Below, piece by piece: positions 1 to 64,000 of a DNA stretch of 64,000 nucleotides. The position numbers and the translations under genes were made by a program. Each line of letters opens with the position of its first letter. Position 1 is the first letter of the stretch. The notes beneath the pieces are model-generated. The model made no database searches. It was not told the origin of the DNA and saw only the letters and a program-made list of their open reading frames with translations. This DNA is from Sabellastarte sp. h YS-2021 (lineage: Eukaryota > Annelida > Polychaeta > Sabellida > Sabellidae), in NCBI GenBank assembly GCA_964017235.1, contig OZ024934.1, forward strand, positions 83,108,706 to 83,172,705. The letters run 5' to 3'.

Positions 1-446
1 TAAAGGTTAAGGTAAGGTTTTTAATTTGATGGAATGAGTTATGGTTTACTGTAGCTTTTCAACACATTGAATAGTCATATTCCAATCAATGAAACATTTA
101 TTGCTCATATATGGAGCCGAGTTTTTATGGGACCGATTTGCCGAGGTCCGATTTGGCAAAGGGCCGAATTGTTCAGTTCCCACAGAGAACATATGGTTTC
201 AAAGAAAAAAAGATTTCGACCAAGGCTATCATTAATGCAGACAGGCAATCGAATACTGACTTTCCCACTTTTGGCCAAGAATCAAAACAAGGGCCTAAAA
301 GGTTGAAAGGATAAATTTGTCAACCATCACATAGCCATGTCCTTTGATTGGTCATATGGGTTGTGGCTATTTGAATATATGAAGCACAATTCTGCACAAG
401 TACAATCTTTTTTATATGTTCCAGGTTCAATAGATCTACTTTGTAA
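1..446. other. noncoding left edge
   Basis: AT-rich sequence. Two overlapping short open frames in 67-314 have no recognisable motif or codon pattern. The TAA at 444-446 is the candidate target site of the Harbinger relic that follows. Confidence 0.5.
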
Positions 447-760
447 TGCCCCTGTTCCACCAAAGGATTAAGCCCCGATTCGTCCTGGGACCCTTAATCC
501 TCGAGAGTCTGTGAGAAAAACATGAATAATGGGTGGGGCAATGGAATCAGGATCCAGATCTGGGATTGTTCTCAGGAAGTGTCAGATCTCCTCAGACTAC
601 TCACGTTCATTCTCAGACTTATAGGCAATTCAGCCACAATTGTGATACGATTCAATACCGAACCTGTCTGGGATATACCAACTGGGTCTCAGATGGGTCT
701 GAGACTTCCTCAGACTACCTGGGACTAATAACAGATTTCCTCAGACAGCTATGGCCAATT
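447..760 (+). mobile_element. decayed PIF/Harbinger terminal fragment
   Basis: Begins with TAA (444-446) followed by TGCCCCTGTTCCACCA, the same 16 bases that start the intact Harbinger element at 41868. The similarity then continues through GATTAAGCCCCGAT and a series of CTCAG / CCTGGGACTA subterminal motifs to about 760. Where the intact element has CG the relic usually has TG or CA, as expected from methylation decay. I find no matching right end, so this is a truncated copy or an old MITE. Two overlapping open frames inside it (522-728 and 533-892) are chance frames in this repeat. Confidence 0.6.
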
Positions 761-1177
761 CAATATTACTTCAGAACCCTTACCAGTGGGAGTTGCAATT
801 TTTGCTCCAACAGACGAACCAAAGAAAATTGGTGCTTTTGCACTGGTCTTAAATGGAGAATGCTTCTCCAGGTCACAGCACACAAAATTTGATATCAGAA
901 ATCATCTGTAACACTAACCTCAGACAAGCCAATCCTCCTTGATCACACTTGTTCTTGGTTTCTATTTTGCTTCAATATTGAGGCAGACACCTCAAAACTT
1001 ACATTCTTGGGCTTGGAAATTTAGAAAACATTTATGAGCAACTTAATGCTATATAAATGTTCTTACTTTACACTACTGTGCTATTACTATTCCAGGTGTA
1101 TTTACTTTAAAGAGAAGGACAAGAGGTGACTGAAATTTACAGTTGTCTAACCCTTAAAGGATAAACATGAATACCAG
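761..1177. other. noncoding stretch
   Basis: I see no gene or recognisable repeat here. If the minus-strand exon at 1195-1417 is real, this would be intron sequence. Confidence 0.4.
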
Positions 1178-1194
1178 TCATGTGTAGTTCTCAC

Positions 1195-1417
1195 CCTTTC
1201 TCTCTGCAGATGTTGACTGTAATTGGAATATTCCTGATTCTGTTGTAGTATTATTCCGTCCAATGATGCCTACAAATTGCTTGAATCCTGCCCCATGTCC
1301 ACTACCATGATCACTTTTGTTAAAAGAAGCTTGTGTTACTATTCCCCCAATCACATTTTGAATCTCAATGTTGCAAAAAGACAGAAAAATAACTCGAAAG
1401 TAAAGTACTGAGTTCAT
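1195..1417 (-). CDS. candidate first coding exon of a secreted protein, partial
   Basis: An ATG at 1417-1415 in a good context (AAG before the ATG) opens about 74 codons. The N-terminus is hydrophobic (MNSVLYFRVIFLSFCNIE), then the sequence becomes polar with a Gly/His/Ser stretch (SDHGSGHGAG) and an NNTTT run that offers N-glycosylation. A donor-like GTGAGA follows at 1194-1189. Without splicing the frame closes at 1178. This looks like a signal-peptide exon of a gene running off the left edge, but I recognise no family and see no second exon. A chance open frame of this size is possible. Confidence 0.3.
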
Positions 1418-1419
1418 CT

Positions 1420-3915
1420 TGGCATGAGTATAATAGACTGAAGACGTATTATTCCTTTGTAAATAAAATACTTTGAATCTATTGGGATTCAGTCCCAGTG
1501 TCTTCCAGTTACGCTAAAGAGGGGAATAGACAAAATTCTGACTCTTCAACAGCTTGAGTTAGAGATGAATATCCAGGTGTCCAAGTGTTAGTCAATTAAA
1601 TATTTATCTCGCCTGTTTCCCCCTAGTAAAGACAAGTCTTCAGGTTTTTATGAATTACATTATAAGTCTGAAACATGCTTGGAACATTGCTCGAGGCTCT
1701 TTATAAAGAAAAAATCTACTTTGTTGGCATTTGATTTCGAATCTATCAGAGGATTGCACATTTAAAGAAATAAAAGTCTGTCTCTTTAAGAAGTTGGGTT
1801 AAATGGAATTCTCATGAGATAAAATGTTAGCAGACCTGATAAAACACAAATATATTGCATGATCCCATGATACCCCTCAGTAAAACTTGCCTTCAGAACT
1901 TATTTGCAAATAAACAAATTATTACTCATAAACGCATTTGGCTGTAATATGGTAGATCTTGAGGCTCTCTATGATGTAAACAAACTACTGTGTCTATGTT
2001 TGGATCTGATCCTGGTACCTTATGATTACTACACACAGAGAAGCTAAGACAAGTCTGACTAACAAATAAGGCTACAGTCAACGCCCAGAAATACAACTCT
2101 CATTGAAGCTGACGTAATCAGTGTTTTACAAGTTGAAGATTTCAGTATAGCAATATGAGATCTGGCAAAAGTATTTGCAGTATCATATTTAATTTAATCA
2201 AAAACTTAAATGGCATTGGTAATATAATATTTCGATAGAACCGAATGTAACAAGATGTGTATAGGAAAGATATATTACCAGCTAGATTATCACAAATTAC
2301 TATGTAGCAAATAATTAAAAGCAAATTTTATTCTACGTTTTTTATTCCAGTATAATATGACATTTGTTTACATATTTATATCTGCAATTATTAATTATTA
2401 GCAATTATTACTATTGCATATCTTGACATTTGGCACCATAGTAATATGTGCAATTAATATTTATTTTAAAATAACTACACAAAGTAATAAAATCAAGACT
2501 GGATAATTTATAATATCAAATGACAAGTGATAGCATACATTTTTAATTAATTGAAAAGTTTACATGCAGATGATAGGACATTCATAGCAGTGTCATGTGA
2601 CAAGAGTATTCATTCTATGCAATATTCACACTACTGGGGCTCAGTGTCTCCGCAAATGTCAATATAAGTTTTTAAGTCAGGCTCTGAATGATCTTAATGA
2701 TTGAGATTGTAATGTACAATTTAATCATGTAGATCTAATTATGTATTAATTTTGCTTGTTGTCCAAAACACCCCCTCCCTTTATGTAGTTGTATTAGGCA
2801 CTGGTTGAGTGCTACACAATGCAATCTTTGTATAATTTGGACACTTATGTTAATAAAATGGCCACTTGCCCGTTCTCTTTGCTTAAGCAGCAGACGTTCA
2901 TCTATGTTCATCAATGAGTCAGTCTATCTATCCACCTGAGGCCTCCACTCCCCCCCCCCCCCCCCCCCCGCCTTAATTTTGCCGAAGTGGGTCACCAAAA
3001 AACTCATTTTTTGCTTGTCTTAAGGGTACTTATGGGAATTTCTTTGGATCAAAATATGAAGTGACGAGAGCAAATAATAATTATAGTTTTAATGGGCGGA
3101 AATGTAGTTTCTACTAGAAGTCTTCGCCCCACCTTAGCGCAATTTGCATAAACAAAAATTAAGGTAGCTGTTTAATTATTATAGTCGTCATGTTGACTCC
3201 CTTGTTTGGTATGTGAATATTAATACATTAATGAATACTTCAATTTCCATTTTGTGCAAATTTGAGGTTTTTATAATGATAAGGCGCCAAGCAGTAGCAA
3301 ATTTACAGCAACACATAAACAAAGATCCCCTAGCCAATCAAATTCTTTGGTTTAGACAAACACAGACAAACGGCTGCAGTTGTGCACAGACCTTGTACAA
3401 TGCTAAAAGCTAGTTTTAGATGACTATATTTTCTTATAATTTACTGTTTCGTTGGTTCTTGGTGGAACAATTAACTCATCCCCATGCATAGAATTATATT
3501 CATACTTTAATTACGTGCATTAGGAAGAAAGGACTCGCTTGGAAGTGTTGGAAGTGTCAATGTCAATTTCCAGTACACAGGGAGCCACCTGTACAACGTA
3601 CTCGTACATACATACATAGTACCTTGTATGACATATTTAGTCTTGGCCTAAATCATGAAAGTGAACAAATGGTAGATAAATAATTTCTTTTTTATTTTAC
3701 ATGATTTATTATAACAAGCAAAAATACATTTGTGGTTAGATTAAAGTCATATAAATCCTGAACATACAACATTCCTTAACTGTAAAAAAGTATAGGGCCA
3801 TATGCTGTAGCAATGGTTTGCCATCAATGATTATCAGCCTAATACATCCGTTTTTGCTTGATGATAGCCACATGTGACCTTCAACAATTGTATGATTGCC
3901 TTTCTCATTAGTTAC
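1420..3915. other. AT-rich noncoding region
   Basis: No gene recognised. It contains a homopolymer C tract at 2950-2969. The short frames at 2142-2324 and 3213-3413 lack any motif. Confidence 0.5.
2950..2969. repeat. poly-C tract
   Basis: About 20 consecutive C bases. Its length is probably variable and uncertain in the assembly. Confidence 0.9.
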
Positions 3916-4280
3916 CTGTTACCTATCCTCCTGGTGCCCTGTGGCACATAGGGCCTCCACAGAACATCTCCATCCATCTTTGTTGGCTGCTGCCACTCTC
4001 GCCTCTGCCCATGTGCTGTGACCTAGAGCCTTTCTTTCTATCTCTACTGTTCTTTGCCAAGTTGCTTTTGGTCGTCCACGTTTCCGCTTGCCCTCTGGCA
4101 CCCAGCTAAGTACTATGTTGCAATCATTCCCTGGGTCTTTCCTTAACATGTGCCCTATAAATTTCCATCATGTTTCCTGGCTTACTGGTTTAATCCCTGA
4201 TCTCTCATTTATTTCTTCATTGGTTACGTGATCTTCCCATCTTATCTTAAGTATTTTCCTGAGGCATTTATTTTGGAATA
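3916..4280 (-). pseudogene. non-LTR retrotransposon ORF2 C-terminal fragment
   Basis: Read on the minus strand, the frame encodes the conserved tail of non-LTR (LINE) polymerases. There is a RWEDHVTNEEI segment, then a KFIGHMLRKDP block, then the KRKRGRPKATW signature, a Trp-rich WAEARVAAANKDGWRC stretch, and an ending EALCATGHQEDR followed by a stop. One in-frame TGA at about 4170 breaks it and nothing upstream resembles the reverse transcriptase core. It is therefore a 5'-truncated dead copy. The GRPK..TW..... pattern is typical of RTE/CR1-like elements; the clade is an inference. Insertion direction is minus. Confidence 0.7.
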
Positions 4281-5243
4281 ATGTATTTATTTCTTATTAG
4301 TTATTAGCCTAAATTATAGTTGGATATCGTTTCCAAAATTCCTTTAATAAAAAATAAGGAAACAAAATTTAAAAAAAATGGTGTATGGAAGCTTCTCATC
4401 CTCTTAGAAACTTTCATTAAATTATACTTAAGATTAAGAAAAGAAAAAATAAATAGAAATGGGAGCAGGTTAGAATTTATCTTAGAAATAAGTATAATTC
4501 TAAGAAAATTTCTAAGAATCTCTGTGAATACAGGCCCTGGTATGGATAAACAGAAAGTGATAAATTTTTGAAAATAATAGGACTTTCATTTCACAATACT
4601 ACACACAGTGGACAACTAAATATGTAACACACTGTTCTAGATGTCGATTGTAAATAGTTGCTGCACAAAAACCACCAAAGAAGCCATCTTTTCTGACCTT
4701 AAGCATGCTATGTGCCAGTGTTAAATTTAAACCACCATATTCTTAAAATATTCCTAGAGTTTTTGAGAATGACAAATTCTGTTTTTTAGGAAATTTCTGA
4801 GAAAAAGCACAATTCTTGAAAAAATTCTACGAATAAGAGTAATTTTCTAAGTAGTTTTTTTTTTCTTTTTTTTTCATGCCCTGACAACATACAGGGATAC
4901 ATTGTGGTTTTGTTTTGACACGACCTTAGCATTTTAAACAGACGAAGTGTGAGCATGATACATAAATTCTGTATTTTTCTAATCCTCGTTGATAGTATTA
5001 AGTAAAACTATAATATCCATGTGATATGACAACTTATAGCTACAGGTTGGTCAAAAAAAATAAAATAATATAGTTAGATTACATAGTAACATAACACAGC
5101 AATATTAGATTTCAAGAAATATCATAATTCATTAAGTCTCAGATAAGGGAAATACTGCCTGGGTTCTTGAATTGATACAAATATAAAATTTATGATATAA
5201 ATTCACAGTGTGACCAATCAGGATGACTGATGTAAAGAAAACA
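4281..5243. other. AT-rich noncoding region
   Basis: No feature recognised. The frame at 4320-4571 is Lys/Ile-rich, as expected from AT-rich DNA. Confidence 0.5.
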
Positions 5244-5664
5244 AGTCCGAAAGGGGTTTCAGTCTACTGGCGTCAGCCGCAAAGCCATCAGAGACACGAG
5301 TACTACATTTATTTTATTTATTTATTTGGGGTTTTAACACTCGCTTTCAACACTGTACAGGTCATATAACGATGGGAGTTGGAAGGGCAGAGGAAACCAG
5401 TACATACAGTTCGTCAGGGTTCTGTACTGTAAACTGCCGACCAACATCAAGCAACTACCAGCTTTCCACTTGAGGTCATGCTGGGAACCTAACCCCGGCC
5501 TCAGAGGTGGGAGGCGAGAGTGTTACCACTCTGCCACCATGGCCCCCTGAGTAGTGCATTGAAGCAATCTCCCATCCAAGTACTAATGTAGCCCATTGCA
5601 GATTAACTTCAGTTAAGATACAGGTACTCATCATGCAACGTCACAATTCATGAAAGTCTAGAGA
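5244..5664 (-). repeat. 5S rRNA-derived SINE, interrupted by a second SINE
   Basis: On the minus strand the 5' part (5549-5664) contains ATTAGTACTTGGATGGGAGA, which matches the 5S rRNA box C region. Upstream of it lies GAAGTTAATCTGC, resembling 5S box A. This is the head of a SINE3-type element with an internal RNA polymerase III promoter of the 5S type. The 3' part (5244-5309) ends in a segment also seen in copies at 40744-40918 and 55676-55830. The element is split at 5310-5548 by a tRNA-derived SINE. Confidence 0.75.
5310..5548 (-). repeat. tRNA-derived SINE (family A) nested in a 5S SINE
   Basis: Minus-strand copy of the family seen at 15371 and 21254: a tRNA-like head with A box (TGGCAGAGTGG), a shared body and an A/T-rich tail made of ATTT repeats. 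It is flanked by imperfect 12-bp target duplications, GAGTACTACATT (5298-5309) and GAGTAGTGCATT (5549-5560). The duplications lie inside the 5S-derived SINE, so this insertion is the younger event. Confidence 0.8.
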
Positions 5665-8152
5665 CAAAAAAGAAAAAAGTTACCTCTTGAAGTGCGAGCC
5701 TCGCTATAAGTGCGTACTTAAAAACTTTCTAAGGTGGATGTTGATTAGTTATGTAACAATACAAGGCACTGATGTTCTTTCAATTTGGAATTATTGAAAT
5801 GCCCCACTGAATGTAAATTAGTTTTCAAGATCTAAAAATTATATATTACGCTAATATCAATATATGTTTCTGTCAAAAGAGATTCATGCCACAAGTTAAC
5901 ATAAAACAAATGCACATTAAGATTTTAGTTTCCCATTTATGGTAAATTACACCACCAATCGAGCCATACGCTATCTCAGTGTAATGCCCTATTAAACACT
6001 TGTCTCAGTAACGAGGTCCCATGGTCGTCTCTAAACATACTCCCATAGCATATTTGGACCCTTTTTAAGTTCTACATATGTTCTATACTTTTATATGGCT
6101 TAATCTCTGCTTCAATGAGACAGGCGTAAGGCACAACCAACCAAGACTTTCACAGACACTGACTAGATAAGAGACAATGAGTGAAAGGCCTTGGCATATG
6201 AGGGAAGTATTTCATCAATCTTCTGGTATTATGGGACTTTAGGCCTGTGCACACAGTGGCGACTCCACAATGATGTATTGAGTTATGAGCCATCTTTAAG
6301 CTGAAGAAAATGGTTCAAATATTGTGAGAATAGAATAAAAGGAAATAGCTTTGGTTTGGTCCAATATCGTCAAAGATGTACCTTTTGTACTATATAATAG
6401 ATTTTTTTCTCACAAAAGCTACCCCATTATTTATTTACAAATCAAAACAACAACGCCCAATCATAAAATGCTGCTAATCAATCCACGAGATATGGAATAG
6501 CTATACTTGTGATATATTTAGAACCAGGTAAAATTTATTGGCATTGTAAAAATGATGACAACACTTTGCCTGTGTAATCTGTCATCATTAACAATCTCTC
6601 CAGAGTGCACTCGTCGATGGGCGATAAGCAGTGTTTTTTGTTGTAAATACGAGGGTTTGGCCATGTATTCCACTTATGGGATTATTAAGTGCTTCAAAAT
6701 CTATTTGAAATAATAAGTGAACTGGGATGTATTAATAGGCAATAGATTTAATGTTCTTAGTAAACCGGATTCCATTTGCTCCGCCTCAGTGCTAAGTATA
6801 TCAATTTGATTGGGTAAAACCTGGTCACATGACAATTTATAAATACAGATACAACAGGGCTATAGCAAGTCAGGGAACAATCTAAGCCAGATCCCCCATT
6901 GCTGTTCACTCACAAAATATTGACAAAATCTGTTGAACATGTGTTAACTATATGTAACATATATACACTTGATGTATAATTTTGAAATTTTACTAGCAAC
7001 AAAAATGTGAGACGATGCCCATCCACATTATAAATATGGAAAAAAAGCTGGCTTTGCAGGTATACACTTTTATCACCATAGTTTTACTGCTAATAAACAA
7101 ACAACTACTTTTACACATTCAAGGAAATTATTCAACATATGTATTTGTTACATTTTTGCAATATACAGATATACAATAAACAGACTGGAAAGTGACTTTG
7201 AGCTGAAAAAGTTTTTAGAATATACAATGTCTGACATATAAGTGTTAGATTTACGGGCCATGGATACCTATATGGCTTTTTGAGCCAACGCTATAAGGTC
7301 ATATCAGGACGGGTACTCAGTGCATCCAATATCCTGTTGAAAGTACAATACAAAACTCATACAGAAGCAGGCTTTTTCCTTGATGTTTTTTTTAGAACAA
7401 TAGACCCCAGTCACCATTGGCTGTAAATTCTATGCCTTGGTGGTGTTGTGCTAGGTTTAAAATTAAATGTTAATTTGCTTGATGCATGAGTTGATTTGGG
7501 ACCAGTTTGCGCCTGATGACTAGTTTCGTATCAACCTTATAAAATCCTTTTGTAAATTGAAACTTCTAGTTAGTTAGACATATAAAGGAAGGATATAAAT
7601 AAGTATTTCCTGTATTTTTGAAAAAAAATAAGTGAACATTTAGTTTTGTTGATTATTAAATAAACTCCCTCACACATTTGTTAATCTCACTTAAAAATAT
7701 GAACGGCAAGCATATATATCTTAGTAATTTGCTTCAGTACGAATTATGTTTTAAATTTCAAATGATTTTACTTTAATATTTTGAAGCTCAACACAACGTT
7801 GTGTACTTTGTTCTTATTTATCTTTCTATCCTTATGCAATAATAACATGTTGCCTGTTCACTTGACATCTGTTAATCTGCGTGATTTAGGAACCAGTCCC
7901 TTGATTGGTTGTGGGCTAAATCAGTGCTCCAATTTACTATATACTGTCACATTTTAAAAATCTCTGTAATAAGTAAGTTAGTTTGCCATCTTTTATTCAA
8001 AGTTTATTTATAACTGGAACTGGTGCTATTGAATATTTTACTTAGGAGCAATCCATGCCTCTTGACATAAGCAATAATTTCATAAAACAAAATTAACGAT
8101 TTAGTGTTGTAGTGACACAAGATTATCACAGTAACTGGTAACTGAGGTATAA
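5665..8152. other. AT-rich noncoding region
   Basis: No gene recognised. At about 6243-6275 there is a short stretch (GCACACAGTGGCGACTCC) resembling one end of the MITE at 8153, perhaps a solo terminal fragment. Confidence 0.5.
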
Positions 8153-8728
8153 AAGCCAGGTCACACTGTGGCGACTTTTAGTGGCACGATCCTGAAATTC
8201 TTCCCTGTTGGTAGCAAATTCTTGGTCCATCTTCACTGTTCTCCACCATTCTCCATGGATCGTCATCTAGCTATGACAGTTTCAAACTGTTCAAAACTAT
8301 CGCCGGTATTCGCCGATTCGTGGCCATTTTTTAGTTCGCCATTAGAATTTGCCACTATTGGTAGCAGATTCTTCTACATCATAGCTCTGTGGTAGGACAT
8401 TCTCCAGCAAATCGTACTACCTTCTTGTTCTCAGTAAATTCGCCAGATATTCTTCCTTGTTCTCAACTGATTCTTCCTTTGTCGTAGAAGATTCTTCAAG
8501 TATTCATTCTCCCCTACTTGTAGCTGATTCGTGGGTAAATTCGCCAGATATCTTCACCAGTTCGTAGGGTATTCTTTGTACATTCTTGCTTTGAAGTATG
8601 AAGATCTTTTATCACGTGACTACACTTTCCCGCTTTTTTTGGCGAATTCTGGCGAATTTGAAGTCGCCTCTGTTCTTCTATATTCGCAGATATCATCGTA
8701 GCACCCTCGCCACTGTGTGATCTGGGCA
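8153..8728. mobile_element. MITE, Harbinger-like, about 576 bp
   Basis: The two ends are inverted copies. The left has GCCAGGTCACACTGTGGCGA and the right, read in reverse complement, has GCCCAGATCACACAGTGGCGA. TAA trinucleotides flank both sides (8150-8152 and 8729-8731), the target duplication preferred by PIF/Harbinger. The interior carries many short ATTCGCCA-type motifs on both strands. It has no coding capacity; the frames at 8168-8395 and 8514-8804 are chance. The first three terminal bases do not pair, so the exact ends are uncertain. Confidence 0.6.
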
Positions 8729-8731
8729 TAA

Positions 8732-9831
8732 CCAGTTCATACCAACAAAGCAAAATGTGGCAATAATGTGTCATAAATAACAGTAAGCCTTTAACTGTGT
8801 CCAAGGTGTGTCATAAACAACAGTAATCTTTTTAACTGCATTCCATGAATATTGTAATCTAACAAAATTCATGCTCAGTAACACAAAACATTCACGATTA
8901 CGATGTCTTAGATGTGCTAAATTATGACAGCAACTGGAAGCCGTTAATCTATCTGATTCAGCAATCAATTCACCGTATGTACATGTGAGTCAGTGTGATC
9001 AAGGTCATAATATATGATACCCAAGAGTTATTTGTCATAAACCAACAGTTAGCTGTCCCCAACTAACCTTTGCCTGGGCGGTGGCCGGCTTATCTAGTCA
9101 CTAAACACTTTCCTGATAACGGTGATATATTTATTAACCTTATTCTAACAGCTTATTACTGGCTGGCATTATTAATATTCATGTGTACTTACGTTAACTG
9201 ACTACACCAACAAATATTACTGTGTTGTTTAGTGATATAACAGTCACTACTATGGCATGATCCTATAAATATGATAAAAGTTATAAATTTATCAATATAT
9301 ATATTGAGCTGTGATTTTAATAGTTTACAGTAGATTTATAATTAATGATAGATAGGATAGTGGAGATATTAATTAACAAGATATAAATTAACACAAAAGA
9401 CAATCTTTATATATTTTGAACTTTATGAATTTTTATATTTTGATATTATAAAATTAAGAGAACTAACATTGAAAAAGAACGTATCTTTTTCTCTTTAGTA
9501 GGGAGTATTTTTCAAGCCGATTTTATAAATATTCACAGTACTATTTACAGTAACAGTAGTACAGATTTCAAATATTCATATACATCACTTAAATTCTACT
9601 TAAAATCTGACAAAGAATCAGGTTATTTAAACTGTTATTTAATTAACAACATTCTTTTTAAATTGTCAGAATATACTAATAAAAGTTTTAAGCCATGGAA
9701 TAAAAGTACAAAACAAGGAGTTTTAAGTAGAAACGGGGTAAGGAAAGACAAACCAACTCTACTGTACAGTACACCAAATTAATTGTGATAAGTATTTTGT
9801 GAGTATACACGTTAACAAATAGTGTAAAGAC
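8732..9831. other. region upstream of the tetraspanin gene
   Basis: No conserved promoter motif identified. The 5' UTR of the tetraspanin must begin here or further upstream. A pyrimidine-poor acceptor-like CTACTGTACAG ends at 9769 and could join an upstream noncoding exon. Confidence 0.35.
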
Positions 9832-9897
9832 ATGTGTACAGGATTGGGAACAAAGATCAACAAATGGATCTTCTATGGATTTGTCATAGGTGTTTGG
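9832..9897 (+). CDS. tetraspanin exon 1
   Basis: ATG at 9832-9834, residues 1-22. It encodes the cytoplasmic N-terminus MCTGLGTKINKW and the first half of TM1. The donor GTGAGT follows at 9898. Upstream noncoding exons may exist. Confidence 0.88.
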
Positions 9898-12800
9898 GTG
9901 AGTAATGTCATCTGTATTTTTAAGCTGCTGTTTTAAGCCGTAATTCAGTACAGGCCAGATTCAAAATTCTCATTTACTCTTATTTTGACTGGTTCAAAAC
10001 AGATTCCCTTTGATCCGAGTATGCATTGATGAAAGTGCCATTTGTAAATAGCCAATCAACCAATTAACCCTGGAGAAAACATTACACTATATGGGCTATA
10101 ATAAAATCTTGACTTGTATTTGGCACCCTTAATCAGAACATGTTCAATAAATACACAACTTACAAAGCTTTATATTGTCTCAGTCAATCTGATTGGGTAC
10201 AGATTAAAATCGTTGAACAAACATTTTGAAAGGTCTAAGACCAAAGCACAAGTGAAAGAGGAGCTGACTTTCAGATCTGTAGGCAAACTTGTCACCAAAA
10301 CTAATGGAAACTACTGTTGAGTAGACCAGAAAGTTAATAGCTTTTTAGATCTTGACCCTTGTTACTATGATTAGTAACAAGTGATTTGTTTAAACATTTT
10401 CAAACAATGGTTTATATTTTGTACCTTCAATATAATTTTTTTTGTCATACCATATGCTGATGATATTACCATATTTCCTGACTGTTATATTCCAGGTGGG
10501 TGCTGCCGCCTTTATTGGTATAGGAATCTACTTGGCTGTTGAAAACCCCACAGACAATTACAGTGCAATCTTCAATGATGTTGACACAGCAGTTTGGGAC
10601 ACGGCTGTGTATCTACTGATTCCGTTGGGCGTGGCCATAGCTGGACTGGCATTCACTGGCTGTTGTGGGGCTTGGAGGGAAAGCACCTGCTTAATATGGG
10701 TGGTATGTATTAGCCACACACCGAGAGGTTTAGTTGAAACAAAAATAACTTTGTATCCCGGACTACCCAATAATAGAAAAATTCCCTTAATGTTCAGAAA
10801 TGTGAAAAACCGGAACACATAACTGGTCCCAACACCAAAAAGTGTTATCAACTATTAAAACCTGCTACCCTGGCATGCCATCACTAGTGAAGTGAATAAT
10901 GTGATGTTTTTTGTTATAAGTTACATCCAATGTGGTCTCTAATACACAGTAAAATATTTCCAAATAGAGAAATGTTCAGCAGATTATCCGTTGAATCAAA
11001 CAGCTCTAAAGAGCAGATTATCCTTTGAATCAAACAGCTCTAAAGAGTGATTTTTCCATTTAATCGTGCTCTGTTGTCCTGGTATTCCTCTTCAGCACCA
11101 ATATCTTGTACTCCTGGTCCACCTTTCCACTGTTTTGTGCCATTGCTAGTTAAAAAGAATAGTTCTTCAAGTCAGTTTAAATACGACTAAAGAAGGTTTT
11201 AGTTGTGCTTTTTTTGAGATAAATCGTATATTTCACCCGCCAGAAATACCACCTTATTGATCATTACTTTAAAAAAGGGCATTTAATGTTACCAGTATAA
11301 TGTTTTGAGAGTGACATTAATTTCAAACGATTCAGACCAAACCGTATACCCTGTAAAATATCTGGCTAAAGATTTGAACCCAAAAAGCATAGACGGGAGG
11401 CGAGTATGTCCATCACTCTAGCAATCACACTCTGTTTTTTCACATTGATATGCCCTTTTTATAAACAACTAGTAATATGTTCAATTTTTATTGCTTAAAC
11501 AATTGCTTTCAAAAGCTCATAATCTACAACAAAAGTTTAACTGGAAACCTCTCGCAGAGTGCATACTTCTAACAGCGTGCGTTTCTACATTTGGTATCCA
11601 AAATATAATTCAGATCTTTCCAGAAATATAATTATTGCTTCCTTTGGCCAGGGCCTAACCATTAAAAAAATTCTGAAAATCTGGTCACTTCTTTTGAGGT
11701 AATGACAACCAGAAAGCCATGGTCATTGAACATACAAAGGAAATTGAATTGGAAAATATGCAAGCTTCTTTATATCCAAAATATGATCTGGATTGTGTCC
11801 CAAATTTAATTACTTCTTCCTTCAGTCAGCTTCTACCTACATAACAATTTCAGAAAGGTATGTTTATTAGTTTTGGGGTTATGACAGACAAACAAACGCG
11901 GTCAAAACATAACTCCCATTGGACGAAATATCTTAGTAGACATAGTACATTTGATTACAATTCATGTATTTCACTAAAATGTACATAAGAACCCAGACTG
12001 ATTGACAAATTGACAACAACTCTGGATTACTGTTCTTTCAGTTCTGTGTTTCCATGATTGTGTTGATCTGTGGACAGTTCATTGCCATGGTAATGGCTGG
12101 TACATTCAAAGAAGACGTAAGTAAAAATCAAATCTTGGTTGTTAGAATTTTTTCTGTATATATTATTTGATGGTGACTTTTTAAAACCTCATTCAAACGT
12201 CTCCATACATCAATAGTTAGAGGAGTTATATTATTTGTAGATGGGACCTTGTTACAACCATTAACGTATCAATAACAAAGAATGTATCAGCTAACCAATA
12301 ATGTAGCAAAAATTTACCAATAAAGTATCATCAACCAATAATGTATCAAAATTAACCATCAATGTATCAATTCTCTAACCAATAATGTAAAAATCACTTG
12401 CTCCAATAACGTATCAACACGTAAGCAGTAATAATGTATCAATCATTAATGTATCAGGCAACATTTGAGTTGATGCTAAACACTCATTTCCCACAGACCA
12501 AGAGCATTTATGTGTTATCCTCTGTGATTTACAATTTCGTCATTATTTAATGTGTATTTGTTGCAGTTGTTTTAGTTTTATTTTAAAACTCAGGGAAGGA
12601 TTTTATGCTCAGATATAAAAGAGTGAGACAGCCATACATAGGCTTCAAATGTCAAATTTAGGGTCTTACTTCCCATTCAACAGTCAAGGTCATATTCACG
12701 GTGGGATTCGAAGGCACACAGAGATGACAGCCTGTAATTAGATGCCAAACTTGCTTACCGTTTGGATCCCAAGGACCCTACGTGCACTTCATATATGCAA

Positions 12801-15800
12801 GAATTATTAACAATTTCTGATCTTTGCATACTGAAAGGTGAAGGTAACAAATGAAAAGCCATTATTGTTACAGCTACCCCATAAAATACCAGAGAACGGT
12901 CATAGGTTGGATGAGAACAATCTCAATAACCTTCTAAATCTAGATTTGAAACCATAACCCTTACTATACCTTGGTGGCCATGGGTTCCATGGCTTTCCTG
13001 CTATGCACTGAGCTTCTGATATCTGTTCCAAGTATACAGGGTCTAGGTTCAAATCTTGTCATAGTATGCCCAAGCACAAACCTACAGACATGTATTCATA
13101 TGTGCCTAACTAGGTATCTATCTACATAGCTACACATCTACATTGAGTTAGTGAGCTGTAAACCAACTTATCCTCAGTAGAAAGTTACAGTGTTGTATGG
13201 TACTGGAGCAAAGCTGTAGTTTCTTTAGGTCAAGGAGGTCTGCAGTGGCCAAATGGTTAGCAACTTTGCATCTTATCACATGTTGCTACCTCTGTGTGGG
13301 GGGTTTTGACTCTGGCAAAAGAAAAGTGCTGTGGCCCTCTTTGACTCTTGGTTGTTCCAGGGGATGAATAACCCTCAGCTTTGACCTTGGCCTTTCTTTT
13401 AGGTCAGTTGTGTAGTGGTTATTATACTCACCAAGAGAAAAAGACATAATACCAATATGAGGTCCATGCTTTATAAAATGATGCAGTAATGCTCCACGGA
13501 ACACAGTCAAAACACTATTTTATAGTTAAATCTTAGCTAAATATATCCTGGATGTGTGTTGTACTGTTGACATAATAACAGTGGTTTGCTACCAAATATG
13601 TTAATACCAGTAATATTGTTGGAAACCAGGGGTATTGTGTGATACACTTTCACACATATTTAAAGGACTGATTGCAGTCATTGTTGCCTTGAAACAGATT
13701 ATGGATGCTCTGAAGTACAGTGACCTATCGGTTATTTACTTTTATATCAAAGAGCCCATTCAGCATGCAGGTTTAACAGTAGTATAACAAGGACAGAATT
13801 TTACATTGTAACATGTGGCCCATTTTTGAAGGTAATCAAAAAATATCCCGGATCTATAGAACTGCAGTTTTATTTATGGTTTGAGGTTAAACTCATGCAC
13901 CAGCTGTTGGTTGGCAAGTTTCATTACTTTTTAATACTTAAACCCTGCAAGTGAGATGCCTAAACAGTTCAGGCATATCATGAAAAGCCTAGGCATTTCG
14001 TGTAATGGCTGAAATATAGGGTTAAGTGTTACACAGATTGTCTAAACAAGTATTTGAGATTTCAGGCAATCTGTGTAATTATCTTTTTAAAGTATCTTAT
14101 TGATTAGTTCTTGCTTATAGACGCAAATAAAGATGCAGTTTTAAACATAGAACAATTATTTTTAGCCATTTCATACATTTGTGCATACATGAGTAAATTA
14201 GAAGTTTTACTATGTGATTATTAATATTGATATATGTCATTCTGGTTTTCTTTTCAGTAGTAACAAGGATACTATGTTCAGATCAATTTTTCTATGCGTG
14301 TCATTTGATGTTGGTTCTGGGGGGTGGGGATGCTTTTCCTTTAATCATATCAAATACTTTAAGCTATGACTTGGGTTGTAAGATTATCTTTTTAGAAATT
14401 TTATTGATAGTATGTGGTTATTTCTGACAGGACCAACACAAGTTGTAGTTTTAACTATTTGATTATTCATTAAGGTATATTTTGACATATCTAATACTTT
14501 TTTTACCAGAAATGAGCAAATAGATAAGCAGTGTCACAATGTGACAAAAAACAGTGACATAGTTCAAACATCTTTCCATTTAGTTTTAAGAAGTGCACAA
14601 TGTTCAAATGATAGGTGCAAAAGAGTATGTTCTCTGATCTTGCTGTGTGGGGCTTCTTTAATTATATGAGACAAATAATAACTTTGATGTTAATCCTGTT
14701 TGCTGTTTAAATGAAACTAGGACACCCCAACCTCTATATGAGCCTCTTCTTGTTTGAGTTGAGCATGTGTTCTCCGTCAGGGTCCCCAAATAAAAGTTAC
14801 TAGCAGCTTTCAGATAGGACAATGACAAGATATTTTATGTAAAAACATCAAAGGTGGAAGAACCCGAGGAAGGATGTCAGTGAGTTACAACTCACTCCTT
14901 AGCAATATTTTGCCTTTAAATAACTGATATATTTCTTCACAAGACATATAAGTTTATTAAGACATTGTCACTATATTTCATCATGAAGATGACAAAACTT
15001 TTGAAGATAAATTTAAAACCGAGATTTAAAAAAAATAAAGCTGATAAAGTACTTCAGTGATTAATCAGCTTAAATTAGTTTTTCTAGCTAAAATAAATCC
15101 TCAAAATAGGAACTATTTAGTTTCAAAGTAAGTTATGTAAACATTGTAAAATGTTTTATATAAACATATACTGCTTAAAAGTGAAGACAGTTTCTCTGTT
15201 TTGATATAATTAGCCCATTCATCTAAAACTTCCATTGCTGATTTTGTTTTTGCAATAATGTATGCGTTTGGACATTAACTCTATTGATGAGAAAAATATA
15301 TGGTTTATGTCTTGGTCAATTATGTCACTATTTTTGATAAGATTACTGTCAACATTCTATAGTATTTGCAGGGGCCTCGGTGGCAGAGTGGTAACACTCT
15401 CGCCTCCCACCTCTGCGGCCGGGGTTCGATCCCCCTCATGGCCGTAAGTGGGAAAGCTGGTAGTTGCTTGCCGTTGGTTGGCAGTTTACAGTACAGAACC
15501 CTAGTGAACTATATGTACTGGTTTCCTCTGCCCTTCCAACTACCCGTCGTGATATGACCTGTACAGTGTTGAAAGCGACGTAAAACCCCAAATAAACAAA
15601 CAAATCTATAGTATTTGCATTTATTTTTGTATTTTCTGCATCCATTATTTTTTACTATGGATATGTATAACAAAACCGTTTCAATAAAATTGATAATAGA
15701 TAGTTTTTATGATCGCAGTACCAAAACATATATAATATAAATATAATTTGTGAATAATCATCAAAAATGATATAACACTGTGTTTAGGCCTAGGGCACAT

Positions 15801-18800
15801 TTTCAGTCATTACACGAAATGCCTGTTGAAATGGACTGTTGAAATATTTCGAGAAAGGACTGAAATTTTCATGCATTTCGTGTAATGCCTGGTTACACAG
15901 GCAAATTTACACAGATTGCCTGTAATATATATACCTCACACTTAACTAAAAAAGTATGTTGCTGCTAAAGATCAATTTCTACTTACATCAATAAGTTAAT
16001 CCTGTAATACTACTCAATTAAACCTGGGATTAGATACCCCATTCTAACAGCTAGGGATCACATGGGGGACAGACTATCAATATTTTCGTATGTCATTATG
16101 GGATGGTTAGGAACTCATTCAAACAGGACTGATAACTTAGCTTCATCCCACTTATGAAACGACAGTCAGATTTAACAGATATTTAAAGCAACAAACTTGT
16201 GCTAAAATAATTTCTCCTTGGAGTAAATCAATATTGTAGACACATTTCACAGGAATGTAAGTTGCAATGTCTCAATATAAAGTATCTCACAATCTACTTG
16301 GCTGTGCTTGATTTGAACCTACGTCCTCAAAGGTCAGAACCCAGGTTTCATTAACCACATCTAATGACAATTAGGCAATTTAACCTCACTACTAAGGAAT
16401 AGAACAAAGACATAATGCCTTTTTAGTGTAGATAGCTCTGGCAGGTGTATTCTAAGCCATGTAAGTGACAACGTCTATAACATAAGAAACATAAACTATT
16501 TGACAATCCACTTCAAGTCTAAATTACACACACTGAATTGACACTCAAGATGAAAACAGAACTGATTTGTCTTAGTTTTTCATCTTAATTACCAGATCAA
16601 CAAATACTTAAACCATAAGGAGCTCATGAATAATGATGGACAAAACTAAGAGTTTAGGGCACATGTTCTTTTTGATGCATGAATTAATCAGTTTTGCTGG
16701 GTTCCCACTATTCCGGTCTGTTAGCTGACTAAATCAAGGGAAAGAATGTCTACAAGCATTCTCTCCTCTTTTTTTGTGTCAAATTTAGTGACAATAAAAA
16801 GAAAGCTATAGAAAAAGTTCTAAAATGATAGAAATGTATCCCTAAAGTAGGTCAAAAGCTTGAGTTTTCAAACTCTTAAAGTATCAATACCCTTTTCTAA
16901 TTCTAGAAAAAAAAATTGTGGAAATATATTTGGCCCATAGTGTCCCAGTGGTTATAAAGTTAGGCTGCCTAAAACTTGCCTCTCACCTATGTGATCTTGG
17001 GTTTATATCCAGATCAGGGCAAACTACAGAAAATAATAATGGTCTCTCCAAATATAACGTAATATTTATTTTTTTGGCATTTTCATGGTTAGCAACCTTG
17101 GCCTACACATTGACTATGCAATTTTGAAACAACGCATGTCACTTCTTCTGCCTTATAATCTATCAGCACATCAGTTAAGCTTTATATAATGATCTTTCCT
17201 GTTTATAACATATGCAAAAGCCAAGCTGATGGTGTGTTCCTTGAGGTCCCACATATTGCCACTTCAGGGAATAAGTCTACTAAGCAATGTGGCTTCAGCT
17301 TTGCTTACGATGCTCTAAAGATTTGGAATGATTTGCCTGATGATGTACGCTTGGTCACTTCTCTCCACTTGTTCAGAAACCTATCTTTTTTCACAAGCAT
17401 ATCCAACCTAATTTCTGCTTTTCCTGGTTTCTCTCTGTGACACCGACCCCTGCTATGTCTCAGATTAATGATTATAGTTTTCTGCTTTGAGCCTTGTGTC
17501 TTGAGTCTGTCTTAAGATGGAGATAAAACACGATAAAAATACTATTATAATTAGAATCCTTCCCGCTCGTATTGTATTTCCAGGTAAAAAACAACATGGC
17601 CGACCAGATGCAGGGCCAACTGGTGTCTGATTATGTGAGTGAAACCAGTGATGATTCATACAGTCAAGCCTGGAACAAAATACAGCAAGATGTGAGTTGT
17701 AATTGTACATGACTGACTATGCAGTAGTTGTCTGGAAAATACATAAAATGAGGTCAGAAGCCAGTTTCTGGTTTCAGAACCCATCCAAAGACCTGTAAAG
17801 TGCTTATTATTTACAATACCTAAAATAAGTCCATAAAATAAATAAATAAACAAATAAGTAAATAATTAAATAAATGTATCCATACCTAATTATTTAAATA
17901 ATTAAATAAATGTATCTATACCTTCAGCCACAGGGAATTTTAAGGACTTAAATTTTTACCTTGAGATTTCTCCGCCATTTTTTTCATAGATTTTAATGAG
18001 AAAGACAAAAAAAGAAACAACAAAAAAGCGGAAGACCTATAAAAATACCTTTCTAACGATGCATGCATTATATTTGTAGCTTGCATAATTAACTGAATGT
18101 AAACAAAAAAGATTTGTAACTCTTACTATCCATAGTTAGTGGGGCTTGATTAAAACATATGTCTCAGTCTGTATGTCCCGCTATGTAGGTCAAATACAGC
18201 ACCTTGTGGAGAATAAAACCCATTGTTCACTGTGTTACAGCTCCAGTGTTGTGGTGCCAACTACTACACAGATTACTATCTCTACAGTGACTATTTTGAC
18301 AACACACAGAATGTGGTGAGTCATGAAAACCTTTTACCTTATGTACTTCAGCTAACAGGGTCACACTGGGACAGAGGATCCTGTGGAAGCTGATATCTGC
18401 CAAAGCTTGACACAACTTGGGACACAAAATCCTTATTTTTGCTTGTTTTAAGTGCAGTGATATGGGTTTGTTTTAATTTTCCTCATCCAGGGAGATATGT
18501 TTTCGGTGGAGTGTGTTTGTGTGACTGTCTGTTTGCAAATAACTTAAGTTATAGACAGATTTTGATGAAATTAGTAACAGATGATTTGAGTTTGTTGGTG
18601 ATCCGGATCACTGTCTGGATCCAGGATTTATTTTAAAGGATTTTTAATCATTATACTAATGATCAATATTAGAGGTGTTGCGCCTTGGGGGAGATATGCA
18701 CTCTCCAAGTGCTCTTGTGTAGTAGTTATGTGATCGCTGGGTTTTGTTTGTTTGTTAGCAAGAGTACTGAAAAAAACTACATCAAATTTTAACAGACACG

Positions 18801-21800
18801 TCCTTAGCATTGTCACTTGTGCAACTTGAACCCAGGCAGAGGTGACAGCCTGTATATAGATGTCAAAGCTGCTAACCCACTGGGCCACTGATAACCTCTG
18901 GCAAACTTTGAATGGGAGGTCTTCAATAATTACTGTGGCCATATATATACACACACACGGAAGTTTTAAACTGTTCACATCTTCTAAATACTCAAGTCAG
19001 TGTTAAGATCACTTCCCTTAACTTGACATAACTGAAAGAGTGTGGCATCATTCTGTAGTTCTTCTGCCACCTTTCCACTACATTTGCTCTCGTTCTCTGA
19101 CTTTGTGTGTCCCCAGTTGTTTGTGTTGTTATGTTTGTGTGGATTAACGGTATCTTTTCGTTATCATTTCTGGATATTTTCCATGTCAGTCTTTAACCAC
19201 TGTCCTCACCAATTCTGATTCTTAACTAAAGCTCAACTGTAGCTAGAAGTTTTAAATCTTTTTCACAGGAAGTACAGAATTTTACTGCTGATTTTCCTCC
19301 AGTCTATAATTATCACAAATACCACTACCAGATTTTCTTCAATAACTTCTTGTTATGCTAAAACTTATATAACGTGTTAAATTAAAAACAAACAAATCCG
19401 ATGGAATAAGTCCTATTAATTTTAAATGTTGTAATGGTGATCAAAGCATTTACACCATATGTGCAGCTAAATCAAACCAGCTAAAAGAATGTCACAACCC
19501 TTATTTGGCAGAGATAATAATTTTGTAATTGACACTTTTTCATCTGGCAGGTGCAAAAAGAATAAAGCTGTTACACCATATCTATTGATAAACCAAACTG
19601 TGTATACATCGTAACCCTAAACAGAGGTTAATAACTTGGCAATTAATACTTACTTGGCAGGTTCCCTACACATGTTGTGATGGAGAAGAAAGCAATTACG
19701 CCACCTGTTTGAGTGAAGCTGTGGGGAATGACACAAAGCTTGACTATCTCTACAGAAAGGTAAAGCCATGCGGATAGTGGCGGAACCTACAAAACTGCCA
19801 TTTTTCTTTAGTAAACCTGTCACTCTACTTGTCAAGAAAATGAGATGCTACAAATTTGACCGCAAAAATCCCCATTCCTTTCTTGTTTTTTGTAATTATC
19901 AGGATTTCTTTGGAATAAAAAAGGGACTCTAACATGACACGGTTGTGTCCGTTATTCTAATTGGTCAAGAGCTATGGTAAAATCCCTGTATACATGTTGT
20001 ACCTGTTCCAATAGTAACCCTCTTCAAGAATAAGCGATGATACAGCCTTCATAAAAATCGTTTTATCATCAAAGTTATAATTATTAATAATGATAAAATA
20101 TTTTGTCATGTTAGAATAGGAAAACTACCCCCAAACCATGGTATAGGCAATATTTTACCATGGTTTGAGGCAATAAACCTATATATAACCTCAAACCATG
20201 GTAACACTCTGCTTATACCAGGGTTTGTCAGATGTTAATCCTATATTGACACAAGCACAAGTTATAAATGGATGTAAATTACACTTAGAAGACCAAAGCA
20301 GTGAATATTTTAAGTGTTTGTCAGGGGTGATTATGTAATTATATTCTAGAAATCTTTATCTCAATTTTGGTACAATATTCAAAATTTGCACTCCGGAATT
20401 CCTGAACATCTCCAATTGGTTTTGATCATTACTGTGGCTACCATCCTGACCACCTTATATGGTATGGTACACTGCCCAAAATGTACAATTGTTGCTACTT
20501 ATGACAAACCTGGAGTTCTGAGGAACAAAATAATACCCCCAAATCAATGCTGTGAAGTCATACCGGCATTCTGGTAATTTGACAAATATATGCAAGCAGG
20601 GTGACGATGAAATTGAGATGTGAAAAATATTAATATTAGTATTATTATTATTATTATTACTAGTGAAAAAGTGGTGGATGAAAAAGCCAATCCTCTTCTT
20701 TTAGAGTTGATGTAAGTGCATTAAAACACCATTAACACTTAGCTTACAAATTGTATCAATTTCTCCATCAACAATCCGTTTCTGAATTGTTATTTATTTC
20801 ACTTGTTCTTACCAGGTCGAAACGAATATATTGTCGGTAGTGTTGATAACCAAATTTAAATGAATAAACCATCCTTCTGATAACACACCAAAAAGCAACC
20901 TCTATGGTGATGGTTTGGGCTTTGTCCCTAGCCTGAAGGTATGTACTTACAAACGGCCTTATTGTGTGAAATGGTGACCCATTTAGTATGCACTGCTTTC
21001 CTCCATCTCCTCAATTACCTTTAGAAATATGACTTGCACAATATGTTAAAAAGTGACCTTCATACTGGATAGAAAAAGAAGTGATAGTGCTGAGGACATG
21101 TCCCAATATGACACTGGCTGTTTAAACGGAATGGCTTTAGATAGAAAAAGAACCAAAAACATTGGTGGGTCTCAATAGAAGGTTTACACAATAATAATAA
21201 ATATCACTGGTTCAAACATCTGGTACACAACCAATTACAAAATGCTCTTGTCAGGGGGCCATGGTGGCACAGTGGCACCATACTCACCTCCCAACTCTGA
21301 GCTGGGCGGTTCAAACCCCAGATCTATGTGGGAAAGTTGATGGTTGCTTACTGATGGTTGGCAGTTTACAGAACAGAACCTAGACCAACTCTATGTACTG
21401 GTTTCCTCTGCCCATAAAGCGACCCATTGTGATATGACCTCTACCGTGTTGAAAGCGACGTAAAGCCATAAATAAATAAATAAATTGCTCTTATCCTATA
21501 TAAATGGGGTGGCTTTATCTGGTTAAATTTTCAATGGCACAAGCACAACTCATCTTACAATTGTACACACAGAAAGAAACTGCAGTCTAACCTTTTGCAA
21601 AACCTTTTGAAGGGTTGTGTAGAGCACAGAAGCAATCAACGTACAAATTATAAATTAAATTTTTTTGTATCAACCATCCTGATTGGCTAGACATTGAATA
21701 CATGTTTTACTTCATTTTCGTCAATTTAAGGTATATGTCAGATTACCAAGCCTAGTGATACATGTAAACCTTTTCTAAACATTTTTTTCATTCCAGGGCT

Positions 21801-23306
21801 GTTTCTCACAGCTCTACCTTTACGTGGAGGACCAGATGTCCATGATTGTTGCCTCTGGAAGTATTGTTGCAGCCATTCAGGTAAGACAGAACAGGAGGTC
21901 CTTGTATTTCAAGGATCATAAACCATCTATTGACTGTTTAGCTAAGCTAACTATGTTTAGGTTTATGGCCAAGTAAGTGTTCAATAATCGGAAATGATGG
22001 ATTGTTTACGAAGTCCAGAAAGGACCGAGTCAACAGTGCATTATTGTCAAATATTTGACAATCAAGAGGCTATTAACCTATTTAACTTACACCTATTCCT
22101 TAATTTGTAATTTTAAAGATGTTGTTTAACATCCATAACTTGTCATTCCTATATTTCTGGTGTGTATGTTTGGATCTTTATGATCATTTTAGTTGAAGTA
22201 AATGTAGATGGGTTTCTTTGGAAATGTGTAAAAAAGGTTTGTTTTATGGCCAAAATAACAATGCGGAACAACAGCCCATTAGTGAAATACATTGGACACT
22301 TTTAACAACATAAAATCTTTTAGGTGTACTTTAAAATTGTATAAATTACCTTCAGCTGGACATAAAAAACCTGTTTTGTTTTGGATTTAATAGGGTGATC
22401 GCTTTGAACAGTAAAATATCAAAAACAAGGGTTAAAGATTGACCTTTACACCACTTTGAACAGATATGACCATATTAGGACAGAACCTCAATGAATCCCA
22501 CATGATCTTTATGAAATAGATTTGAAATGAGGTTCACAGAGGTCCACAGACAGCTAAGCAACCAAATGCCAAATGTTTTAACCGTCTAGTCATTTGGAAG
22601 TCTCTTAGAGTAAGCTGATGATATAAGACAATATGACACAGTTTCAGTCCATATATTGATCTGCCCATGGACCGAAAATCTGATATGGCCCTCTGAAATA
22701 GCTTATATTTTCTTCTATTTGATTGAATAAAAGGTTATTCATTCAAATAGAAAATAACAGAATACATGCACTGAAATGATTGAAATGTTAACGATATAAT
22801 TTAAATATTAACTTGGCTGACAAAATACAACTACAAAGCAGTTTAAATAATGTTATTTAGATATATTTAAACTATTATTTCTTGAAACAGGCTACCCATT
22901 ATGGCCTTTACAATTATATCTTGTAACGCATATACTGTTTATTGATAAAAATTCAAGGGGTTTTTGCATTATAAGTGAGTACAATGATGGCAGATCTTTG
23001 AAAGAGTGGGACAGCATTAAACGTTGTATAATCCTCTGGCCGGTTATAACCCTGCTATATGTGTATGTAATCAGGCTCATTTGACAAGATATTAGCCAGT
23101 GATATTGACATATTCAGGAATAAGGTAAAAACAATCAGACATATATCTCTGCCAGCTTCTTAAAATGCACATTTGTCAGGGTATTGACAGGTTCTAGGTG
23201 GTGGTTTGGCATCTCTGAGTGATCTTTTTTTGTTATTCTCTTTCAGATTGGAAGCCTCATCTTTGGCTGTATGCTACGTGATAGATACAAGCACATAGTG
23301 AAGTGA
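9832..23306 (+). CDS. tetraspanin (complete, 8 coding exons)
   Basis: Joined exons 9832-9897, 10496-10702, 12042-12116, 17584-17691, 18241-18315, 19661-19759, 21797-21880 and 23247-23306 give 257 residues. Every intron is GT-AG and phase 0. Tetraspanins are four-pass membrane proteins that organise integrins, receptors and other partners into membrane microdomains. Visible: short cytoplasmic N-terminus; TM1 about 13-37; small loop with an NYS glycosylation sequon at 43; TM2 about 58-81 ending in GCCGAWRES; TM3 about 88-110; a large extracellular loop about 113-222 with CCG (155-157), PYTCC (179-183), Cys193 and GC (211-212), i.e. six cysteines, plus an NDT sequon at 200; TM4 about 226-248; and a short basic tail. 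Length and cysteine pattern fit the six-cysteine CD63/CD151-like group; the orthologue is not assigned. Confidence 0.93.
10496..10702 (+). CDS. tetraspanin exon 2
   Basis: Residues 23-91: the rest of TM1, the small extracellular loop and TM2 with the family motif GCCGAWRES. The acceptor TTCCAG ends at 10495 and the donor is GTATGT at 10703. The open frame runs on into the intron on both sides, so the splice sites define the exon. Confidence 0.93.
10977..11046. repeat. 34-bp tandem duplication in intron 2
   Basis: A 34-base unit starting AGCAGATTATCC occurs twice in a row with one difference (CCG versus CCT). Confidence 0.8.
11640..11950 (+). repeat. old dispersed repeat fragment in intron 2
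   Basis: It has the texture of the invertebrate repeats also seen at 51480-52520: talk of AATATGAT blocks, then ATGACAGACAAACAAACGCG near the end. Boundaries are unclear. Confidence 0.3.
12042..12116 (+). CDS. tetraspanin exon 3
   Basis: Residues 92-116, TM3 (FCVSMIVLICGQFIAMVMAG) and the start of the large loop. The acceptor TTTCAG ends at 12041 and the donor is GTAAGT at 12117. Confidence 0.9.
12258..12455 (+). repeat. degenerate short-repeat cluster, CAATAATGTATCA type
   Basis: About ten copies of a 13-mer close to CAATAATGTATCA spaced 13-35 bases apart in tetraspanin intron 3. Many are preceded by AAC. It is not a clean microsatellite because spacing varies. Confidence 0.65.
12640..12780 (-). 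repeat. tRNA-derived SINE (family B), degenerate
   Basis: The reverse complement matches the head of the element at 52738: TTAGCAAGTTTGGCATCTAA with small changes, then GGCTGTCATCTCTGTG and a B-box-like TTCGAATCCC. Tail and target duplications are not clear. Confidence 0.55.
13232..13420 (+). repeat. tRNA-derived SINE (family B), degenerate
   Basis: Starts GCAGTGGCCAAATGGTTAGC and continues CTTTGCATCTTATCACA, matching the tRNA-like head seen at 52738. The body has diverged. Confidence 0.5.
13956..14086. repeat. dyad-rich dispersed repeat, copy 1
   Basis: Contains CATTTCGTGTAATG and inverted copies of TTACACAGATTG / CAATCTGTGTAA. The same words occur at 15800-15935 in both orientations, suggesting a small MITE-like family. 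Confidence 0.45.
15371..15604 (+). repeat. tRNA-derived SINE (family A) with perfect target duplication
   Basis: The head has an A box (TGGCAGAGTGG) and a B box (GGTTCGATCCC), followed by a body and an AAATAAACAAACAAA tail. It is flanked by exact 15-bp duplications TCTATAGTATTTGCA at 15356-15370 and 15605-15619. It is the cleanest of the three family A copies here. A tRNA finder may call the head, but it is not a tRNA gene. Confidence 0.9.
15800..15935. repeat. dyad-rich dispersed repeat, copy 2
   Basis: CATTACACGAAATGCCTG and its inverse TGCATTTCGTGTAATGCCTG both occur here, followed by TTACACAGATTGCCTG. It is related to 13956-14086. Confidence 0.45.
17189..17440 (+). pseudogene. LINE C-terminal fragment in tetraspanin intron 3
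   Basis: The open frame contains FSFAYDALKIWNDLPDDVR followed by a FRNL segment. This is the recognisable tail (…WNSLP..VR…F…L) of CR1/L2/jockey-like reverse transcriptase ORFs. The polymerase core is absent, so it is a dead 5'-truncated copy. It ends about 140 bp before tetraspanin exon 4. Confidence 0.6.
17584..17691 (+). CDS. tetraspanin exon 4
   Basis: Residues 117-152, the first helical part of the large extracellular loop, ending NKIQQD just before the CCG motif. The acceptor TTCCAG ends at 17583 and the donor is GTGAGT. Confidence 0.9.
18241..18315 (+). CDS. tetraspanin exon 5
   Basis: Residues 153-177 beginning LQCCGANYY, which carries the invariant CCG motif of the large loop. The acceptor TTACAG ends at 18240 and the donor is GTGAGT. 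Confidence 0.92.
18440..18725 (+). repeat. dispersed invertebrate repeat, copy 1
   Basis: It has the characteristic words GGGAGATATGTTTTCGGTGG, a TGTTTGTGTGACTGTCTG stretch, GATCCGGATCACTGTCTGG, and an end GGGAGATATGCACTCTCC followed by AAGTGCTCTTGT. Related ends occur at about 50860 and 59010. No coding capacity. Confidence 0.5.
18782..18912 (-). repeat. tRNA-derived SINE (family B)
   Basis: On the minus strand: GGTTATCAGTGGCCCAGTGG, TTAGCAGCTTTGACATCT, CAGGCTGTCACCTCTG and a B-box-like GGTTCAAG. It matches the head of the copy at 52738. Confidence 0.6.
19661..19759 (+). CDS. tetraspanin exon 6
   Basis: Residues 178-210. It contains VPYTCC and a further Cys (ATC) of the large loop and the sequon NDT. 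The acceptor is TGGCAG and the donor GTAAAG is weaker than the others. Confidence 0.9.
19928..20115. mobile_element. small MITE in intron 6
   Basis: Exact 12-bp terminal inverted repeats TCTAACATGACA (19928-19939 and 20104-20115). The left end extends into ACACGG..GTGTCCG, which recurs at 56082-56130, so the end belongs to a repeated family. No clear target duplication. Confidence 0.5.
20131..20226. repeat. palindrome cluster around AAACCATGGT
   Basis: TACCATGGTTTGAGG (20156-20170) and CCTCAAACCATGGTA (20189-20203) are perfect 15-bp inverted arms around an 18-base loop. Two further copies, one imperfect, flank them (20132-20141 and about 20215-20226). Confidence 0.7.
20633..20659. repeat. 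ATT microsatellite
   Basis: A run of ATT trinucleotides with a slightly irregular start, in intron 6. Confidence 0.8.
21085..21135 (+). repeat. SINE tail fragment
   Basis: GTGCTGAGGACATGTCCCAA followed by TATGACACTGGCTG matches the 3' body of the family B SINE at 52738. Confidence 0.45.
21254..21483 (+). repeat. tRNA-derived SINE (family A) in intron 6
   Basis: Head with GGCACAGTGG A-box region and GGTTCAAACCC B box, family body, AAATAAATAAATAA tail. The flanks carry approximate 13-bp duplications, ATGCTCTTGTC and TTGCTCTTATC. Confidence 0.82.
21797..21880 (+). CDS. tetraspanin exon 7
   Basis: Residues 211-238. It starts GCF, giving the last loop cysteine, and continues into TM4. The acceptor is TTCCAG and the donor GTAAGA. 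Confidence 0.9.
23247..23306 (+). CDS. tetraspanin exon 8 (last)
   Basis: Residues 239-257, the end of TM4 (IGSLIFGCML) and the cytoplasmic tail RDRYKHIVK, then TGA at 23304-23306. The acceptor TTTCAG ends at 23246. Confidence 0.9.
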   Translation: MGSLIFGCMLRDRYKHIVK

Positions 23307-23455
23307 GTTACCAGCCTATGGACTGATCCTGATAGAAAGATGTGAATGTGGACATTGTGAATCTGTGAATTTAATGTTTAATATAGTATTTAACGAGCAT
23401 GTTATAGATATATTACATCACCTTGTGTTTGGATCTGTTCCATTTAATCTTATCT

Positions 23456-23735
23456 TCGCCAAGAAGGTTATATGTTGGGAGTGCTTTCAGTTTTTATGTC
23501 TGTTTGTCTGTCAGTCCTCTGGATTAATCTGAAACTGATAAACACACTTCCATGATTTTTGTGTTGGTAAGGTCTGACCAAAGGAAGAAGTGATGAAATT
23601 TTTTGGAAAGATCAGTATCATACCCTGGATAGAAAAAAAATAAAATCCCATATTTGTAACAGTCTCATCTTCAATGGTTTTGGGTTTGTGGTTGACCCAC
23701 CGGCTATGGTCATACATGTACTACATACTACTATC
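23456..23735 (+). repeat. dispersed invertebrate repeat in tetraspanin 3' UTR
   Basis: Begins CGCCAAGAAGGTTATATGTT with a TGTCTGTTTGTCTGTCAG stretch and an ending with ATCCGGATGTAGG. It is a member of a common invertebrate repeat group and shows no coding. Confidence 0.45.
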
Positions 23736-24552
23736 CGGATGTAGGATTTGAAATTAAAAAGCAGGGGGTACTCAGTGACCTTAACAGATATCTACAATCC
23801 AGGAGTGCTTTCTTATTTTCACATTTATCTTCACAATTTAATATTATGTTATTGACGGAACTTGTACATATAACAGTTACTATTAATCATGTAATTATAA
23901 ATACAAACAAACTATTTTATAATTGATTATTTATAAGTGTGATATACTAGTTATCTCAGTTACGTATTTAAAAATATATTTATTTATTTAAGTTATTTTT
24001 TTGTAATTTGAGATAACATGTTTAGTTTTAACAGTGATATGATCAATGCAGATTAGAAGTATGACAACAGTATGATAAAAGTATGATAATTTATGACATG
24101 TGCCTGTGTTTTGTTGCAGTTTGTTGGTTTAATACTTTCTGATTGATATTGTAACTTCAAAGAGATTAAATGGATTCTAAATTTGATTTCAAAGATAGTT
24201 TACGAGTGCATATTTTCCCTGGGGACTAAGTGTGGTGTATTTGTTAAAACAATTTGAATATTCAAGATTAATCCAAGTGAATTTCTTAAAATTAACAATT
24301 AGAGAAATTTTCTCCCAGCTAAAATTTTTATGTAGAGTGCATTCAATATTATACGTGATGTATGGTATTTCACATCAAAGATATATTACAAATCTGAACT
24401 ATGAATTATCAATTTAAAATTTTGTCGTTATAGTCTGTGTCTTACAAGTTACTTTTAATCACAAAAAGGTCGGAATTTATTTTGTAATTTTATATTGTAT
24501 TGATCATTTTAATGTCTGTAAAACATGTGCACTGTATGAGAGAATGATAGTT

Positions 24553-24558
24553 AATAAA
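24553..24558 (+). terminator. polyadenylation signal, probable for tetraspanin
   Basis: AATAAA about 1.25 kb after the tetraspanin stop. It is a good candidate for the end of its 3' UTR; earlier signals may also be used. Confidence 0.45.
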
Positions 24559-25005
24559 ACTGGACTTTTATAGTGTAAACATATTTCTGTTAGTTTGTTT
24601 TTGTTCACCTACTTGATACACAACTGTGGTTATGTAATTTTAATGCGATAAGTTATATCATGACACCTTCAGTTGCAGCAATCAAATAGATTCACAAAAT
24701 TTTTTTAGCATTCCTTAATTTTAAAATGAAGCACTCTTTCTTTTGACAATGAAGAAGAATCGAATAGATACATCAAAAGACAACTGTCTATAGCAAGACA
24801 TGGAACCAGTAATGGCTTACTTAAATAATTTTTCAAGCTTTTAAATAGCCCTTTACTTAAAGTTAAACACAATTTGCATAGTGATTGACCTTCGTGAAGC
24901 GTAGGGGGTGGAAATTAGGTCCTTAGCTCAATCTTTTTATGTGTATCCATCTTTTCACTTGTACTGAACATGTGTGTCATTAGGTTTCTCTGTTACAGTT
25001 TTTCC

Positions 25006-25243
25006 CCAGTTACAGTCATCTCCTGAGTTCGATGAACGACTAGGTGACTGAATAAATGCCAACAGTCAGAAAGTTGGTCTCAGCTACATATATAATCTAA
25101 TACACTTAGAATGTTCCTGAGGAACCAGTTACAGTCATCTCCTGAGTTCGATGAACGACTAGGTGACTGAATAAATGCTAACAGTCAGAAAGTTGGTCTT
25201 AGCTACGTATATAATCTAATACACTTAGAATGTTCCTGAGGTA
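25006..25243. repeat. 119-bp tandem duplication
   Basis: Two adjacent copies (25006-25124 and 25125-25243) starting CCAGTTACAGTCATCTCCTG differ at only a few positions. It lies about 450 bp beyond the tetraspanin polyadenylation signal. Confidence 0.9.
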
Positions 25244-26432
25244 GTTGGTTTGTGCAGGCATATTCACGGTGTTGGTTTTATGCCTCACTTGGGATGGGAA
25301 ATGTGTTTTTTTACTTTCAAATAATTTGTATACTCTTTCTTTATAACTCACCAGACTTCGTTTCCTAGACGGTCAAGACTTTATTTGAAATTGTAAATTT
25401 GATTGTTTTGGCAACATTATTTTTCTTTTTTGGTTTAATATTTAGTTGGCCCTAAGAAAAACAAAAATTGGAAGCAAAATTATGGACAACTTCTGCCTAT
25501 TTATGTTTGGCGTTTTCCATGTACAAATAACGTGGGTCATTCAGTTAATATTCCTTATAATTGTAACTGTTAAAATGTTAAAACATGTTGTAATTCCCAA
25601 CTTGTAATTGTTATGTCATAGCTTTTGTATGCCAAAAAGGCTGAACTGATGCATTAGTTGAAAGTTAATAGTATTATTATAGCTTGCCATCAAGACATCT
25701 CCTGCACAATGAGTTGAAATTACTGTTCAACTAAAAACAAATATCAATTCAAATACAAACACTTTATACCTCTATTACACTGTCACGAGTTTGCCTTTCG
25801 ACTGGCCTACAGTTATCTTATTGGTCGTACAAGTAAACAATTCACTTATAAAGGATATGGTGGGTTGACATTTAGGTGGTAACGTTAGTCAGTTCTCCAG
25901 CTTGTTGAATAGTCTCTCCCTATATTTGGAGTGAAATTTTTGACACTTGGTGTCAGTTCATTGGTCAGTACTGGGCATTGTAAGGTCAGTACTGAGTTCG
26001 TTAGGCCATGCTGTCAAATTTGAACTGGCAGTCGACATAAAAGTTTTTACTTTTACTTGCCTTTTAGTTTTTATCAAATTTTTAGGGTAACAATTTTTTA
26101 GTCCTGTGCAGCAGAATGGAAGCTTGATAGAGGCAGAAGCGGTCAGGTAACACTTACAATTTGTGGAATTGAGTTGAGATACCGATTGAATTACATGTTA
26201 GTGACTAGGGAGCTTTTTCAAATGAATTTTCTGTACCTATATTGAGTCAGGTTTTACCTTCATCGGATACTGACAGTACCAGATCAAGTATAGATGTTAA
26301 GCAACATATATTTCATTGTCAAATTGATATTCAATACATTAAGACGTTAAACTGAAGAGCCACCACCCTATTTCCTAAGTTACCATTTCCAAAGTTATTT
26401 GTTATTCTTTGCTGTATCTTATAATCTGGGTT
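25244..26432. other. noncoding region
   Basis: No gene or named repeat recognised between the tandem duplication and the retrotransposon. Confidence 0.5.
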
Positions 26433-26610
26433 CAGTTACTGATTTCCACCTAAGGTCAAGTTGGGTGAGAATAAAGGTCAGTTCCAAGGTCATGTTAGGG
26501 TTTGAGATCAAAGTGGATTTATGTTTGCGGTTTTTATTTTACATGTTAGTTTATGTACAAAGAGTTAAAACCAGTAAAAGGTTTGGAAATTAAAAATTTA
26601 CAAAACACCA
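26433..26610 (-). repeat. split direct repeat B2
   Basis: The 3' terminal repeat of the element. Its outer edge starts CAGTTACTGATTTCC at 26433. Confidence 0.9.
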
Positions 26611-26966
26611 GCCCACACAGGGCATATACAGATACTAAAAACATTAACAGCTTGCAAACGCCAGCCCAGAGAGGGCATATACATATTATAATTCATGACG
26701 TGACTAGCACCAATAAGCACTTTTACTTTAAGCACAAGATAACGTATAATACTGATGACTAGCATTTAAAATTTTTGTTATACTAAAAATCAATTCTAGA
26801 GGGGGCTACCAGGAATTGCTGGCCCTACCTTAGTCTACGTATTAGTACACCTGTTATGTCATATTCGAGAGGGGGAACCAGGGTCTGCCTGGCCCAACCT
26901 TAGGTCAACCGGATCCGAGTTTACCTAATCAGTTTCTCCCTTGTACCAGGGAAGGGATGGAGGGAT
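26611..26966 (-). other. spacer between A2 and B2
   Basis: 356 bases with two internal near-duplications on the plus strand: CAGCCCACACAGGGCATATA / CAGCCCAGAGAGGGCATATA and GAGGGGGCTACCAGG / GAGGGGGAACCAGGG. No ORF. In the textbook Ngaro layout A2 and B2 lie close together. Confidence 0.7.
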
Positions 26967-27161
26967 TAAAATAACCTTGTTTGTCCTTTGACTACTTGAT
27001 TCAATATGCAAGACCCCTATCGCCAACAGAAGTTAAATGAAGCATGACCTAATTTGTGATTGGATGTTACATTTAACAAGAACCCTTTTTTATTATATAA
27101 TGTCTAATTAAGGTGGGACAGAAACTGAGGAAGCAGGCCCCTATACAGGCCGTGCTTGACA
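26967..27161 (-). repeat. split direct repeat A2
   Basis: Second copy of A, directly abutting B1. The B1-A2 junction (27161/27162) has the sequence expected at the closed circle. Confidence 0.9.
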
Positions 27162-27339
27162 CAGTTACTGATTTCCACCTAAGGTCAAGTTGGGTGAGAA
27201 TAAAGGTCAGTTCCAAGGTCATGTTAGGGTTTGAGATCAAAGTGGATTTATGTTTGCGGTTTTTATTTTACATGTTAGTTTATGTACAAAGAGTTAAAAC
27301 CAGTAAAAGGTTTGGAAATTAAAAATTTACAAAACACCA
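27162..27339 (-). repeat. split direct repeat B1
   Basis: Lies 8 bases after the recombinase stop. It is the same 178 bases as B2. Confidence 0.9.
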
Positions 27340-27347
27340 AACCCAAA

Positions 27348-28325
27348 CTATAGGGAGGGTGGAATGATAGAGGCGAAAGTGGAGGGGACGATGGAAGGGG
27401 CTATTGATGCCTGTTGCAGGTACTGCCAGACAGCTGCACTTTTCCAGAGCCCGTGTGCCATGATGTCCTGAAGTTGAATATTTGAATCAAAGGCCAAAGT
27501 TGCTCCTGATCTCCTAAAGGAGTGGAACCCGTGTCCTTGCAAAGGGATGTTTAAATAATTTAGGACTGTTTTTAAAGCATCTCTAATGGTGGTGTCAATA
27601 ACTGGGTGGAACGGTGGAAATTTATGAACGAATAGTGGAGCATGTTTAGGGAGAGGTCTAGTAAGCATTAGTTCTTTCAAGGCTTGAACAGGACAAAGGT
27701 CAGGGTTTTCTAATCTAGGGATCTGGACAAAATGATGGGCTGAGGTATCTTGCAAGGTCTTGGTCCACTTAAGGAGGATATGAGCTCCAGGGTCTAAAAA
27801 GAGGATGTCTTGTCTAAGTATGTGTTTGATGGGGCTGAATAGAGCTTTGGAATGTGGAGCTATATTAGACATCCTAAGGAATGCAAAGAAGGCCAACAAA
27901 AAGGCCGCTCTAAATAATGGGGGGTCACTCAAAAGGTCACAGGCTTTTGAAATGGCGCTGAGTATGGGGAGTGAGAATATCCCTCTGGCAGTGGGATTGA
28001 AGCCTGAATTTCTTGCAATACTTTTGAGATAAGAAGTAACTAACTGATGAGAAAGGGGTTTTTGATCCCAGTCATATCGTTTGGCTAAGGCTTTGAGTGA
28101 TGATACATAGTTTAACATCACCCTGTGGGATATGTTATTAATATGAAGGTATTCTAAGAAACTCAAGGTTGAATGAACTGTAAATTGTAATGGAAGGTCC
28201 ATGACAATGACAAATGATAGATACGTCTTGAGATGGGTGGTATGTGCAGATCTGGTGGCAGGTCTATAGGCCATGCTAATTCTATTCCAAGCTGCCTGTG
28301 CTAATGCTGATGAAGGAGCCTCCAT
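27348..28325 (-). CDS. ORF2: tyrosine recombinase of the retrotransposon
   Basis: 325 residues, ATG at 28325-28323. The catalytic signature of tyrosine recombinases is complete: Arg151 in FAFLRMSNIAP, a beta-hairpin Lys at 186 or 189 (LLKWTKT), His268-x-x-Arg271 in HGFHSFRRSG, His291 in IMAHGLWK and nucleophile Tyr302 in VWQYLQ. It would integrate the circular DNA copy of the element by strand exchange through a 3'-phosphotyrosine link. The N-terminal half (about 1-120) is the usual helical DNA-binding domain. The C-terminus (SIAPSIVPSTFASIIPPSL) is short and hydrophobic. No break is visible. The frame on the other strand at 27805-28032 is a shadow. Confidence 0.92.
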   Translation of the reverse strand: MEAPSSALAQAAWNRISMAYRPATRSAHTTHLKTYLSFVIVMDLPLQFTVHSTLSFLEYLHINNISHRVMLNYVSSLKALAKRYDWDQKPLSHQLVTSYLKSIARNSGFNPTARGIFSLPILSAISKACDLLSDPPLFRAAFLLAFFAFLRMSNIAPHSKALFSPIKHILRQDILFLDPGAHILLKWTKTLQDTSAHHFVQIPRLENPDLCPVQALKELMLTRPLPKHAPLFVHKFPPFHPVIDTTIRDALKTVLNYLNIPLQGHGFHSFRRSGATLAFDSNIQLQDIMAHGLWKSAAVWQYLQQASIAPSIVPSTFASIIPPSL

Positions 28326-28334
28326 ATCTGTAAA

Positions 28335-31300
28335 TTATACATGAAGACTGAGGTCAAAATATGCATGATCCACGTTATCCCAGTTATAATTATCTAACAA
28401 ATCCTGTAAAATTTCGTTATTCACAGGTTTTGGTGAATAGATTCTTGACAAGGTGTCAGCTATACTATTCTTAACACCAGGTATGTGATTAATCTCTATT
28501 TCAATATCATTGTGAGCTGTAAGCAGCCACAAATTCCTAATACAAAGGGCCAAGAATGGGTCCTTGGTCTTGCCAGACCTGATCACCTGGACCACACTGT
28601 AATTATCGCAAAAGATGTGTATTCGCATATGTCGCCATTGACTACCCCATAATCTCAAGGCAATTACTACATTCAGCATCTCTAGATGCACTATTGTAAG
28701 TTCAAAGCCTGGGATTTGCCTAACAGGGGTGGCAAACACCCTACGTCTCCAGACCCCCCCCCCCAAGCCTGTCAATGAGGCATCCAGAAAAAGAGTCTGA
28801 CTTTCATCGACTTCCGGCTTCCTAAAATAAGTAATTCCATTGAAGGTTGGGAGGAATTCTAGGAACCAAGCGATATCTCTCTGAAATTCTTCATTTAATT
28901 GAATTCTGGCTCTGCCTGAATTCTGTCTGAATAAAGCTAATATTCGATTGATAAAAACTCTTGCTGAACGAACACATTTTTGAATATAGAGAAGTTTCCC
29001 CATTAGGGATTGATATGCTCTTTTTGTCAAATATTTTTGGTCCTTGGCCTTAGCACATTCTGCCATAATTTCACTTAGTTTGGCCTGAGGGATGGACAGA
29101 GTACTATTATTGACATCTATATCAATACCCAAATATGTAACTGTTTTACTGGGGGCCGTAAGCTTCGCAAGATTCAATGGTAGACCGAGTTCGCTCAGGA
29201 GAGTGCACAAGTTTTGGAAAACATTGTCAGCCTTAGATCGAGGGAGTACGGCGACATAGTCATCGATATAGCAGTGTAACTTGGTTTGATCCCTCATAAT
29301 GTAAGCTACTGCATCGGATATTAATTGATACGAAGCCGTGCCATGGATCCAGCCGAACGCCACCGACTTATCAAGAAAATATTGGTTATTGACTTTAAGA
29401 CCAAACTTAAGGGTATCAGCTGGGTCTACAGGTAAATTCCTAAATGCCCTGGCCACATCCACCTTGAAAAGCACAGGGTCGTTTACTGTGTCAATTATAT
29501 CTTGAACAACATTGTCAATGGATGGAAGTTTAAGTGCAAATAGGTTACCATCAAAGCGATCTTTTGACACATGGTCATTTAGAGATTGGCCCCTGGGGTA
29601 GGACAGGTCCAGAATAACCCTCCTGTTGTCTCCCTCTTTGGGTCGGGACATCAAGGGGGAACAATGATATTCAGGGTGGTCCACACTATTCTGGGGGCCT
29701 AACATGGCCCCTAATTCAATCTCTTTATGTAAATATTTTTGAATGTCAGTTGGATACTGTAATGCTGAGTAATGGTTACATACATTAGTGTTATGCAACT
29801 GAGAACGATCCTGGATGGACAAGGGAAAACCGAACTTAATATACTGGATTAATCTATCATCAGGGTAATCCTGTAAGTATTTTTCCCACATTTTTATGTT
29901 TAGACCCGAGACTATGGGGATCCTAGCCTCCTGATAATTTGGTTTGGCAGTGGACAAGATGATGTTAGCTACTTGTAAGCATTTGTCGATCAAAGTTATG
30001 TCCACTGGAGAGCGATCAGGACCAATGAATCTGAAGGTTGTTGGTTCTAAAGCGAGATATCCCACAGTCTTGTCAGGGAGATTAAAGTCGCGCAAAATAT
30101 CTATGTTGGGGGTGGGGTACAGTCTACTAACTAGTCCACTACCCTCGGGGGTGTCCTTCATGACCTCATCCTTACTACCTGTGAGCAGGTTGACTTGGTG
30201 ATCACAATACCCCGCACCACCTAGTTGGTTTTCCTCCCCCAACATGACTTGAGATGAAGTTTTGTCCCTTGTAAGTTCATCAATAATGTCAACCATATAC
30301 TGAGTGTAGGAGCAACCATGGTGATCCCAATATTGTTTATCTTTGTAAAAATCTCTATGTGCAGTCTTGGCTGCCACTATTTCTTGAGGCTTGTAATACC
30401 TAACTCTAGTGGATTGCATCAAAGACAGATGAAGATTACATATGATTCGAAAGGGGCCTAAAGTCCCCATGAAAGGGACCAGGGAAACCAACTGCTCCCT
30501 GTGGTTGACTGCCCATATATAAAAACCCTGAGAAAATTCAATTATGTCTCGAGTTATATACGCAATTTGACCCCAAAGGTCACCATGACTGCTCCAATGG
30601 TCAGTAAAAGCAATGTTCACCATAACCTGGTTCACACTGAGGGACTCCGTCCCTTCACAGATATAGGCTACCCCTGGATCCCCAGCAGTCACCAAAGACC
30701 TCAAGCTAAGTTCATTATCATAAATAGCAAAAGTAAACAAGTTCGCCTCGCGCCATTGACTGCTAGGGAACCAGGGGGGGCACATTAAATCACAATTTGG
30801 TAATTTTACATTGTTTTCATTGATTACATTATTAGACAAAGTCACTGAACAACATGTCTCTGCTCCATCACTTACACTAGATTTCCAAAGTTCATAGTCC
30901 TGATCCTGGAATTCTGTTACTTTACCATTACTGTTTTTAGTACCACTAAAGTTATTTACTTTTAACTGTTCTGTATTTGCAGTGTGTCCAGGTGAAGTGT
31001 TAGGTTTCAGTTCCTGAGATCTGCTACCATTCTTGGCTGTGCACTTGGATTCCGGATGAGACATAGAACGTCCTTGCTTAAAACAGAATGTACAAATGTG
31101 CCTGTAGACTCCATGGTGGCTGTCATTCACACAGCTACCTTCATTAAAAAATTTACAAACTCTGCTCTTGGCTGAGGTGCTGACATTTTGGCTGTTGAGA
31201 ACTGCAATTTGTGAAGAACTTACGCGGTTAAGAGCCCACTGTGTCGTATCATCCCAGGCTAATCTCCCCTCCTCCACCTCAGTCATGGAAACAGCCCAGG

Positions 31301-32249
31301 CGGATCGCACGGCTGGCCACGGCAGAGCCACGGCATCGCGCAGAGCAAGAGTTACCTGAGTAAGGACTTGTCGTAACAGGGTGTCATCCTGAATCTGCAA
31401 AACATTACTCAGTTGACCTGCCGCCCACTGCTGGAGGCTCATGTCATCATAGACGGGCTTACGTGTGTTAGCTGCTGCCACAAATCCCTCATTAGGCCAC
31501 CTTCCCTCGGGTCGGGCGTTGGGTGTTTCTGTGTTATTGTACCTCCCAGATTTACGCCTGGCAGTAAGGGGCTTACCTGGGATCACTTCCTGCTGAGCCC
31601 GCGCTTCATAGTCTGCCAGCAAGTTGGCCACCATACTGGATACCTCTGGGATGGATCTAAGTCTGTCAATACTGGGTGTAGTAGCCTCCCTGGAGTAGCC
31701 CTGTCTCTGTTCTGCAGCTCTACCGCCACTAACCGACGCTGGGACATACCCTTCTGTGACTGTCTGAGTCCCCGGATACACCACCTCCTCCCTAGCTGGC
31801 CACTTATATGAGTGAAGTAAGTTGGCCCGAGGTGTCATTTCAGGTAACATCTTCTTCACAGGGGACGTATGTTTGGGTCTGGGCAACCTGAAGGTAACAT
31901 TGTCTGTGGATTTGGCGACTTGAGACGGAATGGGGGTAGAACTAGCTGAGCTATTACCTTCTATTCTGTCCATCCGTTCAACGATGCGACGGTTAGATTC
32001 CTCCAGACGCTTCAGTGTACTCAGGATTACCTCAGAACCCGCGTTCAAAGACTGTAAGTCTAACAGTTCCTCACCTCCAGACGCGGTATGACTAACATTA
32101 TGAAGGTAAGATCCGTCAACATCCCCGCTCGTGGTGTCTGAGTTCGAATTCTTCTTGCTACTTGCCCTCTTCTTGGTACTAGCTTTACTAGAAACTGGTT
32201 TCTTCTTTTTATTAGTACTCATTGGTGATTTTTTCTTTGTAGAAGGCAT
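28335..32249 (-). CDS. ORF1: gag - reverse transcriptase - RNase H polyprotein
   Basis: The open frame extends to an ATG at 32354, but the first 35 codons lie partly in repeat A1. The Lys/Ser-rich start at 32249 (MPSTKKKSPMS) is more likely, giving about 1304 residues. Numbering from the longer frame: basic gag-like region, a predicted coiled stretch near 110-130, and a Cys/His cluster at about 400-440 (CKFFNEGSC, HICTFCF). The reverse transcriptase has motif A KVDVARAFRNLPV near 965 and motif C YIDDYV near 1028. RNase H runs from LFLDASLTGLGGG through LEMLNVVIALRLW and FCDNYSVV to ADTLSRI near 1300. It copies element RNA in the cytoplasm or nucleus. The stop is 9 bases before the recombinase ATG, so downstream translation probably needs re-initiation or a separate message. 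Confidence 0.9.
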   Translation of the reverse strand: MPSTKKKSPMSTNKKKKPVSSKASTKKRASSKKNSNSDTTSGDVDGSYLHNVSHTASGGEELLDLQSLNAGSEVILSTLKRLEESNRRIVERMDRIEGNSSASSTPIPSQVAKSTDNVTFRLPRPKHTSPVKKMLPEMTPRANLLHSYKWPAREEVVYPGTQTVTEGYVPASVSGGRAAEQRQGYSREATTPSIDRLRSIPEVSSMVANLLADYEARAQQEVIPGKPLTARRKSGRYNNTETPNARPEGRWPNEGFVAAANTRKPVYDDMSLQQWAAGQLSNVLQIQDDTLLRQVLTQVTLALRDAVALPWPAVRSAWAVSMTEVEEGRLAWDDTTQWALNRVSSSQIAVLNSQNVSTSAKSRVCKFFNEGSCVNDSHHGVYRHICTFCFKQGRSMSHPESKCTAKNGSRSQELKPNTSPGHTANTEQLKVNNFSGTKNSNGKVTEFQDQDYELWKSSVSDGAETCCSVTLSNNVINENNVKLPNCDLMCPPWFPSSQWREANLFTFAIYDNELSLRSLVTAGDPGVAYICEGTESLSVNQVMVNIAFTDHWSSHGDLWGQIAYITRDIIEFSQGFYIWAVNHREQLVSLVPFMGTLGPFRIICNLHLSLMQSTRVRYYKPQEIVAAKTAHRDFYKDKQYWDHHGCSYTQYMVDIIDELTRDKTSSQVMLGEENQLGGAGYCDHQVNLLTGSKDEVMKDTPEGSGLVSRLYPTPNIDILRDFNLPDKTVGYLALEPTTFRFIGPDRSPVDITLIDKCLQVANIILSTAKPNYQEARIPIVSGLNIKMWEKYLQDYPDDRLIQYIKFGFPLSIQDRSQLHNTNVCNHYSALQYPTDIQKYLHKEIELGAMLGPQNSVDHPEYHCSPLMSRPKEGDNRRVILDLSYPRGQSLNDHVSKDRFDGNLFALKLPSIDNVVQDIIDTVNDPVLFKVDVARAFRNLPVDPADTLKFGLKVNNQYFLDKSVAFGWIHGTASYQLISDAVAYIMRDQTKLHCYIDDYVAVLPRSKADNVFQNLCTLLSELGLPLNLAKLTAPSKTVTYLGIDIDVNNSTLSIPQAKLSEIMAECAKAKDQKYLTKRAYQSLMGKLLYIQKCVRSARVFINRILALFRQNSGRARIQLNEEFQRDIAWFLEFLPTFNGITYFRKPEVDESQTLFLDASLTGLGGGVWRRRVFATPVRQIPGFELTIVHLEMLNVVIALRLWGSQWRHMRIHIFCDNYSVVQVIRSGKTKDPFLALCIRNLWLLTAHNDIEIEINHIPGVKNSIADTLSRIYSPKPVNNEILQDLLDNYNWDNVDHAYFDLSLHV

Positions 32250-32294
32250 TTCTGTAAAATAGTTAAGTGTAAAATTTGTAAATAATAAAAAAAA

Positions 32295-32489
32295 TAAAAT
32301 AACCTTGTTTGTCCTTTGACTACTTGATTCAATATGCAAGACCCCTATCGCCAACAGAAGTTAAATGAAGCATGACCTAATTTGTGATTGGATGTTACAT
32401 TTAACAAGAACCCTTTTTTATTATATAATGTCTAATTAAGGTGGGACAGAAACTGAGGAAGCAGGCCCCTATACAGGCCGTGCTTGACA
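32295..32489 (-). repeat. split direct repeat A1
   Basis: The 5' terminal repeat of the retrotransposon. It is the same 195 bases as A2 at 26967-27161 as far as I can read. Confidence 0.9.
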
Positions 32490-33860
32490 AAGGGAGACAG
32501 GTTCCATCCCAAAGGATGTCTCTGATTGTTCCGTATGGCAGGTCATGTCTGCCTAAGCTTTTGATACATCAGCAGGTATTTATTTAGACAATGACTTGCT
32601 TAGATTGGCATTTGGCTTAAAGGTTACAGAAACCCTAGTTTTTCAACCACAACAAATCTTTTTAAAGGTTTTACTGACAAGTTGTTTCTCCTGTATCTGT
32701 TGTATATATTTGCACAAATAGATTGAAGGATATATTTCATTTTACAACATACACCTCTCCATTTCACTGTTTTAAAATAATCCCATTTTGAATTTCTTTT
32801 CGCCTCTAGAAACTCCATTAATCATGCACTGCTCTAGTGCTCCACTCTTGTTTCTGATTATTTTGCAGCTTGTGCAAGTAGCTCTAAACACATTTTGGCA
32901 TTGTTTAAATCATTACTACTGTTATTTAAATGCATATGAATACAAGTTTGGCTAAATACTTGTGTGACAGGAAAAATTAGAGATACTAGCTTTTTCAAAC
33001 TTCATAAACATTTTGTCAGCATAATTTAAAGATTGCATATTGACATTTTAATCAATACAATATACAGGAGTATAAAATGTTGATCTATCCCAGAATGAAG
33101 CCAAACGTGAGTAAATCAATTTATAGATTTAAAGAAATAAAGCCAAACAAAAGAACAAAATTGCTAATAATAACATTTAATCCACTATTTTAAATATACC
33201 TTTCAGATACTAATACTTTGTGTTTATTACTTGTGTCAAATTAACATGAAAGCTAAATATATTTGAATATACAAGAAACATATTGAGGAGAGAACAAAAC
33301 AGAGATCTGAGATAACACATAATGTCCAGTACATTGCAGTGTATGTGCAGAGATGGGTTCATGTTGTGGCACAGCATGAAAACCCTTGTTTTTTAAAGAG
33401 GGCTGATCCTAATTTTTTTCTGATCGTGGGATTACTTTTTGATATTTTTCGTCACAAATCACAATCACGATGATGGACAGGCTTGCACATTTGTCTTGTA
33501 GCTATCACCCAGCTACATTATGTTCAAATTGTTTGAAATTATTGTAAACTTTTCCTGATTCTTATCAGGTCTTGCAGTCATATATCTGGTTGCTAACTTT
33601 TATCATAGTCCAATCACTTTGACCGCAGCTCAATCTTTTGGATCAAGTCTAGTTGGCAAAGCAATCTACACGATAGTGTATATACCCCCCCCCCCCCCCC
33701 GATCCTGGCCTCAGTCTTTATTTCATAGAAAGCATTGGAGGAGTACAGACACTTGTTTGATCAAATTGGACCTATTTGTATGGAACTTAATAATTTATAG
33801 ATATTTTACATATTACTTACTGACATTTTTTAAAAATTTTTCATGCGTTGAATTTTTATA
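32490..33860. other. AT-rich noncoding region with poly-C
   Basis: No gene recognised. A run of 16 C lies at 33685-33700. The first bases after the retrotransposon (32490 on) are its target DNA. Confidence 0.5.
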
Positions 33861-33869
33861 GGCTGTTTT

Positions 33870-34850
33870 AAAACATGTCTACAATGCCAACAAAGGAGAA
33901 ACCAAAGAGAATGTCTGCTGCAATAGACAGACAAAGAAGATCCAAAAGATCCAGAGAGATGCAGTTTGACCAGGAGGGTCCATGTTCTCCAGTTGAAAGT
34001 GTCCCCACCCAGATCTTGTCCTCAGCATATCACACAAGCCATGACAATGTGCATCACCGCCCCCGGTTTGGGTTGCATCATTGACTGCAGCATCCAAAAT
34101 CTACTGACCAATATTCCAGGGCATTCTCGACAACCCTTCTCCAGCAGCTGATCTGGTAATTGAAGACCCTCTCATTCAGCCCCATGCAACTTCAGGAGAA
34201 AGGTTTCATGAGTTAGGTTCTCAGTAGGAAGGCATCATCACCGAGGATGAAGAATTGGCCTTGGGCCAGTTATCCACAAGAGACTCTGCTGTGGGGAAGC
34301 AAATGGTGTTGTCTTCTATCTTTTCCCTCAGGTCACTATAATTAAAATTCTGGCCATCAGAACTGGATCCAGTGGAAGCAATGTCATAAGATATAACTTG
34401 TATTCATCATCAACCATGGCCAACAGCACCAGGGAGTGGAATCTGTTATAGTCAAAGTACGCACTACCTCCTCAACTGGGACATCTCAACATTTGCCATC
34501 TAAAGATCAAATGGTGTGAGGGACATTCCAGAATCAGACAGACATTATCTGAATCCTGGCCCTTTCTTCTTCCAATCTTCGGGGCAGGTGGGACATCCAA
34601 CATACTCACTTCTGTAAAGTCTGAGGATAGCATCACACTCCTCAGGGATGATGCAGGTTATGGTAGAGCATGTTACCTTGAGCGGGCTGGTCTTTGTGGT
34701 ACAGTCCTGCAATGAGGTTGTGATATTGACCCCTATCTTCTCACCTCCTGAGCCAAACTCTAACCCAAACGACTGGAATTCTACTCTACATCCTCCTTGA
34801 ACAACTCTCTACCTCTACCTCATTGCCAGGTGATCTAACTCCAAAATTTC
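33870..34850 (-). pseudogene. heavily decayed PIF/Harbinger transposase
   Basis: On the minus strand, fragments in several frames line up in the right order with a Harbinger DDE transposase. There is a VGCPTC segment, a SLDGK block around 34500, LLAMVDDEYK around 34440, GSSSDGQNFN-like and DLREKIED-like pieces around 34340, GDDAFL-like around 34240, and RRVVENAL-like around 34120. Many stops and frameshifts separate them. The third catalytic Glu region is still visible. No terminal repeats found. It belongs to a lineage different from the two elements downstream. The plus-strand frames at 33875-34151 are shadows. Confidence 0.6.
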
Positions 34851-35880
34851 TGTTATCATTCTCCAATATATCACTTGTATTTGCAGCAGGTCATTATTAC
34901 TTGACCCATCTTGGTCTTGAAATCATCAATGAATTTCTCCAGTCCAGTGATCTCTAAGTATAGGGATCCAGGTTGGTTATCGCAAATAGTTCAAATCACT
35001 AGGGGGCATTGGGAAGATGCCATTAAGAGATCTTTGTGATCTTTGGATATGCATACCCAAAATATTCAATTGTATACACGATTTTTCTCATCATATGCCA
35101 ATCACAGCCATTGTATTCCTATCGCAAGCATCACATGGTAAATGCTCTACTATTTTATGACTTTGTGATCCAATCACAAACTTGATCATGAGGCTATTGC
35201 ACTGATGGCAAACCCTAAAATCTGATTGGGAAGTGGATCACACAACCATCACAAACCTTTTCAGCTGCCACCTAATGTGCGCTGAATTGAGAAAACAGGT
35301 GATCCAGGGAATTCTGAATTGCCAGAGAAGTTTACGATTGAATTGCAAAGATGGAACAGCCCCATAAATGTTTAAGGGAGACAGACTCTCATGTTTATTT
35401 TTGGCTTCTATTATTTATAATTCATAAATGAATTAATAGCTTATTTATGCTTGCATGCTTGCATTGGCCCTTTACTTTCTTACGAAATGTCATATATATT
35501 CACCTAAATGTCTTGATTTCTGCATCTCTGTTTTACTGTCCACCACACGCCATGCTTGGCCTAATTACTGGTACATACAGACCGGGTAATATTTGTTGGT
35601 ATATCTGGGGCCATTTACTATGTATAATTACCTTTAGTGCTGAGTGCTGAGTTTTTGTAACATTAGTTTAGTAATACCTAGTTTACACATCGGGGAGGGT
35701 ACTACCAAATTTGTGGCAAAAATGGAGTATACAGGCAATTTCAAATTCGTCAGCATCTCCACAAAAGAGGTGAGAAAGTGTGGTTATGTGATAAAAGAAT
35801 TCCAGATCCTACGACGTTCTTCATCTTTCTTTGACCTGGGATTAAACTTCGAAGAAGCATGATTATACTGAGAATATCCT
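34851..35880. other. noncoding region between Harbinger relics
   Basis: I recognise no gene. Part of it may be the remaining 5' half of the transposase relic to its left. A small MITE-like segment (35690-35880) carries ATTCGTC/GAATTC words similar to the 8153 MITE. Confidence 0.35.
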
Positions 35881-35884
35881 ACGA

Positions 35885-36008
35885 ATTGGTGAATAATAGA
35901 AGGATTAATAATAATAACAATAGGAGGATTTAAAGAGTGCAAAATTTTAAGAGATCCTCTAATGCGCCAAAGTCCAAGAAAGGATAGTCTGCCAGGCAGA
36001 GGTATGAT
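35885..36008 (-). repeat. LINE 3' end, left part of a split copy
   Basis: On the minus strand it reads TTGGCGCATTAGAGG, then TGCACTCTTTAAATCC and a TTATTATTATT tail. This resembles the 3' end of the LINE at 49905-50300 (AAGCGCTT then ATT repeats). It would be the continuation of the coding tail at 40098-40353, separated by the inserted Harbinger element. Confidence 0.45.
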
Positions 36009-36011
36009 TAA

Positions 36012-36540
36012 TGCAGGTGTTCCACTGGAGCCAACAGGCTACCAGCCTGACAGGGAGAGTCGGTGAAAACATGTTTGATATTTCTACTACCGTTGCCGAC
36101 CCTTGTATTCGACCCTAATTTCAGCCACCTAGAAACAGGCCTGTCGGTTAACTTAACGGCCTGTCGGTTACACTTTCCGGCTTGTCGGTTAATCAAACAG
36201 GCCTGTCTGTAACAAGTGTCCGACTTGTCCCAAATATGGACTTCCACACTGTACGTGATGACTCACCAACCATGCGAGAAGTGTTACAGTACAGTTGGTA
36301 ACTTTAGCTGGCCTGTCTGTAAGTGTTCCCGACAGGCCTGTAAAGTTTACAGTCCGGTCAGTAACTTTAACAGACTGGGTTCTAGAGATGGAAAAATTTG
36401 TAACCGACAGGTCTTAAACTGAAACAGACAAGCCATAAACAATAACTGACAGGCCTGTAACACTAACAGACATGCTGGGAACTGTAACAGACAGGCCGGC
36501 AATATTTTTGCATCTTACGGCCTGTTGGTTTCAAAATCTG
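36012..36540. repeat. subterminal repeat array, left, element 1
   Basis: More than ten copies of words related to GGCCTGTCGGTTA or GACAGGCCTGTAA in both orientations. A similar array is at about 39780-40060. The frame at 36008-36247 is a chance translation of it. Confidence 0.75.
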
Positions 36541-36544
36541 TGGG

Positions 36545-36553
36545 TATAAAAAG
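36545..36553 (+). promoter_or_regulatory. TATA box of the Myb-like gene, element 1
   Basis: TATAAAAAG about 210 bases before the first ATG of the Myb-like relic at 36758. Confidence 0.55.
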
Positions 36554-36757
36554 GCGATTCGGTAGACAATCTACGTATATTTGGGCTTTGACTTGTCGAG
36601 AGACAACTGGTGTGCAACTTTGATTTTAGGTTTTTTATTTTTTGGAAATTAGCTAGTTTTGAGCTAGCCTGGACTGGTTGGGAGTGAAATCTGTTCTGTG
36701 AGGTTTCACTTTTATTTTAAGTTTTTGTTTTTTAAAACAAGCTGTACAATTGATTGA

Positions 36758-38210
36758 TTGATCAGCATGCCAAGGGGCAGAAGGAGAAAGATTGAAGTAC
36801 CAGCTGACACTCAACCACAGTTTGAGTTAGGAGATAAAGCTGCAGATATAGAAAGAAGGAGGAGGGAAAGAGAGGAGAGGGATGAGAGAGAGAGGATTGA
36901 ACAGGAGGAGAGGGGCAGAGAGAGGATAGAGAGAGAGAGAGGGAAGAGAGCCCAGAAAGAGCTGACATGGATACTGATGTAGAATCAACTCAATCCAGAC
37001 AGGAAAAGGGCCAGATGAAGTCAGTGATTCAGACGAAGAAGCCATCGTGGAGTTCGTTAAACAGCATGAGGAACTGTATGACAAGACCAACGACAGTTTC
37101 AAAGTCAAGCAGAAGAAAGAAAGACTTTGGGATCAACTAGCAGCTGCCAGAAACTTACCTGTCAAGACTGTGAAGAAGTGGTTCGATACTCAAGGTACCA
37201 GATATGGCAAGCTCACTCAAACAAAGTCAGGGCAAGGAGCTAAGAAGAGCATAGAATGACAGACCTGACTGAAGGACAGTTTCAGTTTTCTGCGAGGTCA
37301 CATCAGAAGATAGGGAGTTTCCAAGTCTTTTGCATTCAAGTCACCCCAGAGGCCCCCTGCAGCTGCAGCTTCAGTTCCAGATACATCCAAGGACACAGAA
37401 TCTGAGATGGAAATCAGCATTGCATCAGATGTTACTCATCAGCCTTCGAACACCAGTCCCAAGCGACGACAGCCTCCAATCATGACTACCACCACATTTG
37501 CAGATCCAGTCTTAGATCAATTCCAGCAGATGAGGTCGATGATTTCCACATTTCTGGGTGCACGTCAGGACCCCACTCCAAGTCCTAGACAGTCGTTCTG
37601 CAACTATCTCCACTCTGAGATTAAAAACCTGGAAGAAAGGGACTTTTTAACCTTCAGGAATGAGACAGTGAAGCTTCTCAGTGAAATACAGTACAAGGCC
37701 AAAGAACGCAAGAGACAGGTCACCAAAAGTCAAGAGGTCATCACATATCAACTTCCAGAAGCATCACAGGCCACACCAGGACATGAATACATACTCACCA
37801 AATCAGAAACTCAACCAGTCTCCATTCCAGTTGAGCAGCCTACACAGACAGCCACAGGAGAACCTGTTACAGTGATTGCCAAAGTACAGCCACCACCAAG
37901 ACCTTCATCAGCGTCAGCACAGCCAACTTCATACGTAGTTGTGGATGACCAACAGCCTGGGATTTCCAGACAGATGCTTTTCAATCCACCTTTCAGTCTG
38001 GATTATCCAGTCTCTTTGCAGCGATTGCCAGTATGCTTACGTATCAGCAGATGGATACACCACAGCCATTTTCACCCTCTCAACTTCAACCAGCACTGTC
38101 ACCAGTGCCATCTTCCACTCATCATGAACAGTCAAGACCTCCCAGCCAGTCCAGCCAGCAGAGTCAGAGTCAGCTCAAATCAGCGGATTAGCCTGCACAA
38201 GTCACACTAA
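36758..38210 (+). pseudogene. Myb/SANT-like (MADF-like) protein gene of Harbinger element 1, broken
   Basis: This is the second protein typical of Harbinger elements; in other Harbingers it binds DNA and helps bring the transposase to the nucleus and to the ends. Frame pieces: 36758-36982 (basic/acidic, Arg/Glu-rich coil), 37047-37259 (domain EFVKQHEELYDK…KKWFDTQGTRYGKL) and 37407-38210 (Pro/Gln-rich C-terminal half with FQQMRSMISTFL and KERKRQ). The second and third pieces are in one frame, the first in another. Stops lie at about 37258 and 37290. The order of segments matches the intact 407-residue homologue at 44727-45950, so this is one decayed gene. Confidence 0.75.
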
Positions 38211-38318
38211 AATCCCTTAAGAAAAAATAATCCCCTAAGAACTCAAAGTAAAACCAACCCCACCCCCAAACAAAACCCAATTTTGAATAAACACTCCCCA
38301 CCCCCCAAAAAACAAAAT

Positions 38319-38445
38319 CCAGACTCAAACCAACATCCCCCAAAATCAAGATGCATATGCAAACCCACGTCCCCCAAAAATCACGATGCAGACTCAAACC
38401 CACGTCCCCCAAAATCAAGATACAGACTCAAACCCACATTCCTCC
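38319..38445 (+). repeat. C-rich tandem repeat in element 1
   Basis: About four imperfect copies, 30-36 bases each, of a unit containing CAAACCCACGTCCCCCAAAA. It lies downstream of the Myb-like relic and explains the open frames at 38188-38596. Confidence 0.7.
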
Positions 38446-38877
38446 CAAAACCCAACTTGAAATAAAATGCCACACTCACAGACAAACAAACATGAGCCCT
38501 AACAAAGTATACAAACATATGAGTGTCAATGGACTGACAAACTGAATAAAAAAAAATTAAACTGGGACTGCAAACCTGTATAATTTGGTCTTGCAATTTT
38601 GTTTTTAATTCTTACCATAAAATATTTTCAGGTATTTATTTTGAAACTTTTTTTCCCTTTATTTTGTAATTTTTTTCTGAGAATTAAGCCAGGTCATGAT
38701 GGGGTGGGATGTCAACTTTGTACATTGAGGACCTGGGTTCAGTGCTGAAATTTATTTTTTGTGAACTGAGTTTGGGATGGATTTGTGTTTGTGATGGGGA
38801 ATGTTTTTGGTGAAACTGAATTTGAATTAAATTGTTGGAAAGTTGGGGTTATTTTGGGGGAGGTGACACTTTGCTAA

Positions 38878-38883
38878 ATAAAA
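38878..38883 (+). terminator. AATAAA polyadenylation signal
   Basis: A plus-strand AATAAA between the two convergent genes of element 1. It could serve the Myb-like relic; other AATAAA copies lie at about 38285 and 38462. Confidence 0.3.
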
Positions 38884-38902
38884 GCTCTTGGATTATTTTG
38901 GT

Positions 38903-38918
38903 AGTCCTGAAAAGGACT
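38903..38918 (-). promoter_or_regulatory. histone-type 3' stem-loop, element 1 transposase
   Basis: On the minus strand AGTCCTTTTCAGGACT folds into a six-pair stem with a TTTC loop and begins 33 bases after the transposase stop. It is followed by ACCA and then TCCAAGAGC, which resembles the purine-rich downstream element paired by U7 snRNA in invertebrate histone genes. This matches the replication-dependent histone mRNA 3'-end signal in shape, loop, flank and distance. The functional role is inferred. Confidence 0.7.
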
Positions 38919-38951
38919 GATAGATGACAGCATGTTCTCCCCTCAGTTTTC

Positions 38952-39679
38952 TTAAACTCTCTCCTCCTGCCCAGCCAGCACCCCCAAATGATTGAAGTAG
39001 TCTTTCAGTAGGTCTCGTTGATGTTTGGCCTCCCTCGATGGGTTTCTCAAGTTCTCATGATGTCCCTGTTCCCCCTGGTCTGCCTGTGGTGATTGTATGT
39101 CATCAGCTGGTGTGGGTGGTCTGTCTGCTTCCCCCTGATTGCTTCTCGACATGTTATGTAGTACCACACATGTTAACACAATGTCTCACAATTTTTCGCC
39201 TCTGCTCCATGGTGGTCAACAGCACCCTGAATCGCTTGACAAGTACATGAAATGAATTCTTGATCACCCTTCTCCCCCTGGATATCCTGTAGTTGGCTTC
39301 CGTCTATCTTCTCTGATCAGTTGGCATCTACTTGTAAGGCTTGTTGGCATCTACTGTGGATAAGTGTCTCAAAGTAACTGCCAGTTTCAACCCGACTTCC
39401 AGTGGCTTCCTGAAGTCGGTGATTGACTTCCTGAGGTGGGGGGCTGATTCTTTCTTCAATCAAATAAAAAATGCTGGCTCCATCCTGGTGAAACTCTGTG
39501 GCTTCCTTCTCCTTCTGGGTGGTGGGGGTGATGTTGATGCTGGCTGGGGAGGTGCTGGGTTCTGCTTGTGCTGGTCTTCTATGTCTTGAAAATATCATGT
39601 ACAATAAAAAATTTAACTCAATAAAAACCAAAAAGACCCTCAAGTGATCTATCAGTTGCTCTTGATGTGTTCCTGTCAT
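38952..39679 (-). pseudogene. PIF/Harbinger transposase of element 1, core deleted
   Basis: The N-terminal part (ATG at 39679, HLRVFLVFIELNFLLYMIF) matches the start of the intact-length transposase at 42321. After about 100 codons the sequence jumps to the C-terminal region: ANYRISRGRRVIKNSF near 39260, then NPSREAKHQRDLLKDYF near 39000 and a stop at 38954-38952. Both catalytic Asp blocks are missing. The third catalytic Glu is replaced by Lys (VIKNSF versus VVENAF). Frameshifts occur near 39180 and 39310. It cannot act as a transposase, so the element would depend on a relative. Confidence 0.75.
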
Positions 39680-39721
39680 CTTTGAAGTGTGAAATGAATG
39701 GCACATCACAGGGGAGGGGGG

Positions 39722-39729
39722 TTTATATA
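39722..39729 (-). promoter_or_regulatory. TATA box of transposase, element 1
   Basis: TATATAAA on the minus strand, about 43 bases before the ATG at 39679. That leaves a very short leader. Confidence 0.55.
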
Positions 39730-40097
39730 GTGTGATATGGATCCCGATTCTGGATACCGACCCACAAAAACAATCAGTCCTGTCGGGAAGGGTCGGGAAC
39801 ATGCTCCCGGCTTGCCTGTTTGTCTTTACGGCTTGTCTGTTTGTGATCCAGCTTGTCTGTTAGGGGTTTAGGGCTTGTCATAGTACTTCTACGACTGGCC
39901 GTGTAAAAAACATCTCCGACCCTACATCTTGTCGGGAAGGTCATTACGGCCTGTCTGTAACTATACTGCCCTGTTGGGGATTTCATAACCGACCCACCAT
40001 TTTCCCGCACTTTTTCTCACAACTCTATGACAGTTGCAACCGACCCTAGGGTCGTAGGGTCGGTTACAGGGTTGGCTCCAGTGGAACACCTGCATAA

Positions 40098-40353
40098 GGT
40101 GGGGATATGCCAGTCTAACCAAGTAAGTCTTTAGCTGGCTTCTGAAACCATTTGTTGTCTGCTGGGATCTGACAGTTTGTGGCAGCCTTTTCCATTCAAC
40201 TTTTGCGGCAACTGGAAGGCAAATCCTATATATGTGAAGATGTATATCTGGCGACTTTCTCACAATTACTCCACAAATTGGCTGTGGGTAGGCGAGAATG
40301 AATGCCATCTTTGAAGACTCTTTGGCAACAAAGAGAGAATGAGTTGAGAACAA
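40098..40353 (-). pseudogene. LINE C-terminal fragment, right part of a split copy
   Basis: The minus-strand frame contains AKVEWKRLPQTVRSQQTTNG followed by FRSQLKTYLVRLAY. This is the C-terminal signature of CR1/L2-like polymerases. It runs straight into the right end of Harbinger element 1 at 40094, and the LINE 3' end continues beyond the other end at 36008. Confidence 0.65.
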
Positions 40354-40743
40354 GGAAAACCACCAGTGACTGGGAACAAGAGACTAGAATGGCCTTTTGG
40401 CAACTTCCAGCATTGAAGTTAGTTGAAGTCCAACAGTTACAGCATTGAAGAATGGAAATCTAGCTATGAATACTTGCGATAGTTTTGACCATCAGATTGC
40501 TTTCACCATGAGGAGGCCAAATATTATGAGTGTTGGAGACAATGGAAGAACAATGAAGAATCCGTCAAGATCACTGAAGAACTTACTATTTGCAGATATT
40601 CGACATTAAAATTCGCCACTGTCTGACCTAGGCATTAGATACAAATATAGTATGTACATCATTAGAAAGGTATTTTTTACAGAACGTCTGTTCGTTTTTT
40701 TTGCACTGAAATTATAGTTAACATAACTGAAATCTCAAGTTAA

Positions 40744-40918
40744 CAAGGCCGAAAGGGGTTTCGGTCTACTAGCGCAAGCCACAAAGCCATCAGAGACACT
40801 GGTGCACTGAAGCGGTCACAGATCCCAGTACTAACATAGCCCATCGTCAGTTAAGTTCATGGAAGAGACAGGCACTCATCACACTGTGCCACAATTCATG
40901 AAAGTCCCCCATTTCTGC
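40744..40918 (-). repeat. 5S rRNA-derived SINE, uninterrupted copy
   Basis: On the minus strand: ATGTTAGTACTGGGATCTGT (5S box C region), then ACCGCTTCAGTGCACC and an end ACCGAAACCCCTTTCGGCC. It shows the empty form of the site that is split at 5310 in the other copy. Confidence 0.75.
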
Positions 40919-41047
40919 ATGGATTTAAGTGAAAAATAATTTAGCAGAAGATCTGTAAATGTACATATCCAATGATACATATAACGCTGACTAAGTATAC
41001 ATGTATATTGTAATGTTAAAAAAAAGACTCAGGAAAACTCAGACCGG

Positions 41048-41538
41048 CTTCACTTATCCCAGACTTTGACTTAAAGTTAAAACTTTTGTCTTTAATTCAG
41101 ACTAAGTCTTGTGGTCTCAGAATTAGAGGGTTTCACAAAGTTACTAAGTCTAAGTTTTGGCAAACTCTATCTGGGAGTGGACTTAACTTTTGTAAGCAAA
41201 GACTTAAATATGGCCGCCAAAAATTTCACACTTCAAAAATTAAAATGCCTAAAAATAAGAAATCAATATATAAGACACCTCCCCAATTCAGTCTTTGCAC
41301 ATTTGTATGTAGTTTCAAGGTTTCCATTGAAAACAAAGCAGTATTTTACCAAAGATTAAATGTGTAAAAAGGGTATATTTCACCTGTAAAATATTTGGAC
41401 TAGAAATAAAGGGTCATTTGATGATCTTGGTCTTTGATAAGTCACCCTTTGTAAAATCTAGTTAAGTCCCAGACTTAGTTAAGACAACAGGCTCAGATTT
41501 AAGTCCCTGATTTAGCCTAAGTCCGGGTTAAGTGTAAG
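41048..41538. mobile_element. candidate MITE with AAGTCT subterminal repeats
   Basis: The ends are imperfect inverted copies (CTTCACTTATCCCAGACTT versus CTTACACTTAACCCGGACTT). The interior has about a dozen AAGTCT / AGACTTA words near both ends. No target duplication identified. Frames at 41086-41367 are chance. Confidence 0.4.
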
Positions 41539-41879
41539 ATCCTTTTGTTTGTAACAAAATCAGTAAAACTTATCCTTACTAAGGCTACAGGGGACTAATG
41601 ATATTACCTGGTTAAAAATAAAGAGTATAATCCTCTTTTGTTTTAGATCTTTAACACCCCTGTTATTTTAAGGATATGTTACCCATTTGGCATCCACATT
41701 TGAACCACAATGGAGATAAATTCTTGTGTGACAGAACTATGTCAAAATCCATTTACTAGTGTCAGAACTTGAAATTAAAGACACAGTGTGCTCTTTCGCA
41801 GTGGTTCTCTTTCGTCCACAATACCCTGCCGTATTTGTCGTGTACACTTCAACCTGGGATGATCTAATGCCCCTGTTCC

Positions 41880-42235
41880 ACCAAAAGATTAAGCCCCGAT
41901 CCTGTCGGCGACCCTTAATCGTGGACAGTCGGTGGGAAAATAACAAAAATGGGCGGGAATACTGGGTCGGTACTGAAGTCTGGGATTAAGAACAGATCGT
42001 TCCCAGGACGCCTCAGGCGGCCGCAGACAGTCCCCGACTGGTCTGGGACTAAGAACCGACTAAGCCAGTTTTCAGGTCGGTTTCAACCACGATCCAGTCA
42101 TACACATACCGACTGGGTCCCAGGACGCCTCAGGCCTCCTGGGACTAAGCCCCGACTAACCCACGATTAACTACCGGCGTCCTCAGGCGTCCTCAGGCCT
42201 CCTCAGTCTTCCCCAGACCATAATCCCCGATTATT
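41880..42235. repeat. subterminal repeat array, left, element 2
   Basis: Repeated words GGGACTAAG, GCCTCAGGC and CCCAGGACGCCT. The right array is at 46150-46740 with the same vocabulary. The motif set is unlike that of element 1. It probably binds the transposase or Myb-like protein of this element. Confidence 0.75.
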
Positions 42236-42263
42236 GTTTTCCCAAGTTGCTGGATTTTCTGGG

Positions 42264-42278
42264 TATATATATATAAAA
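42264..42278 (+). promoter_or_regulatory. TATA box of transposase, element 2
   Basis: TATATATATATAAAA about 45 bases before the ATG at 42321. Confidence 0.65.
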
Positions 42279-42320
42279 TTTGCGATCTAATCATCATTGC
42301 TTTTCTAGGAACACAGCAGG

Positions 42321-43622
42321 ATGCCACCTTTTAATGGAAGACAGATTCAACAACAACTTAGGGCTTTTTTGGTTTTTATTCAGTTACAAATAATCATGTA
42401 TTTCCATTTCTTACATCGACCACAGCAACCACCACCAGCACCACCAGCACCCATACAGAGACCTAGAAGAAGGCACAAGATGTGGGTCAGGCCATGGCTA
42501 CTGCAGAGAGAGGAGAGGGGGGCCTACCACAACATTATGGCTGATCTTTATGCCACAGATATTCCAGGATTCACCAACTACATGAGGATGACCCCAGAAT
42601 TCTTTGAAATGATTAAGACCAGACTGGAACCACACCTAGCCAGGCAGGCCACCAACTACAGAGCACCAATCAGTGTTGGGGAGAAGTTAGCCCTCACCAT
42701 CAGATATCTGGCCACTGGAGAGTCCTACACATCATTGTCCTGTCAGTTCAGGGTTGGAAGATCCACCATCTCCAAGTTTATACCAGAGGTCTGCAGGGCC
42801 ATCCAGGATGAGTTCACCAGGGAGTACCTGAAGTGTCCTACTACCCCAGATCAGTGGAAAGAACTGGAGAGGGAATTCAGGATCAGGTGGAATGTTCCAC
42901 ATGCCCTGGGAGCTCTGGATGGGAAGCATGTGGCCCTGAAGAAGCCCAAGAACACTGGAGCCCTCTACCACAACTACAAGGGGTTCTTTTCCATTGTGAT
43001 GTTGGCCCTGGTAGATGGACAGTACAAGTTTAGATAGGTGGATGTGGGTACTGAAGGATCCTGCTCGGATGGCCAGATATTTAATGCCTCTCAGCTGAAG
43101 AGGAGGATTGAGGATGGCAGGATAGGCTTCCCTGACCCAGCTCCTATAACCCAGGGTGGGAGAGATGTCCCCTACTTCATCCTGGCAGATGATGCTTTTG
43201 CCCTGAAGACCTGGCTCATGAAACCCTATGGCAGAAGGATGTTAACAAGAGAGGAAAGGATTGCCAATTATAGAATTTCAAGGGGCAGAAGAGTGGTGGA
43301 GAATGCTTTTGGCATCCTTGTGTCAAGATTCAGGGTGATGAGGACAACCATTGAACTACCCCCAGCAACAGTCAGGGAAGTGGTCTTGACCTGTGTTGTT
43401 CTACACAACATACTGAGAAGCCAGTATCAAGGTCAACCTGGTGGTCAGCAGCCTGGTGAGGACGATGATGATGATGCACCTGATGATTGTGGATTAATTG
43501 GGGGTGCTGCTGGTGGTGGCCAAGACAGAAACCCTGCCAGAGAAGCCAAGAGACAGAGGGATTACCTGAAGGACTACTTCAACAATGAGGGAGCAGTGGC
43601 CTGGCAAGATGGCAGAATATAA
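42321..43622 (+). pseudogene. PIF/Harbinger DDE transposase with one in-frame TAG
   Basis: 433 codons plus the stop in a single frame, interrupted only by TAG at 43035-43037 (codon 239), where the family usually has Trp. Domains: N-terminal hydrophobic/Pro-rich segment (1-55), helix-turn-helix-like region about 115-155 (GEKLALTIRYLATGESY…STISKFIPEV), then the DDE nuclease: Asp200 in GALDGKHV, Asp290 in FILADDAF and Glu327 in RRVVENAFG. A C-terminal tail (AREAKRQRDYLKDYF) ends at TAA 43620-43622. It cuts the element at its ends and inserts it at TWA sites. With the TAG the product would stop after the first Asp unless suppressed; a TGG-to-TAG change is the simplest explanation. No other break is visible, so the loss is recent. 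Intronless. Confidence 0.85.
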
Positions 43623-43639
43623 GTCCTGCTGCAGTGAAC

Positions 43640-43684
43640 AGTCCTTTTCAGGACTAACTATAACAGTCCTTTTCAGGACTACCA
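43640..43684 (+). promoter_or_regulatory. tandem histone-type 3' stem-loops after the transposase
   Basis: AGTCCTTTTCAGGACT occurs twice (43640-43655 and 43665-43680), starting 17 and 42 bases after the stop. Each is a perfect six-pair stem with a TTTC loop. The second is followed directly by ACCA and, 9 bases on, TCCAAAAAC. No AATAAA is visible on this strand from here to about 44400. The pattern fits histone-type 3' end formation. Confidence 0.75.
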
Positions 43685-43721
43685 ATTATTCCAAAAACAA
43701 TTAATCAGCTATGTTTGCCAC

Positions 43722-43905
43722 AGACGGACAAACCCCATGCCAAACATAACTTGTACAGACGAACAAACAGACAAACCCCATGCCAAACATAACTTGTTCA
43801 GACGAACAAACAGACAAACCCCATGCCAAACATAACTTGTTCAGACGAACAAACAGACAAACCCCATGCCAAACATAACTTGTAGAGACGGACAAACAGA
43901 CAAAC
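43722..43905. repeat. 43-bp tandem repeat, about four copies
   Basis: Unit with AACCCCATGCCAAACATAAC repeated at 43731, 43774, 43817 and 43860. It explains the chance minus-strand frame 43701-43907. It lies between the two convergent genes of element 2. Confidence 0.88.
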
Positions 43906-44678
43906 ACAACTTACTCACCCAACAAACAGACAAACCCACTGTTAAACAAAAGCCAAACACAAAGTCACACATAATATGCTAAATTGAATTATTTTTTCAT
44001 ATATTTTGAAATCCACATCATACTTTCACCAATTATTTTTGTTCATGGCTTGGAAATTTATTTGTAGCAGAGAGGTTTTCATGGAAATCTTCAATTTTAA
44101 ATCTTCACTTCTAATCACAAAAATGTGGAAAATGTAACCATGGAACTAGTTTTGCTTTCAATAATGGGGGATTGTGTTTGCAAAATAGTTTGTCAGTTCG
44201 TTGGCATGGGTTCTATTTAATTTTGGGTTTTTGTGTTTCTTGGTTGGTGGTTACTGGGGTTGGGTTTATTATTGGTAGTTGGATGTTGGGTTTCTTACTG
44301 GGTTTGTTATTTTGGGGCTATGTTTGGTATTGGGTTTGTCTGTTTGTGGGTTGGCAAGTATGTAATAATGCCCTTTAACTCTAGGGAAGGTGTAAGTGTT
44401 GGACTTTTGAATTAAACATTTTAAACTATCTTATGGATTTTATTCTAAAAATGGGCTGATTAATGGCCATATTGGGAGTTATTTTTATTTTTTTTATGTG
44501 GCCTTTTTTGTTATGTGTGGTACCATGGGTTATTTGTTTCACGTTTGGGGTGGTGTAGGTGTTGGACCTGAACTTTTTTTTTCTTGTGATAAGTATTTGT
44601 ACTGAACTTTTTTGCTTTGGGGGGGGGGGGGGAATTGGAATAACATGTAGCTGAATAATTGTTTTTGGAAGATTTGGT

Positions 44679-44694
44679 GGCCCTGAAAAGGGCC
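44679..44694 (-). promoter_or_regulatory. histone-type 3' stem-loop after the Myb-like gene
   Basis: On the minus strand GGCCCTTTTCAGGGCC begins 32 bases after the stop at 44727. It is a perfect six-pair stem with a TTTC loop, followed by ACCA and then TCCAAAAAC. Two stem pairs differ from the transposase hairpin, with both partners changed (A-T to G-C and T-A to C-G). It is an almost exact match to the animal histone stem-loop consensus. Confidence 0.78.
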
Positions 44695-44726
44695 TGGCAG
44701 GTCAAAGACCCGCCCTGACTGGATGG

Positions 44727-45950
44727 CTACTGAGGAGGCTGCTGCTGCTGTTGAGGCGGTGCTGAAGTGGTGATAGTAAAGAGCTGCTGCTGCGGTTGTT
44801 GCTGCTGCTGCTGCTGCTGAGGCTGCTCGACAATCTGTGTTGATGTCAGATCTGGTAGCTGGCTTAAGATTCCACTCAGATTGTGTCTGCTCCCTTCGTC
44901 CTGTACAGTTAGGACAGATGTCGGGTTGCTGAAGCCAATGGGGCTTGGTGTATAGTACACAAAACTGCTGCTAGCTGCTGCTTGAGTGGAACTAGACGCC
45001 TGTGGAGTGGTTGTTGGCAGTAGGCCGACCCTCTGGGACTCCGTGGTAACAGTGGCTGATCTTCTGGGCAATGGCTGACGTCTGCGGTTACTCTTAATAG
45101 TTTCGATGTCTCTAAATATCTTGCCCTTTAATTCTTCAAATTCTTCTTGAGTCATCTTTTCGGCCTCTGATGCCACATAGTCAAAGAAGGGCTGCCTGTC
45201 TGACTTCTGATGCAGAAAACCTGAGATAAGTGTCCTCATCTGCTCAAAGTGTTCGAGAATCTTGTAGTCTGTAGTTGAAACGGGCATTGATGTAATGATG
45301 GACTGACTCCTCTCCCTCAGGACACTGGATTCGAGGTGTTCTGTATCAGTAGTTGAGCCACGTGATTCATCCTGCCTGCTGGTATTTGGACTGGCCTCAA
45401 AACCTGAACTTCTATTGGCCCCCTTTCTTCTGATGTGGGTTTTAAGAAAACCCATCTGTTGGTACACCCAGGACTGTCTCTTGGTCATCTCCCTCGGGGC
45501 TTGGCCAGATTGGAGCTTAGACAGCTTCCCATAACGGGTTCGCTGGGACTCGAACCAACGTCTCACATCAAAGGGCTGGAGCTTGAGTTCTGCAGATATT
45601 TCTGCCCAGAGAGCCTCTCTACTGGTCCTGTCGTGGAAACGTGAATGTTCCTTGTCATACAGTTCAGGGTGCAGCTTTACAAATTCCACAATGGAAACTT
45701 CCTGGCTGTCTGTAAAAGTGGCACACACCCTGGCTCTCTTAGCTGAAGAATGGCACTCCGGATCTTCCTCACACCTCTCTTCTTCTTCTGCCACAGCTTC
45801 CCCAATAGCTGGATCTTCCTGAATCTCCTCCTCCTCTCTCCTCTCACTTCCTTCTTCTGTAATAACCTCACTCCTCTCCTCTACTTGACTTTCCTTCTCC
45901 CTCTCATCCATCTTTTTCCTTCCTCTCTTCCCTCCTTTCTCTTTCCTCAT
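44727..45950 (-). CDS. Myb/SANT-like (MADF-like) DNA-binding protein of Harbinger element 2
   Basis: 407 residues, ATG at 45950-45948, TAG at 44729-44727. Order: basic N-terminus (1-20, KEKGGKRGRKK), a long Glu-rich acidic stretch (15-65), the trihelix-like domain about 85-150 (SIVEFVKLHPELYDK, ALWAEISAEL, VRRWFESQRTRYGKL with Trp115 and Trp132), a conserved WVYQQMGFLKTHIRRK block, a second helical segment about 235-285 (ILEHFEQMRTLISGFL…FFDYV), then a Ser/Thr-rich and finally Gln-rich tail. The Gln run is encoded by CAG-type repeats (44738-44822). In known Harbingers this partner protein carries the transposase to the nucleus and binds the ends. It is intact, intronless and convergent with the transposase. 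Confidence 0.88.
   Translation of the reverse strand: MRKEKGGKRGRKKMDEREKESQVEERSEVITEEGSERREEEEIQEDPAIGEAVAEEEERCEEDPECHSSAKRARVCATFTDSQEVSIVEFVKLHPELYDKEHSRFHDRTSREALWAEISAELKLQPFDVRRWFESQRTRYGKLSKLQSGQAPREMTKRQSWVYQQMGFLKTHIRRKGANRSSGFEASPNTSRQDESRGSTTDTEHLESSVLRERSQSIITSMPVSTTDYKILEHFEQMRTLISGFLHQKSDRQPFFDYVASEAEKMTQEEFEELKGKIFRDIETIKSNRRRQPLPRRSATVTTESQRVGLLPTTTPQASSSTQAAASSSFVYYTPSPIGFSNPTSVLTVQDEGSRHNLSGILSQLPDLTSTQIVEQPQQQQQQQQPQQQLFTITTSAPPQQQQQPPQ
44738..44822 (-). repeat. CAG/CTG repeat encoding poly-Gln
   Basis: Imperfect CTG/TTG triplets on the plus strand read as runs of Gln at the C-terminus of the Myb-like protein. Confidence 0.85.
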
Positions 45951-46123
45951 AATCCAGTCGACAAAATAATAAAAAAATAGTAAAATCTGTCTCCTAACTG
46001 TGAAATTTGCCCTAAGCTCAAGTATATAAAATATAAAATAAAAACTGAAAACCCCTACAAATCAGTGACACACGTCTCTCAGTAGCCAAACAGTCAGTAA
46101 CAACGAGAATGTGTGCGCGGTCG

Positions 46124-46131
46124 CTTATATA
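46124..46131 (-). promoter_or_regulatory. TATA box of the Myb-like gene, element 2
   Basis: TATATAAG on the minus strand, about 175 bases before the ATG at 45950. Confidence 0.6.
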
Positions 46132-46149
46132 GTCCCAGACCCCCTCATT

Positions 46150-46740
46150 GCCTCATTTTAATTTCCGACGCGCGGAAAACAGTCGGTTCTTAATCGGTTG
46201 TTAGTCCCAGGCCGCCTGGGGCATCCTCAGGCCGCCGCAGACTAAAAATGTGTGGTCCCAGGCGTCCTGGGGAGGCCGGTTTGGATCGGTTAGGGTCGGT
46301 TACCCTTAGTCGGTTCTTAGTCCCAGACCTTGATTTTTGGGTCCCAGGACACCGCAGACGGTCTGAGGCTTCCGGGGACTAATGGAACCGACCCACTTTC
46401 AGACGCATGAAATTCATACGCATCATATTTGAGTCTGGGATTAACAACCAGCCTCCTGGGACTAAGCTATGGAGGTCTGGGACTAAGGGTCGCAGGCGGC
46501 CTGGGACAACACACGACTGTGTAAATTTGGGTCTGAGGAGGCCTGAGGATGCCTGGGACTGGACATTTTGTTGAAGGCGGGAAATATGAATCGGTTGTAG
46601 TCGTGTGAAATATCAAACATGTTTGATTTTTCACACGGTCCCAACCGACCACAACCGACCCTTACAGGAAGCCTGGGACTAAGCAAATATTTCAAACCGA
46701 CCCCCCAAAACCCTTAATCGGGAGCCTTAGTCGTGTGGTG
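46150..46740. repeat. subterminal repeat array, right, element 2
   Basis: GGGACTAAG, CCCAGGCCGCCT and CGGTTAGGGTCGGTTA-type words in both orientations. It also contains the perfect palindrome AAACATGTTT (46614-46623). Frames at 46467-46695 are chance. Confidence 0.7.
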
Positions 46741-46754
46741 GAACACCCACATAA

Positions 46755-48506
46755 GACTGAGGTGGTTCATTCTGAGACGTGTAAACATACCATGAAATGA
46801 TCATATAAACTATAAGCCAACAGATTTGGTAAGGAGGGAAATTAATAACATAGTCATGAAGAGGCAATATAAAAATCACGATTACAATCTCTGATACAAA
46901 AATAGTTTTGTAATCTATACAGGTTTTTTTGTTGTTGCAAATTTAAGGCCCCCTGGTAATTGTAAATTGTATCTACTTTTTCATTAAAATGGTTCAAAAT
47001 ATTATAAAAATATTTCTGATATAAATAACACATATAAAGAGATTTAATGTGTCAATTTGTATTTTGAGACAACAAAAATGTTAACAGAAACAAAAACCAT
47101 TAAAAAATGCAAGAAATATATGAAAAAGGTGATCTGATATTTTGATGATAGAGTTACAACCACTCATGAATTAAATTAAATATCCCAAGGTTTTTTCTAA
47201 CAGAGCTAATTATTTCATAGATGACATGTAATACAGTTTAATGGAATGGCTTTTACTGCTAATTGGATAGCACAAAAAATTGATGAAGTGGATATAATGC
47301 CACATACCATCACTCAGCCCTTATCACTTAGAGTGTGCTCCCATATATGCGATATGCGTTCATTATTGAAGGTGACCTTTGGAGTTCATATGAAAATATT
47401 AAAAAGTGTTTCCACGTGTCTGAAAGCATTGGTGATATAGCTGAAGATCTTATTTTCCTGGATTTATGTAGAAGAGTGACAATGTCATTTCAGGGCCGAT
47501 ATCCTTGGCTTTTGTAATCATTTGTAATGTATCATTTATTTATTTGTTTAGTCATTGATTTGTTCATTCATTAATAAGTACATAACTCACAATGTCTGAA
47601 GCTTTAGGAAGACTAACATATACACAGTTTAGATAATACTTGCATATTCTATAATATAATTCAAATCTTTCTCTGAGGGATTGTCACTTACATCTATCAG
47701 CTGAATGCATCATATCTGAAATCACAACAAAGAATTTGCCTGGAAATGTTGACATTGTAGATCGTGTTAACTTGTCATATTCGGGCTGCCACCAAGGTGG
47801 CTGTCAGATCACTCTGGGACAGAATATTTAACCGGTCAGTGAGAATTTAGTAGTGACCACATGTGTTCCCTTTCAATTGGTCAGCTATTGATCAAGTGCT
47901 GTGAACCCAAATGTGGACCCCAAGAACTGGAATAGCACTTTTGTATAAATTGTTACTATCAACACCTCTCAGTTTCATAAAACATCTGTTTTCTCTATTT
48001 ATACACATAATTGGAAAAGGCTAGGGATCATATTTTGACACAAGGTGAGGCCTACCTGTGGCTTTGGCCTTCCTTAACGATCAACTGGATCCAGATCACA
48101 AATCCAGAATTGTAAATTGAAAAATTGTAAATTTGTAATTTTTTTCTTGTGAGTTTACATTGACTCAGGCAGGGATTTGCATGTACATAATTACTGCGTA
48201 AACAGAGTGTGCAAACTGACTCTCGGTGAAGTTTGGGTTTGCTTTATAAAAGTTATTTCACCAACTTTATCAAGAAGTGATTTGTCAAATTGATATGGCA
48301 TCTACCCATGTATGTAGTCAGTATGGAAGTCAGTTATGCCCCATCTACATTGCTTGCAGTATACCCAACAGTTGGAAGTTTTACTTGGTGGTGAAACCGT
48401 CTCCCAGGATGCCTCATATCTTCCCAGATTTGGTGTTTCCATAAGGTATCACATGCATGGCCACGAATTGGACCAGGGTGTGTAACCGTAATTAACAGTA
48501 AGATGA
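46755..48506. other. AT-rich noncoding region
   Basis: No gene firmly recognised. Overlapping frames at 47246-47517 include a fairly balanced 50-residue segment (EGDLWSSYENIKKCFHV) that could be an old exon or repeat, but I cannot assign it. Confidence 0.4.
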
Positions 48507-48774
48507 CAGTAGCAGGGGCGGATCCAGCTTTTATGTAAGGTGGGGGTTCACATTGAGTAAGGTGGGGGTTCACATCAGACATATTATAACTAAGGGGGTC
48601 GGGGGGCATGCCCCCTGGAAAAAATTTTTTTGGTAAAAATAGAGTGCATTTCCTGTAAATTTAACACCACTGTCAAGAGATAATTTTGTACTTTGGATTG
48701 AACCCCTTTACAGTATTTTTCAAGCGGGGGGGGGGTCGAACCCCCTGAACCCCCCCCCCCTGGATCTGCTAGTG
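48507..48774. mobile_element. MITE with GGCGGATCCAG-type ends, about 268 bp
   Basis: The left end CAGTAGCAGGGGCGGATCCAG-like and the right end CTGGATCTGCTAGTG are inverted copies. The interior has GGGGGTTCACAT repeats and G/C homopolymers with the words GGGTCGAACCCCC. Elements of this appearance are common in marine invertebrates. No target duplication is certain. Frame 48334-48609 is chance. Confidence 0.6.
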
Positions 48775-49904
48775 AGTAGGACTAGTGTAGTATAAACGTA
48801 TGTCACCGAGTGGCAACCTCTATTTACCTTGGCCCACTATGTTGTATTACACCGAAACATGACTGAGCCTTATATAAACTGCTGATCACACCTTCAGTTA
48901 CCATATGGAAAATTCTGCTGCACATGATCAAGTTTCCAAATTCAGAGGGAAAAATTATAAATATTTTAAAATTTTCATAGGACGCTCCAGGAAATGGATG
49001 GTTTTGCCACTGTGTGACAAGTTCGCATGGTAGATGAAGGACGGGTTCTTTTTGCCCAACACCTACTACCGCGGGGCATACCGCCAGAAGTGTGAATGGA
49101 GTTTTAATACAGTTTACCAAGAAATAAGGTGTCAAATAGATATAAAGTATATCTATGTATATAGTCTAGTATGAAGTCAGTAAAAGTTCACCCAGAAATG
49201 AGACGTCAGTTAGATATGACGTATATAAAAGTATATAGTCTAGGATGGAAGTCAATTAGTAAATGTTTACCAGGGAGTGAGATGTCAAACAGATAAGAAG
49301 TATATAAGCTTATTCAATAAATTGGTGGTTTTCAGCCTTGAGAGTATAAATTGGATATCTATTTTTTAAAATGTATCTGTGTTTTTTGGAAACCCAACCT
49401 AAAGGTCAATAGACACGAAAACAATCTGATGAGACTATTCTTAGACATAACCCCATTCTCCCCTCCGCCTCTGTAAATTTCTCAGCCTGGTAAAAAAAAA
49501 ACATTCAAACTTTCCAAATCTGAAAATAAAGAACTTAATAGTGTAGGCTAACGCTACCTACTGTAATATCACACTTTCCGAACACATACAGTTATTCTAA
49601 AAACAGATTCTATGTAGAAGCTTTGTTACTCCTGTCAATTTTTGAGCAGGCAGAGACTACAAATTTTATGAAATTACTGACTAATGGATAATCTAAGCAG
49701 CCAGTGCAAGGAAGGGTGTTCCAGAGAAGCTGAGAGCTTTAGACGTTAATACACTTTAGGCACTCTAGCTATTAAGATATAAATTTTTTTTCAAAATTCA
49801 GGGACAGATATTGGATACTATGAGTTATTGAATTGAAGAAATAAAGTCAGAGAACTTAACATAGTACTTTCATGAACATATAAATTTTTACAAATCCTCT
49901 GTTA
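48775..49904. other. noncoding region
   Basis: A unit with GTATATAGTCTAG.ATG.AAGTCA and GAGACGTCA occurs about three times between 48300 and 49300 at wide spacing, probably an old repeat. No gene recognised. Confidence 0.4.
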
Positions 49905-50300
49905 ATACCAGGCTCGTTGTTGCCACAAGGAAATACTTAGATGTTCCCATCTTTAATCCTCGGATCCCATCCAAAACTCATTTCGATAGATCCTTTGCTT
50001 ATGATGGACCCAGACTATTGAACAGTCTTCCATTGGATGTGAAATCTGCCCCCACACACTGGCATCTTTTAGGCTAGAGTTTAAGGCTCACCTGTTTCAT
50101 GAAGCCTATCCTCCCTAGCACCTTCTCCTTTGGTTACAGAAATCTTTCTGATGCTGACTCATTTCTTTTCCATGGACTTGTGATATTCCCTTTATGCTCA
50201 GGATTTATTGCATCTTAGAATTTGATTTAGATCTAAACTAAGCGCTTAAAAAGTTTGTATATTATTATTATTTTCTGTTATTATTATTAACATCTGCCCC
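49905..50300 (+). pseudogene. LINE C-terminal fragment with 3' end
   Basis: The plus frame encodes FDRSFAYDGPRLLNSLPLDV followed by KSAPT, the tail signature of CR1/L2/jockey-like polymerases. It breaks at about 50074 by a stop and a frame change (a further piece reads as KAHLFHEAY). It is followed by a 3' UTR ending CTAAGCGCTTAAAAAGTTTG and ATT repeats to 50300. Dead 5'-truncated copy. Confidence 0.72.
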
Positions 50301-50429
50301 TCACTCTACCAAAGTACACTCTATCCCTTAGGGGGAGGGGAAGCGCTGATAATCCCATAAAAACTAGATAAACCTTCAAATTAAAACTCCTTTTGTATCA
50401 CCTAGTATCAGTCTGTCATTGGTACATGC

Positions 50430-50895
50430 AGACAAGGTATATCACATCCATCGTGACTTTGTTACGTCCACCATGGATATTATGTTTTTGAGTATGTCCG
50501 TTTGTTTGACTGTGTTCATGTTTACTCTGAAACTAATGAACCCATCCTTGTATTGTTGCCAGTCCATACAGACAACGTATGTCACATGATTTGTAGCTAT
50601 GTTACCAAGGAGATTATGTTTTTGGGTCATTTGTTTGTCCACCTGTGTTTATGAATACACCAAAGCTAATGAATGCATTCTTTATCATTATGTTATGGGG
50701 GTAGAGTGTGACATTTTTGGAGAATCCAGATCATCCTCCAGATACAAAAAATCTGGAATATTCAATAGTTCCACTTTTAATGAATCGGGCTTGTGGTTGA
50801 GGTTACTAATATTCCAAAATTAAAAAAAGAATTATCTGGCCAAAAATTATAATATGGAGAAACTTGGCCACCTGGCAGAGGTGTCTACTCTTGAA
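50430..50895 (+). repeat. dispersed invertebrate repeat, copies in tandem
   Basis: Two related half-units start at about 50466 and 50605 (GATTATGTTTTTGGGTC, TTTGTTTG.C..TGT, then GAAACTAATGAA or CAAAGCTAATGAA). The end GGCAGAGGTGTCTACTCTTG resembles the ends near 18700 and 59010. Confidence 0.5.
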
Positions 50896-51479
50896 GGGAT
50901 TTTTAGTTATTGCTTTATTCTGGCTTGCATTGTATCTTGGTCACTGTATGCAGGTCACAGCTTGAATATAATGACATAAGTATTACAGTTGGATGTTGCA
51001 CTTGTTCTGATCGAAAATCCCGAAATATACCTTTGGATTTAAATATTATGGCATATCTCAAGCTTCTATCTTCCCATATATTTAAAAACAAATTACTGTT
51101 AATGGGTTCACAGAAAAACCTGCAAGCAATTTCACATTTGAAATATTTATAACATGAAAGTTTATTTCTCTTCCTGATAATAAATTTAAGTAATCATAAA
51201 AGTTTCAGAGTTAATTATTTTATTGTTAGGTTAATGTGGTTTTATTATTTTTGCATTCAATTATCCCCTTTATTTTTAACACCCGATTTTTTCATAAGCA
51301 CAGGTTAAAGGATAATAAAAGAACACAATAATTGAATCAACTGCTATGTAAAATATGTCTTGCACTTTCAACACATTTAAGTGTGTAGCTTCAAACCAAA
51401 GTTAGGCGCAAAATTGGGATTTTTGCCTATCATATGTAAACAAGGCCACTGCCGCAGCTGTTATCTCCCGCCTTAGAAT

Positions 51480-52520
51480 CAGTAATAATGGAGAACTAAA
51501 GGAGATATAAGGCTTTTGTAGTAAGATAACCCCACTTGACATTGACGAAGGGGTCAAAGGTAAAAGTCAGCAATTGGAAAAGAGTCTCAGGCCTTGACTT
51601 CCTTTAAGTTGTTTTCACATTTGGAGCCCCTAGTAGCAATGATAAGGGAGATATAAGTCCTTTTTAATAGGAATATCCCATTTAACATGTGATATGATGG
51701 CCAGTTTGTTTGTGAAACTTGGCCAAATTACAATCAGGCTAACTTTCTTAGCCATATATATTTTGTGCATATTTGATGAATCTAGCTGCAATATTTCAAG
51801 TTTTAGAGCATCTTAATGATTTTTAAATAATTGGCTATGGTGGCCATTTTGTTTTTCAAATTTTTCTCAAGCAAAACATTTGAGGGCCAGGACTTTTGAA
51901 GGTATGTCTTTATATTCTCAAGCCATAGCACCAATAATAAGGGTGAAATAAGGACATTTTAGTGTGACGACCCCATTTAACCTTGAAGCAGGGGTCAAAG
52001 GACAAATTCAACACCTGGGAAAGATTCCCAGGCCATGACTTCCTACATGTTGTTTTCACATTCTGAACCTCTAAGAGCATTATTAGGAGAGAAAAAAGGC
52101 ATTTTTAATAGAATAACCCCTTTTGACATTAAACATGTGATATGGCGGCCATTTTGTTTTTTGAACTAGGCCAAAATTACTCTCAGGCTAGCTTTTCTAG
52201 CCATATAGCTTTTGTGCAAATTTGATGAAGCTAGTTGGAATATTTCAGGATTTAGAGCACCTTCAAGACTTTCAAACAATTAGCTATGGCGGCCATTTTC
52301 TTTTTCAAAATGAGGCTAAAATTTTTCAGAGACAGGTTTTTATAGCCATAAACATTCCCTGCAAATTTGGTGAAGATATATTCATAAATGAATGAGATAT
52401 TAAGGTTTATGCAAAAACATGACGAACGGACGGACACATGCACACACTCAAGTACGGAAGGTATTTTATAATCTCCCAACCACTGCCTTCGGCCATAGGC
52501 CGGAGATACTAATGGTGGAT
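51480..52520. repeat. 1-kb dispersed repeat with ~445-bp internal duplication
   Basis: GGGGTCAAAGG (51550 and 51991), GTTGTTTTCACAT (about 51608 and 52049) and ACATGTGATATG (about 51685 and 52133) recur about 445 bases apart. GGCGGCCATTTT and GGTGGCCATTTT recur more often. It ends GACGAACGGACGGACACATG and a hairpin CTTCGGCCATAGGCCGGAG. No coding. Confidence 0.65.
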
Positions 52521-52737
52521 TTCTTATTAACATGAATTTGTGCAAGTGCAAATTATAAATGTAATTTAAATATTAAGTATTACACTAGATTATATTCTGG
52601 TGAGCTGTGAAAGGGGGATGATTAAATTTCTATATAAAAATTGGCATTAGCCAACCAACGCACAGTTTTACAAAGGAATATTTTCGTATCAAGCATTCTC
52701 ACTGGTTCGATGTCTGTATTTAACAAATAAAGCCAGA

Positions 52738-52885
52738 GGTTCTCGGTGGCCTAGTGGTTAGCAAGTTGGCATCTAATCACAGGCTGTCATATCTGTCAGT
52801 TAGAGTCCCACAAGTGACAATGCTGAGGACCTGTCCCAATATGACCCTGGCTGTTGAATGAGACGTAAAACCCCAGGTTTGACAA
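52738..52885 (+). repeat. tRNA-derived SINE (family B), best copy
   Basis: Head GGTTCTCGGTGGCCTAGTGG with A box (TGGCCTAGTGG), a B-box-like TTAGAGTCCC, then GACCTGTCCCAATATGACCC and an end GAGACGTAAAACCCCAG. It is shared with 12640, 13232, 18782 and 21085. Confidence 0.75.
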
Positions 52886-52889
52886 ATGA

Positions 52890-54545
52890 AGACAATCATG
52901 TTGAACTAATCCTTTCTTGGTTATGGACGTTGTCCCTCTTCAGTGGACTGTGGTAGAGGTGTGTACTGGGTAGCCCAGTTTAGCAGTCCACGAGGTGGCA
53001 TTAATGGGACATAATACTTCTGAGTTTATCTAATAATAATAATAATAATACCATCTGTCATGCATTTTTAAAATTCTTTAAGTCATGTACCCATATATAA
53101 CAGAAAACTAAAAGAGACATATTCTCTTTCAGCAAACCTACTTTCATCCCCATCAACATTTTCTGATGTACCATTGTTTTAAGAAACATTTTGTTTGCGC
53201 CGATTAAACAACTTGTATTCCATATTCACACCAAAAGCAGCCCCAATTGTTAAAATATCATAGTGATACTTTTGAGATAATGGATGCAGAGAGCAAACAG
53301 GAAGATTGCATTGAAGGAAGTAGGCAGCTGGGAGAAGGGGTCTGGGCATATTTATGTCTACATTCTCAATAATTACCTTATATATCTCTCTTCGTCTTTG
53401 GCTCTAGCAGAGACTTGCACTTATACAGATCACTTTTTGTGCCACGAGACTTTCATGGAACTGGCGCTTCCATCGAGCAACCTGGCCTTCCAGTGGTGTT
53501 TCTGATTGCTTCAAAGCTCTGATATCAGTGCCCTGCTGATGACTTTGCAACTCGCACCTGTAGATTAAAAGTCTTTTGGGCCTTCTTGTTTTTCCGGCCA
53601 GATTTTCTCCGACATGATGTTGAATAACAACGAGTTGATGTCTCTCTCAATCCAATATAATCTTTTGTGATCCAAACATATTTCAAACTTGATTTCTGAA
53701 ATCACATTTTATGAAAACTGTTGCTTATGCCAATATTTGAAAATATAGAATTTATCAAGCACCACAACTTTTATTTTACCTAAATATGGGACATACTGGC
53801 ACGGAGATATATAATTTTTATTCACTGGGGCCCCTTACTCTGTATAATTAACATTACATATATAGTTAACAGGTGTTTTTTTTATTTCTGAAGCTATGTA
53901 TTTATTTAATGAAGAAAAGAAGGGTAGATTACTGCATGCGTAGTAATCTGGATAATAACCATGAAGATTCACACAAATTGGTTTATGTTGATGGGGGCCA
54001 GGGAGTGCAATTTGAATATCCAACACAACTTATGGGTCATTGGTTTGGAAGTGTTGGATGCATCAAAATTTGGTGTACAATAAACTTCTGACTAACAGCA
54101 AGCTACTACCAGCTTCCCAAAATGAGGTCAGGCCGGGACTGGAACTCTGATAGGTGAGGTGGCCCCTAACTATATAAAATTTACAACTATTCTGTATACA
54201 TCATTAGAACTGTATTTTTTGCTTGTTTTTGCTGCATTTTAATCCATACAGAAATAGTGAAGTAATTGCAAGTTAAGAACTGAAATTTTTACATTTACCA
54301 GTGTACCTTTATATACGAGCCCCGTTTGCATTCTTTTTTGAATAAGGGGTTATTTTGCTTAGTTTTTTTAAAGGTAAATATCCCATATCAGAAATACACA
54401 AATATATATCACCCATGAACATGAATAATATGATACTTGTGCTATGCACTCGTAAATACTGTCATCTTCATAGGTGATTTATTTTTGTATAGGTCATTCA
54501 AGCAGTTTTCCTTATACTCAGACCGTAATAAGATTATTATCATAT
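52890..54545. other. noncoding region
   Basis: A short AAT microsatellite at 53033-53050. Frames at 53284-53505 and 53835-54091 show no recognisable motif. A SINE-like fragment (TACTACCAGCTTCCCA…GGTCAGGCCGGGACTGGAAC) lies at about 54095-54165 on the minus strand. Confidence 0.4.
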
Positions 54546-54551
54546 ATAAAG

Positions 54552-54815
54552 TGGTGGGGGCTCAATGATGTAGAGGTTAGAGTGCTTCACCTTCAACCTC
54601 TGAGGTAGTCGGTTTGAATCTCGGCCGGGGCCCTTCAAGTTTGAAATTTGATAGTTACTTGCTTTGCAGAATCTTAGCCCTTCAAGTTTGAAATTTGATA
54701 GTTACTTGCTTTGCAGAATCTTAACCAACTATTATCCAATGGTTCCTCCACCCGTAAACTACCCGTCGCAATATGACCCTGGCTATTGAACATGACATAA
54801 AACAACATTTAAAAA
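54552..54815 (+). repeat. tRNA-derived SINE with internal 47-bp duplication
   Basis: tRNA-like head (GGGGGCTCAATGATGTAGAGG with GGTTTGAATCTC B box), body ending CAATATGACCCTGGCTATTG and ACATGACATAAAAC. A 47-base segment starting CCCTTCAAGTTTGAAATTTG is present twice in a row (54631-54677 and 54678-54724). Confidence 0.7.
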
Positions 54816-55246
54816 ACATAAGTATACAAAGTGGCAGGTGTTATCCCTATGATCTTATCTAATCCAGTTGACCGGATCTGAACCAAAATACACTATGACA
54901 GTGTGACAGCACCTTTTAAGTTGAATATATCCTCGGCCGAGTGAAAAATTCTGCAGAATATATATTTTTGATTAAAATGAATTAAGGCAATTCCAAAATG
55001 ATAATTCTAACCATTTTTACCTCCAAAAATTATGCTTGTTTAGCATTTGTCCTTACATTTTATCTCAATATGTACAGACATCCTCCCAATTTGCAGACTT
55101 CAAATGAGCCACGTATTGCAGCATTAAATCGCAGACAGAACCCCCAACAGTTGTCTGTGACGGTGTCTGTGTGTTCAGACTTACAGCTGCAAAGGTTATG
55201 GTGGCCTAATAGCGGCTTTAAGACTGAATATTTCATTAAAGGAAAT

Positions 55247-55296
55247 ATACGTGTGTGTGTTGGGGGGGGGGGTGTGTGTGTGTGTGTGTGTGTGTC
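55247..55296. repeat. TG microsatellite with G run
   Basis: GTGTGTGTG, then a run of G, then about 12 TG units. Confidence 0.85.
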
Positions 55297-55675
55297 TTAT
55301 ATTAATAATCTTTCTTGGCTATATATTGAATTTACTTTTTATGTCAGATCACTTATATATATATATACCAAAACTAGAAACCAATTTGAAGGTACACCTT
55401 TGTAATTGAGGACTGCAAACCTTTTGTCAGGATTTTTCAACAGTTACTCGATTATGTTAGTGCCACTACGATTTTGTCAACACAAAGTATGTATGTAATG
55501 GTAACAAATTTACGTAGTCACATTACACATGGAAGAAATCTATTGCCTGACCTTAAAACCTGACAAAAAGTCCTCACAGCATAACGGCTGAATGATTTTT
55601 TGCCGAATGTTTGGATTTTTAGGCGCTAGTGCTGGCAAGGCTGGTGCTTCCGGATGATCACTTTTCTCTTCTCCG

Positions 55676-55830
55676 AACTTTCATAAAATGTGGCATAGCA
55701 TGGTGAGTACCATCTCTCTACTGGAGGTGAGCAACAATGGGCTACGTTAGTACTGGGATGGATGACCGGGTCAGTCAACCACTCGTGTCTCTGATGGTTT
55801 TGCAGCTCATTCTAGCAGACCAAAACAACT
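55676..55830 (+). repeat. 5S rRNA-derived SINE, plus-strand copy
   Basis: CTACGTTAGTACTGGGATGG with GATGACCGGGTCAG matches the 5S box C region and the copies at 5549 and 40744. The frame 55737-55931 is chance. Confidence 0.7.
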
Positions 55831-55834
55831 TTTG

Positions 55835-57559
55835 GGATTTTTTTCAATTGTTGTTAATTTCAAAAGATGTGGCTGAATATATGGAAATACAGGAAACATA
55901 TTATTTGAAGAAATGTATCATTTTGCAGTAAGTGTAGGGACCATGTACTCTACACACCAAATATCAACCTCTAGATAGGACCTCCATTCTAAGTTATCAT
56001 CTAAATAAAACACAGCAAATATTATTTCCTACCTAAATGAGGAAAACAAGTATGTCCAGAACAACAATAATAAAATAATATTCTAACATGACACGGCTGT
56101 GTCCGCGATTCTGATTGGCTAAGACACGAAAAATTGCTCTGTAAAACCCTGCATAACCTCATGAGTTCTATTTTATCGCTCACAGTGCTGCTCTGCAAAA
56201 AGAAAACTTGAAGTAACAGCTTGGATTTTTTTCATGAAATAGATATATGATAGTAAATACGATATTTAGGGATTGTTACATTTTAAATAAAATATATTGA
56301 CATGAATCTCCTAAAGTTTAATTACGTTTAAAAAGGCAAAGGGCTATCTTATTTTGTGGCTCTTCCAATAATTCAACTGCACCCGTCGATAAACAAAATT
56401 TTATAGAATATTTGTATATTTTTCTACAGCTTCAAAACTAATTTTTATAAGATCTTCTAAAATGCTTCGCCTTTGTGATCCTAATATCGCTAATCGTTGT
56501 AAAATCACCTATAACCCCTTGCTCGTCGTTGTCTATTTCTATAACAAACAGAAACAGCAAAAGTGAAAAATAAACAAATTGTGACCCTAACATGCAACCG
56601 TAAAATTTACAAGTTTTGTGTTTGTGTCTCTATATAAGCTCCCTCAATCTTATCACGTTCATTAGAAAGAGTAACTGCAGTCAATGAAAGACTTACCGTT
56701 TGCAGTGCTCACTCTCTCCTGGGAGCTTTTGCTTAAATGTCAGGTGTAGTCGTTATAAGATCAACAAGATTGGGGACGAAAAAAAGCTAGATTGTTATTT
56801 TCAAACAAAGGAAGAATAAATGTGTTTTAAACCTGGACAATCCTTGTAATTTGATATAATTATATAAACGCCAAAGAATGCTAACAGTCCTAAATATAAT
56901 TACTCATGACTATGTATGTATGTAGTGGTGTAACAAGCCTTTTGGATTTATTTTTAGATAAAGCTTGACATCTATATTTTACCTGTGATGTGGTGATAAG
57001 TTTATAATGTTACACCAGTGAAATGCATTGATGTTGTGATATATATCACATTTTCCTTTTTTTCGGTGATTTTGTTTATACATTTGTATATTAAAGTGAA
57101 CATTAAATTGTATTGGGATAAAACAATTTGCAAAATCAAATTATTGTACATTTAAATTAACCAGGCTAAGAAAGGGATGCATAGTTACAGATAAACTGTT
57201 GATTATTGATTAACTGTATTTGTTTCATTGTGTATTTGCAATACTGCTGCTTATACGTATACACATAGTATTTCTGTGGTGCATTTGAGGACAGCATACT
57301 TTTAAAATAATTTTCAAAAGATTCTATTGTCATATTTTTGAATTAAAATAAGACACTATAGTGCATCACTGGATTATTTATTGTAATATTGAAGATTAAA
57401 AATCTTTAGCCTGACATATAGACTATCTAAAGTGTTATATAACTTAGATAACAGCTATTAACTCTTTATATTTTTCCCTCTTAAAAGGATGATGGATATG
57501 TATGACTTAGCTGAATCTTAACATTGGAATTGAAAGGTCAGTTGGGACACTATTCTAAA
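55835..57559. other. AT-rich noncoding region
   Basis: Contains one end of the repeat family seen at 19928 (TCTAACATGACACGG at 56082-56096, then GTGTCCGCGATTCTGATTGG). No gene recognised. Confidence 0.45.
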
Positions 57560-57623
57560 ATGGCCTCCAGCTGGGATTGTGTGGTACACATTGGGATAAT
57601 ACTTGGACTGTTACTCAGTGAAG
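57560..57623 (+). CDS. candidate signal-peptide exon, partial gene
   Basis: ATG in a strong context (AAAATGG) encodes MASSWDCVVHIGIILGLLLS followed by E, which looks like a secretory signal peptide. A good donor AAG|GTAAGG follows at 57624, leaving phase 1, which is common after signal exons of secreted and extracellular-matrix proteins. I find no convincing second exon before 64000. The next acceptor-preceded open frame (62497) overlaps a SINE-like sequence. The gene would extend beyond the window. Family unknown. Confidence 0.4.
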
Positions 57624-57854
57624 GTAAGGTGGTGTCGTTCCCTTGCTACCCTGTTGAAGTGCCCTTATATGTTTTCCATTAGTGCGCTTTGTGTTATTTG
57701 CTGTTCCCATTTATCACCCTTTGATTTGAATACTGTTCATTTGGCATGTCCTTTGCAATATATGCTGCTTCCTTGGGATACCCTATGCAATATATGATGT
57801 TCCCTGAGGTGGCCTTTGTAACACATACGATATGTGATATTCTCTTAAGTACCT

Positions 57855-58447
57855 TTTGTAACATAAACTGTTCTCCTGTAGGTGCCTTTATGGCATATTC
57901 TGTTTCCCACTGATGCCTTTTCACCATATATACTGTTCTCCTGTAGTTTCCTTTATGACATATTCTAATTCCCACTGATGCCTTTCACCATATATACTGT
58001 TCTCCTGTAGTTTCCTTTATGGCATATTCTAATTCCCACTGATGCCTTTCACCATATATACTGTTCTCCTGTAGTTTCCTTTATGGCATATTCTAATTAC
58101 CACTGCTGCCTTTCACCATATATACGTTCTCCTGTAGCTGCCTTTACGGCATATTCTGTGTCCCACGGATGCCCTTCACCATATATACTGTTCTCCGGTA
58201 GCTGGCTTTATGGGATATTGTGTTTCCACTGATGCCCTTCACCATATATACTTTCCCCATATAGCTGCCTTTATGGCATATTCTGTTTCCACTGGTGCCC
58301 TTCACCATATATACTGTTATCCTGTAGCTGCCTTTATGGGATATTGTGTTTCCACTTATGCCCTTCACCATATATACTTTTCCCCTATAGCTGCCTTTAT
58401 GGCATATTCTGTTTCCACTGCTGCCCTTCACCATATATACTGTTGTA
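57855..58447. repeat. 63-64 bp minisatellite, nine to ten copies
   Basis: The word TATATACTGTTCTCC or variants recurs at 57931, 57995, 58059, 58123, 58186, 58249, 58312, 58375 and 58438. Units are 64 bp at first, then 63 bp. From 58186 on, two unit types alternate (…ACTGTT…TGGGATATTGTG and …ACTTT.CCC…TGGCATATTCTG). Degenerate units extend left to about 57690. Because 63 is a multiple of three, long open frames arise on both strands (58144-58434, 58210-58494). I treat them as chance. Confidence 0.9.
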
Positions 58448-58904
58448 CTGAGGTACCACTGAATATATGCTGGGTACCAACTCGTGGCAGTTAACAGCTC
58501 GAGTTGTTCCCTGCCTTGATTTGGCGCCCAACATATACATTATCATATAGTATGCCTTATACTTTATAAAGGCAGTCATGTAGAGTCTCTTGTATTGAAT
58601 TTTGTAGATAGAGCAGAAATACATTTGTCAAAATCTTGTACATAATTGCCCAGACAGCAAAGGCAATTACCGGAAGCGTGTGTAGTTCTGGGCATTTATC
58701 AAGATCTACATAATACATTTACTATCACAATATATATATATATCTAATGGACATATATTCATGTAAATAAACATAATATCTCTTGCTAAACATTCTGAGG
58801 ACATGTGTTATAAGATATACATGTATGTAAGTAAAAGTATAAAACTATTTGTGTTACAAAGCCACAGCTGTGTAGACAAAGGTCTAATATACATTTTCCA
58901 TGCG

Positions 58905-59040
58905 ATATGTTTGTTTTTGTGTTATTGGTTTCTTTAGTGTGTGTTCTGGATCAAGGAATTTTAAAAGGGTTTTATACTCATTGCACCCATGAGCAATGGT
59001 AGATATGTTCTCCTTTGCACTCTCGCAGTGCTCTTGTTTT
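58905..59040 (+). repeat. dispersed invertebrate repeat, 3' fragment
   Basis: Ends TGCACTCTCGCAGTGCTCTTG, the same ending as the repeat at 18440-18725. Confidence 0.45.
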
Positions 59041-59086
59041 TGATATATACATATTTATGTAGTTTTGCAACTTTTGACACACATTA

Positions 59087-59772
59087 GACCCCAGTTACAC
59101 ATCCATGAATGTTCCGCTGGATTGTGGCAGGATTCCTAATATGGAAAATGTTGAGTGATTTATAGATCATCTTTTCCGTCCATAAGGTCATCTGTAACAT
59201 CTGTAATGTCCCTGTAAGATCCGTAGCGACATGCTGCGATCCGTAATGACATGCCAAGGATCAGCTACGGTCCACTACAGACAGGTTTGCAGATGAAAAG
59301 ATTGCACATAGGATTGGTCTTATGACTGTTTTTTTAATCCGTAAACCCTTTTTGTGTCAGTCCGTAGCAGATCCAGTTAGATCCGGCAATGTTTTTATGG
59401 ATTTTTATTGCCGCAGAAGCGTCAAGGATGAAAGGGATGCCACAAGGATATCCAGGATGGGTTTACGGACAATAAGGACACTCACGGAGGAGCTACAGAT
59501 GAGATATGGAAGAGCTATGGATACTAAGGTCTATATGGACTTTACGGAAAAATGAAACAGGTTTGATTTTTCCATAATGTTCCAGGGATCTGATCTGATC
59601 CTTGGCATGTCACTATGGATCGCAGTATGTCGCTACGGATCTCACAAGGACATGACAGATGTTACCGATAACCTTAGGGATGGAAATGATGATCTGTAAA
59701 TCACTTAGCATTTTCCATATTAGGAATCCTGCCACAATCCGTCTGGTCATCCTTGGATGTGTAACTGGGTTC
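59087..59772. mobile_element. foldback MITE, 686 bp, long terminal inverted repeats
   Basis: The first ~180 and last ~180 bases are imperfect inverted copies. They start GACCCCAGTTACACATCCA on the left and GAACCCAGTTACACATCCA on the right (reverse complement), and continue through TTCCTAATATGGAAAATG and GATCCGTAGCGACATG-type words. TA flanks both sides (59085-59086, 59773-59774), suggesting a TA target duplication. Repeated GGATCCGTA-like motifs fill the arms. No transposase; the frame 59322-59555 is chance. Confidence 0.8.
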
Positions 59773-59774
59773 TA

Positions 59775-62490
59775 ACTGCAAAGTTGTTGTTGGTCAAATG
59801 TTATTTTGCATGTAAATCACAAGTCATTCATTTTTTTATTAAAATTTCAAAGAACAGCATATTATCTTTATTTTAAAGTTAAGAAGATAAGATTTTCGTC
59901 AGTGTGTTTAGTTCAATGAGCAGAACTTTCAGATGAATGGAAGGTCCATTATCAATTATTTGATATCAATTGGTACTTGAACCATTAGCCAATCAAATCC
60001 CCGAAATTATAAGTGGCCTTCGGCTAGAGTTGGCTTAAAATACCGCATGAATTAATTTACTCCGATAGAATATTCAAGTTTTCAAAGTTATTGATATGTT
60101 TTTTGTATTCCCTTTACACAGCACACAGTTTTGACCAGAAAGGATTCTTTTAAATTTTCAAACAAATCAAAAATAATCACTATCCAACAATATAAATTAA
60201 TGTTAATATTAATGACGCTTGTACGGATAGGTTTTTAATTGATAGAATGATAGATTAATCGATTAGTTGATTTTTACATAGCTTTAAACACACTTTAAAG
60301 ACTGTAAGGCATCACGTTATTGATGAGATGGATGAATGCAGTGCATACTGTTTGTTCAACATACTACATAAGACATCAGGTAGAAGCAAGTAACCATCTA
60401 CCAACTTTTTTACTTTAGGTTGATTGTGGAACTGAACCAAGAACCTTAGACTTGGGATGCTTGATTGCTACCTGCAAAACCATCATTCCTCTTTGAGTGT
60501 GTCTTTTTCGTAAACGGGACAGATTTTGTTATATGATAGACTCTTTTTTAAAGAAGTGAAATTTGTAGTGGCTGAGTTTTTTCAGAAACTCCAAGTCAGC
60601 TGTACATTGTGGAAACTAGTCAACCAAGAAATAAAGGAATGTAACAAAAAGTAGCAAATTCAGACAAAAAAAGTGGTGAATGATTACAGAAAAACCTGGT
60701 CTTTTAGGTCAACAGTTGAAGCCCACTGAGATTCATCATAAGGACAGAAAGACTTGAAACCTAAATTAAACTTCAATTTTGTGGTACATTAAACTTGAAA
60801 TAAACCTTTTAAATTAGCCAATATGTGTTTTGCTGAGATTAAAATAAAACTGTTGCACAGTGATGGGTATCTCGTGGTAAAATAGATTTTAACATAATTA
60901 CCTTTTGTGTCTTTGTGACAATTACACTATTAGCCACTGTTATTTTATGTTTATATTTTTATGGGTTTACTTAATTTAACAATTAGTAATACCAAACTCA
61001 AGCACCTATTATCTTAGTTAATGTATCAAAGTATGAATGAAACGTTTGCAGCAAGCAATAACCTGTTATTTAATGGTCCCAACTACTTTAAACAGTCATA
61101 ATCTAAAAAATTAAGAACGGTAAATATAAAAGTATTTGGACTTGGAAAAGCCATTTAAAGCAATTTACAAATATCTAGTTTTTTCCTGTCTTGAGGTATG
61201 AGTACTTGGCAGTGGATACTACTACTACTACTACTACTACAGGCTACTTCACACTAATCCTGTTATTCCTGCTAGTATCATTTTCCAACAAAAACACAGA
61301 TCTTCAGAATTCATAAAACTCTCGAACACGTTAGGAGATGGAAGCTCATCAGACGGACTGTGTGTCTTAGCACTATGCCCGTATAAAAACAAGAATATTG
61401 AAAGAATACATTATATGAACTGAAACTATATTATCTGCACTAAAACTTTTCTATGATTAAAAGAAACTGAAGCCTTTAGTAAGGCTGGTCAGGCATCAGC
61501 AAACAATCGGCAGCTTTCCAGGCTACTAAATGTACCTACCCATTACATTATTTTAAGAATAAAAAGTCAGCTATTATATATATGAATGGAGGTCTGTCAT
61601 ATATTCCAGTATCTATCAAGTATGAATCTTATCAAATCATGCTCATACAAGGATAAGATTACTTGAAGATATCACTGAAATTTCATTCATTATTATTTAT
61701 ATTATTAAGATTTTTTTATCTACTACATGCATTTTATTTAGATGATCATAACAAAACTTTCAACTAGATGATGTCACATATATACACTCAATTAAATACG
61801 TAAACAATTATTAACAATTAAACATATTTAATATACTCACCCAGTGGCTATAATGCAATATTTATATATTTGAAAGTCATATGAAATTAAACCCCTAAGC
61901 TAAAACTTAGAAGAAAAGCTCTAGAAATTGTATTGCACTAGCTGAGTGGTTTATTACATTCTACACATCCATTGACGACCAATCAAATTCCTGAAGACAG
62001 TAACCCAATCAAATCAGCCTTACAACGGATGCCCTAGTTACATGCAACACAGTATATCACTTTCTCTCCATAGTCTCAAGTAGAATTGACTAGATACCCC
62101 ACCCCAACCCCAGCCAAGGGCAAATCTTGGCATTATATATCTCCAATGGGGTGTGGTTAACAAAGATAGATATCAGTATCGAGTGGACCATTCATTTACT
62201 GAAGCATCTTTGTGAATGTAGCTTGTATTAATTTTTTTTCTGGGTGGAAATTATTTCATATGTAAATGTAAGGGCTTATTAATGTCATAGCAGCTAGTTG
62301 TCTAGTTGTTATGGAGTTTTATGAATAGTTATTGTAACCTGTTTGGGTATGGGATCAACACCATCTCATTCAGTATGTAGGAAATATTAATATTCTGTAA
62401 CAAATGTGACTGTTGATGTTAAAAGGACAGTACATACACATTTTTTGTATTGAATAGTATGTCCATACCCAAAGCAATATTACCTTTACT
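59775..62490. other. AT-rich noncoding region
   Basis: No gene recognised. A CTA/ACT microsatellite lies at 61218-61240. Confidence 0.5.
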
Positions 62491-62599
62491 ACAGGACTCC
62501 GGACACCATATGGCCACCTTAAGTGCACAAGTACAGTTCAAGCTCTAGTGACTGATATTCTCCTAACTGAAAGACAGAGGCTCATGGATGACGATTTAC

Positions 62600-62757
62600 C
62601 AATGCTCCTGAGGTTCTTTGTCCTGCCACTTAAGACACGACTTCATGGCAGGGGACCATCATTTAAAGTGATCATCCAAGCCAATATGTGTCTGCCTGTA
62701 CCTGAGATCAAACGTACATCCTCTGTGTTTCTAGGCAAGTGTGTTACACACTAAGCC
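62600..62757 (-). repeat. tRNA-like SINE head, minus strand
   Basis: The reverse complement starts GGTACTGGCTTAGTGTG (A box like) with GTTTGATCTCAGGTAC (B box like) about 35 bases later. This explains the plus-strand open frame 62548-62754. No other copy is seen in the window. Confidence 0.35.
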
Positions 62758-62759
62758 AG

Positions 62760-64000
62760 TACCTTAATCCATGACAAAGAATCTTAATCCATGACAAATA
62801 ATCTTGTTTTGGCGTTGATTAAGTAATTTAATGAGGATTTGCTACAGATATCCATTACAATAAACTGATTCTGTGTAAAAATAAACCCTAACAATACATG
62901 TAAAAATAAACCCTAACAATTTACCAACATTTTGTAACAATATTATTTCCTTAATTTTGACAACATAAGTATCCTAGGAAAAGGTTTAAACGCTTGATTC
63001 AGCATTGAACACACACTACAAGTACAGGTACAATTGAATATCTTCAAGGGGGGGGACTTTATTAATTTTCAGATGTAAATAATTCACCATAATTAAGTTT
63101 TTCACTTGGGTCAAACAGTAAACATAAATTCGTAAAAAAAATTTCAAAACCAGGAAGTTCTTGTGCCGATATCATGAAAAGGCTAAAGACTCTTTGTTCA
63201 TACATTTAACACGATTTTGCTCACTATTTTCCTCATCTTCACACTCAAGGAATTTCCAAATTTAAAATTTGACCGAGTCATGTGCTCAGCTTTAGGCATG
63301 CAAAGGGTGTGGTCTCAAGTTTTGAGCCCAGTGCCTCAAGCCTTGTTCACAGCATTTGACTCAGTAAACACATGTAGGGCAATTCTGTATGCAAGTTTCC
63401 AACCCTGTACCTTTAATTTGTGACATAAGTGTAAGTTTTGAGTCCATTGTTATTGCAAAAAAAAAATCTCGACACAAAAAGGCACATATTTTTTCAGGTA
63501 GTAATTTATAACAAATCTCAAGGTAGGGAGGGGGGGCTAAATGCTGACACAACTCCTTAGCTTGTTTCCAATACAATCAAACAAGGTAATTTTTGTGTCA
63601 ATCATTTATGCTCAGTCATCTTTTGTGAAGCAGCTTTGAACCCCACACTCAGCTGAGACCAAAAGCTCAGATTCGAGCCTGTGACTCATCCTCAGATTGG
63701 ATCAGTCAATCAGCACCAGAGCTGTATGGTGTGTGGTGATGGTACTAACTGATATGATGAAAGCTATAATAATCTATTCATGTTAGCTTTTGTATTGTAT
63801 CAATATTGGTGTACATTAAAATGTATATTAGATGAGTTCTACTTTTATGATGAGAACAGGATCCTGTCATTGCTGGTGTCTAAGGTCCCTTAGCACAGGT
63901 TTTCAAATGTTCACTATATATTATCTAACATAGCTAAAATTAATACATGGTGAACAATTCCCGTTTTAAACAAAGTATATACTCGTATGTAGGTGTCTTT
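62760..64000. other. noncoding right edge
   Basis: AT-rich with a short tandem repeat of TGTAAAAATAAACCCTAACA at 62873-62920. The frames at 63217-63576 show no motif. Confidence 0.45.

Follow-up and report, generated by a model that had tools for sequence, protein, structure and literature searches.

Background

The closest described counterpart of the signal reported here is the 3' end of metazoan replication-dependent histone mRNAs, processed by SLBP/U7 and modelled in Rfam as the histone 3' stem-loop (RF00032, Rfam cut-off 34 bits). Both have a 6-bp stem, a 4-nt loop and an ACC flank, an invariant G-C second pair and a U-A top pair, a downstream block at 9-10 nt, a stop codon nearby and an intronless gene, and the resemblance extends to a near letter-level match with histone genes of the same genome. 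They differ in that the present signal stands behind two genes of a DNA transposon, for a transposase and a Myb-like protein, and is described at the sequence level, in that the transposase of the element termed E1 often has two tandem hairpins, and in the stems themselves, which are GGCCCT or AGTCCT. To our knowledge, 3' ends of the replication-dependent histone type are considered to be confined almost entirely to histone genes, and we know of no clearer non-histone use of the histone 3'-end pathway, should the full host-matched signal on both genes hold.

Two-gene PIF/Harbinger transposons, of which HARBI1 and NAIF1 are domesticated relatives, share with the elements described below a DDE_Tnp_4 transposase, a Myb/SANT-like protein, TAA target site duplications (TSDs) and terminal inverted repeats (TIRs). 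Histone-type 3' ends on both genes set the present elements apart from the descriptions found; titles and abstract openings of the open-access papers searched mention no such end for Harbinger genes. Stem-loops at the 3' ends of LINE and SINE transcripts are linked to retrotransposition (PMC6510757). There, as here, a transposable-element transcript has a stem-loop at its 3' end, but in the present case a stem-loop and block of the host histone-processing type are found on a cut-and-paste DNA element.

Hairpins at gene ends in the window

The window, i.e. the whole 64-kb stretch of DNA analysed, contains two PIF/Harbinger elements, E1 and E2 (Table 1), each with a 3-bp TWA target duplication and TIRs. 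The E1 transposase and Myb-like genes are convergent, with a hairpin ending each. The earlier note had placed E1 hairpins 17, 42 and 32 nt past the stops, and all were reproduced: AGTCCTTTTCAGGACT lies at 43640-43655 and 43665-43680 (+), 17 and 42 nt past the transposase TAA (43620-43622), and GGCCCTTTTCAGGGCC at 44694-44679 (-), 32 nt past the TAG of the Myb-like gene, each of the three with six Watson-Crick pairs and a TTTC loop. Also as it had described, ACCA directly adjoins the final hairpin of either gene, and TCCAAAAAC follows 9 nt from the stem. Its inventory held for these three hairpins and missed that of the E2 transposase at 38918-38903 (-); its transposase gene is present, with an overlooked in-frame TAG at 43035-43037 in the window copy. 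Across the window genes and the E2-family sample, hairpins stand 17-47 nt from the stop codon.

Table 1. Features of the two Harbinger elements in the window
Feature	Position	Strand	Basis or remark
E1 PIF/Harbinger element, 4.9 kb	41868..46751	.	Sequence; DDE_Tnp_4 and MADF/Myb-SANT domains
E1 TSD, TAA	41865-41867 and 46752-46754		Sequence
E1 TIRs, imperfect			TG....TGTTCCACCA; sequence
E1 transposase (DDE_Tnp_4), single exon	42321..43622	+	PF13359, E 6.9e-21
E1 first transposase hairpin, AGTCCT-TTTC-AGGACT	43640..43655	+	Tandem duplicate of 25 nt; flank AACT instead of ACCA
E1 second transposase hairpin with ACCA, histone-type stem-loop	43665..43684	+	RF00032, 32.4 bits, E 1.9e-5
E1 transposase, histone-downstream-element-like block TTCCAAAAACAATTAATCAGCTA	43689..43711	+	17/18 identical to host H3, 16/18 to H1 and H4
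E1 Myb-like gene downstream block TTCCAAAAACAATTATTCAGCTA	44648..44670	-	17/18 identical to host H4
E1 Myb-like gene hairpin with ACCA, GGCCCT-TTTC-AGGGCC	44675..44694	-	RF00032, 35.2 bits
E1 Myb/SANT-like (MADF) gene, 407 aa, single exon	44727..45950	-	PF10545, E 1.4e-11
E2 PIF/Harbinger element, 4.1 kb	36012..40094	.	Orientation opposite to E1
E2 TSD, TAA	36009-36011 and 40095-40097		TIRs 24 nt, perfect
E2 Myb/SANT-like gene (disrupted)	36769..38210	+	MADF at 37053-37256, PF10545, E 3.2e-8
E2 downstream block TCCAAGAGCTTTTATTTAG	38874..38892	-	Host H2A/H2B type; 16/18 identical to host H2B
E2 transposase hairpin with ACCA, AGTCCT-TTTC-AGGACT	38899..38918	-	33 nt past stop; RF00032, 28.6 bits
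E2 transposase remains (disrupted)	38952..39802	-	C-terminal 77 aa 47.6% identical to E1

The motif RGYYCTTTTCAGRRCYACCA occurs three times in the window and in none of 100 dinucleotide shuffles. The window has seven plain hairpins of such size, including three unrelated ones, against 1.3 per shuffled window, and hairpins with ACCA are found at 0.025 per shuffled window. Since plain hairpins are not rare in shuffled sequence, the weight of the evidence rests largely on the flanks and the downstream block. A covariance-model search of the window, which the earlier note had proposed, bore out its hairpins. RF00032 matched the E1 Myb end at 44654-44699 (-) (35.2 bits, E 1.7e-6), the E1 transposase end at 43660-43705 (+) (32.4 bits, E 1.9e-5) and the E2 transposase end at 38878-38923 (-) (28.6 bits, E 5e-4), with E values for the whole window; of these three only the E1 Myb end passes the Rfam cut-off. 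Among 4227 Rfam families they are nonetheless the top three matches in the window, the next of any family having an E value of 0.93.

The search for a hairpin at the 3' end of the window's E2 Myb gene was negative, none being recognisable there, and a degraded third transposase, E3 (34770-34028, -), is uninformative on this point, as its 3' end is gone.

Host histone genes share the downstream block

Host genes of all five histone types, with H1, H4 and H2A named from their encoded ends and H3 and H2B by tblastn, have a common 3' layout of stem-loop, ACC and block, the block standing at 10 nt and reading T(C/T)CAA(A/G)AAC(AA/TT)TTA. The host H3 tail also has AATAAA. The three transposon tails of the window agree with the host histone block at 16-17 of 18 positions, and the maximum in 2000 shuffled flanks was 15. 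The nearest host blocks are those of H3 and H4 for the E1 tails and that of H2B for the E2 tail, and the two block types of the transposon mirror the two host block types. The host histone stem is GGCTCT, from which the transposon stems GGCCCT and AGTCCT depart by paired changes. The near letter-for-letter identity of the downstream block with that of the host is the strongest support for a histone-type reading, and the claim of the earlier note that both transposon genes end in such a signal is supported by it.

Stem covariation and conservation of the tails

Covariation was scored in an alignment of 14 tails, from which L004 and L012 were left out for want of an identified hairpin-bearing gene (with them, 16 rows, the outcome was the same). 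Paired substitutions occur at three of the six stem pairs and 84 of 84 cells are paired; the covariation score was reached in 0 of 500 shuffles and in no slid control. Two of five measures do not stand out, namely double-change pairs (as high in 129 of 500 shuffles) and further pair types (500 of 500), and in a four-row alignment the covariation score was reached in 28 of 500 shuffles. The covariation rests on few events. Conservation of the Myb tails, using 51 tails with hairpins found by regular expression and collapsed to 19, gave a pairwise identity of 0.82-0.87 in the block and 0.40-0.67 in the flank past it. The unpaired ACC flank is conserved among tails.

Copies across the genome

All transposon copies and host histone genes were taken from one genome. 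Loop-plus-block cassettes number 5227 genome-wide against 0 in the reversed control, and the host histone stem is found in 39 of the 5227; by pattern counts, the transposon signal exists in thousands of copies, more than 100 times the number of host histone 3' ends. The hairpin that the earlier note expected in related Harbingers is present in most, with exceptions. Where copies were chosen by protein, a perfect hairpin was found in 30/30 E1-type loci (the window's own copy, L034, included) and exact TCCAAAAAC in 29/30; the E2 family has a recognisable hairpin in 15 of 16 copies and CCAAGAA in all 16, with stem, loop and flank all perfect in 8. E2 has kept hairpin and block even though its transposase C-terminus is well diverged from that of E1. 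Degenerate copies also retain the tail.

Sampled exact 20-mers all (30 of 30) sit 20-68 nt behind Harbinger transposase sequence, the transposases being 35-98% identical to the C-terminal half of E1. Loci L064-L093 (n=30) were picked for an exact transposase hairpin as the first 30 places, of 2347, on contig C1; this biases the sample with respect to hairpins, but not with respect to Myb ends or downstream blocks. At Myb ends, at least five of the six pairs are found in 53 of 61 (two of these with five pairs) and the hairpin is absent in 8; seven of the 61 (L005-L009, L013 and L014) had been preselected by RF00032 search, and without them the count is 46/54.

The signal is not kept by every Harbinger copy or family. 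L064, with a transposase 35% identical to E1, keeps the hairpin but has no recognisable block. In L004, which represents a third family (transposase 44-52% identical to E1), the transposase end has no hairpin and has AATAAA near the stop; this transposase is convergent to a hairpin-bearing gene, which carries the cassette. L012 and L004 have 86% identity across 991 alignment columns. The identity of the L004 transposase to E1 and the similarity of L012 to L004 indicate that both are probably Harbinger elements.

Proposed role and alternatives

The block match, RF00032 matches, genome-wide counts and paired stems together show both E1 genes to carry a replication-dependent-histone 3'-processing signal matched to the host, and we consider it probable that this signal directs SLBP/U7 cleavage and limits the supply of transposon proteins to S phase. 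The 6-bp/4-nt stem-loop behind each gene would be for SLBP, the ACC(A)-type flank beside the stem would be the cleavage flank, and the block 9-10 nt on would be expected to pair with U7 snRNA. Both intronless mRNAs would be cleaved by the SLBP/U7 machinery, not polyadenylated, with their stability and translation largely limited to S phase, the transposition proteins thereby being confined to replicating cells. Copy number could rise through cut-and-paste moves out of replicated DNA into sites not yet replicated, or through sister-chromatid repair. The tails suggest, in short, that the transposon proteins are made mainly during DNA copying. That the tail was captured ('borrowed') from a host histone gene, as against a long co-evolution with the host U7 RNA, is plausible.

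Alternatively, the stem-loop could be used for SLBP in export, translation and S-phase-linked stability, with most transcripts polyadenylated downstream and S-phase coupling only partial. Poly(A) ends are possible past the E1 Myb stop, where AATAAA hexamers occur from 237 nt onward, and the first E1 transposase hairpin has neither ACCA nor a block at the right distance. However, a U7-type block has been retained at 9-10 nt and matches that of the host, which would be superfluous for a role through SLBP only, and there is no AATAAA within 1078 nt past the E1 transposase stop, though chance could suffice for this; we consider such a role unlikely. A lower probability still is given to the tail being a passive relic, i.e. 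a histone 3' end caught once by an ancestral Harbinger and functionless now. Retention of hairpin and block in E2 despite its divergence, decay of the Myb-tail flank where the block holds, maintained paired substitutions, and a tail on both genes with two block types matching the two of the host all argue against a relic, despite the histone-derived look of the tails, their persistence in degenerate copies and the tail-less transposase side of the third family in the single copy seen.

The convergent genes, each with a terminal hairpin, would also suit a role in termination or at the DNA level, the hairpins insulating the genes from one another or acting as protein-binding palindromes in transposition. 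This is very improbable given that the downstream block matches that of host histones, that the signal is strand-oriented past stop codons and not at the element termini, and that the unpaired ACC flank is conserved, which is needless for a DNA palindrome. Chance hairpins beside A-rich sequence have next to no probability: shuffled windows do contain plain hairpins, isolated RF00032-like matches do occur in very large bacterial and viral collections (29.8 bits in L002, 25.1 bits in L003), and one of 14 control genomes has an RF00032 match below the cut-off, but three gene-end hairpins in one window, thousands genome-wide against none in the reversed control, and 30/30 sampled behind transposase refute this reading.

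If processing by SLBP/U7 holds, it would be a simple way for a transposon to couple its enzyme to DNA replication. How cut-and-paste elements, which depend on replication or repair for gain of copies, are linked to replication has long been asked. Chances are about even that a whole group of Harbinger transposons in this animal owes S-phase licensing of both its genes to the histone mRNA pathway, with element silencing, SLBP/U7 capacity and host U7 sequence perhaps co-evolving antagonistically. The system is amenable to direct testing, with short tails, many copies, some intact frames and the host histone genes as a matched control.

Candidate processing factors and coding capacity

The SLBP domain PF15247 was found in the host as two pieces 11 kb apart on contig C6 (56.8 and 35.9 bits, cut-off 27), the weaker of which contains a TAG, and in 0 of 14 control genomes; the two pieces are taken as putative exons of one SLBP-domain gene. 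With RF00066, the highest-scoring U7 match (31 bits, E 0.06) stayed under the cut-off of 34 bits, and matches were also found in 6 of 14 control genomes; a complementarity pattern matched at 46 places, compared with 37 in the reversed control. One of these, C1:178476274-178476295 (-), is a suggestive candidate from the complementarity pattern. Inspected by eye, the RF00066 candidates L096 and L097 were not convincingly complementary to the block.

For the E1 transposase, no relatives were found in the bacterial and viral contig collections searched, and its C-terminal half has no sequence relative among solved structures (E <=0.01). Pattern scans of these collections gave either no match or L001-L003; of these, L001 has no RF00032 match at E <=0.01, and L002 and L003 were taken as chance, the L003 match lying within a reading frame. 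Both transposases of the window copies, E1 and E2, are broken. In its own genome 150 close copies of the E1 transposase were scored; other copies have one open frame, and a frame of at least 425 aa is present in 18 of the 30 fetched loci. Two tandem hairpins are frequent on the E1 transposase, and locus L041 has a single hairpin at this end.

Hairpins and histone-like blocks at the transposon gene ends

The genes of E1, one of two PIF/Harbinger elements in the window, carry a histone-type 3' signal. The transposase stop is followed by two tandem hairpins, 17 and 42 nt downstream, and the stop of the Myb-like gene by a single one, 32 nt downstream, each with six base pairs and a TTTC loop; these positions and structures were re-found as the earlier note had given them. 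The flank and downstream block that it describes were also confirmed: directly after the last hairpin of each gene comes ACCA and then, 9 nt from the stem, a block resembling the histone downstream element, TCCAAAAAC. The window copy of the E1 transposase contains one in-frame TAG (43035-43037); in many others the frame stays open for about 430-446 aa. In E2, the transposase shares 47.6% identity with that of E1 at the C-terminus, and a hairpin site absent from the earlier list lies 33 nt 3' of its stop; no hairpin was found for the E2 Myb gene in the window copy. The longest exact word common to E1 and E2 is the 22-nt CAGTCCTTTTCAGGACTACCAA (mean 12.1 and maximum 18 in 200 shuffles).

When the window was searched with the full set of 4227 Rfam families, at E up to 5, the histone 3' stem-loop model RF00032 (Histone3, curated cut-off 34 bits) took ranks one, two and three, the best match to any other family having an E of 0.93. 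The model thereby recognises the last stem-loop of each E1 gene, both listed in the earlier note, and the additional one of E2, at scores on either side of its cut-off (see table).

Elements, stem-loop matches and host histone tails
Feature	Position or locus	Strand	Remarks
E1, PIF/Harbinger transposon	41868-46751		TAA duplications at both flanks
E1 transposase		+	DDE_Tnp_4; single-exon reading frame
E1 Myb-like gene		-	convergent to transposase; MADF/Myb-SANT-like; single-exon reading frame
E2, second Harbinger	36012-40094		opposite-facing to E1
RF00032 match, E1 Myb end	44699-44654	-	35.2 bits; only match of the three above cut-off 34
RF00032 match, E1 transposase end	43660-43705	+	32.4 bits, below cut-off
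RF00032 match, E2 transposase end	38923-38878	-	28.6 bits, below cut-off
Host H1 tail	L015		tandem array on C4
Host H3 and H2B tails	L010
Host H4 tails	L114, L116, L117
Host H2A tail	L115

Fourteen tails (5 host histones and 9 Harbinger gene tails) show standard pairs in all 84 pair cells, with both-sided changes at pairs 1, 3 and 4 (G-C/A-U, C-G/U-A and C-G/U-A, respectively). No variation is seen at the second pair (G-C) or at the two top ones (C-G and U-A), and loops are TTTC, TTTA or TCTC. None of 500 shuffles and no slid control attained the observed covariation score. Covariation support is real and comes from few independent events, since the count of double-change pairs was equalled in 129 of 500 shuffles and the pair-type count in 500 of 500. 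Among 19 representative Myb tails, picked by hairpin and not by block, mean pairwise identity is 0.98 in the hairpin, 0.82-0.87 in the block, 0.71-0.76 where the block ends and 0.40-0.67 further on. Conservation, up to 0.94, also extends to the end of the coding sequence 5' of the hairpin.

Distribution among Harbinger copies

All copies and genome-wide figures come from one genome, of which the collections searched hold no relatives. The exact 20-mer AGTCCTTTTCAGGACTACCA occurs 2347 times (reversed control, 0). The first 30 of these places, on contig C1, all lie 20-68 nt 3' of aligned Harbinger transposase sequence that is 35-98% identical to the C-terminal half of E1's; TCCAAAAAC is exact at 25 and within one mismatch at 29, the remaining locus (L064) being the most diverged. 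Related Harbingers, which the earlier note had named as a test, mostly share the hairpin. Among 30 E1-type copies picked by protein, the window's own included, it is perfect in all, with ACCA in 29, and the block is exact in 29. The E2 family, sampled at 16 copies (about every tenth of 150 scored), has a recognisable hairpin in 15 and has lost it in one, with CCAAGAA in 16/16. Stem, TTTC loop and ACC flank are all perfect in eight of these 15 hairpins; of the others, two have a TCTC loop, one a G-T pair, three one mispair and one an altered loop and flank. Myb-like gene ends carry the hairpin at 53 of 61 loci, or 46 of 54 without loci found via the hairpin. It is also present at one E2-like Myb end at another locus (L011, with 70% identity to the E2 Myb protein over 184 aa).

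Exceptions occur. In a third Harbinger family (L004, 1-605), with a transposase 44-52% identical to that of E1, there is no hairpin at the transposase end and an AATAAA lies near the stop; its convergent gene has hairpin and block. The transposase at L005 is followed by two hairpins of six pairs each (one G-T), with flank and block decayed. AATAAA motifs are present downstream of the E1 Myb gene and likewise of the host H3 gene.

Relation to host histone genes

The whole host genome (1.79 Gb) was searched with RF00032; all 75 places scored, 30 of them fetched, exceed the cut-off, and one of 14 control genomes gives a match, below it. Host histone tails share the stem GGCTCT-TTTC-AGAGCC, then ACC(T/C) and a block at 10 nt, of type TYCAAAAACAATTA in H1, H3 and H4 and TTCAAGAACTTTTA in H2A and H2B. 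The H1 array comprises 32 cassettes (loop, ACC and block) in 1932-bp steps with one gap (G000 C4:31445721-31509289). Core histones sit elsewhere, at C2:27.65-27.74 Mb. Genome-wide there are 5227 cassettes (reversed control, 0; places listed, the first 100), only 39 with the host histone stem; the total includes cassettes with imperfect stems because the pattern leaves the 5' arm unconstrained.

Both host block types appear in transposon tails. The E1 transposase block is closest to host H3 (17/18 positions), the E1 Myb block to H4 (17/18) and the E2 transposase block to H2B (16/18); 2000 shuffled flanks reached 15/18 once and 16/18 never. The downstream element is recognised through base pairing with U7 and differs between animals, and the match to host blocks is therefore stronger evidence than a generic hairpin. 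The two block types suggest that the tails may have arisen from host histone ends captured in one or several events. A palindrome and a purine-rich element are described for bivalve histone genes (PMC6210712).

Putative processing and timing

The SLBP RNA-binding domain is found on contig C6 as two pieces, scoring 56.8 and 35.9 bits (cut-off 27) and separated by 11 kb, which are taken as exons; the 35.9-bit piece contains a TAG, and none of 14 control genomes gives a match to the domain. The Rfam U7 model (RF00066) gave 31 bits in the host genome, below its cut-off of 34, and matches 6 of 14 control genomes too. A pattern for block complementarity 5' of an Sm-like site hit 46 places versus 37 in the reversed control; one candidate, C1:178476274-178476295 (-), reads TAATTGTTCTTGCAATTTGTCT and would pair with CAAGAACAATTA.

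From these sequences we infer that both transposon mRNAs are most likely finished via the histone route, with the stem-loop bound by SLBP, the block paired by U7 snRNP, a cut 4-5 nt past the stem, and no polyadenylation. In animals SLBP and histone-type mRNAs are limited to S phase, so that both element proteins, transposase and Myb-like, would be produced mainly while DNA replicates. Other cut-and-paste elements gain copies by moving in replication or by repair from the sister, and for this reason S-phase production would suit such an element. The S-phase limitation is reported for a cnidarian in one study (PMC5011920). No description of histone-type 3' ends on a transposon was found in the titles and opening lines of abstracts of the open-access papers searched; 3'-end stem-loops of LINE/SINE elements are treated in PMC6510757.

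Other features of the window

A long reverse-transcriptase-type frame followed by a second frame resembling a tyrosine recombinase occupies 27348-32354 (-), DIRS-like by reading of the frames; Pfam gave RVT_3 only for the first and no match for the second. A third, degraded Harbinger transposase fragment without a 3' end lies at 34770-34028 (-), and the left terminal region of E1 recurs on its own at 445-537 (81% identical over 93 nt). Tandem repeats of ~43 bp occur between the convergent E1 genes (43718-43920 and 44307-44353), with an inverted partner near 44320. Both diverged Harbingers share an exact 18-nt subterminal word, GAAATATCAAACATGTTT (46607-46624 and 36084-36067), perhaps a binding site of the transposase or the Myb protein.
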